From an uncultured Dehalococcoidia bacterium (lineage in GTDB: Bacteria; Chloroflexota; Dehalococcoidia; Lucifugimonadales; UBA1127): a stretch of DNA of 37,043 nucleotides. The position numbers and the translations under genes are program-made. Shown here in pieces: positions 1 through 37,043 of this stretch (position 1 is the first letter of the stretch; each line of letters begins with the position of its first letter). The stretch covers positions 1 to 37,043 of the forward strand of contig CAJWXP010000020.1 of the NCBI GenBank assembly GCA_913049785.1. Reading direction: 5' to 3'. The notes below the pieces were generated by a model. The model was not told the origin of the DNA and searched no databases. It saw only the letters and a program-made list of their open reading frames with translations.

Positions 1-709
1 CCTCGCTCTGTTGGCTCTGCTCTCTAAACTGCCGCATGTCGTCCTCGGCTTTCTTTCCGCCCAGAAATACCATAGGCCCCCTGTCGATCAAGCGCATACC
101 AGTGATCTCACGATAGAACTCCCCGGTTCCCTGTCGGCGACGTTCCCTGAGCTCCAGGGTCTCTGCCAAGACCGAACGGATGTCATCCGCGTCTGTCCAT
201 GAGGCCTTGTACGCTACGCGTCCAGTGTGGTCTACAATCCAGCTCATGTTAGCGACGCCACCGTACATGCGGTGTACTTCGCCGGAGAGGGAGTCCACCA
301 GGATGGGGCGAGACTGCCCGAGGTCTCGAAGCATCTTGGCCTGCTTCACCTTCTGCTTATAGGAGGTGTGATGGGGGATGAGCTCACCGGGGTGGGCCTC
401 CCTGCCGTAGACGAACAGGAAATGCACTTGGTCCGTGAACTCCTTTGCCAGCGCCTCCATGTGCGGAACCTCCGCAACGCAGGGCGGTCAGGTGATGCTG
501 CCGAACTCTATCATCACCGGCTTTCCACGGAGGGATGACAGCGCCACTTCACCGCCCCCAAGGATTGGTAGTGTAAAATCAGGTGCTGGGTCTCCCGCCT
601 TTACCACATCCTTTTGAAAATAAGCCCGTTCTTTCCAAGTCATGACCCAGTCAATGTAGTTGTACGGCCTGCCTAGAAACTCGGTCTCCTTGGACACGAT
701 GTCTACCAT
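1..709 (-). CDS. Deiodinase-like thioredoxin-fold selenoprotein, copy 1 (3' end outside window)
   Basis: Starts at ATG 709 and reads 236 codons to the window edge without a stop other than TGA at 488-490 (residue 74). The TGA sits in EFGSIT-TGA-PPCVAE, matching the iodothyronine deiodinase active site (SCT-Sec-PPF). The upstream part has the APDFTLP segment of AhpC/TSA-type thioredoxin folds. Downstream, FLFVYGREAHP and ILVDSLSGEVHRMYGG match deiodinase segments (VIYIEEAH; VVVD...YGA). I therefore read TGA as selenocysteine. The family reduces substrates through Sec; the bacterial substrate is unknown. If TGA were a stop, the product would be 73 residues ending one residue before the catalytic site, and over 160 conserved codons would be left over. 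Copy 2 at 2308-2982 has the same layout. The region past residue ~190 (FYREITGMRL...) is not assigned. The C-terminus is Gln/Glu-rich and cut by the window edge. Confidence 0.85.
462..476 (-). promoter_or_regulatory. Candidate bacterial SECIS stem-loop, copy 1
   Basis: On the minus strand, TGCGGA-GGT-TCCGCA forms a perfect 6-bp hairpin with a GGU apical loop. The loop occupies nucleotides 18-20 after the in-frame TGA (488-490). Bacterial SECIS elements lie within the coding region just after the UGA, with a G-containing apical loop about 16-37 nt downstream, so position and loop fit. Pairing below the 6-bp stem is weak here. Folding was done by eye. Confidence 0.7.
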
Positions 710-762
710 GCGTCAACTCCTTTCAGCGCCATGCTCTTGAAAAGGGGCTTGCCACTATCCAC

Positions 763-815
763 GATGATATACCTAGTGGCCAATTGAGGCACCTATGGCC
801 TGTAGGTGTATCATC
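763..815. repeat. Inverted repeat, GATGATATACC-type arms, upstream of selenoprotein copy 1
   Basis: Arms at 763-781 and 797-815 are imperfect inverted copies (GATGATATACCTAGTGGCC and the complement of GATGATACACCTACAGGCC) with a 15-nt spacer. The left arm on the minus strand is a copy of the TTGACCNCAGGTATATCATC motif found before the metallopeptidase and the second selenoprotein. It lies 53 nt before the copy 1 start codon. It may be an operator or promoter element, or a small mobile repeat; no target-site duplication is visible. Confidence 0.5.
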
Positions 816-936
816 CGTGTGAGTCAGCATGCTTGAGGGGGGTACAAGATGGTTAAGGGAATACACCTAGACCGCATCATATTAGCAATGGGGAGGTAGT
901 TGATGCCATTTGTCCCCAGATGTTGTTTGATACGGG

Positions 937-2151
937 TCAGGGCAAATTTGGAACTGGAAATTGTGATAGCCAATCGAAATTTTGGTCATTATCATGGTCT
1001 GATAGAAATTCCTCGAACAAAACATAGAATTCCTCAACAGAGTGGCCTACATTTGATTCAAATGAATCTCTCCATCCCAATTCTTCGTAGTCATCCCAAT
1101 AATCAATTAGAATCGCATTTCCACCTCCGAGGTGGCTAGCAAATGCAGATGCCCAAAACCCCATTTCATAGGTAAGAACATGGCGGAATTTTGGATCAAT
1201 TTCTGCTTGTTGCGCTTTGGTTTCATTCATCGAGATGGATAAACCTGGAACTTCCTTTCTGGCCCACTGTATAGCGTCCATACGCCATTTCAATGCATGT
1301 TCCCAGTCCACCCAACCGGCCTTCGCCGCTATAATATTTGCCGCGTATTCGGCGGACCCTTCGATCAGCCAGAGTGCTCCGCGATCGGCTTGAGGAACGC
1401 GCAGACGGTGTGCGGCTTGGTATGAATGGAAGTACTCATGGCTCAAAACCTTCCGGAAGTCACTTCGTTGGGAGGCTATATCATCGGTAGCGTATGTTGC
1501 CCACGATGGATATGAAGCTAAGATAATAAATCCAGAACTGTGACTAATGGTAGCGCCGGAAGCAGAGGCTCCCGTGCGGCCCGTTCTGCTTTGAAGCATC
1601 TTCTTGGTGAGATCCTTGCAATTTTCGGCTCTCGCATCTCCAAAATCTAAGCGGGACCGGCAGATGTCCCCCGCTAAGACGTCCAAATTGGAGATTTCAC
1701 CGTTCCATAAGGCGATACCCAAGTAATCGTGAATACCCAACTCAGTAGTTAGGTCAGCTTTAGAGACGGTAAAGATGCTTGATGCCCACCCTAACGAGTC
1801 ATGGATTTGTTCTAAGTATTCGTTCTCTACATCAGATGCTAGTACTTCTATACAAAATGCATTGTCCTGGGAAATCTTGAGGCAGTCATCGGAACCCAAA
1901 ATGGTGCGTGCAGTAATCATTTTCCCGGGTTTTGGTATTGGGGCTGGCATGGGCAAAGGGGTAGGAGTCGGGTAAGGGGTAGGAGTCGGGTAAGGGGTAG
2001 GAGTCGGGTAAGGGGTAGGGGTTGCGATTTGAGCAACTGTGGTCACCACCAAGGCTTGGACTGTTGCATCAATATCCTCCGGCGGCTCAGAGGAACAGGC
2101 CACTCCCAAGGAGAGTACGAACGATAGCAGGAGCACCAGTCGGAGTTTCAT
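937..2151 (-). CDS. Secreted lipoprotein metallopeptidase (gluzincin-like) with TPTPYP linker
   Basis: 404 residues. The N-terminus is a lipoprotein signal peptide ending in GVAC (Cys19), so the protein should be anchored outside the cytoplasmic membrane. Residues about 43-75 are a Pro/Thr linker of TPTPYP repeats. The rest carries HEYFH (His238, Glu239, His242) followed 22 residues later by WLIEGSAEY (Glu264), the HExxH...E arrangement of gluzincin zinc peptidases. I cannot name the exact family or substrate. Four Cys in the ectodomain (90, 100, 164, 178) could form disulfides. The start ATG is only 5 nt from a copy of the shared TTGACC...TATATCAT motif, which leaves no obvious Shine-Dalgarno and hints at a leaderless transcript. 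It lies between, and is apparently co-regulated with, the two deiodinase-like genes. Confidence 0.75.
   Translation of the reverse strand: MKLRLVLLLSFVLSLGVACSSEPPEDIDATVQALVVTTVAQIATPTPYPTPTPYPTPTPYPTPTPLPMPAPIPKPGKMITARTILGSDDCLKISQDNAFCIEVLASDVENEYLEQIHDSLGWASSIFTVSKADLTTELGIHDYLGIALWNGEISNLDVLAGDICRSRLDFGDARAENCKDLTKKMLQSRTGRTGASASGATISHSSGFIILASYPSWATYATDDIASQRSDFRKVLSHEYFHSYQAAHRLRVPQADRGALWLIEGSAEYAANIIAAKAGWVDWEHALKWRMDAIQWARKEVPGLSISMNETKAQQAEIDPKFRHVLTYEMGFWASAFASHLGGGNAILIDYWDDYEELGWRDSFESNVGHSVEEFYVLFEEFLSDHDNDQNFDWLSQFPVPNLP
1957..2010. repeat. Three tandem 18-bp repeats encoding TPTPYP
   Basis: The unit AGGGGTAGGAGTCGGGTA (plus strand) occurs three times in a row at 1957-1974, 1975-1992 and 1993-2010, with a partial fourth copy after. 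On the coding (minus) strand it specifies the TPTPYP linker of the metallopeptidase. Identical units suggest recent slippage or expansion, so length may vary between strains. Confidence 0.9.
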
Positions 2152-2156
2152 GCGGG

Positions 2157-2270
2157 GATGATATACCTGCGGTCAATTGGGGCAGGCCATGGCTCTATGG
2201 GCAAGGTAGTCAACAGATTGGCTCTCCCACCCATAGATAACTTCTATTTGTTGACCACAGGTATATCATG
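2157..2270. repeat. Inverted repeat between divergent metallopeptidase and selenoprotein genes
   Basis: Arms at 2157-2176 and 2251-2270 match at 18 of 20 positions as inverted copies (motif TTGACC(G/A)CAGGTATATCAT(C/G)). Each arm points toward the gene next to it: minus toward the peptidase start at 2151, plus toward the selenoprotein start at 2308. The 74-nt centre holds no recognised feature. This geometry suits a divergent promoter/operator with one site per gene. Confidence 0.55.
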
Positions 2271-2307
2271 ATTGCCATTCAGCAGTGCAGTTGAAAGGTG
2301 AAAAACA

Positions 2308-2982
2308 ATGTCTGAATTCATGGGACGCGAATATAACTACCATACTTGGACTCCTTCAGTAGGAGAATTCACTGCTCTAAAGGAAATGCCTCATGCAGGC
2401 GACCGTGCGCCAGATTTCACCCTTCCTGATTTAGAGGGTAAGCAAGTTCGATTATCAGAGTTGAAGGGTAAACCGGTAGTCATTGAGTTTGGTGCGATAA
2501 CTTGACCTCCATGTGCGGCGGAGTTTCCGTCCATGGATGCACTAGCTATCGAGTATGCTAGTGAAGCCCATCATTTATTTATCTATACTCGCGAAACCCA
2601 TCCTGAGAATTTCCGTGATGTTTATGAACCTTTCCAATCATACGAGGAAAAAATAAACCGGGCCAAAGAGCTCCGAGATCGTTTCCACTCTCCTCGTCGA
2701 TTCCTGGTAGATGCATTGGAGGGGGATGTCCATAGGGCGTACAGCGGCGTACCAAATATGAGTTGGGTATTGGATCACACTGGCCGCATTGTCTTTAAAG
2801 GGAGCTGGACTAAGATTGCTGATGTTCGTTCAGGGCTTGAGCGAGCTCTCCAAATGAGGGAAATAAAAAAGGGGAACACGGTGATCATTCAATATTATCG
2901 AGAGGATATTGAATATACGGTCACCTCTCGGCCAATCGCCTCAAGCGATGAAGCAAATGCGCTCGCCCCAAATATTTCATAG
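2308..2982 (+). CDS. Deiodinase-like thioredoxin-fold selenoprotein, copy 2 (complete, TGA = Sec66)
   Basis: Read through TGA at 2503-2505 the gene is 224 residues in one frame. The ATG follows AAAGGTGA. Residues 27-65 form the thioredoxin-fold start (GDRAPDFTLPDLEGK, then KPVVIEFGAIT). Sec66 lies in GAIT-Sec-PPCAAEFP, the deiodinase-type active site, with a possible resolving Cys69 three residues on. LFIYTRETHPENF, the stretch around SYEEKINRAKELRDRF and FLVDALEGDVHRAYSG follow the deiodinase order. It is clearly paralogous to copy 1 but diverged. A TGA-to-Trp reassignment is unlikely because recG in this window ends in TGA. Function beyond Sec/Cys redox chemistry is inferred: reductive dehalogenation, peroxide or thiol reduction are all possible. 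Base composition looks richer in A/T than the housekeeping genes, consistent with accessory DNA. Confidence 0.88.
2509..2536 (+). promoter_or_regulatory. Candidate bacterial SECIS stem-loop, copy 2
   Basis: CCATG (2509-2513), a 3-nt bulge TGC, GGCGGA (2517-2522), loop GTT (2523-2525), TCCGTC (2526-2531) and CATGG (2532-2536) form an 11-bp hairpin with a single G-U pair. The loop is nucleotides 18-20 after the TGA, exactly as in copy 1, although the stem sequences differ. Conserved position with changed stem bases is what a functional SECIS would show. Confidence 0.78.
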
Positions 2983-3496
2983 TTCTCGAGGTCATAATTG
3001 AGCGTTGGTCGATGTATGAAACAGAACCGACGAGGTCAACGTTTGGTGCGGGAACTCGCCCCATAGTTCGGGTCGTCGACTGGACTCCCTGTCGAGGTTT
3101 ATCAGGAGTCGGCCAATCATCTCATCGAAATTCGGCATAACGAGATGATATACTGGAGGTCAAGGCTCCCACGCACCCCGGGACTCCTGGGGCCTCTACG
3201 TCCCGAACGTAGCGCCGCAAACCAGGAACAGGACCAACCTTGTGCAAGTTTGGAATGTTGCCCTAATTCATCTAATTCGCAACCGATTGAGCTAGGCGTT
3301 TGAACGGAACCATTCCTATATTTAATGCCCATTCACGGTATTGCTTGACAAGCAACATGTCGTCTGCCCCACATTTTCTTTGTGCTACCTGCCCCTCATA
3401 CAGACTTGCCCTCGCATTGCACGTTGGCAGTAGAATTACCTTCAAAAGAACTAGTTGGCTGGTACGATCTAAGCTGCGCAGAGGAAAGGCGGAGAA
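2983..3496. other. Intergenic region before Rieske oxygenase 1
   Basis: No convincing gene. It holds a further single copy of the shared motif at 3144-3163 (minus strand, TTGACCTCCAGTATATCATC), without an inverted partner or a gene that it could obviously serve. It also holds a perfect 15-bp palindrome at 3341-3355. Short open frames here have no recognisable features. Confidence 0.6.
3341..3355. promoter_or_regulatory. Operator-like palindrome TTGCTTGACAAGCAA
   Basis: Two perfect 7-bp arms around one central base, 141 nt before the start of Rieske oxygenase 1. It contains TTGACA, which could be a -35 box, though no good -10 follows at 17-18 nt. It is a candidate regulator-binding site, from sequence symmetry only. 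Confidence 0.4.
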
Positions 3497-4828
3497 ATGC
3501 TGACCACAGCTGAGAATCAACTGATGACCAGGGTGGGACCAGGGACGCCCATGGGTAACTTGCTCCGTCAGTACTGGGTCCCTGCGCTGCTTTCCTCAGA
3601 GATCGAAGCAGACGGCCCAGCGCGAAAGGTGAAGCTACTTGGTGAAGACCTGGTGGCCTTCCGCGTTACGTCAGGCAGCGTAGGCATGGTGGTACCGCAC
3701 TGCCCGCACCGTGGCGCATCGCTGCACTTCGGTCGCAACGAACATGAAGGCCTGACTTGCGTCTACCACGGGTGGAAGTTCGATGTGAACGGCACATGCG
3801 TGGATATGCCCAACGAGCCCGAGGACAGTCAGTTCAAGGACAAGGTCACCGTAGCCTCATACCCGTGCAAAGAGCGCAACGGCATGATTTGGACGTACAT
3901 GGGCCTTCGAGCAGACCCCCCACCCCTACCAACGTTCGAGTGGAATATGTCGCCTGACAATCCTCCGATCATCTGGCGGAACTTCAGAGCGTGTAACTGG
4001 ATGCAGGCGTTGGAAGGCGACATCGATACCAGCCACATAAACTACCTCCACCGAAGCCTGAACGCCAAAGACCTCTCAACAGTGCCCGGGCGGGGTATGT
4101 CCAGCGCTGCAAGCCTCCAGGACCTTGCGCGCAAGGATGGGGCGCCTCGACTCGAGATAGAGGACATGCCCTTCGGTGTGATGTACTCCGCCATGCGCAG
4201 GATGGGGGATGGCATTGACTACCATCGCATTCACCCATTCCTTTTCCCCTTCCACACCATGATAGGAGGCGGGCTGGACAAGAACGGCGATCTGACTGCG
4301 TTCAACGGCAAGGTCTGGGTACCCGTGGATGACGAGCATACGCTGGTGCTGGAGTACCATTTCCGCCCTGGGAAGCCGTGGACGGATCAGGAACGTCAGC
4401 AGATGATGGAAGCCCGGAATCCCTGGGGTTTTGAAGATGACCGTGGTGAGCCGGGTGGCGGCTGGAAGAGCAAGGCCAACGCTGGCAACCAGTACTTCTG
4501 GGACTATGAGGTGCAACGGGAGAAACTGTATTTCGGTGTGCTGTCCAACCCGCTGCAGGACTCTGCGGTGCAGGAGTCGATGGGGGCCATCTACGATCGC
4601 TCAAATGAACACTTGGGTACGGCTGACGCCATGATCATTCGCGTGCGTAGAAGGTTGATTGAAGCAGCACGGGCTCTAGCAGAGGATGGTTCAATACCGC
4701 CGGGTGTGGACGAGCCTGAAGTGTATGCCATCAGGCCCGTGGGGGCACTGCTCCCTGAAGGCGCAGACTGGCTGAACGAGACCATGGGCAGGCGTGACGT
4801 GTTAGACCAGATCGATCTAGCTCGTTAG
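3497..4828 (+). CDS. Rieske [2Fe-2S] ring-hydroxylating oxygenase, alpha subunit (paralogue 1)
   Basis: 443 residues; ATG preceded by GGAAAGGCGGAG. The N-terminal Rieske domain has CPH (Cys69, His71) and CVYH (Cys88, His91), the four cluster ligands. The catalytic domain has EGDIDTSHINYLH (His180, His185), the HxxxxH part of the mononuclear iron triad. Length and layout match the phthalate 4,5-dioxygenase/vanillate demethylase type (COG4638), cytoplasmic enzymes that hydroxylate or O-demethylate aromatic acids using electrons from a separate reductase. No reductase or ferredoxin gene lies nearby, so a shared partner elsewhere is implied. Paralogues are at 10376 and 36413. The substrate cannot be read from sequence. 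Confidence 0.93.
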   Translation: MLTTAENQLMTRVGPGTPMGNLLRQYWVPALLSSEIEADGPARKVKLLGEDLVAFRVTSGSVGMVVPHCPHRGASLHFGRNEHEGLTCVYHGWKFDVNGTCVDMPNEPEDSQFKDKVTVASYPCKERNGMIWTYMGLRADPPPLPTFEWNMSPDNPPIIWRNFRACNWMQALEGDIDTSHINYLHRSLNAKDLSTVPGRGMSSAASLQDLARKDGAPRLEIEDMPFGVMYSAMRRMGDGIDYHRIHPFLFPFHTMIGGGLDKNGDLTAFNGKVWVPVDDEHTLVLEYHFRPGKPWTDQERQQMMEARNPWGFEDDRGEPGGGWKSKANAGNQYFWDYEVQREKLYFGVLSNPLQDSAVQESMGAIYDRSNEHLGTADAMIIRVRRRLIEAARALAEDGSIPPGVDEPEVYAIRPVGALLPEGADWLNETMGRRDVLDQIDLAR

Positions 4829-5613
4829 CTGCCCGGGATCAGGTTCTTCAGGACGCTCAAGAAACTGGGCTTGGCATCTTCCAGATTCAATGGCAGATGC
4901 AACCCGCACTCTGTCTTATCAAACCCTGACCATCTTCCTGCACGCATATCTTCTCCTGGTTGTACAGCCCGGGTGCAGTGAGTGCAACCGAGGCTGGGGT
5001 ATCCCTGATCGTTCAGGGGGTTGTACCAGACATCGTTCCCTGCCAGGTACTCTCTGACTTGCTCTTCGTCCCAGTTTGCCAATGGGTTGATGTTCGCCAC
5101 ACCGTATTTATCGTCCCACTCAATGATGCCAATATCTCTCCTAGACGAACCCTGGTCGCGACGCAGTCTTGCGATCCACGCCTTATGACCACTCAATGCT
5201 TCTGCAGTTGGTGCGACCTTGCGGAGCTCGCAGCCGAGGTCCGGGTCGGTGGCCCAGAGCGCTTCGCCATACTTGGCAGCCTGTTCCTCCGGTGTCAGCG
5301 CCGATTTGAACGCGAGGGGCTGGAAGCCGTAGCCAAGCGCTACGACTTCCTTGAACGCATACGTCTCTGGGAATAGGAAGTCTGTGTCAGCGTAGAACAC
5401 GGGCACGTCAGGGTTGATGTTGAGAGCCATATCCAGCAGCGCCATTCCGGAGACACCACCGAAGCTGCAGGCAAGCGTGATGTCCGGGCCGAACTCGTTC
5501 AGCGCCCATTCAACGATCTCTGTCGGGCTGTAGCTCTCAAACTCCTGGTTCTTATCCTCCAACGCCTCCGGGCTCCAAATCTCCCGTAACGTTGATTGTT
5601 CTACCTGTTGCAC
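4825..5613 (-). CDS. cysH: Phosphoadenylyl/adenylyl-sulfate reductase (CysH family), one cluster Cys replaced
   Basis: 262 residues, GTG start at 5613 behind AAAAAGGGGACATAG. It reduces APS or PAPS to sulfite in assimilatory sulfate reduction. Visible features are SFGGVSG (the PP-loop-like nucleotide site, residues 50-56), ELRKVAP after residue 128, CTHC (Cys210, Cys213) and the catalytic TECGLH near the C-terminus (Cys236). APS reductases with a 4Fe-4S cluster have CC...CxxC; here the first Cys of the pair is Gly127 and only Cys128 remains. PAPS-type enzymes lack all four, so this protein is intermediate. The 3' end overlaps Rieske oxygenase 1 by 4 nt, convergently. Whether APS or PAPS is used cannot be decided from sequence. 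Confidence 0.88.
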   Translation of the reverse strand: MQQVEQSTLREIWSPEALEDKNQEFESYSPTEIVEWALNEFGPDITLACSFGGVSGMALLDMALNINPDVPVFYADTDFLFPETYAFKEVVALGYGFQPLAFKSALTPEEQAAKYGEALWATDPDLGCELRKVAPTAEALSGHKAWIARLRRDQGSSRRDIGIIEWDDKYGVANINPLANWDEEQVREYLAGNDVWYNPLNDQGYPSLGCTHCTRAVQPGEDMRAGRWSGFDKTECGLHLPLNLEDAKPSFLSVLKNLIPGS

Positions 5614-5972
5614 CTATGTCCCCTTTTTGTTTGTTTGATATTGCATAACAAAATCGCCCTGGCTGTCCGCCGGACGATTGGTGGTTCCTGAGATTTACCT
5701 TGAGTTACGCGTTACGCGTTAAGAACCTCCACCCCGGCGGATGCGGGCATACAACAACAGCAACAACAAATGCAGCGGCCAGACGTTTCTGCGTCTGACT
5801 TGATTACTTGTAGGCTGATGCTGCTCATTCCGTAGGGTTCTCTTTAGCTAATTAGAATTCCACGCTTGTGTTCACCCCACTGTCAACGAGGTTTACACCG
5901 CAAGCTTGAACACGAAGTTACTGAGGGCCATAATGGCGATAGGGCATAACCGAGTAAAGGACGTGTCATACA
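5614..5972. other. Intergenic region upstream of cysH
   Basis: No gene seen. On the minus (cysH) strand it could form a long leader. It contains a 6-bp hairpin at 5780-5797 (CAGACG arms) and, at about 5704-5721, tandem ACGCGTT repeats that read AACGCGTAACGCGT on the cysH strand. A CAACAACA-rich stretch lies at 5752-5769. I recognise no known riboswitch class here. Confidence 0.5.
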
Positions 5973-6266
5973 GTGCTGACCGTAGTCCAAGAACTTAATC
6001 GAGGTTTCAACGAACAGGTACTTCCTCGACTGCTTGAGGCATATCCCGTGGAGTTGGCTGGAGAGCTCAACTACTTCCTAGTCTTCTGGTGCCAAGCAGG
6101 CAAAGACAAACTGGTGCAAGGGCTGGGAGAGGACACGGTCAACGATATGCTGGCGATGGTGACCGAATACGGTATTGACCCCGACAAGTGTCATCTAGAG
6201 CAGGCCGACCTGGACGATGAAACGACCATTGATACCCCGCCAGACTGGTTCAAGCGTCGGGACTAG
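5973..6266 (+). CDS. Small acidic protein of unknown function
   Basis: 97 residues from GTG 5973; AAAGGACG lies about 13 nt upstream as a possible ribosome site. The sequence is soluble, mostly helical in appearance and strongly acidic toward the end (LEQADLDDETTIDTPPDWF). No motif is recognised. It has two Cys (40 and 74). It lies between divergently read cysH and the convergent JAMM protease gene. The coding call rests on length and normal composition; an alternative ATG occurs at residue 50. Confidence 0.5.
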   Translation: MLTVVQELNRGFNEQVLPRLLEAYPVELAGELNYFLVFWCQAGKDKLVQGLGEDTVNDMLAMVTEYGIDPDKCHLEQADLDDETTIDTPPDWFKRRD

Positions 6267-6325
6267 TCTAGTACTTCAAACTATTACCGGAATAAATCTT
6301 GCAAAGGCCATTAAAAACATTCCAA

Positions 6326-6826
6326 CTATTTCCCAAGGAAAGGAACTTTCCCCTGGAACCGCTGGATCTCCACAAATCCCTGCGCGTCATCAGACCAATC
6401 AAATAGGACCGCTCCCACCACGCGTGTTGCATCTATGCCCACTACCAACTGCTGCACCGGGTACATCTTCCCGCCGTCCCACTGATTGGTAGCTACATTG
6501 GTGTCGGTGTCAGAAAAGTAGGCTCTCCCATTAGGGTGGGAGTGGTAGATAATTCTCGGCGGCTCATCGGTATCGATGCCCTCGTTGAATGCAATGACAT
6601 CTGCAGCACTGAAGATGTATGCTCGCTCCTCGCCTCTTCCAGCCACCGTAGGGTGCGTCCCCTGCGACTGCACATTCTCGCACGGGTGTGCATGCGTGAC
6701 ATCAGCGCCGTTCTTGGGGCCCTCCAACCAACCACAGGCCTCCGCTGGGAAGGCATCGCGGGCATGAGCATACACATCATCGAGAATAGTCTGGGGGATT
6801 CCAATGGGCTTGGGCAGACCAGACAT
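6326..6826 (-). CDS. JAMM/MPN (JAB) domain metalloprotease
   Basis: 166 residues. A zinc JAMM motif is complete: Glu29 (PAEACGWL), then HSHPNGRAYFSDTD (His95, His97, Ser105, Asp108). Prokaryotic JAB-domain proteins commonly cleave at the C-terminus of ubiquitin-like sulfur carriers (ThiS/MoaD-like) or other isopeptides, and often sit near sulfur genes. cysH is about 0.7 kb away, but no sulfur-carrier gene is present here. The ATG at 6826 is preceded by CGGAG. Substrate unknown. Confidence 0.85.
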   Translation of the reverse strand: MSGLPKPIGIPQTILDDVYAHARDAFPAEACGWLEGPKNGADVTHAHPCENVQSQGTHPTVAGRGEERAYIFSAADVIAFNEGIDTDEPPRIIYHSHPNGRAYFSDTDTNVATNQWDGGKMYPVQQLVVGIDATRVVGAVLFDWSDDAQGFVEIQRFQGKVPFLGK

Positions 6827-6941
6827 TAAAGGACTCCGTTAATCGATATCAGTTCAACCTATTAAACATAGGTGCTCTTGGGCGCTACTGCAAGGCTAGG
6901 CAGATAAGCAATATGACGTATCCTAACCTCCAATCCTCTGA

Positions 6942-7547
6942 GAACATGCTAACCTTGACTCTACCCTCGGCGAGGACACGGTCATCGTCAAGGCCGGCAG
7001 CAAGGAAACCATTGAGGCCCTGACGGTAGACGACGAAGTCATTGTGATATTCAAGGACGGAGAGCTTGTTGCAGTGCTGGTTAAGCCGTTACGACAGGGC
7101 CATCGGGACCGTCAGGGTCAGTTTCCACGGCTAGGCGATTCAGGTGACCAGGACGGCTCCCAGCCACGGCTGTTCAACCAGGGCCAAGGCCAGCAGCAGG
7201 GGCGCGGTGGGTTCCAGTTCCGTGGGCCACAGCTTCAGGGACAGTTTTCATTCCGTGGCAACACACCAAAGGCGTTTGGTAACCTTCAAGAGCGATTCAG
7301 TGAGTTACAGGAACGGTTTGGTCGGTTCCAGAGTGAGTCTGGTCAACGCTTCCGTGGCAACGCCCCCGAGATTTTTGGACATCTTTAGGAACGGTTTGGC
7401 GATCTGCAGGAGCGGTTTGGTCGGTTCCAGGATGAGACGCGGCAGCGCTTCCAGGGCGATGCACCTCGTCGTGGTGACCGCAGTGAGAACACAACCCCTG
7501 CTCCAAGCCAGGTGGAACCTGCGCCCGCTGGGAGCACAAACCTCTAA
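6942..7547 (+). pseudogene. Decayed repeat protein with in-frame amber codon and no 5' end
   Basis: A single frame opens after TGA at 6939 and encodes STLGEDTVIVKAGS...VDDEVIVIFKDGELVAVLV, then a Gln/Arg/Phe-rich region. Two 33-residue tandem units share the core LQERFGRFQ. TAG at 7387-7389 interrupts unit 2 exactly where unit 1 has Gln, so a CAG-to-TAG change is the simplest reading. No good start exists upstream; GTG 7044 is the first usable start but lies inside the conserved-looking part. The stop is TAA 7545, followed by a strong terminator at 7568. The N-terminal part resembles the beta-rich domain of Chloroflexota surface proteins, but I cannot name it. Confidence 0.6.
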
Positions 7548-7567
7548 GCAATCTTATTCAGGTATTT

Positions 7568-7598
7568 AAAAGGGGGCAACTGAGTCGCCCCCTTTTTC
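7568..7598 (+). terminator. Rho-independent terminator
   Basis: AAAAGGGGGC (7568-7577) pairs perfectly with GCCCCCTTTT (7587-7596), with a 9-nt loop and a T run. It ends the broken repeat gene. Confidence 0.85.
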
Positions 7599-7676
7599 GT
7601 CTGTAAACCCATAGTTGGAGAGTTGAATGGCGTGTATACTCAACAAAATATGTTGGCTATTGGTTAGAGAGTCGCC

Positions 7677-8222
7677 ATGCAGCCTCTCAACGAAACACTG
7701 TCAAAGGGCGAGCTAGAATCCCTACTGACCACGCTCTGCGCCCAATACGGCTTCTCACCTGTGCCTAAGCTGGAATGGTCACGTAGGATGGTGAAGACGC
7801 TGGGCCTCGCCTACCCCAAAAGGAACGTGATTCGGCTGTCGGCATGGCTTAACCCTGAACAGGCCCAATCCACGTTACGTCACGAGCTTGCCCACATCGC
7901 TGCAGCAAAAGACGGCACCAAGCGTCCCCACGGGGCCCAGTGGCGTAAGTGGGCAGTGGAGTTAGGGGCTCCTCCAGTAAGGTCCTCACAGCGCGCCCCT
8001 GAGAATGCGCCCGCAAGGAGATCCACGCGTTCTGTGTGGGGACTCGAATGCCCAAAGTGTGGCCTACGTCTGGCCCGACAACGTGTTAAAAGTGGGTTGT
8101 ACCACCGCGATTGCGGCCCAAAGGCTGGACGCCTTGTTCGTAGCTTCAGGGACACCGCTGACCACGTTTTCGCATGGGTTTTGCGGACCATCGACGAAAC
8201 CAAAACAATGGAAGCCTCGTAG
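7677..8222 (+). CDS. SprT-like zinc metallopeptidase
   Basis: 181 residues. RHELAHIAA gives the HExxH zinc site (His69, Glu70, His73), with the third ligand likely in RPHGAQW (His85), the SprT/Spartan arrangement. A C-terminal zinc-ribbon remnant has CPKCG (Cys125, Cys128) and one later Cys (RDCG, Cys146); the fourth expected Cys is missing. Members of this family are cytoplasmic proteases, and the eukaryotic relative Spartan repairs DNA-protein crosslinks. The bacterial role is unsettled. The ATG at 7677 is chosen for lack of a better start. Confidence 0.85.
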   Translation: MQPLNETLSKGELESLLTTLCAQYGFSPVPKLEWSRRMVKTLGLAYPKRNVIRLSAWLNPEQAQSTLRHELAHIAAAKDGTKRPHGAQWRKWAVELGAPPVRSSQRAPENAPARRSTRSVWGLECPKCGLRLARQRVKSGLYHRDCGPKAGRLVRSFRDTADHVFAWVLRTIDETKTMEAS

Positions 8223-8287
8223 AGGTTGGAAAGCTGTTATCGTGTAGGTGATCAACCCAGATTGGACACTTACGGACGGTCAACTCA

Positions 8288-8316
8288 TTGACAGTTAAAT
8301 TACACATAGCTATGCT
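8288..8316 (+). promoter_or_regulatory. Sigma70-type promoter for the solute-binding protein gene
   Basis: TTGACA (8288-8293), a 17-nt spacer and TATGCT (8311-8316). It lies about 100 nt before the start codon at 8414. Confidence 0.6.
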
Positions 8317-8413
8317 CCAGATAGATTTCTTAGTTGTAAAAGCCCTATGACTACAAACTTGTAGAGATCGCAGTCAGGGGAGTACGGTAGAACCACAACA
8401 AAAGGAGGGACCC

Positions 8414-10225
8414 ATGTTCAACAGGATCAGACCAAAGTGGGTATTAGGACTATCAGTAGTTCTAGTGACTGCACTAGCCTTAGCAGCCTGCTCCAACGGT
8501 GACGATACGGTGACCACCTCAAGCTCTTCCAGCACGTCTCCCAGCGCGGCACAACAGCCGGATGCACCCGCCGCTGCACAGGCGGCAACCGGTGATACGT
8601 CTTCACCATCATCTCCTGTATCTGCTGATGCACCTGCAGCGCCCAAGGGCGGTTCAGGACCGGCGATGGCAAGCATCTCAAAGGTTGGGCGTGTGATTGT
8701 CGCGTTCCCTGGCCCTTCTACGGAGGGGAATGACAGTAACTTTGATTTCAGCTCGCCACCCAGCGTTCAACTCCGGCCTATGTATGAGTATTTGGTTGGT
8801 GTGAATGCTGTCACTGGGGTGTTCGAGCCACAACTGGCTACAGCGTGGAACATTGAGCCGGATGGGCTGGGCATTCGATACAAGCTACGAGAGGGCGTTC
8901 AGTTCCACAACGGCTGGGGTGAGTTTACAGCGCGAGACGTTGCACACGTCCTGTGGAGCATTTCCCGTAAGGATGGCCTACACGGCCTTCGCGGCACCTT
9001 TTCCAGGGATGTCAAAGAGATCCAGATAATTAACGACCATGAGGTTGTGTTTATATTGAATGGGGCGAATCAAACAGTATTTAATGGCATAGCTCAACTC
9101 ATTGGAGGCATGGAGGTCCAGAGCAAGGCGATGTACGATGCGGAAGGTCAGCCAACGCTGGCAGACAAGCCCATCGTCGGTACAGGCGCTTATCGTTTTC
9201 AGAAGCGCGCCCAAGGCTCCTTTATTCGCTTTGAGTTGAATCCGGTTGAACACTGGCGGCTTTCCCCAGATTTCCCTGAGCTAGAGCTCCGGTGGTCTTC
9301 AGAGGCCTCTACCCGATTAGCAGCACTGCTGGCCGGAGAGGTCCACCTGACGACCATCATTCCTGACCAGGAACCGCAGGCTAAAGAGAAAGGAATAAAG
9401 ATCGCAAAGGGCAATGTGCCAGGGTTCCGGACGTTCTTCAACTTCCAAGGGTCATGGTGGAATAAGCATGGTGATCCGGATTCAGGACGGAAATTCCCGG
9501 ACAGCCCGCTGCTAGACCAGAAGGTGCGTCAAGCACTGAGCAAGGCCATTGATCGCGATGCGTTGAACACCGCTTTCTTCGCCGGTGAGGCAGATGCCAT
9601 GTTCAACAACCATTTGCACCCCACGCGGCTGGGTTGGGACCCATCTTGGGAGACCAGGTTCCCAGCGCAGTACGGGTATGACCCAGCAGCAGCCAAGTCG
9701 TTACTTGCTGAGGCAGGTTATAACTCTAGCAACCCGCTGGAGACAAATCTTCATTCTATCCAACTGTCTACCTACGCCGGTTCTCTGGACCTGATTGAAG
9801 CGGTGCAGGGATTTTACCGGGAGATTGGAGTGAAGGCCAACTTGTTGGTGATGGATGCCGCGACCAGGGGGAAGCTCGGTCGTTCCCACGAATTTGAAAA
9901 CCATATTAGCCTCGTCTCTACCGCATCTGACATCTTCCTGGCGGGCCGGGTATACATGACCTCGTCGCACCCCTCGTCCGGCAACTACCAGGACGCTGAG
10001 ATGAACAAAATCCGATTGGTGGGGGCAAACACCCTTGTAGCTTCAAAGCAAGATGCGGCATTTAAGGAATTGGGTGAAAGAGCATTCAGCCTAAACGCCA
10101 GCATTCCCCTATACTGGCTACCCATCAAGATGGCCTACAACCCTGATGTGGTCTCTGACTATGTCTTCTCAGGCAACATCTCCGGCAGCTGGACCCATCT
10201 CTTTAACATTATTGCTGCCAAGTAG
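8414..10225 (+). CDS. ABC transporter family-5 solute-binding lipoprotein (oligopeptide/dipeptide type)
   Basis: 603 residues; ATG after AAAGGAGGGACCC. The signal peptide ends in LALAAC (lipid-modified Cys26), followed by a Ser/Thr/Ala/Pro-rich tether to about residue 90. The mature part follows the SBP_bac_5 pattern: FEPQLATAWNIEPDG, YKLREGVQFHNGWGEFTARDV, ALSKAIDRDALN and a long C-terminal lobe. Such proteins capture peptides, nickel or other small organics at the membrane and deliver them to an ABC importer. No permease or ATPase gene is adjacent, so it works as an orphan with a transporter encoded elsewhere. It sits next to a Rieske oxygenase gene, which may mean import of an aromatic or related substrate (inference). 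Confidence 0.92.
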   Translation: MFNRIRPKWVLGLSVVLVTALALAACSNGDDTVTTSSSSSTSPSAAQQPDAPAAAQAATGDTSSPSSPVSADAPAAPKGGSGPAMASISKVGRVIVAFPGPSTEGNDSNFDFSSPPSVQLRPMYEYLVGVNAVTGVFEPQLATAWNIEPDGLGIRYKLREGVQFHNGWGEFTARDVAHVLWSISRKDGLHGLRGTFSRDVKEIQIINDHEVVFILNGANQTVFNGIAQLIGGMEVQSKAMYDAEGQPTLADKPIVGTGAYRFQKRAQGSFIRFELNPVEHWRLSPDFPELELRWSSEASTRLAALLAGEVHLTTIIPDQEPQAKEKGIKIAKGNVPGFRTFFNFQGSWWNKHGDPDSGRKFPDSPLLDQKVRQALSKAIDRDALNTAFFAGEADAMFNNHLHPTRLGWDPSWETRFPAQYGYDPAAAKSLLAEAGYNSSNPLETNLHSIQLSTYAGSLDLIEAVQGFYREIGVKANLLVMDAATRGKLGRSHEFENHISLVSTASDIFLAGRVYMTSSHPSSGNYQDAEMNKIRLVGANTLVASKQDAAFKELGERAFSLNASIPLYWLPIKMAYNPDVVSDYVFSGNISGSWTHLFNIIAAK

Positions 10226-10245
10226 TTCACTAGCACTGTCACAGC

Positions 10246-10287
10246 AGAACACCCTCGGAGAGAGATACTCCGAGGGTGTTCTCTTTG
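10246..10287 (+). terminator. Rho-independent terminator after the solute-binding protein gene
   Basis: AGAACACCCTCGGAG (10246-10260) pairs perfectly with CTCCGAGGGTGTTCT (10268-10282) around a 7-nt loop, followed by CTTTGT. Confidence 0.88.
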
Positions 10288-10300
10288 TATCTTGTATTCA

Positions 10301-10329
10301 TTGACGTTAAGTGGAGCGGTGTGTATTCT
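10301..10329 (+). promoter_or_regulatory. Sigma70-type promoter for Rieske oxygenase 2
   Basis: TTGACG (10301-10306), a 17-nt spacer and TATTCT (10324-10329), directly after the terminator and about 47 nt before the chosen start codon. Confidence 0.55.
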
Positions 10330-10375
10330 CGCGTTGTTACTGGTATACATCGATACACAGAAGGGGAGGGCATCC

Positions 10376-11641
10376 ATGCTTACGCACCAAGAGAACATGT
10401 TCATGGCCCAGGTAGGCCCTGGCACGCCAATGGGCGAACTGTTGCGACGCTTCTGGCACCCGGTCCTACTCTCAGAGGAACTGCCGGAGCCTGACTGCCC
10501 GCCCAAGCGCACCAAGATCCTTGGCGAAGAACTCATCGCGTTCCGAGACACCAACGGTGACGTCGGCCTCGTCGACAACTACTGCCCACACCGTCGAGCA
10601 AGCTTGTTCTTCGGTCGAAACGAAGAATCCGGACTGCGGTGCGTTTATCACGGTTGGAAGTTTGACATAAACGGCGATTGCGTCGACATGCCTTCGGAAC
10701 CCGCCGAGAGCAATTTCAAAGACAAGGTGAAGATCAACGCCTACCCGACGCGTGAAGGCGCTGGCATGGTATGGGCATACATGGGACCCAAAGAGCTGCA
10801 ACCGGAAATGCCACAGCTGGAATACCTGGACGTGCCTGAAGACCAGTTCGTCTCCACAAAAGTCATGTATGAGTCCAACTTTGTGCAGGTCATCGAGGGT
10901 GAGATCGATACGGTCCACGCATCGCTCCTCCACAGCAACCTGGACTCCCTGGCTAAGTCTGAATCTGCGACCACAGTAGGAGGACGCTACTCTTACAAGG
11001 ATCGCCCACCACGGTTCTTTGTTGAGGACACGGATAGCGGCATCCTCATCGGCGCTCGACGGGAAGCGGAAGAAGACAGCTACTACTGGCGCATATCTCG
11101 GTGGCTCTTCCCGTACATCACCATGATCCCACGTGAGCCGCAGGGCTCTGCACGTTCCGGCCTTATTGTGCCTATCGACGACGAGAATTGTTGGTTCTTC
11201 TGGGTGCGGTGGAATCCTTTCCGTGCATTGAGCGATGACGAGATCCAGACCTACAAGCTCATGCAGGCCAGCCTAGCACCAGTCACCTATCTTGGGCAGG
11301 CCAACAAGCGCAACGACTATATGATCGATCGGGAGATGCAGCGGACGGTGAACTACACGGGCATCCCTCAGAACAACGCCAGGGCCCAGGATGCGGCGAT
11401 GACGGACAGCATGGGGGCCATTTCCGACAGGGACAACGAACACCTGGGCACCACGGACATGGCTATCATCCGCATGCGACGTCGCCTGATCCAAGCCGCT
11501 CAAGCGCTTCAGGAGGGGACTGAACCCTATGCGGCGTCTCACCCGGAGGTATACAAGGTGCGTTCAGGTGGAGCGGTGCTTCCCAGGGACGTCTACTTCA
11601 CCGATGACGCATCTGTGCAGGAAGACATATTCGTTAAATAG
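10376..11641 (+). CDS. Rieske [2Fe-2S] ring-hydroxylating oxygenase, alpha subunit (paralogue 2)
   Basis: 421 residues from ATG 10376, which follows AAGGGGAGGGCATCC. An in-frame start at 10292 would add 28 hydrophobic residues lying over the promoter, so it was rejected. Rieske ligands are Cys70, His72, Cys89 and His92. The mononuclear iron motif EGEIDTVHASLLH gives His181 and His186. Alignment with paralogue 1 is continuous from the first residues (GPGTPMG...LLR), including the C-terminal SMGAI.DR.NEHLGT...IIR.RRRLI.AA block. Expected activity is hydroxylation or O-demethylation of an aromatic substrate; a separate reductase is required and none is seen here. Confidence 0.93.
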   Translation: MLTHQENMFMAQVGPGTPMGELLRRFWHPVLLSEELPEPDCPPKRTKILGEELIAFRDTNGDVGLVDNYCPHRRASLFFGRNEESGLRCVYHGWKFDINGDCVDMPSEPAESNFKDKVKINAYPTREGAGMVWAYMGPKELQPEMPQLEYLDVPEDQFVSTKVMYESNFVQVIEGEIDTVHASLLHSNLDSLAKSESATTVGGRYSYKDRPPRFFVEDTDSGILIGARREAEEDSYYWRISRWLFPYITMIPREPQGSARSGLIVPIDDENCWFFWVRWNPFRALSDDEIQTYKLMQASLAPVTYLGQANKRNDYMIDREMQRTVNYTGIPQNNARAQDAAMTDSMGAISDRDNEHLGTTDMAIIRMRRRLIQAAQALQEGTEPYAASHPEVYKVRSGGAVLPRDVYFTDDASVQEDIFVK

Positions 11642-11657
11642 GTAGTCGCGAAATAAA

Positions 11658-11700
11658 AAGGGGCCCTGCAGCCATCATGGTGCAGGACCTCTTTTGTTGT
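11658..11700. terminator. Terminator between convergent Rieske 2 and cimA
   Basis: GGGGCCCTGCA pairs with TGCAGGACCTC, with one mismatch, followed by TTTTGTTGTT on the plus strand. A-rich sequence on the other side may also serve cimA. Confidence 0.65.
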
Positions 11701-11709
11701 TCTACCTAG

Positions 11710-13293
11710 CTAGGATTTCTCGTGCCCCAGCAACCACCACTCAAGGCTGTCCTGTAGCGCCATCCATGACGCCTCGATGATGTTGGCCGAGCAGCCCACG
11801 GTGTGCCACGTTGTATCGCCGTCCGTGGAGTCGATGAGTACGCGCACCATCGCCTCGGTGCCCGTGCCCTGGTCGACGACCCGGACTTTGTAGTCGAGGA
11901 GCTTTATGACTTCCAGGGCGGGGTAGAACTCCATCAACGCTTTCCGGGCCGCCGTGTCCATAGCGTTCACCGGGCCGTTGCCAGAGGCGGCAGTATGCAT
12001 GACCTGTCCATCCACCTGGACTTTGACGGTGGCCTCGCAGGCCACGCTTTCATCGGTGACCTCCGTCGGTCGACGGTGCTTCTCAACGATGACCATGAAA
12101 TCGACCAACTCGAAGGGCGCCTGGTAGTCGGGTAAGGCACGGCGGACCAGCATCTCGAAGGACGCTTCTGCGCCCTCGTACTGGAACCCCTTGTTCTCCT
12201 GCTGCTTGATGGACTCCAGGGCGTTTTGGACGACTTCGGGCGAGGCGGTGATACCCATCTCTTCAAGCTTCTGTAGGACGTTGCTCCGGCCCGCCAGTTC
12301 TGATACGAGGATGTGATTTGTGTTCCCTACGCGCTCAGGTGCGATGTGCTGGTAGCTCTCGGCAACCTTGGCCACCGCCGATGCATGGAGGCCAGCCTTG
12401 TGGGTGAATGCGCTGGAACCTACGTACGGCTGGTAGGGATTGGGCGTCCGGTTGATGATCTCGCTCACGAAATGCGATACCTCCGCCAGCGATCCCAGCT
12501 GCTCATCGGTGACGCAGTCCACACCCATCTTTATCTTCAGGTCAGCAATGATCGAGATGAGGTTCGCATTGCCGCACCCATCGCCGACCCCGTTGATCGT
12601 TCCCTGTACTTGGGTCGCTCCCGCCATGATCGCGGCCAGGGCGTTGGCCACGGCGACATCGCCATCGTTGTGGGGGTGGATGGCCAGCGTGGCCTCGGGT
12701 GCGTCCTCTCGCACTTTGGTGACGATCGCCGATACCTCATGGGGGAGGGTTCCGCCGTTGGTATCGCACAACACCACTCCGTCTGCGCCGGCGTCTACAG
12801 CAGCCTTGACGCACTGGATGGCGTAGTCCGGGTTTGCCTTGAACCCATCGAAGAAGTGCTCCGCGTCTAAAAAGACCGTACGACCGTGTTTCTTCAGGTA
12901 GGCAATGCTATCGGAGATCATCGCTAGGTTTTCTTCCAGGTTGGTTCCCAGTATCTCTGTGACGTGCATATCCCAGGTCTTCCCAACCAGCGTTACCACC
13001 GGGGTTTCCGCATCAAGGACGTGCTTCAGCGTTGGGTCTGTGTCTGCGGAGCTGTTAGGCCGGCGCGTGCTGCCGAAAGCGACCATCTTGGCATGGCGAA
13101 GCTCTAGGGACTTGGCCTTCTCAAAGAACTCCGTGTCCTTGGGGTTCGCGCCGGGCCAACCACCTTCGATATAGTCGATACCCAGGTCGTCCAGCTTGCG
13201 CGCGATCTTGAGTTTGTCCTCCACTGAAAGGGATATCCCCTCCTGCTGAGTCCCGTCCCGAAGCGTTGTGTCATACAGTTCAACCTGTGCCAT
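11710..13293 (-). CDS. cimA: (R)-citramalate synthase
   Basis: 527 residues. It condenses pyruvate and acetyl-CoA to citramalate, the threonine-independent entry to isoleucine. LYDTTLRDGTQQEG (residues 6-19) and GIDYIEGGWPGANPKD are typical of CimA rather than 2-isopropylmalate synthase. HPHNDGDVAVANALAA with GTINGVGDGCGNAN supplies the TIM-barrel metal and substrate residues. The C-terminal ~130 residues form the LeuA-type regulatory dimer domain, where isoleucine feedback would act. ATG 13293 follows GAGGAGAGGG. Upstream is a T-box leader with an ATC (Ile) specifier, which independently supports isoleucine biosynthesis. Confidence 0.93.
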   Translation of the reverse strand: MAQVELYDTTLRDGTQQEGISLSVEDKLKIARKLDDLGIDYIEGGWPGANPKDTEFFEKAKSLELRHAKMVAFGSTRRPNSSADTDPTLKHVLDAETPVVTLVGKTWDMHVTEILGTNLEENLAMISDSIAYLKKHGRTVFLDAEHFFDGFKANPDYAIQCVKAAVDAGADGVVLCDTNGGTLPHEVSAIVTKVREDAPEATLAIHPHNDGDVAVANALAAIMAGATQVQGTINGVGDGCGNANLISIIADLKIKMGVDCVTDEQLGSLAEVSHFVSEIINRTPNPYQPYVGSSAFTHKAGLHASAVAKVAESYQHIAPERVGNTNHILVSELAGRSNVLQKLEEMGITASPEVVQNALESIKQQENKGFQYEGAEASFEMLVRRALPDYQAPFELVDFMVIVEKHRRPTEVTDESVACEATVKVQVDGQVMHTAASGNGPVNAMDTAARKALMEFYPALEVIKLLDYKVRVVDQGTGTEAMVRVLIDSTDGDTTWHTVGCSANIIEASWMALQDSLEWWLLGHEKS

Positions 13294-13373
13294 CTGTCAG
13301 CCCTCTCCTCATTGCCCTATCCCTGATCCCCTGCATGCTTCTGTGACGGGTGGCGTCTGAATTTGTTCCAAAT

Positions 13374-13632
13374 AAAAAACCCGTCCCCAGAAAAGGGACG
13401 AGTCGTGTTGACCCGCGGTACCACCCTTGTTCTCCGATGTTATCGGAGCCCTCACAGGACGCTATCACGTCCCTTCCCAATAACGGTGGGATGCCGTTGC
13501 ACCTAGTCCCGCTTAGGCGGGAGTCAGAACAAAGCTCGGAAGTGATTTTCGTCGGGCGCTCGCCTGTCCGCTCTCACCAAACCGGACTCGCTGAAGGCTG
13601 CGTTACCGCCTACTCGTCTCCGTCAACGCCTA
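13374..13632 (-). promoter_or_regulatory. T-box riboswitch, Ile specifier, controlling cimA
   Basis: On the minus strand the antiterminator T-box AAGGGTGGTACCGCG is at 13414-13428, with TGGT ready to pair with the tRNA acceptor end. The Stem I distal motif GGTTTGGTGAGAGC is present around 13573-13586. The specifier is read as ATC (13544-13546) in GAAAATCACTTCC, matching tRNA-Ile. An intrinsic terminator follows: CTCGTCCC paired with GGGACGGG, then TTTTTTATTT (13374-13402). Uncharged tRNA-Ile should favour antitermination and cimA expression. The Stem I start is approximate. Confidence 0.93.
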
Positions 13633-13638
13633 CAAAAT

Positions 13639-13667
13639 AACGTAACACGGCAGTGACATAACGTCAA
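13639..13667 (-). promoter_or_regulatory. Promoter of the T-box-cimA transcript
   Basis: On the minus strand, TTGACG (13662-13667), a 17-nt spacer and TACGTT (13639-13644), just upstream of T-box Stem I. Confidence 0.6.
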
Positions 13668-13795
13668 TAAAACATCGGCGTGCTCTAAGATTGGCCGGTC
13701 TAAGCGAATTCGCCTCAAGAAACACCTGAAATCCTCTGGCATTGGGCAGGTATCCGTATGAGATAATGACCGGGATATTTCGATGAGGTGGCCCC

Positions 13796-16333
13796 TTGAC
13801 CCAGAAGGCAGCCGATCCCATATCTATGCGCATGGCGGCGTTCCGTAACGCGCTTCAACTCGAGGCCAAGCGAGGCCACGATAACAGAGCCATTGTCGGT
13901 GGGATGGACCGGTTCCTCGACCGGTGGCGAAGCGACCTCACCGACGACGAACTCCAGGAACTCTCCACAAGCCTGACCGCCACCCTAACGCAGCGCAAGT
14001 ACGACAGCCTGTCTACTGAGCAAAGGGAGCGGTGGGTGCACGAAGCGCTGACGGCCCTTGACGACCAGGAGGCGTTTAACGACACCAGACCTGAGAGTGT
14101 TGAGCAACCCTCACCGAAGCCTCGTACATCTAGGTCTCAGGCAGTCAGGCAAGCAAAGCCTGTATCGACCAAGTCTTCACCTGAAGGTCTATCTCTGGAC
14201 TCGGCGCCTACTGTGATCAAGGGCGTTGGGCCCGGGATGGCTGTCAAGCTGGAGGCTTTGGGCATCAGAGACATCCGTGGCCTGCTCTACCACTACCCCA
14301 GCAGGCACCTGGCAGTATCGCAGATAGCAAACCTCCCTCAAGGCGAAGAGACGGCAATCGTCGGCTCCGTGTGGGATGTTGGCGTCCTGCGGATGGGCAA
14401 GGGCGGTGCGCTGCAGTCCACGGAGGCTGTCCTGGGCGATGAGACGGGCAACATCCGCGTCCTCTGGTTCAATCAGCAGTACGTAGCCAGATACGTGCGT
14501 CCGGGCAATCGACTGCTGGTGAACGGCTACTTCCGTGGGTTTCGCGGCAAGCCGACATTTGAGGCGAACGGCTACGAGCTCGTCCCGGACAACGAGGACA
14601 GACTTGCTCCCGGCAGCCTACTACCTGTTTATCCGGCAACCAAGGGAATGCCGCAACGCACGCTCCGTCGGGTCATCACCAACGCATTGGTCGCATGGCT
14701 ACCCAGGCTTTCCGACCACCTGCCTGAGGAGATGCGGGAGCGACAAACCCTGTTGGACGTGACGAGTGCCCTGCGAGGTTACCATCAGCCCGATTCTCCT
14801 GAGTCGAAGGCGTCGGCACGATATCGGTTGGCCTTCGACGAAATGTTCATCCGCCAAATATTCATGCTATCCAGAAAACATGAGTGGCAGGCTGTGCGTG
14901 CACTGAAACTCACCACCGTCAAAGCTGTGATGCAGGAGTTCGTAGCTGCTCTGCCCTTCACACTGACCAAAGCCCAGTCCCGGACACTGAAGGAAGTACT
15001 TGCGGACATCGCCGGAATTGTACCGGCACGCCGATTGGTTGAGGGCGAGGTCGGCAGCGGCAAGACGGTCGTCGCACTGGCCGCCATGCTTAACGCCGTT
15101 GCTCACGGGCATCAAGCTGCCATCATGGCGCCCACAGAGATACTGGCGCAGCAGCACTTCCAGACAATTTCGAGCCTCCTTGATGGGATGACCCGACCTA
15201 TCAACGAGCCGAACCACCTCGTCATAGAGATGGACTCCATGTCCAAGCCCCTCACGGTGGGCCTTATGCTGGGAAGCCATACCAAGCGACAGAAGGACGA
15301 CATGAAGCGGCGCATGGAAGAGCACGCCGTGGACATCCTGGTAGGGACCCATGCCCTCATCCAGGGCGATGTTGATATACCCGACCTTGCTCTGGCTGTA
15401 GTGGACGAGGAACACAGGTTTGGTGTGGCGCAACGTGGAGCCCTGGGAGGGAAGGGCCGTCGGCCACACCTCATTAGCATGTCTGCAACACCCATACCGC
15501 GCAGTCTGGCGCTCACTGTCTATGGTGACATGGACATCTCCATCATCGATGAACTCCCACCGGGCCGCAGTCCCAGCCAGACGAAGTGGTTGCGACCGGA
15601 CCAGCGCGAGCGGGCCAACAGGTTCATCCGTAAGGAAGTCGCGGCGGGGCACCAGGCGTTTGTCGTCTGCCCCCTCATAGATGAGTCAGACTCACTACAG
15701 ACCAGCGCCGCAGTGGAGGAGCACCGCAAGCTCTCAAAGGATGTTTTCAGTGACCTTAACGTTGGCTTGCTTCACGGTAGGATGAACCTGAAGGAAAAGA
15801 CAGCGGTGATGGAGCGGTTCCGATCTGGCGAGATCAACGTGCTTGTGTCCACCCCCGTGGTGGAGGTAGGCGTGGACATCCCCAACGCCACGGTCATGAT
15901 GGTGGAAGGCGCAGATCGATTCGGGCTTTCCTCGCTCCATCAACTGCGTGGTCGAGTTGGGCGTAGCGATGCTCAGGGCTATTGCATCTTGATGGCCGAA
16001 AACCCCTCAGAAGACGCACAGGCCAGGCTTTCTGTGATGGAGCAGGAGTCAGACGGATTCCGCGTAGCCGAAGAGGACCTGAAGCTTCGTGGCCCCGGTG
16101 AGCTGACCGGGACCCGGCAGAGCGGCGTGCCTGACCTGAAACTGGCGAACCTCCAGGATATGGAGCTGTTGTCAGCGGCAAGGGAAGAGGCTAACGGGGT
16201 GCTCCTGCAGGACCCTGGTTTGAAGGCGCCGGAACATAAGCTGATTGGCGAAGCGCTGCATCGACTGACCTCCAGAGCCGAGGAAGAAGAAGCGGAAGCG
16301 CAAGCCGAAAAGGGGAAATCTCGCGCTAAGTGA
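13796..16333 (+). CDS. recG: ATP-dependent DNA helicase RecG
   Basis: 845 residues from TTG 13796 behind GAGGTGG. RecG remodels stalled replication forks and Holliday junctions. Residues 1-135 are an extra Arg/Glu/Ser-rich segment not present in standard ~690-residue RecG. The wedge domain begins around VIKGVGPGMAVKLEALGI (140-157). Helicase motifs include GEVGSGKTVVAL (Walker A), DEEHRFGVAQR (Walker B region), SMSATPIPRSLALT, and the C-terminal LRGRVGRSDAQGYC and RGPGELTGTRQSG blocks. It ends in TGA, showing that TGA is an ordinary stop in this genome. argS follows about 120 nt later. Confidence 0.96.
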   Translation: MTQKAADPISMRMAAFRNALQLEAKRGHDNRAIVGGMDRFLDRWRSDLTDDELQELSTSLTATLTQRKYDSLSTEQRERWVHEALTALDDQEAFNDTRPESVEQPSPKPRTSRSQAVRQAKPVSTKSSPEGLSLDSAPTVIKGVGPGMAVKLEALGIRDIRGLLYHYPSRHLAVSQIANLPQGEETAIVGSVWDVGVLRMGKGGALQSTEAVLGDETGNIRVLWFNQQYVARYVRPGNRLLVNGYFRGFRGKPTFEANGYELVPDNEDRLAPGSLLPVYPATKGMPQRTLRRVITNALVAWLPRLSDHLPEEMRERQTLLDVTSALRGYHQPDSPESKASARYRLAFDEMFIRQIFMLSRKHEWQAVRALKLTTVKAVMQEFVAALPFTLTKAQSRTLKEVLADIAGIVPARRLVEGEVGSGKTVVALAAMLNAVAHGHQAAIMAPTEILAQQHFQTISSLLDGMTRPINEPNHLVIEMDSMSKPLTVGLMLGSHTKRQKDDMKRRMEEHAVDILVGTHALIQGDVDIPDLALAVVDEEHRFGVAQRGALGGKGRRPHLISMSATPIPRSLALTVYGDMDISIIDELPPGRSPSQTKWLRPDQRERANRFIRKEVAAGHQAFVVCPLIDESDSLQTSAAVEEHRKLSKDVFSDLNVGLLHGRMNLKEKTAVMERFRSGEINVLVSTPVVEVGVDIPNATVMMVEGADRFGLSSLHQLRGRVGRSDAQGYCILMAENPSEDAQARLSVMEQESDGFRVAEEDLKLRGPGELTGTRQSGVPDLKLANLQDMELLSAAREEANGVLLQDPGLKAPEHKLIGEALHRLTSRAEEEEAEAQAEKGKSRAK

Positions 16334-16382
16334 ATAGGTTGCGCTATACTTTGAATGGTCAAGGTTTCCAATGACCTTATCC

Positions 16383-16414
16383 TGGCCAACGGGGTGAGGC
16401 CATTGTATTTTTTT
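16383..16414 (+). terminator. Probable terminator between recG and argS
   Basis: TGGCC (16383-16387) pairs with GGCCA (16398-16402), followed by TTGTATTTTTTT. The stem is short, so termination may be partial. Confidence 0.5.
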
Positions 16415-16450
16415 AGCGGCGGGTAATTCCGCTGGTAGGTATGAACATCA

Positions 16451-18112
16451 ATGCATCTTCGTGATCTGGTAGCCGCTCGTGTGGTTGAAGCGCTCACTCG
16501 TGCTCAGGCGGATCAATCGTTGCCGACTGTGCCTGTTCCTGCCGGGCTTGTTGAACGACCACAAAACACTGACCATGGCGACTTCGCGAGTAGCGCACCG
16601 TTGAAGCTGGCACGCACCATGCGCATGAGCCCGATGGCCATCGCTGAGAAGCTGGCAGAATTCATCGACACTGACGGTGAGATCAGTGCTGTCGATGTGG
16701 CGGCTCCCGGTTTCATCAACTTCACCCTCGCGCCGGAATGGCTGCAGGAGCAGGTTGACCAGGTACTCAGTGCCGGCAATGCGTTCGGGTCCACAGAGGC
16801 CGGTAAGGGCCAGAAAATTCAGGTTGAGTACGTGAGCGTGAACCCGACAGGCCCTCTACACATCGGCCACGCCAGGGGCGCTGTGCTTGGAAGTGTGCTG
16901 TCATCCGTGCTGGCGGCGGCGGGCTACGAAGTGTCGCGTGAGTACTACCTCAACGACGCAGGCAACCAGATCGACCTCTTTCATCAATCGTTGTTCGCAA
17001 CCTACCTGCAGGCCCTCGGCAAAGACGCAGAGGTTCCGGACAACGGCTACCGGGGACAATACATGGTGGATTTGGGCAAAGAAATGGCTGAGGCCCACGG
17101 GTCGAAGTTCCTGGACATGCTCAGCGATGAAGGTGTTGTCGCGCTGGGGAAGATCGGCGTCGAGCATATGATAGAAGGCATCAAAAATGACCTTGCAACA
17201 TTGAACGTAGAATTTGACGTCTGGTTCAGCGAGACGAGTCTCTACACAGACAAGTACTACGACACCACCATGAAGATGCTGGCAGATGGCGGGCATCTCA
17301 CCCAACGCGAAGGCGCAACGTGGTTCGTTTCTACCGAGTTGGGTGAAGACAAAGACAACGTCCTGATCAAATCCACCGGCGTGCCGACCTACTTCGCCTC
17401 AGACGCCGCTTATCACTACAACAAGTTCACTGTCAGAGGATTTGATAAGGTCACCAATATCTGGGGCGCAGATCATATGGGCCATATCGGACGGGTGAAG
17501 GCGGTTGTCGGCGCGTTGGGCATAGACCGGGACAAACTCAACATTATCATTGGTCAGATGGTGGCTTTGAAGCGTGGCGGGGAAACTGTGAAAGTATCCA
17601 AGCGCACTGGGGATATCATCACGCTCAAAGAACTCCTGGAAGAGGTTGGCCCAGACGCCTGCCGCTACTTCTTCCTTGCCCGTTCGGCAGACGCACAGAT
17701 GGACTTTGACATGGATCTTGCCATCAAAGAATCGCAGGACAACCCGGTCTACTACCTGCAATACGCCCATGCGCGCCTGGCGGGGATTCTGCGCAATGCC
17801 AAAGAAAACGATAAAGATTTCGCTCAGGGCGATGTCCACCTGCTCTCTACACCCGAGGAATTGACGCTGATACGCCACCTGTTGATGCTGCCGGAAATCG
17901 TCGACTCGATCGTCGATACGATGGAGCCGCATCACCTGCCGCACTACACCTTGGAGCTGGCTACGGCGTTCCACTCTTTCTACGACCGTTGTCGGGTGAT
18001 AACCGACGATGAAGCGTTGACCAGCGCACGTCTCAAGCTGGTGGAGGCGTCACGGATAGGGTTTTCCCGGTGTTTGTCCCTTATGGGCATGAACGCGCCG
18101 GAGAAGATGTAG
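16451..18112 (+). CDS. argS: Arginyl-tRNA synthetase
   Basis: 553 residues, the usual length. It charges tRNA-Arg. The N-terminal Add-1 domain is followed by EYVSVNPTGPLHIGHARG with the class I HIGH motif at residues 137-140. VKVSKRTGD is the KMSKS-like loop, and the C-terminal anticodon-binding helical domain ends with CLSLMGMNAPEKM. ATG 16451 is the first start before LRDLVAARVVEAL, the normal beginning. No sign of damage. Confidence 0.97.
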   Translation: MHLRDLVAARVVEALTRAQADQSLPTVPVPAGLVERPQNTDHGDFASSAPLKLARTMRMSPMAIAEKLAEFIDTDGEISAVDVAAPGFINFTLAPEWLQEQVDQVLSAGNAFGSTEAGKGQKIQVEYVSVNPTGPLHIGHARGAVLGSVLSSVLAAAGYEVSREYYLNDAGNQIDLFHQSLFATYLQALGKDAEVPDNGYRGQYMVDLGKEMAEAHGSKFLDMLSDEGVVALGKIGVEHMIEGIKNDLATLNVEFDVWFSETSLYTDKYYDTTMKMLADGGHLTQREGATWFVSTELGEDKDNVLIKSTGVPTYFASDAAYHYNKFTVRGFDKVTNIWGADHMGHIGRVKAVVGALGIDRDKLNIIIGQMVALKRGGETVKVSKRTGDIITLKELLEEVGPDACRYFFLARSADAQMDFDMDLAIKESQDNPVYYLQYAHARLAGILRNAKENDKDFAQGDVHLLSTPEELTLIRHLLMLPEIVDSIVDTMEPHHLPHYTLELATAFHSFYDRCRVITDDEALTSARLKLVEASRIGFSRCLSLMGMNAPEKM

Positions 18113-18219
18113 GAAGTCCAATTGTTCAGTTCGCCCACGCTGCCATAATCTTTGCGCCTAGGATTCGTTTTAGGCTGTAGACTAGGATCCCACAGGTTCG
18201 ACTGGAGTGATAAGCAAAA

Positions 18220-18743
18220 ATGCCAGACGGATCATTCACGCAAGGAACCGCGCTCAGGGCAGGGCTGCTTGTCAGCTCCATAGCGGGGATCGTGGCGGCG
18301 TTGTGGTCTCCCTCCCCCTTGAATCACACCATGATGGCCTGCTGAACACTGGTTCTGTTGTTATTGCGGACCTGGCAACCGGCCTCATTGCTGCGCAGGT
18401 CTGGCGGGTGTTACCGATTGACAGGATGCGACTCTGGACGTTCCTCGCCTTATCATCGGCAACGTTTGGGATAGTCTCTGCATTTCCAGTCATCGCGGAT
18501 AGCCAGATCGATCGTGTTATCTCGTTCATCATGCCCTTGGCGGCAATCACCATCGGCATCTCGGCTGCAGGAACCGTTGCTCTTTCCAACCAAAAGCGAC
18601 TGCTGCGCTGGTGGCTAGTGGTTCCTGCAGTGGTCATCACGCTGGCGGTAGGAGCGGGTCTGGCTTGCAAAGGCGATCAGGAAAGCGGGAGGCTAGAGCT
18701 ACCGCCGAGATTGACGACTATCGATGCGAGTACAATGCCCTAG
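18220..18743 (+). CDS. Multi-pass membrane protein, apparently frameshifted near 18340
   Basis: ATG 18220 follows GGAGTGAT and encodes MPDGSFTQGTALRAGLLVSS, a plausible first membrane helix, but stops at TGA 18343. The adjacent frame (open from 18207 to 18743) continues with four more hydrophobic segments, for example VVIADLATGLIAAQVW, FLALSSATFGIVSAFPV, IMPLAAITIGISAAGTVAL and WLVVPAVVITLAVGAGLA. Its own first ~45 residues look like out-of-frame sequence. A one-base shift would join them into a five-helix protein. It may be a sequencing error or a real inactivation. An untouched product starting at 18207 (178 residues) is the alternative. Function unknown. Confidence 0.55.
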
Positions 18744-18780
18744 TCCAACGTTTAGTGATACAACCACAGGAGAACATCTG

Positions 18781-18882
18781 ATGGTAAACGGATTCCCTTC
18801 ACGAAATATAGCTGTGATTGGGATGTTGCTGTCCACCATGCTGATCATCGCCGCATGTAGTTCTCAGGGTCGAAGTCGCTAA
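18781..18882 (+). pseudogene. Orphaned lipoprotein signal peptide, out of frame with the YceI domain
   Basis: ATG 18781 (after AGGAGAAC) encodes a lipoprotein signal peptide ending in LIIAAC with the Cys codon at 18856, then stops at TAA 18880. The YceI domain downstream is in another frame, whose nearest upstream stop is TAG 18858. A one-base shift between 18858 and 18880 would fuse them. This interval lies entirely within the 39-bp fabF-like patch at 18854-18892. Confidence 0.6.
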
Positions 18883-18892
18883 TTTCTGCAGC
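18854..18892. repeat. 39-bp inverted near-copy of an internal fabF segment (30824-30862)
   Basis: The reverse complement matches 30824-30862 at 37 of 39 positions. On the minus strand it encodes AAEISDFDPENYM; FabF has AAEVSNFDPENYM. Similarity ends abruptly at both edges. Here the patch supplies the lipobox Cys codon and both nearby stops. Confidence 0.85.
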
Positions 18893-18929
18893 ACCCCCTA
18901 CACAGCCTGCAGTCATTGCCGCAACGACA

Positions 18930-19541
18930 GTGCCCGAAGCGCCGACTGTTGTGGCTATCGAACCTACAGCTGAGCCTGAGGGCCCGTTGTTCAACGATTC
19001 ACGCGCCATCGGGAACTTTGATGGCGTGACCTTCATGGTGACTGACGAGTCGGAAGCGACATTCACGGTGGGTGAGCAGCTCACAAGACTGCCGCTGCCG
19101 AACGATGCGGTGCTCAAGACCAACGCAGTGACCGGCGAAGTGTTTCTGGGCGGAAGGCCGTCGTCGATCTCGATTGATATCCACCGATTGAGCAGTGATC
19201 AAAGGTTGCGGGACAACTGGGTGCGGACGCGCATGTTCCCCCAGGACAGGATTGCAACATCCATCCTGAACAATGCAACACCTCTCCCGGATGGATTCAC
19301 CGGCAGTGACGCTGTTACCTTTATTGTTTCCGGGGTACTGGAGATCAGGGGTCTGTCAGTGCCTCTGGAGTTTGAAATGGAGGCCAGGGACGGTGGCGAT
19401 GTGCTGTTCATCCTTGGCAGGACGACATTTGAGTGGTCAGACATTGGGATGGAAGCACCTAACAATCGAGCTACAATATCCGTAGACGACGAGGTTCGTG
19501 TGGAAATCCTCCTGCGGGCTAGGCCTCTGTTGGAGAGTTAA
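18930..19541 (+). CDS. YceI-family domain protein (probable former lipoprotein)
   Basis: 203 residues from GTG 18930, which has no clear ribosome site; the natural N-terminus is probably the out-of-frame signal peptide at 18781. After a Pro/Ala/Glu-rich tether, residues about 30-200 follow the YceI lipocalin-like pattern: SEATFTVGEQL, TGEVFLGG, LSSDQRLRDNWVR, VSGVLEIRGLSVPLEFEME, FEWSDIGMEAP and SVDDEVRVEILLRA. YceI proteins are periplasmic or extracellular and bind isoprenoid-type lipids. Translation may be poor if the frameshift is real. The 3' end overlaps the convergent gamma-carbonic-anhydrase-like gene by 23 nt. Confidence 0.8.
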   Translation: MPEAPTVVAIEPTAEPEGPLFNDSRAIGNFDGVTFMVTDESEATFTVGEQLTRLPLPNDAVLKTNAVTGEVFLGGRPSSISIDIHRLSSDQRLRDNWVRTRMFPQDRIATSILNNATPLPDGFTGSDAVTFIVSGVLEIRGLSVPLEFEMEARDGGDVLFILGRTTFEWSDIGMEAPNNRATISVDDEVRVEILLRARPLLES

Positions 19542-20052
19542 GGACTGCTTCTGCCTTGTACTGACGGCCAAGCTCAACGTAGTGCTCAGCGTTCAACTTG
19601 AACCGCGCCATCTGTTCTTCGCTCACCACGCCCTTCACTTCGGCTGGCACGCCGGTCATGAACGTGTAAGGCGGGACTTTGGCATTCTCTCGGAGCACTG
19701 CGCCTGAAGCAATGAGGCTGAATTCACCGACCTCTGTTGTACCCCCGTTCAAGACAGCGCCGTTGCCGATGACCACGTTGTCGCCGACCCTGTCGGCATG
19801 GCAGAGGACACGATGGCCCATGACCACGTTATCGCCGATGACCGCGCCACGTCCGTCTGAGTGCACGGTGCTGTTGTCCTGGATGCACGTGTTCTTACCG
19901 ATGACGATCTTGCCCACATCGCCGCGTATGACCGTCCCGGGCCACACGCTGCTGCCTGCGTCTATCTCCACGTTGCCCACCACGTAGGCGAACTCGCTGA
20001 TGAACGCGTCCGGGTGAATTATCGGGGTGAAACCGTTCCAAGATCGAATCAT
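19519..20052 (-). CDS. Gamma-carbonic-anhydrase-like left-handed beta-helix protein
   Basis: 177 residues. Hexapeptide repeats run from about residue 20 to 120 (for example VVGNVEIDAGSSVWPGTVIR, IVIGKNTCIQDNSTVH and VIGDNVVMGHRVLCHADRV), forming a left-handed beta-helix that trimerises. The His residues of STVHSD and MGHRVLCHA are the zinc-site candidates of the Cam/CaiE/PaaY group. Whether it is an active carbonic anhydrase is not certain. ATG 20052 follows GAGAGGGATTTA. It is the last gene of the long minus-strand series. Confidence 0.88.
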   Translation of the reverse strand: MIRSWNGFTPIIHPDAFISEFAYVVGNVEIDAGSSVWPGTVIRGDVGKIVIGKNTCIQDNSTVHSDGRGAVIGDNVVMGHRVLCHADRVGDNVVIGNGAVLNGGTTEVGEFSLIASGAVLRENAKVPPYTFMTGVPAEVKGVVSEEQMARFKLNAEHYVELGRQYKAEAVLNSPTEA

Positions 20053-20129
20053 TAAATCCCTCTCTGTTTACTATGCATAGGACGTTGCCTGATAGTAGGT
20101 CTGCGTTAGGTACTTTGTCGACGAAGACG

Positions 20130-20642
20130 CTAGGACAACCAGGGCAGGAACTTCCGCCACTCGTCCAGGATAGACCGGCGGTGGAACAGGATGTACGGGT
20201 TGGGCTTTGGGGCCTTGGGCTCATGAAGAAGCCGCATCCTGGCTTCTTGGGGCGTATTCCCTGCTTTACGGTGGTTGCACGGCACACATGCGCTGGTGAC
20301 GTTCTCCCAGACGTGGGGGCCACCTCTGTGGCGAGGCATCACATGGTCGATGGTAAGGTTCTTTGTCTTTATGCCACAGTACTGGCATATGTAGCCGTCT
20401 CTCAGAAAGACCTCTTGTCGAGAAAGACGGTGCTGCTGGATAGGGCGCTTCACCATGTAAATCAATCGGATCACTGTGGGGATGTCAAAGACGGATTGAG
20501 ACGTGTGGAGTTCCCCTCGTCCATTCTCCAGCATCTCCGCTTTACCCCCGCCAAGGAGGACTACTGCGCGGCGGACATTGCAGATGTTGAGGGCTTCATA
20601 GTTCTGGTTCAGAAGCAACACCGGTAACTCCAGGGCGCTCAA
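20130..20642 (-). CDS. HNH endonuclease family protein
   Basis: 170 residues. TTG start at 20642, placed by GGAGGTGGCGG just before it. After an N-terminal domain (PVLLLNQNYEALNICNVRRA) it has the HNH site: CQYCGIKTKNLTIDHVMPRHRGG and ENVTSACVPCNHRKAG, with two CxxC zinc pairs and the IDHVMPRHRGG core. Stand-alone proteins of this kind are common in Chloroflexota, Actinobacteria and Cyanobacteria and cut DNA non-specifically or serve repair; the exact role is unknown. It has its own promoter candidate upstream. Confidence 0.88.
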   Translation of the reverse strand: MSALELPVLLLNQNYEALNICNVRRAVVLLGGGKAEMLENGRGELHTSQSVFDIPTVIRLIYMVKRPIQQHRLSRQEVFLRDGYICQYCGIKTKNLTIDHVMPRHRGGPHVWENVTSACVPCNHRKAGNTPQEARMRLLHEPKAPKPNPYILFHRRSILDEWRKFLPWLS

Positions 20643-20683
20643 CCGCCACCTCCAAATACCCGGTTGTCCTATCCGACACAGCC

Positions 20684-20712
20684 ATCATACCAAAACTGCT
20701 ACACCTACCCAA
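20684..20712 (-). promoter_or_regulatory. Promoter candidate for the HNH endonuclease gene
   Basis: On the minus strand, TTGGGT (20707-20712), a 17-nt spacer and TATGAT (20684-20689), about 42 nt before the start codon. Confidence 0.45.
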
Positions 20713-20727
20713 GCCCTTTGGTGCGCG

Positions 20728-22158
20728 TTACACGCCAGTCAGTGCCCGAGTAGCGGCCAGCAGCTCCTGTACTTGCTCCGGCGTTGGCGCCTCTGCGTAG
20801 ATGCGAAGGAGGGGTTCTGTGCCCGAGAATCGAATGACCGACCACAGCTCTCCCTCCATGCGATAACGGATGCCATCGATGGTGTCCACTCCGACGATAG
20901 GAACGCCCGCGATGTTCGTTGGGTACGGCTCGCTCAACCGAGCCTCCACATCAGATCGAAGTGCGCCGTCGAACACGACATCCGTCCGGTCGTAGTGGTG
21001 CGGCCCTACCAACTCGTATATCTCTTCCATGTTCTGGGAGAGCGTCTTGCCCGTTCGCGCTACCAGATCCAGGAGGTAGAGGGCGCTCAGAACGCCGTCT
21101 CGCTCAGGGATGTGGCCCTTGAAGGCGTAACCCCCCGACTCCTCGCCACCCATAAGAGCGTCTGTTTCAATCATGACCGGTGCGATGTACTTGAACCCCA
21201 CTCTTGTCTCATGGACAGGCACATCGTACTTCTCGCCAAGTCGCCAGATCATGTTGCTGAGGGTCAGCGACTTGATGATGGGCCCACGGAGGCCACGGAC
21301 TTCCAGGAAGTAGTACGCAAGAAGGGCGTACACCTGAAGCGACGTGAGGTACTGACCCGTGGCGTCGATTGCACCAACGCGATCTGCATCGCCGTCCATG
21401 GCAACGCCAACAAGGGCCTTGGACTGCAAGACAGCATCGCGAAGGGGAACCAGGTTGTGCTCTATGGGCTCAGGGTTGTGCATGTCCGGGAAAGACGGGT
21501 TCACGGTACCCCGCACTTCAAGGACCTTCGTAGCTCCTCCGCTGAGGAGACCTGCAAAGTAGCCTGCTCCTGCACCGTGCATGGGGTCTACGACGACCTG
21601 GCAACCGGCTGAGCGCAACGCCTCCAGATCCACTAACGTGGCTATGTGAGTTAAGTAGCTAGGCGCAGGGTCGATATCGGTGACAAGGCCAGCGGTGCGT
21701 GCATCGTCCAGGCTCATGCGGTGGATATCTTCCAATGACTTGAGTCGATGGATGGCGTCTTCAACCTGTACCAGAACTTCCGGTGGAGCACTGCCTCCGG
21801 TACGTGTGCGGTATTTGAAACCATTCCACTGCGATGGGTTATGGCTGGCTGTGATCATGATGCCGCCAGCAGCGCCCCTGGTCACAAGGTTATAGCCAAC
21901 GGCGGGAGTTGGTGCTGCTGCAGTGCATCGAAGCACCTTGAGGCCGTTGCCAGCCAGCACATCCACCACAGCGTCCGCGAATTCAGTGGACCCGAAGCGT
22001 GTGTCATACCCCACGATGATCGGGTCATCCTGGAACCCCTGGGCGACGTGGTAGGCTGCGACACCCTGGGCACAGGCGCGGACGTTATCGAAGGTGTAGT
22101 CGTCAGCGATGATCGCACGCCAACCGTCGGTCCCGAAATGAATCTTGTCCGGTTCCAT
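20728..22158 (-). CDS. Phosphoglucomutase/phosphomannomutase family protein
   Basis: 476 residues from ATG 22158 (GAGAGGGGTTTG before it); an in-frame ATG at 22230 lies in the upstream hairpin and was rejected. It interconverts hexose 1- and 6-phosphates for polysaccharide or glycogen synthesis. The motifs are complete: FGTDGWRAI at the N-terminus, catalytic phosphoserine in TASHNPSQWNGFK (Ser105), metal loop DGDADR, sugar-binding GGEESGGYAF, and the C-terminal phosphate-binding RFSGTEPLLRIY. GTEPLLR and overall length favour a phosphoglucomutase or bifunctional enzyme, but specificity cannot be fixed. Confidence 0.93.
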   Translation of the reverse strand: MEPDKIHFGTDGWRAIIADDYTFDNVRACAQGVAAYHVAQGFQDDPIIVGYDTRFGSTEFADAVVDVLAGNGLKVLRCTAAAPTPAVGYNLVTRGAAGGIMITASHNPSQWNGFKYRTRTGGSAPPEVLVQVEDAIHRLKSLEDIHRMSLDDARTAGLVTDIDPAPSYLTHIATLVDLEALRSAGCQVVVDPMHGAGAGYFAGLLSGGATKVLEVRGTVNPSFPDMHNPEPIEHNLVPLRDAVLQSKALVGVAMDGDADRVGAIDATGQYLTSLQVYALLAYYFLEVRGLRGPIIKSLTLSNMIWRLGEKYDVPVHETRVGFKYIAPVMIETDALMGGEESGGYAFKGHIPERDGVLSALYLLDLVARTGKTLSQNMEEIYELVGPHHYDRTDVVFDGALRSDVEARLSEPYPTNIAGVPIVGVDTIDGIRYRMEGELWSVIRFSGTEPLLRIYAEAPTPEQVQELLAATRALTGV

Positions 22159-22187
22159 CAAACCCCTCTCGATTGCCGTAAAACCAC

Positions 22188-22230
22188 ATGCTCCCCGCCC
22201 AGTCCGATCTATGGACTGAACGAGGAGCAT
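22188..22230 (-). terminator. Hairpin between metK and the phosphohexomutase gene
   Basis: On the minus strand ATGCTCC pairs with GGAGCAT and CAGTCC with GGACTG inside it, followed by GTGGTTTTA. The weak T tail suggests a partial terminator or processing site in a continuing transcript. Confidence 0.5.
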
Positions 22231-22285
22231 GGTATTTCATCTGTTGCTGTGACACAAACAGGGCCACGTGCGAGGCAAATAGTGT

Positions 22286-23506
22286 TTAGAGTCCTGCGTC
22301 TCTCCGCAAGAGGCGGGCTCTATCTGTGCGCTCCCAGGGCAAATCCACATCAGTGCGGCCAAAGTGACCGTACGCCGCAGTCTGGGCGTAGATGGGGTTG
22401 CGCAGTTCTAGGTCATGGATGATCGCGCCCGGGCGGAGGTCGAAGTGCTCGGCGACGAGCTCTGCGATCCTGTCGTTCGGGATGGCGGCGGTGCCAAAGG
22501 TCTCGATCGACACGTTGATCGGCTCGGCGATCCCGATTGCGTAGGATCCCTGTCCCTCACCCCGGTCAGCGAGACCAGCCGCAACGACGTTCTTGGCAAC
22601 CCATCGTGAAGCGTAGGCGGCGGAACGGTCGACCTTGGTGGGGTCCTTGCCGGAAAAAGCGCCGCCACCGTGGCGGGCAACGCTGCCGTAGGTGTCTACC
22701 AGTATCTTTCGCCCAGTGAGGCCAGCGTCTCCGTGGGGGCCGCCCGTCACAAACCTCCCTGAGGGGTTCACGTAAATCTTGGTATCTTTGTCGATCAAAG
22801 CGCCCGGAACTACCGGGTTGATGATGTGCTCACGGACTTCCTTGGCGATCTGCTCCTGAGAAACGGCTGCATCGTGCTGAGTGCTGACGACGATGGTATG
22901 CACACGCTTCGGTTTGCCGAACGCATACTCAACCGTGACCTGGGACTTGCCGTCGGGCTTCAACCAGGGGAGTACTCCCTCTTTGCGCGCTACAGCAAGT
23001 TGCTTGGTGAGGTGGTGGGCCAGTGAGATGGTGAGGGGCATCAACTCCTCGGTCTCGTTGCAGGCAAAGCCTACCATCATGCCCTGGTCACCTGCGCCAA
23101 GGGCGTCTACCTCGTCCATCTTCTTGTCGCTGTTACGGTGCTCAAGAGCCGTCGTGACGCCCTGGCTGATGTCTGGGGACTGCTCATGGAGGCGTACCAG
23201 CACTTCGCAGGTCTTGTAGTCGATGCCAGTCTCAGCGCTGTCGTAACCGATGCGCTTGAGGGTATCCCTCACTACCTGCTCATAGTCGACAGTTGCTGTA
23301 GTCGTTATCTCGCCGATGACCGCGATGAAGTTGGTTCCGGTCGCAGTCTCACATGCTACGCGTGCCTGTGGATCCTGGGCGTATATGGCATCTAAGATGC
23401 TGTCGCTGATCTGGTCACATACCTTGTCCGGGTGACCTTCCGTGACGGATTCTGAGGTGTAGAGATAACTACTTGCCTCTGCAAAAGCGTTCCCTTGGGT
23501 TGTCAT
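22286..23506 (-). CDS. metK: S-adenosylmethionine synthetase
   Basis: 406 residues from ATG 23506, preceded by AAAGGGAGC; the in-frame ATG at 23539 lacks such a site. It makes SAM from methionine and ATP. Signatures are [16 protein letters not shown] (residues 20-35, with His25 and Asp27), [12 protein letters not shown] and [17 protein letters not shown]. It sits in the minus-strand series with mtnP and mtnA, which recycle the methylthioadenosine left after SAM use. No riboswitch is visible directly before metK, so the SAM-I element before mtnA could control it only by read-through. Confidence 0.97.
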
Positions 23507-23630
23507 ACTTGCTCCCTTTAATTGGGTTCTCAGTAACATGAATCTTGGGCATACCTATATTGTCAGTTCGCTTGCAACGCCCCTGTGGTTAACCTTCAGC
23601 GCTGCAACTACTCATTCTGCTCGGTGCTGA

Positions 23631-24320
23631 TTATTCCTTTGGCTTGGCTGCTGCACGAGTTCGCTTCTTGGGCGCAGCTTCTGCGGCGTCTGACACCTCA
23701 GCGGCTGGAGTCTCTTCCTTTGGCTTGGCGGCGGCGCGAGTACGCTTCTTGGGCGCGGCTTCTGCCACCTCAGCGACCGGGGCCTCTTCCTTTGGCTTTG
23801 TAGCCGCGCGAGTTCGCTTTGCAGGCGCTGCGGGGGCCGCTTCTTCGGTTACTTCAGGCGCTGCCTCAGCTACATCCGCCGGTGCCTCAGCAACAGGAGC
23901 CTCTGCCACGGGTGCATCCTCTACTGGAGCCTCCGCTGTTGGGGCTTCAGCCACCGGTTCGGCTGCTATTGGTGCCTCGGGTTCTGCTACAGCTTCGGAC
24001 GCTGCTGGCGCTCGAGCGGGTTTTGGTGCCGCAGCAGCAGCCGCGACTCTTCGAGCAAGGATCGCTGACCCACTGCTTGAAGCAGGAGCAATTGCCTGTG
24101 CTACAGCCTGCGAGAGGTTGGTCGACAGGGTGAGCCCCTCCGTCTCACTCAGGTAATTCACCGTGCGCAGAACGCCGTTACTGGCATCACCAACCAGGCG
24201 CCCCAACTGATTTACGGTGACATCGCCCTTGATGAGCTGACGAGCAATCTGTCGGCGAGCCTGTAGTTTCTTTCTGGTGTTCCGATGCTTTAGGTCTGTG
24301 ACTCTACTTTTCTTAAACAT
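23631..24320 (-). CDS. Ala/Pro/Glu-rich protein with KKRTRAAAKPKE repeat tail
   Basis: 229 residues; ATG after AGAGGAAGC. Residues 1-60 are a basic, probably folded head (KHRNTRKKLQARRQIARQL, then VNQLGRLVGDASNGVL). The middle is Ala/Pro/Glu/Val-rich. The tail holds three copies of KRTRAA(A/T)KPKE, resembling the Lys/Arg/Ala/Pro tails of histone-H1-like and other nucleoid-associated proteins. DNA or RNA binding is inferred from this alone. Coding is credible because the minus-strand neighbours are close and the ribosome site is good. The repeats are also visible as DNA repeats of about 66 bp. Confidence 0.72.
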   Translation of the reverse strand: MFKKSRVTDLKHRNTRKKLQARRQIARQLIKGDVTVNQLGRLVGDASNGVLRTVNYLSETEGLTLSTNLSQAVAQAIAPASSSGSAILARRVAAAAAAPKPARAPAASEAVAEPEAPIAAEPVAEAPTAEAPVEDAPVAEAPVAEAPADVAEAAPEVTEEAAPAAPAKRTRAATKPKEEAPVAEVAEAAPKKRTRAAAKPKEETPAAEVSDAAEAAPKKRTRAAAKPKE

Positions 24321-24347
24321 GCTTCCTCTTTTTTTGGACTTCGGGGT

Positions 24348-24704
24348 CTAGGGTTCCTTGCCGTAACTTATCGGGTAATTGTTCTTGATCCAGCCCGGTG
24401 TGCCATCCTCAATGTTGAACAGCTTCTCTGATGGTATCCCCATGGCTGCGGCCATCTCGCAGGCTACTGCGCTTCGTTGTCCCATGGCGCAGATGAACAG
24501 GATGGTCGTGTCCTTAGGCAATTCTTCAAACCGTGCGAGTATCTGGTCGTGAGGAATCAGCGTTGCGTTCTTTGCGTGACCACCTTCATATTCATCCGGG
24601 TTGCGGACATCAACGATTGCGATGTTGGAGTCTGCCTCCAGCATCCGATTGGCTTCCTCTGAATTGATCCGGAAGAACGGCTCCCCTGGTTGCTGCCTTG
24701 CCAT
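24348..24704 (-). CDS. Single-domain rhodanese-like protein
   Basis: 118 residues. IVDVRNPDEYEGGHAKNATLIPH is the usual rhodanese opening and ICAMGQRSAVAC holds the active-site loop with Cys72. It probably carries a persulfide sulfur from a donor to an acceptor in the cytoplasm (family knowledge; partners unknown). It lies 27 nt from the Ala-rich gene and about 45 nt after mtnP on the same strand, so it may belong to the methylthioadenosine/SAM transcript. Confidence 0.92.
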   Translation of the reverse strand: MARQQPGEPFFRINSEEANRMLEADSNIAIVDVRNPDEYEGGHAKNATLIPHDQILARFEELPKDTTILFICAMGQRSAVACEMAAAMGIPSEKLFNIEDGTPGWIKNNYPISYGKEP

Positions 24705-24749
24705 TGTTTGCCTCCCTAATAGTTGGCCTTCACTCGATAGTTCGACGTA

Positions 24750-25613
24750 TTAGTGTACACGGTCTCCCAAAAGAAGTTTCAAACGGTACTTTGCAGACGG
24801 TGTCATGACGTCCGGCGATGTTATCACCGCATTGGTTAAAGCCGTAGCACAGCCACATACACGCTTGTCTGGAAGTCGGGTTACGATTCTACGCAGTACA
24901 TCTTGAGCCGTAGCCACGTTGTACATCAGGTTGGCTACAACCATATCCACAGTCACTGAATCATGATCATCGTGCCATACATCATAATCGGTCGCGCAAG
25001 CCAACGTCGCGTAGCACATTTCCGCCTCCCGCGCGAGCTTCGCCTCAGGGAGCGCAGTCATACCGATGATGCTGGCACCCCAAGACCGATAGAGCTTGGA
25101 CTCCGCAATCGTGGAGAACGGAGGCCCCTCCATCACTACGTACGTCCCCCCGTCATGCACAGCGGTGTCTGTTTCCTTGACGCTCTCCACTAGGAGGGCG
25201 CGTACCACGGGGCAGAAAGGCTCCGCAAAGCTGACATGGGCGACGATACCGTCTTCGAAGAACGTTGACGGTCGAGCGCGCGTCCTGTCGATGAGCTGAT
25301 CCGGGATAACCATATCCAGCGGCCTGATGGGCTCTTGCAGGCTTCCCACTGCGCTGACTGAGATCACCTGCTCTACGCCCAGCGACTTCAGCGCGTAGAT
25401 GTTGGCTTTCGATGGCACTTCCGTCGGGTTCAGTCGATGTCCTTTGCCATGCCTGGGCAGAAACGCCACGGATACCCCTTCCAGCTCGCCGACGATCAAC
25501 ACATCGCTGGGGTCACCGAAAGGAGTAGTGACCTTGACCTCTTCCAGCCCCTTGAGGCCGGGCATCTCATACAATCCGCTGCCGCCAATGACGCCGATTC
25601 GTGCCTTAGCCAC
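24750..25613 (-). CDS. mtnP: S-methyl-5'-thioadenosine phosphorylase
   Basis: 287 residues. It splits methylthioadenosine with phosphate into adenine and methylthioribose-1-phosphate. Signatures are IGGSGLY (residues 9-15), PRHGKGHRLNP, EGPPFSTIAES, MTALPEAKLAREAEMCYA and ATDYDVWHDDH. Ser, Pro and Asp residues in the last two blocks fit methylthioadenosine rather than inosine/guanosine specificity. The start overlaps the end of mtnA by 8 nt, implying translational coupling; mtnA acts on its product. Confidence 0.96.
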   Translation of the reverse strand: MAKARIGVIGGSGLYEMPGLKGLEEVKVTTPFGDPSDVLIVGELEGVSVAFLPRHGKGHRLNPTEVPSKANIYALKSLGVEQVISVSAVGSLQEPIRPLDMVIPDQLIDRTRARPSTFFEDGIVAHVSFAEPFCPVVRALLVESVKETDTAVHDGGTYVVMEGPPFSTIAESKLYRSWGASIIGMTALPEAKLAREAEMCYATLACATDYDVWHDDHDSVTVDMVVANLMYNVATAQDVLRRIVTRLPDKRVCGCATALTNAVITSPDVMTPSAKYRLKLLLGDRVH

Positions 25614-26670
25614 GGTTCTGCGCTCCAGAAGTGAGGGATTCGTTGTACGGTGAAGTAAAAGCGCCCCGCTCAGTGATGATGGCGCTGACGTACTCGGCTG
25701 GGGTCACGTCAAAAGCCGGATTGTAAATGCCGACCTCGTCCGGAGCCGCCTGGACGCCCTGAGGCGATGACACTTCTTCCGAGGCGCGTTCCTCTACAAC
25801 GATCTGATCACCGGTTGCTGTCGCCAAATCCACGGTGCTCATAGGCGCAGCGACGTAGAACGGCACATTGTGTGCCTTGGCCAACACTGCCAGGCCGTAG
25901 GTGCCGATCTTGTTGGCAACATCCCCGTTGGCCGCAATCCGGTCAGCGCCCACGACGATGGCAGACACCTTACCGGAGCGCAGCACCGAGGCCGCGGCGC
26001 TATCGACGATGAGGGTAGTAGGTATGCCATCCTGAGTGAGTTCCCAGGTAGTGAGTCGCGCGCCCTGAAGCAGCGGGCGTGTCTCTGTAGCGATCACGCC
26101 TTTGAGTTTGCCTTGTGCCCATGCCGTTCGGATGACCCCCAAAGCCGTGCCATACCCTGCGGTGGCCAGAGCGCCCGCGTTGCAGTGCGTCATCACTGTG
26201 GCGTCTTGTGGCAGGAGTAGAGCACCATGCTCTCCGATAGAGTGGTTTGCTTCAATGTCTTCACGTTCGATGGTCTGCGCCTCAGTGAGGAGGAGTTTGA
26301 TTGTTTCGGCAGCACTCGCGGCAGATGATGCTGCACTCATTGTGCAGGATACGGCCCACGCAAGGTTGACTGCTGTAGGGCGTGCTTCTGCGATGGACGA
26401 TGCCGCAGCTTGCAGCTTCTCTCGAAACTCGTCGAGAGGAAGGTCTTTCAGTTCCTGAGCAGCAAGGACCACTGCGTACGCGCCGGCTACCCCTAACGCG
26501 GGGGCGCCACGCACTTGCATTGACCTGATGGCTGTCACCACCTCAGGCCAGTGCTCCAACTCGGTGTATTGCACCCGTGTGGGCAGCAGAGTCTGATCCA
26601 GCAACCGCAATCGCTTGTTGGTCCATTCCAGGGCCCTGACTTCTTTGGACTTGGTAACACCAGAGGTCAA
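25606..26670 (-). CDS. mtnA: Methylthioribose-1-phosphate isomerase
   Basis: It converts methylthioribose-1-phosphate to the ribulose form in methionine salvage. The TTG at 26670 is chosen because GGAGGG lies 6 nt before it; the frame can also begin at TTG 26685 (359 residues), which would place that ribosome site inside the gene. Signatures are SMQVRGAPALGVAGAYA, THCNAGALATAGYGTALG (catalytic Cys) and VGADRIAANGDVANKIGTYG (catalytic Asp). It is directly under a SAM-I riboswitch. The later salvage genes (mtnB to mtnD) are absent from the window. Confidence 0.95.
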   Translation of the reverse strand: MTSGVTKSKEVRALEWTNKRLRLLDQTLLPTRVQYTELEHWPEVVTAIRSMQVRGAPALGVAGAYAVVLAAQELKDLPLDEFREKLQAAASSIAEARPTAVNLAWAVSCTMSAASSAASAAETIKLLLTEAQTIEREDIEANHSIGEHGALLLPQDATVMTHCNAGALATAGYGTALGVIRTAWAQGKLKGVIATETRPLLQGARLTTWELTQDGIPTTLIVDSAAASVLRSGKVSAIVVGADRIAANGDVANKIGTYGLAVLAKAHNVPFYVAAPMSTVDLATATGDQIVVEERASEEVSSPQGVQAAPDEVGIYNPAFDVTPAEYVSAIITERGAFTSPYNESLTSGAQNRG

Positions 26671-26698
26671 ACTGATTCCCTCCAATGACGGACAATAA

Positions 26699-26731
26699 AA
26701 AAGCCTCCCGACAAGAGAAGCTCTTAGCCGA
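26699..26731 (-). terminator. Expression-platform terminator of the SAM riboswitch
   Basis: On the minus strand AGCTTCTC pairs with GGGAGGCT (two G-U pairs) around TTGTC, followed by TTTTTTATT. It lies between the aptamer and the mtnA start. Confidence 0.8.
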
Positions 26732-26737
26732 TCAACA

Positions 26738-26858
26738 CTCTCATCGATTCAAGTCACCGGTCGACTTGACGGCGTTGGCACCGCTGTTTCCAGGAATCCC
26801 TGGGAAACCGGTTGCCGGGCATCATCGGGCCGTATCCCTCTGCCACTCTTGATAAGAG
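26738..26858 (-). promoter_or_regulatory. SAM-I (S-box) riboswitch upstream of mtnA
   Basis: On the minus strand P1 is CTCTTATC (26851-26858) with GATGAGAG (26738-26745). Between them are the conserved S-box blocks: CTTATCAAGAGTGGCAGAGG, GGCCCGATGATGCCCGGCAA and GCGGTGCCAA. With the following terminator this should turn off mtnA, and possibly the collinear genes behind it, when SAM is high. Confidence 0.94.
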
Positions 26859-26887
26859 AAGTTCGCCGATATCCAGTTGTTGCCATA

Positions 26888-26917
26888 ATAGTAGTAGAAG
26901 CCTGAAGAGGGTGTCAA
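26888..26917 (-). promoter_or_regulatory. Promoter of the SAM riboswitch-mtnA transcript
   Basis: On the minus strand TTGACA (26912-26917), an 18-nt spacer and TACTAT (26888-26893), about 30 nt before riboswitch P1. Confidence 0.65.
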
Positions 26918-27076
26918 GGAAGGTTTCGGTATACGAACACCCCTGGTTCCCTATACAAATCCATCAGCATTCGACTCGAGTGGCCGGTTCCAGCGGGCCT
27001 GTCGTCAGGGTATACTTGAGCGCGGGCAGAGAATCGGCTATCGACATACCATGAATTTGACCTGGGGGAATACGAC

Positions 27077-28093
27077 GTGGCAGATCGACCCATCATTGCA
27101 ATCACCATGGGAGACCCTTCCGGCATCGGCCCGGAGGTCATTGCGAAGGCATTGTCCATGCCAAGCGTAGCCGACTGGTGTACACCGTTGGTTGTGGGTA
27201 ACGCGGAGATGATGCGTAAAGCTGTTGCTCTGATCGACAGCAAGCTGTCCGTTGAAGCAGTGGAGTCGCCAAAAGAAGCTACGGTGGGCCAGGGCTCAGT
27301 AGCTGTGCTGGACATCGGCAACCTGGACGCAAACGACATCCAAATCGGCCAGATATCGGCAGTGACCGGCAAAGCGGCAATGGAATGGGCAGTCCGTGCC
27401 GGCGAACTCTGCATGGATGGATCCGTGGCAGGCATGGCAACGGCTCCGCTGCACAAAGAAGCAGCTAGCCTGGCCGGGTACAAGGACATCGGGCATATGG
27501 AATTGCTGCAACGCCTCTCAGGAGCGCCCAAGGTCCTGACGATGCTCACCTCCAAGGGTCTGCGCGTTGTGCACCTCACCACCCACCGTTCGCTCAAGAG
27601 AGCGTGTGATTACGTCACCAAGGACAACATCCTTGAGGCATTATTGCTTACTGATAAAGCATTCAAGGAGTGGGGTATCAAGGAACCGCGCATCGGTGTT
27701 GCGGCTCTGAACCCCCACGCATCTGACGGCGGACTCATCGGCGACGAAGAAGCAACCGACATCGCCCCTGCGGTTGAAGAGGCCCAGCGTTTGGGAATCA
27801 AGGCGATTGGGCCGATACCCGCAGACACGGTGTTCCTCCAGGGTATCCGCGGCGATTACGATGCTGTCCTGGCCATGTACCACGATCAGGGACACATCCC
27901 GGTGAAGGTCTACGGGTTTGAAGAGAGTATCACCGTCAACCTTGGCCTGCCGTTCATCCGCACATCGGTGGACCACGGAACGGCCTTTGACATCGCCTGG
28001 CAGGGGAAGGCAGACGCCACCAGCATGGCGGAAGCGATCCATGTCGCCGCTGACCTGGCATCGGGGACCGGCCTGGCTCCGTCAGGCTCTTAG
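27077..28093 (+). CDS. pdxA: 4-hydroxythreonine-4-phosphate dehydrogenase
   Basis: 338 residues from GTG 27077 after GGGGGAA. It oxidises 4-phosphohydroxy-threonine in DXP-dependent vitamin B6 synthesis; some PdxA2 paralogues act on aromatic or sugar acids instead. ITMGDPSGIGPEV opens the fold; zinc-binding His residues lie in VHLTTHRSL, AMYHDQGHIPVK and TSVDHGTAFDIA. No pdxJ or other B6 gene is nearby, so the role is assigned by family only. Confidence 0.92.
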   Translation: MADRPIIAITMGDPSGIGPEVIAKALSMPSVADWCTPLVVGNAEMMRKAVALIDSKLSVEAVESPKEATVGQGSVAVLDIGNLDANDIQIGQISAVTGKAAMEWAVRAGELCMDGSVAGMATAPLHKEAASLAGYKDIGHMELLQRLSGAPKVLTMLTSKGLRVVHLTTHRSLKRACDYVTKDNILEALLLTDKAFKEWGIKEPRIGVAALNPHASDGGLIGDEEATDIAPAVEEAQRLGIKAIGPIPADTVFLQGIRGDYDAVLAMYHDQGHIPVKVYGFEESITVNLGLPFIRTSVDHGTAFDIAWQGKADATSMAEAIHVAADLASGTGLAPSGS

Positions 28094-28106
28094 AACTTTA
28101 TGGCCT

Positions 28107-28136
28107 GACATAACGTCAGGTAGTACATGCTACAAT
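28107..28136 (+). promoter_or_regulatory. Promoter candidate with inverted repeat before proC
   Basis: TGACAT (28107-28112), an 18-nt spacer and TACAAT (28131-28136). A CCTGAC-ATAAC-GTCAGG inverted repeat overlaps the -35 region and could be an operator or the end of a pdxA hairpin. Confidence 0.45.
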
Positions 28137-28162
28137 AGATACATTCTACGTATGGAGTCGGT

Positions 28163-28969
28163 ATGCGCATCGCCTTTATCGGTGGCGGTACTATGGCAGA
28201 AGCTATCCTCAACGGAGTGCTGGAGAAGAAACTCGCAGCACCCGCTGACATCGCTGTCGTGGAGCCTGTGGAAGCACGTCGCACACACCTCACACACCAG
28301 TACGGTGTGGTCACGACCGATGACGCTAAGTCAGCAGTATCTGCAGGCGACATCGTCGTCCTTGCTGTAAAGCCCCAGGACCTACCGAAGGCTATGTCCA
28401 ACATCAAGGGGACGCTTACTGCGAGCCAGGCGGTGTTATCGATAGTCGCAGGCGTGAAGATCGGCGCAATCATCGCTGGCCTGGCTCACCCCGCTGTGAT
28501 ACGGGTCATGCCTAACACACCGGCACAGATAGGTGCAGCCGCCAGCGTTTGGACAGCGACACCCGAAGTCACGCCTGAACGGCTTGATGAAGCGCGCAGC
28601 CTGCTTCAGGCCATAGGCGAAGAGACTCAGGTTGCCAGTGAGAAGTATGTGGATATGGCGACTGGCCTAAGCGGCAGCGGCCCAGCATACGTGTTCATGT
28701 TCATTGAATCGTTGACGGACGCAGGTGTCCACGTTGGGCTGCCCCGGGACATGGCTGCGAAATTGGCGGTGCAGACAGTTCTTGGCAGCGCCCAGCTTGT
28801 ACAGCAAAGTGGACGCCACCCGGCTGAACTCCGGAACATGGTGACCTCACCCGGCGGCACGACCGCTGAAGGAACGTTGGTGTTAGAGGCGTCAGGTTTC
28901 CGGGCCAGTGTGATTGAGGCGGTGGAAGCGGCATATGAAAAAGCTTTATTACTAGGCGAAGAGGAGTAA
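28163..28969 (+). CDS. proC: Pyrroline-5-carboxylate reductase
   Basis: 268 residues, the normal length. It makes proline from pyrroline-5-carboxylate with NAD(P)H. RIAFIGGGTMAEAIL is the Rossmann nucleotide site; VIRVMPNTPAQIGA and GLSGSGPAYVFMFIESLTDAG are family signatures; MVTSPGGTTAEG is the C-terminal ProC pattern. YggT follows after 7 nt, a common proC-yggT arrangement. Confidence 0.95.
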   Translation: MRIAFIGGGTMAEAILNGVLEKKLAAPADIAVVEPVEARRTHLTHQYGVVTTDDAKSAVSAGDIVVLAVKPQDLPKAMSNIKGTLTASQAVLSIVAGVKIGAIIAGLAHPAVIRVMPNTPAQIGAAASVWTATPEVTPERLDEARSLLQAIGEETQVASEKYVDMATGLSGSGPAYVFMFIESLTDAGVHVGLPRDMAAKLAVQTVLGSAQLVQQSGRHPAELRNMVTSPGGTTAEGTLVLEASGFRASVIEAVEAAYEKALLLGEEE

Positions 28970-28976
28970 CCTTTCA

Positions 28977-29234
28977 ATGGGACAAATCGGTGATCTAATA
29001 AACTATATTCTTGGAATATTTGTGTTTGCGATCTTCATTAGGTCTATCCTGACATGGTTCCCGATCGGTCGTGACAACCCTATCCAATTAATCGTATTTC
29101 AAGTCACTGAGCCCGTTCTTGGCCCTGTCCGGAAGTATCTCCCGCGGTTTGGCGCTATGGACTTGAGCCCCATGGTTGTCATCATCGTTATTCTTTTCAT
29201 CATTCAACCGTTGGTAAGAGAGGTTCTTCAATAA
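28977..29234 (+). CDS. YggT family membrane protein
   Basis: 85 residues with two membrane segments (about 8-28 and 60-80) and the YggT signature SILTWFPIGRDNP plus EPVLGPVRKYLPRFGAMDLSPM. ATG after GAAGAGGAG, 7 nt past proC, so it is co-transcribed. YggT proteins are linked to osmotic tolerance and, in some bacteria, to the division/septum region; the precise function is unsettled. Confidence 0.93.
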   Translation: MGQIGDLINYILGIFVFAIFIRSILTWFPIGRDNPIQLIVFQVTEPVLGPVRKYLPRFGAMDLSPMVVIIVILFIIQPLVREVLQ

Positions 29235-29247
29235 AAGGGCCTTTCCA

Positions 29248-29529
29248 TTAGCTGCTCAGCAGTTTTCGCAGGATTTCGTCGCCCTTTGTTTGTTCAAGCC
29301 CGTCTACCTGAACTAACTTTTGGCGTCCGCTCCCGCCGCGTTGGATGCGCATGCTGCTTTTCGGCACACCTAACACTTTGGCAAGCAACGCAATAAGCGC
29401 CTCGTTCGCTTTACCTTCGACCGGCGGTGCAACAATCCGTACGCCCAGCACGTCGTCAACCCAACCAACGATGGTCGTACCCCGTGCGCCAGGCTGTACG
29501 TGGACCGATAGCTTGAACGACTCAGCCAT
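29248..29529 (-). CDS. DUF167 (YggU-like) protein
   Basis: 93 residues. LSVHVQPGARGTTIVGW, VRIVAPPVEGKANEALIALLA and IQRGGSGRQKLVQV follow the DUF167 pattern throughout. It is a small cytoplasmic protein of unknown function often encoded beside yggT and proC; here it is convergent with yggT, ending 14 nt from it. Confidence 0.92.
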   Translation of the reverse strand: MAESFKLSVHVQPGARGTTIVGWVDDVLGVRIVAPPVEGKANEALIALLAKVLGVPKSSMRIQRGGSGRQKLVQVDGLEQTKGDEILRKLLSS

Positions 29530-29596
29530 TCATGTCCCTTTATGTTCTTGACCCTGATATTTCGTCATACTACCATCGCTCGGTATTTCCACACCG

Positions 29597-30493
29597 ATGC
29601 GATTCCAGAACGAGCGTGAAGTGAGCAACAACCGACGCACCTCCGTAGTAGTCGACAGCACCATATCTCTGTCGCGCGAACAAATCGGGGAGCTGCCACT
29701 CACGGTGGTTCCGCTGCAGGTGGTGCTGGACGGGCAGACTTATCAGGACGGCGTGGACCTTAGCCCCGACGAGTTTTACCGACGCCAAGCGGCGGGTCAT
29801 TCGATGGCGCAGACCTCCGCTCCTTCTCCGGCATCATTCCAAGAAGCCTTCGGCAACGCTGCCGACGCTGGGAGCGATGTGCTCTGCATCACTGTCTCAT
29901 CGCAGTTGAGCGCGACGTATGACGCAGCTCGAACTGCCGTAGAGTTGACGCAGGAGTCGGTCCCCAGCCAATCGATACACCTCATGGACAGCAAAACCGC
30001 CGGCGGCGCTGAAGCCCTGGTGGCCCTTGCAGCAGCCCGGGCCGCACAGGAAGGCAAGCCTCTGGACGAGGTAGTGCCAATCGCCACGCAGACAGCGAAC
30101 CGGGTGTATTTTGTCGGCGTGCTAGAGTCATTGAAACACCTCCAGCGCGGCGGCCGGGTGCCTAGAATCGCATCGTGGGCTGCTTCGCTGCTGAACATCA
30201 AGCCTGTGCTGGCGATATGGCCCGGCGAAGGCGAGGTTAGAATGCTGGCACGGCCTCGCAGCAAACCCAGGGCCATTGAACGCGTCCTGAACGTCATCGA
30301 ACAGGAGGCTGGCGGAAAGCCCGTGCACGTGATCGTGATGCATGCTGTGGCCCCTGAGGAGGCTATCGTATTGCTGGATCGCATCCAAGAACGGTTCACC
30401 TGTGTTGAAACGCTGACGACAGCATTCACCCCGGTGATCGGCGCGCACACCGGCCCTGGCCTTCTTGGCGTGGCGTTCTATGCAGAAGAGTAA
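29597..30493 (+). CDS. DegV family fatty-acid-binding protein
   Basis: 298 residues. VVVDSTISLSREQ near the start and VVPLQVVLDGQTYQDGVDL, HSMAQTSAPSPASFQEAF, ITVSSQLSATYDAA and VGVLESLKHLQRGGRVP follow DegV in order. DegV (FakB-type) proteins hold a fatty acid for phosphorylation by a FakA kinase, feeding exogenous fatty acids into lipids; fakA is not here. The ATG at 29597 has no clear ribosome site; GTG 29621 is an alternative start. Confidence 0.93.
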   Translation: MRFQNEREVSNNRRTSVVVDSTISLSREQIGELPLTVVPLQVVLDGQTYQDGVDLSPDEFYRRQAAGHSMAQTSAPSPASFQEAFGNAADAGSDVLCITVSSQLSATYDAARTAVELTQESVPSQSIHLMDSKTAGGAEALVALAAARAAQEGKPLDEVVPIATQTANRVYFVGVLESLKHLQRGGRVPRIASWAASLLNIKPVLAIWPGEGEVRMLARPRSKPRAIERVLNVIEQEAGGKPVHVIVMHAVAPEEAIVLLDRIQERFTCVETLTTAFTPVIGAHTGPGLLGVAFYAEE

Positions 30494-30673
30494 ACGATTA
30501 CTCATGAGGGGGCTTCTCCTAATGGACACCGCTGGGTATAATTTCCCGCAAGCGGGCGCTTCCATGACGTTCAGAGTACAGGAAGAGGCCCGCAACGATT
30601 AAAAAGACGCCTTCCGGAAGATAGCCAGGGAGGCTCGTAAATCATCCAGTTCAACGCTGGTAAGGAGATATAC

Positions 30674-31918
30674 GTGAGCGGCGTTCGCGTAGTTGTCACA
30701 GGCATCGGCATCGTAAGCCCCGTAGGACTCACCGTTGCAACGTCATGGGACGCGTTGATCAATGGACGGTCAGGAATAGCGCGCATTGGCGCATTCGACC
30801 CTACCGATTTTGAAACCCACATCGCTGCAGAAGTTAGCAACTTCGACCCTGAGAACTACATGGACCGCAAGGAAGCTCGAAGGGCAGACCGCTTCTCCCA
30901 ACTCGGCCTTGCTGCCGCCGCGGAGGCTGTTGAACAAGCGGGGTTGGTCCAGGATGAACCCCTCGGCAACAGGACATCCTCTCTCATCGCAAGCGGGGTC
31001 GGGGGCATCATCACTCTGTCTGAACAATTCGACGTGTTGCAGGAGAAGGGCCCCAAGCGGATCAGCCCCTTCCTCATCCCTGCCATGCTCATAGACATGG
31101 CTGCTGCCAATGTCTCAATGAAGTACGGCGCAAGAGGCCCCAGTTTTGCAACGGTCTCCGCCTGTGCCAGCGGCGCTGACGCCATTGGGAGTGGATATGA
31201 ATTGATCAAGCGAGGTGAAATAGACGTCGCTCTCTGTGGCGGAACGGAAGCCCCTGTCTGCCCTATCGCGCTTGCCGGGTTCAACTCAGTCGGTGCGCTG
31301 TCGAAGAACAACGATGACCCTGAAGGCGCTTCAAGGCCATTCGATGCCAAGCGCGACGGCTTCATCATCGGAGAAGGCGCGTCCGTGCTGGTGATTGAAG
31401 AGTTAGGCCATGCACTGGCCAGAGGCGCTACGCCGTTGGTGGAGTTAGTGGGTTACGGCGCAAGCTCCGACGCATCGCACATCACCCAGCCAGCTCCTTT
31501 GGGTGAGGGCGGCGGGCGAGCCATGCGTCAGGCGATTGAAAGCGCCAACCTCAAACCTGCTGACGTCGATTACATCAACGCCCACGGCACATCCACGGCT
31601 ATGAACGACAAATTTGAGACCGATGCCATCAAGGGAGTCTTCGGTGAGGGTGCCCATGCAGTAGCTATAAGCTCAACCAAGTCGATGACCGGTCACCTCC
31701 TAGGTGCAGCCGGTGCGATTGAGTCAGCCATATGTGCGATGTCCATAATGAACGGTTGCATCCCTCCTACGATCAACCTTGAGAACCCTGACCCGGAATG
31801 CGACCTGGACTATACGCCCAACAAAGCCCGGCAAACCGAGGTGAACGTGGCTATGACTAACTCCCTGGGATTTGGCGGCCACAATGCCACGCTGGTGTTC
31901 CAGCGGTATCAGGACTAG
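30674..31918 (+). CDS. fabF: 3-oxoacyl-[acyl-carrier-protein] synthase II
   Basis: 414 residues from GTG 30674 after AAGGAGATATAC. It elongates acyl-ACP in type II fatty acid synthesis. The Cys-His-His triad is Cys164 (SACASGADAIG), His304 (NAHGTSTAMND) and His341 (KSMTGHLLGAAGA). No acpP or other fab gene is adjacent, but a DegV protein precedes it. Residues 51-63 (AAEVSNFDPENYM) are encoded by the segment copied in inverted form at 18854-18892. Confidence 0.96.
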   Translation: MSGVRVVVTGIGIVSPVGLTVATSWDALINGRSGIARIGAFDPTDFETHIAAEVSNFDPENYMDRKEARRADRFSQLGLAAAAEAVEQAGLVQDEPLGNRTSSLIASGVGGIITLSEQFDVLQEKGPKRISPFLIPAMLIDMAAANVSMKYGARGPSFATVSACASGADAIGSGYELIKRGEIDVALCGGTEAPVCPIALAGFNSVGALSKNNDDPEGASRPFDAKRDGFIIGEGASVLVIEELGHALARGATPLVELVGYGASSDASHITQPAPLGEGGGRAMRQAIESANLKPADVDYINAHGTSTAMNDKFETDAIKGVFGEGAHAVAISSTKSMTGHLLGAAGAIESAICAMSIMNGCIPPTINLENPDPECDLDYTPNKARQTEVNVAMTNSLGFGGHNATLVFQRYQD

Positions 31919-31933
31919 CGGGTCTATCACGCC

Positions 31934-33667
31934 GTGACGCTTGAGGGTTCGGTACCTCGCCCTCTCTGGACGGTGGCGTCTCCGGTTCCCGACGATGTAG
32001 TCGCTGCACTCGGCATGCCCCGTCTGTGGGCGCAGGTCTTGTACAACAGGGGCATTCAGGACGCTGAGACCGCCCAGGATTTGCTAGACGCCACCCAAAA
32101 CGCCCTCCACGACCCTTTCCTGTTCGATGACATGGATATCGCTGTGCGTCGCATTCTGCAGGCAATACGCGACGGCGAGACCATCGGGGTGTTCGGCGAC
32201 TTTGATACCGACGGTGTTACGGCAACTGTGCTGCTCTATGAGTCGTTGCGAGCGCTGGGCGGCACCGCCATCGCACACATCCCCCATCGCGTCAGGGACG
32301 GACACGGTCTCAACATCGACGCCGTCAACGACATGCGAAGTCGCGGCGCAACGCTGGTCATCACCGTCGATTGCGGCATCACCTCCGTGGAAGAAGTCAG
32401 GGCAGCCAAAGAGCTGGGCATGGAAGTCATCCTGACGGACCACCACGCCCCGTTGACGGGTCTCCCGGACGCCTACGCTGTCGTGACGCCACGTCGAGCT
32501 GTGGACGCATACCCGTTCCCCTTCCTCACCGGAGCTGGGATAGCTTTCAAGCTGGTACAGGCGCTCCATCAAGTTCAAGAAACAGAAGTGTCAGAAGGCG
32601 CTCTGGAGCTTGCTGCCCTGGGCACGGTGGCAGACATGGCCCCTTTGCTTGGTGAGAACCGCGCCCTGGCTACGCTGGGCTTAGCAGAGTTGCGACGCAC
32701 GAAGCGCCCGGGGATGTTGGCGCTACTAGAGGCCGCCCATACCACAAGCGCATCGCTCGACCATGAATCGATACCCTTTGTCATCGCGCCTCGGCTGAAC
32801 GCTGCAGGCCGCATGGACACTGCCGACCTGAGCTTTGATATGCTGACCGCGCCAGACATGGACACAGCACGGGAGCTTGCAGCGCAGGTGGAGCAGTTGA
32901 ACCAACAACGTCGTGAGTTGACCGGAACATTGGTTAAAGAAGGCGTTGAGCAAGCATCACAGCAGGTTAAAGGTGAATCGCTCATCTTTCTGGCCAGTGA
33001 GGAGTTTGAACCTGGCGTCAGTGGCCTTGTGGCTGGTCGATTGGTCGAGCGGTTCTATAGGCCAGCCATCGTGGTTTCCATTGATGGTGACATCGCACGG
33101 GCGAGCGGACGAAGCATCCCGGAGTTCAACCTGGGTGAAGCGCTGGCATCGTGCGAGGAGCTTTTCCATCGATTCGGCGGTCATCCGGCAGCGGCCGGGT
33201 TCGTCGCCGACAAATCCAACCTTGAAGCCATCAAAGATCGATTGCAGGCGTTGGCCCGCGAGCAGCTGAAAGACATCGCGTTGGAGCCAACGTTGAAAAT
33301 CGACGCACAAGTCGACTTCAAAGACGTGCTGGGAGAGACATACAAGTTCCTTCGGTCGCTGGCACCCTTTGGACAGGAACACCCAGCGCCGTCGTTCCTT
33401 GCTCGAAACGTGGAGGTGACAGACCTCCGGCAGATGGGCACAGAGGGCCAGCACATGCGTTTGACCCTGCGACAGAGCGGCGCGAAGTGGGACGCCGTAG
33501 CATTCAATCAGCGATGGCCGGAGGGACTAAGCATGCCGGGGAACTCTAATGGGCAGAACTCCAACATGCCTCCAATTGATGTCGTATACATTCCGGAGAT
33601 CAACAACTTCAACGGTCGCAGCACCATGCAATTTAGACTGCTGGACCTCAGAGCCTCGGAGGGCTAG
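31934..33667 (+). CDS. recJ: Single-stranded-DNA-specific exonuclease RecJ
   Basis: 577 residues from GTG 31934, 15 nt after fabF, with no strong ribosome site. RecJ degrades single-stranded DNA 5' to 3' in recombination and mismatch repair. DHH-family motifs are GVFGDFDTDGVTA (Asp89, Asp91, Asp93; the usual DYDxDG appears as DFDTDG), ITVDCGIT, LTDHHAPL and, in the DHHA1 domain, RFGGHPAAAGF. The C-terminal OB-fold ends normally. It overlaps the convergent acetyl-CoA synthetase gene by 4 nt. Confidence 0.95.
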   Translation: MTLEGSVPRPLWTVASPVPDDVVAALGMPRLWAQVLYNRGIQDAETAQDLLDATQNALHDPFLFDDMDIAVRRILQAIRDGETIGVFGDFDTDGVTATVLLYESLRALGGTAIAHIPHRVRDGHGLNIDAVNDMRSRGATLVITVDCGITSVEEVRAAKELGMEVILTDHHAPLTGLPDAYAVVTPRRAVDAYPFPFLTGAGIAFKLVQALHQVQETEVSEGALELAALGTVADMAPLLGENRALATLGLAELRRTKRPGMLALLEAAHTTSASLDHESIPFVIAPRLNAAGRMDTADLSFDMLTAPDMDTARELAAQVEQLNQQRRELTGTLVKEGVEQASQQVKGESLIFLASEEFEPGVSGLVAGRLVERFYRPAIVVSIDGDIARASGRSIPEFNLGEALASCEELFHRFGGHPAAAGFVADKSNLEAIKDRLQALAREQLKDIALEPTLKIDAQVDFKDVLGETYKFLRSLAPFGQEHPAPSFLARNVEVTDLRQMGTEGQHMRLTLRQSGAKWDAVAFNQRWPEGLSMPGNSNGQNSNMPPIDVVYIPEINNFNGRSTMQFRLLDLRASEG

Positions 33668-35412
33668 TCGTCCTCAAGCGTGGACGTGTCACCCAAAGGC
33701 AGCCCAAGCTCCTCCGCCTTCAGCAGCCTCCGCATGATCTTGCCGCTTCGGGTCTTCGGCAACGACGCCCTGAACTCGATGCTGCGTGGCGCAATGGCCT
33801 GCAACCGCTTTCGACCGTGGCCAAGGATCTCGCGTCGAAGCTCCTCCGTGGGCTCAAACCCGTCCTTCAGCGACACGAACCCCTTCACCACTTCCATTGC
33901 CAGAGCGTCAGGGATGCCGATGACGGCAGCTTCCGCCACAGCAGGGTGCTCGATAAGGACGCTCTCCACCTCGAACGGGCCGACAAGATGGCCGGCGGTG
34001 TTTATCACATCGTCGGCGCGGCCTACGAACCAGACGTAGCCGTCCTCGTCGATCTTCGCCTGGTCGCCTGAGATGTACCAACCTTTGATGAACTTGGAGT
34101 TGTAGAGTTCCAGGTTGTTCCAATACGTGTGGAACATGGATGGCCAGCCGGGGCGGACAGCAAGGTAGCCCTCTTCGCCCGCTGGCACAGGGTTGTATTC
34201 TCCGTCTAGGATCCCGACTTCGACACCGGGGATAGGTTTCCCCATCGAACCCGGGCGAACGGGCATCGCGGGGTAGTTGGCGACCATGATGGCGCCAGTC
34301 TCCGTCTGCCAGTAGTTGTCGTGGATGGCCTGGTCAAAGACCTTGGTGCCCCAGACCACAGCCTCGGGGTTCAGTGGCTCGCCGACGCTGTTGATGTGTC
34401 GCAAGGTCGAGAGATCGAAGCGAGCAGGCACATCGTCGCCCGCCTTCATCAGCATACGTATGGCCGTTGGTGCCGTGTACCAGACCGTGACGCTGTATTT
34501 CTGGATGACCTCATACCAGGCCCGGGCGCTGAACCCTCCCTCATAGATGACCTGCGTCACGCCGTTGGACCAGGGAGCGAACATGCCGTAGGAAGTGCCG
34601 GTCACCCAACCCGGGTCTGCTGTGCACCAGTAGATGTCGTCCGGGTGTAGGTCAAGCGCCCACTTGCCGGTGGCGTACTGCTGCACCACTGCGACGTGGC
34701 GGTGCACTGCTCCCTTCGGTTTCCCTGTGGTACCAGAGGTGTAGTGAATCACCGAGTAGTCATACATGCTGGTGTTGGCGATCTCAAACTCGGACGAGGC
34801 ATCGGCCATCAGTGTCTCATAGCTGAGGTCACCTTTCGCCAATGGTTCTTTGTCCCTGCCGTCCTTATTCACGATGATCGTGTACTTGAGGTCTGGTAGG
34901 GCGGGCAGCATCTCCGATACGCGACGCTTCAGGTCTGGCTGGGCCACCAGCACGGTTGCTCCACTGTCCTGCATGCGGTCACGCACGGGGTCCGGGCCGA
35001 ATGCCGAGAAGAGGGGCCCCACAACCGCGCCAAGCTTTAGCGCGCCGAAGATGGCGAAGTAGAGCTCAGGCAGCCGTTCCATGAATACGAATATGCGCTC
35101 ACCCTTCTCTACGCCTAGGGACTGAAGGACGTTGGCGAACTTGTTGGTCTGCTCCTTCATGTCCTGGAAGGTGTATCGCTCTTCCTCCCCGTTCTTGCCG
35201 ACCCAGATGAGCGCGGTCTTGTCACCACGACCAGCGTTCACATGACGATCGATGCACTCATGGGCCTGGTTGAGGTAGCCGCCGGGAAGCCAGTCGAGGT
35301 CTTTGTAGATGTCGGTCCACTGGAAGCCGACTCTGGCTGCATCAACGTCCGGCAGGTTTGGCATGACTGCCATTTTGTCTGCCGGTTCTTTTCCGATAGT
35401 CTCATACTCCAT
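33664..35412 (-). CDS. acsA: Acetyl-CoA synthetase (AMP-forming)
   Basis: 582 residues from ATG 35412, preceded by AAGGAGG; an in-frame start at 35499 would add 29 residues without a ribosome site. It activates acetate, or a similar short acid, to acyl-CoA. Motifs are YTSGTTGKPKGAVH (adenylate-forming P-loop), YWQTETGAIM, SGDQAKIDEDGYVWFVGRADDVI and the C-terminal TRSGKIMRR with the catalytic Lys that acetylation would silence. The length (570-580) matches the AcsA rather than the longer Acs type. Propionate or another acid is possible. Confidence 0.92.
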   Translation of the reverse strand: MEYETIGKEPADKMAVMPNLPDVDAARVGFQWTDIYKDLDWLPGGYLNQAHECIDRHVNAGRGDKTALIWVGKNGEEERYTFQDMKEQTNKFANVLQSLGVEKGERIFVFMERLPELYFAIFGALKLGAVVGPLFSAFGPDPVRDRMQDSGATVLVAQPDLKRRVSEMLPALPDLKYTIIVNKDGRDKEPLAKGDLSYETLMADASSEFEIANTSMYDYSVIHYTSGTTGKPKGAVHRHVAVVQQYATGKWALDLHPDDIYWCTADPGWVTGTSYGMFAPWSNGVTQVIYEGGFSARAWYEVIQKYSVTVWYTAPTAIRMLMKAGDDVPARFDLSTLRHINSVGEPLNPEAVVWGTKVFDQAIHDNYWQTETGAIMVANYPAMPVRPGSMGKPIPGVEVGILDGEYNPVPAGEEGYLAVRPGWPSMFHTYWNNLELYNSKFIKGWYISGDQAKIDEDGYVWFVGRADDVINTAGHLVGPFEVESVLIEHPAVAEAAVIGIPDALAMEVVKGFVSLKDGFEPTEELRREILGHGRKRLQAIAPRSIEFRASLPKTRSGKIMRRLLKAEELGLPLGDTSTLEDD

Positions 35413-35592
35413 GGCGCCTCCTTGTTCGGTGTCCAGCGGGCTTTGGCTCTCCCGCCGTGAGCACCCATAAAATCTACCGCTGCTACTACAGAGCGTCAAG
35501 CAGCAGGGGCATCGCCCTTGACCCTTGTGACCTGACGGCCATCAGTGAACAGGGTATGATTAGCCACGACAGCATCGGAAAAGGAATTACGT

Positions 35593-35823
35593 ATGAAGAA
35601 AGCTACATGCAAAGATATGCGCGGCGCGTGCGACCAAGAATTCGAGGGTGAGACCCCCGAAGAAATGGGCGGGAAATGCCGCGAACATGTCATGCAGATG
35701 GTTCAGTCTGGGGACGCGGGTCACAAGGCTGCTCTTGATTCAATGATGGCGCAGAGCAAAGAAGATCAGGAGAAATGGTACAACGAGTTTAGGGCCAACT
35801 TCGCTTCATTGCAGGACGTATAA
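35593..35823 (+). CDS. DUF1059-like small protein
   Basis: 76 residues. ATCKDMRGACDQEFEGETPEE and REHVMQM follow the DUF1059 pattern (Cys6, Cys13, acidic motif, His); the C-terminal ~35 residues are extra. Three Cys might bind metal. Function unknown. It ends at a perfect terminator, as a one-gene unit. Confidence 0.75.
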   Translation: MKKATCKDMRGACDQEFEGETPEEMGGKCREHVMQMVQSGDAGHKAALDSMMAQSKEDQEKWYNEFRANFASLQDV

Positions 35824-36412
35824 ATAACCCTGTAGCCACTAAGGTCACAAAACAAAGCTGGGGCGCTCAATCGAGCGCCCCAGCTTTTTCTAACTCATTA
35901 ATGTCTTTGCCAGTGAAATGAAACAATTCGAATTCTTCGCTCGTTCTTCGACAGGCTCAGGATCACTATTGAGAAGTGAGACGCAATTGACCCCTTTCCT
36001 ATTTGATGAAGAGACTATTAGGGTCTCCAAAAGGGAATCCTTAAGGAGACCCGCTTATGTTTCAGTTTGTAGCTTCGCGCAGAGGACTAGGCTTTTGGAG
36101 GATCAGAAGAGAGTCGGCTACTCTCACAGCATATTGGAATTGTAGCGCTTGATAGAGGCCCTCGAACAAGCTTTCGACTAAGTCTCATTAGCCAGAACCG
36201 GATGGAACCCATCAGAAACCACCCTCACCACACCTAATATCAATTATTTGCATACTGTATATCCCGCACAACTGATTGACATGGTTATCACCAAAGCGCA
36301 ACATATCTGGCCATGACTACCTAGATCTACTGTTAAGAACTAACCTTCATTTATGGAACGAGGTTCCAAATTCCTAACCCGTGACGTTATCCAGTCCCTA
36401 AGGAGATGACCT
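35824..36412. other. Intergenic region before Rieske oxygenase 3
   Basis: After the terminator at 35854 no gene is evident. TTCGACAGGCTCAGGA at 35947-35962 resembles a small interspersed motif seen in many bacterial genomes. A possible -35 TTGACA is at 36276, but without a good -10. Short frames here (for example 35918-36145) have no supporting features. Confidence 0.5.
35854..35890 (+). terminator. Rho-independent terminator after the DUF1059 gene
   Basis: AAAGCTGGGGCGCTC (35854-35868) and GAGCGCCCCAGCTTT (35873-35887) form a perfect 15-bp stem with a 4-nt loop, followed by TTC. The symmetry allows action on both strands. Confidence 0.92.
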
Positions 36413-37043
36413 ATGCTCTCAGCAAGTGAAAATGCGCTAGTAACTCAGACAGGACCAGGGACGCCCATGGGTGATGTCATGCGGCGATTTTGGCATCCGT
36501 TTCTTCTGAGTGACGAGTTGGAAGAGCGGGACGGGACTCCGGTCAGAGTAAAACTGCTTTCGGAGGAACTTGTTGCCTTTCGGGATACCAACGGTGATGT
36601 GGGGCTCTTGAAAGAGCGATGCCCGCATCGTGGAGCATCCTTGTTCTTCGGTATCAACCAGGAATGTGGGCTGCTCTGTACCTATCACGGATGGAAGTAT
36701 GATGTGAACGGCAATTGCATTGACATGGCCTCTGACCTGCCGGGAAGCAACACAAAGGTCAAGGTTCATGCGGTTTCATACCCCACCCATGAGTCCGCTG
36801 GTGTTTTGTGGACATATATGGGCCCTGCTGACAAACAACCACCACCACCAAATTTCATGTTCAATAATGTGCCACCTGAGAACGTAATGGCAATCCGGGT
36901 CCCTATCTACTGCAACTACCTCCAAGGGTTGGAAGGCAACATAGACTCAACTCACCTAGGTACTCTCCATGCCAGGTATGAACATGCAACGCCGGTGGAC
37001 ACTGAGACTGACGTGCCCGGCTACTGCTCACCTAACTTCACCT
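36413..37043 (+). CDS. Rieske [2Fe-2S] ring-hydroxylating oxygenase, alpha subunit (paralogue 3, 3' end outside window)
   Basis: ATG 36413 follows AAGGAGATGACCT; 210 codons to the edge, no stop. Rieske ligands are Cys70, His72, Cys89 and His92; EGNIDSTHLGTLH gives the mononuclear iron His181 and His186. The N-terminus MLSASENALV...GPGTPMG aligns with paralogues 1 and 2, and a 21-bp DNA stretch (36451-36471) is identical to paralogue 1 (3539-3559). Electron partner and substrate are unknown. The C-terminal half, including the last iron ligand, is outside the window. Confidence 0.93.
   Translation, partial: MLSASENALVTQTGPGTPMGDVMRRFWHPFLLSDELEERDGTPVRVKLLSEELVAFRDTNGDVGLLKERCPHRGASLFFGINQECGLLCTYHGWKYDVNGNCIDMASDLPGSNTKVKVHAVSYPTHESAGVLWTYMGPADKQPPPPNFMFNNVPPENVMAIRVPIYCNYLQGLEGNIDSTHLGTLHARYEHATPVDTETDVPGYCSPNFT

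Follow-up and report, generated by a model that had tools for sequence, protein, structure and literature searches.

A gene for a YceI-domain lipoprotein in the genome studied here (G000, a draft of 2.15 Mb in 77 contigs, ~93% complete) carries a 39-nt patch that matches, in reverse complement, an internal segment of the fatty-acid synthesis gene fabF 11.9 kb away. We regard this patch, with a probability of roughly 0.7, as an in vivo templated replacement bounded by microhomology, of the kind termed short-patch double illegitimate recombination (SPDIR), and as recent relative to the split between G000 and the closest relative, G003. The patch is a new instance of an already known but seldom observed kind of bacterial mutation, and its effect was most likely the loss of an exported YceI lipoprotein.

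A repeat search of the window (the whole stretch of DNA analysed, 37,043 nt) returned a single inverted pair of at least 24 nt, namely the patch and its fabF counterpart (Table 1). The two align without a gap and differ at two positions: 18877, where the patch has C and the fabF reverse complement has T, and 18883, where the patch has T and the fabF reverse complement has C. Scored at +1 for a match and -2 for a mismatch, the pair reaches 33, whereas none of 20 second-order Markov simulations exceeded 20, and the patch pattern, with up to 3 mismatches allowed, found 0 matches in 100 dinucleotide shuffles. Together, the shuffles and simulations rule out a chance origin; the earlier note, which had reported the 37/39 reverse-complement match and called chance negligible, was borne out on both points. 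Searching the 181 bases around the patch against the whole of G000 returned two places only, the patch itself and fabF. The patch, present in a single copy, connects two ordinary genes, and similarity ends abruptly on both sides. Exact scans of a genome-contig and a viral-contig collection gave 0 matches to the patch or to the fabF segment.

The fabF segment is the native copy: the gene is intact, and the stretch is kept in relatives, where the counterpart of its AAEVSNFDPENYM reads AAEVSDFDPENYM in G003, AAEITDFDPTNYM in G002 and AAEIPEFDPTNYM in both G001 and G004. A second fabF paralogue, which the earlier note had proposed looking for, was rejected as donor, since the only other fabF-like gene found in G000 matches the patch at 24/39 positions. 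Directly downstream of fabF lies an intact recJ (31934–33667), the product of which degrades single strands.

Table 1. Coordinates of the patch, the genes it connects and the other loci described in the text. Positions refer to the window unless a locus (L) is named.
Feature	Position	Strand	Description
Lipoprotein remnant frame	18781–18882	+	33 codons; signal peptide, lipobox IAAC; ends at TAA in the patch; read from the sequence and orthologues
Patch	18854–18892	+	39 nt; reverse complement of fabF 30824–30862 at 37/39 positions
Left end word TGTAGTTC	18856–18863	+	Common to fabF (reverse complement) and the intact G003 lipobox; probably native microhomology
Core between end words	18864–18883	+	20 nt, as compared to 57 nt in G003; strictly foreign; holds TAA 18880–18882 and mismatches 18877 and 18883
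Right end word TTCTGCA	18884–18890	+	Also in fabF (as CTTCTGCA) and in the G003 gene; microhomology, probably native
YceI-domain frame, same gene	18861–19541	+	Open in another frame, without signal peptide; PF04264, E 4.3e-8
fabF	30674–31918	+	Intact, 414 aa; ketoacyl synthase domains PF00109, PF02801
Source segment in fabF	30824–30862	+	Codons for AAEVSNFDPENYM; A at 30839 is the derived base
comEC remnant	L101 1519–1899 (G000:C8); L102 1501–1683 (G003:C43)		
dprA	L064 1216–2341 (G000:C13); L098 1291–2406 (G003)	minus (L064)	
Dispersed hairpin repeat	L054 18702–18755; L060 8036–8090; L043 17447–17491		

The recipient gene begins like a lipoprotein gene, with AGGAG followed by an ATG at 18781 and a signal peptide ending in IAAC. 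Three of its landmarks fall inside the match: firstly, the lipobox Cys codon (18856–18858); secondly, a TAG in the YceI frame (18858–18860); thirdly, the TAA that ends the ATG frame (18880–18882). The G003 orthologue, found in the same neighbourhood, is a single frame of 276 codons without the patch, and the orthologues of G001, G002, G004 and G005 each have one open frame with a lipobox-like start. The gene is therefore intact in all five of the closest relatives examined and broken in G000, which upholds the earlier reading of a broken YceI lipoprotein and answers the proposal to compare the gene in related genomes. Among the 147 genomes of the order, 97 (G000 counted) have more distant homologues, and an in-frame stop is present in four of the matches listed from outside the genus. 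Between G000 and G003 the YceI domain shows a dN of 0.17 and a dS of 1.16 and has kept its open frame, which fits a recent loss. A YceI-domain search of the genome-contig collection confirmed no relative.

Two other origins were rejected. A sequencing indel does not account for the break, as the patch is gap-free against fabF and an extra base in the run of five C at 18894–18898 would leave the TAA at 18880–18882 in the ATG frame; and the 39 nt are not ancestral lipoprotein sequence, being absent from the G003 gene, with one open frame in the other relatives. The gene upstream of the lipoprotein (18207–18743), hypothetical and membrane-like and without a Pfam match, evolves fast, with 48% amino acid identity to G003 as compared to 87–93% for argS and a hexapeptide-repeat protein nearby.

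The ends of the match give clues to how it arose. When the fabF 39-mer is compared with the first 302 nt of the G003 gene, the longest common words are two 8-mers, TGTAGTTC and CTTCTGCA. One lies at either end of the patch, and their order is that of the G003 gene, where TGTAGTTC sits at the lipobox Cys codon and CTTCTGCA ~60–64 nt further on. The right word is 8 nt long if base 18883 is included (C in fabF and G003, T in the patch) and 7 nt without it. As a control, we masked the lipoprotein gene and searched every other 39-mer of the window on either strand, 72,410 in all: 19 contained two end words of this kind, and 5 of the 19 are registers of this same fabF locus, leaving 14 chance pairs among 72,405 39-mers outside the fabF registers. 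Most simply, then, the ends of the match would be sequence that the lipoprotein gene already had, and probably only the ~19–20 central bases are strictly foreign. Given that fabF and G003 share the end words and their order, the lipobox Cys codon probably predates the event.

Between TGTAGTTC and TTCTGCA there are 57 nt in G003, which serves here as a proxy and not as the parent strain, and 20 nt in G000, a difference of 37 and hence a frame shift of one. As a substitute for the ancestral linker G003 is imperfect: dS between the two fabF genes is 1.15, and the linker between the Cys and the FND motif, counted by hand, comes to 131 nt in G000 and 183 nt in G003, so that a further 15 nt of difference lie elsewhere, in frame. 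The earlier description of a 39-bp patch with sharp ends, carrying both the Cys codon and the breaking stops and possibly made by templated insertion or strand switching, needs to be amended in this light. Similarity does stop at once outside the match, fabF is the source, and the Cys codon and stops all lie inside it, but the event looks like a replacement bounded by microhomologies and not an insertion of 39 bp, and the Cys was most likely native and not brought in by the patch.

The two mismatches bear on the order and age of events. Read in the fabF sense, the mismatch at 18877 sets GAC (Asp) in the patch against AAC (Asn) in the resident gene. Of 32 fabF loci examined, 5 from the genus and 27 from the order, the motif used missed 4 and left 28 to score; this codon begins with G in 25 of the 28 and with A in 3, namely G000 and two genomes from other families of the order. 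The patch thus likely holds the older base and the resident fabF a derived one, so that the patch is not a copy of the contig's present fabF: either the resident gene changed after the copy was made or another strain supplied it. The mismatch at 18883, adjacent to the right word, could belong to the native sequence of the lipoprotein gene; taken as a donor base it would give ATT as compared to the resident GTT, and among the fabF genes A at the equivalent site occurs only in G001, G002 and G004. There is no synonymous difference between the patch and the resident fabF, as compared to the dS of 1.15 between the fabF genes of G000 and G003, which suggests that the event is recent relative to the split of these two genomes.

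The same mismatches weigh on the main rival to an in vivo patch, a chimera formed during DNA amplification, library preparation or assembly, with the fabF of a co-occurring related strain as second template. G000 is after all a draft in 77 contigs, and chimeras of multiple displacement amplification (MDA), as described in PMC1855051, are mostly inverted joins primed at short complementary words, as the join is here. An MDA chimera would, however, copy the sample's own fabF unchanged, and the patch differs at two positions from its only near match in the genome, which disfavours the simplest amplification or assembly artefact; as something other than the contig's own fabF was copied, such a chimera requires a second strain. 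It also requires two joins 39 nt apart, whereas the MDA chimeras described in that study are single joins, and 337 of its 406 inverted chimeras span less than 10 kb, as compared to 11.9 kb here (PMC1855051). No second clear case was found in 837 kb of G000. With the patch holding at 18877 the fabF base of most relatives and the resident gene the derived one, the chimera option raised by the earlier note is weakened, and we consider it unlikely.

If the patch formed in vivo, its donor could also have been a sister strain, the same segment having been acquired by transformation and not copied within the genome. The base at 18877, which differs from the resident fabF, would fit such an uptake, and SPDIR is presented as a process concerning transformation in PMC7192050. 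A later change in the resident fabF nevertheless explains the base difference equally well, and the competence genes are decayed in the G000/G003 pair. Of comEC, matched over the whole Pfam domain in G001, G002 and G004, a C-terminal remnant is left, of ~130 residues in G000 and 61 in G003; dprA is split over three frames in G000 and has two in-frame stops in G003, as compared to one frame in G001 and G002, while G004 has one unbroken match and a second, split one. An intact comEC and dprA were thus not found in G000, in an assembly ~93% complete. The decay of both genes makes an intragenomic source more likely than uptake; uptake of foreign DNA is unlikely, and we judge the sister-strain route improbable.

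DprA and RecFOR reportedly suppress such microindels in Acinetobacter baylyi. Loss of DprA might then have raised the rate of templated patches in G000 and G003 and turned the lineage into a natural mutator; if so, the broken lipoprotein would be one product of short-patch illegitimate recombination. We surveyed 837,043 bases of G000 (~39%) and 800,000 bases of G004 for pairs within the sampled parts. The G000 sample yielded 44 short non-palindromic pairs, 8 of them with a single partner on both sides, and the pair of fabF and the lipoprotein gene is, by eye, the only clear patch among these 8. The others look by eye like tRNA genes (checked with aragorn in the first G000 sample), repeat families, gene-start paralogues or shared coding motifs, apart from one inverted pair with 34/38 matches (L103 2917–2954 and L116 6427–6390), which was left unassigned. 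Beside this pair, no second clear patch was found in the 837,043 bases, and the 800,000 bases of G004, with 433 pairs of which 6 have single partners, contained no clear patch. One clear case in 837,043 bases does not support a high rate of patches in G000, and with none in 800 kb of G004 a mutator lineage appears improbable.

Nor does the patch appear to have been kept for a purpose. Over 39 nt the transcripts of the two genes would be complementary save for one mismatch and one G-U pair, and the patch, when read in the YceI frame, looks like an ordinary lipoprotein linker, so that one could imagine the lipoprotein transcript pairing with and regulating the fabF mRNA, or the linker being reached by frameshifting. 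The patch is, however, absent from the G003 gene, the frame is unbroken in the relatives, and the predicted fold of the region is no better than that of shuffles (z 0.37). No promoter-like or terminator-like match was found in 18600–19700, and by eye no slippery heptamer was seen in the overlap of the two frames (18861–18879). A role of the patch beyond gene loss is without support, and we give a functional patch next to no credence.

Several other repeats were observed in the window and the genome. Three related stretches of 111 nt are ~71% alike (3701–3811, 10583–10693 and 36620–36730); the first two lie within long frames that read by eye like Rieske-type oxygenases, and the third is near the contig end. 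Two tandem units of 99 nt at 7251–7448 are 72% alike and rich in F-Q-R codons, and their frame stops in the second unit. A near-perfect palindrome of 34 nt occupies an intergenic site at 35854–35887, and a dispersed repeat with a GGCCTG-GGGCCAG hairpin beside TTTAGTC recurs on several G000 contigs.

We return to SPDIR as the preferred reading. Under it, a short single strand of fabF (antisense) would have annealed to the lipoprotein gene through two fortuitous microhomologies, one at the lipobox (TGTAGTTC) and the other further on (CTTCTGCA), and would have been built into the chromosome, so that the sequence between the words was replaced by ~20 nt of fabF. The new sequence would have shifted the frame and brought in the TAA, and the exported YceI lipoprotein would have been lost. 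We take this explanation to include a double template switch at a replication fork, the trace of which would be identical.

Harms et al. are said to have described SPDIR in Acinetobacter baylyi under selection, in 2016. In SPDIR a short intragenomic or extragenomic segment replaces local sequence at microhomologies, leaving the source intact and a cluster of changes at the target. The name itself appears in PMC7192050, and the original paper (Harms et al., 2016) is cited by title in PMC6321871. The present case shares the near-identical segment (37/39) and the intact source, as well as microhomology at both junctions, in the form of the 8-nt words common with G003 as proxy for the ancestor. 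It differs in being one wild event, deduced from sequence and set in a genome with decayed comEC and dprA, and not one under selection in Acinetobacter baylyi. Replication template switching is similar in that a copied inverted segment replaces local sequence with clustered multinucleotide changes, but the cases reported in the accounts we drew on mostly involve short-range or local inverted repeats, and the template here is 11.9 kb away.

To our knowledge, templated short patches have been described mainly in laboratory mutants obtained under selection. The present one is long and sits in a wild genome, and with its donor, its junction words and a base by which the events can be ordered it makes a useful worked example. 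It also cautions that, where environmental genomes contain frameshifted genes, some of these may reflect genuine templated mutation rather than faulty assembly.
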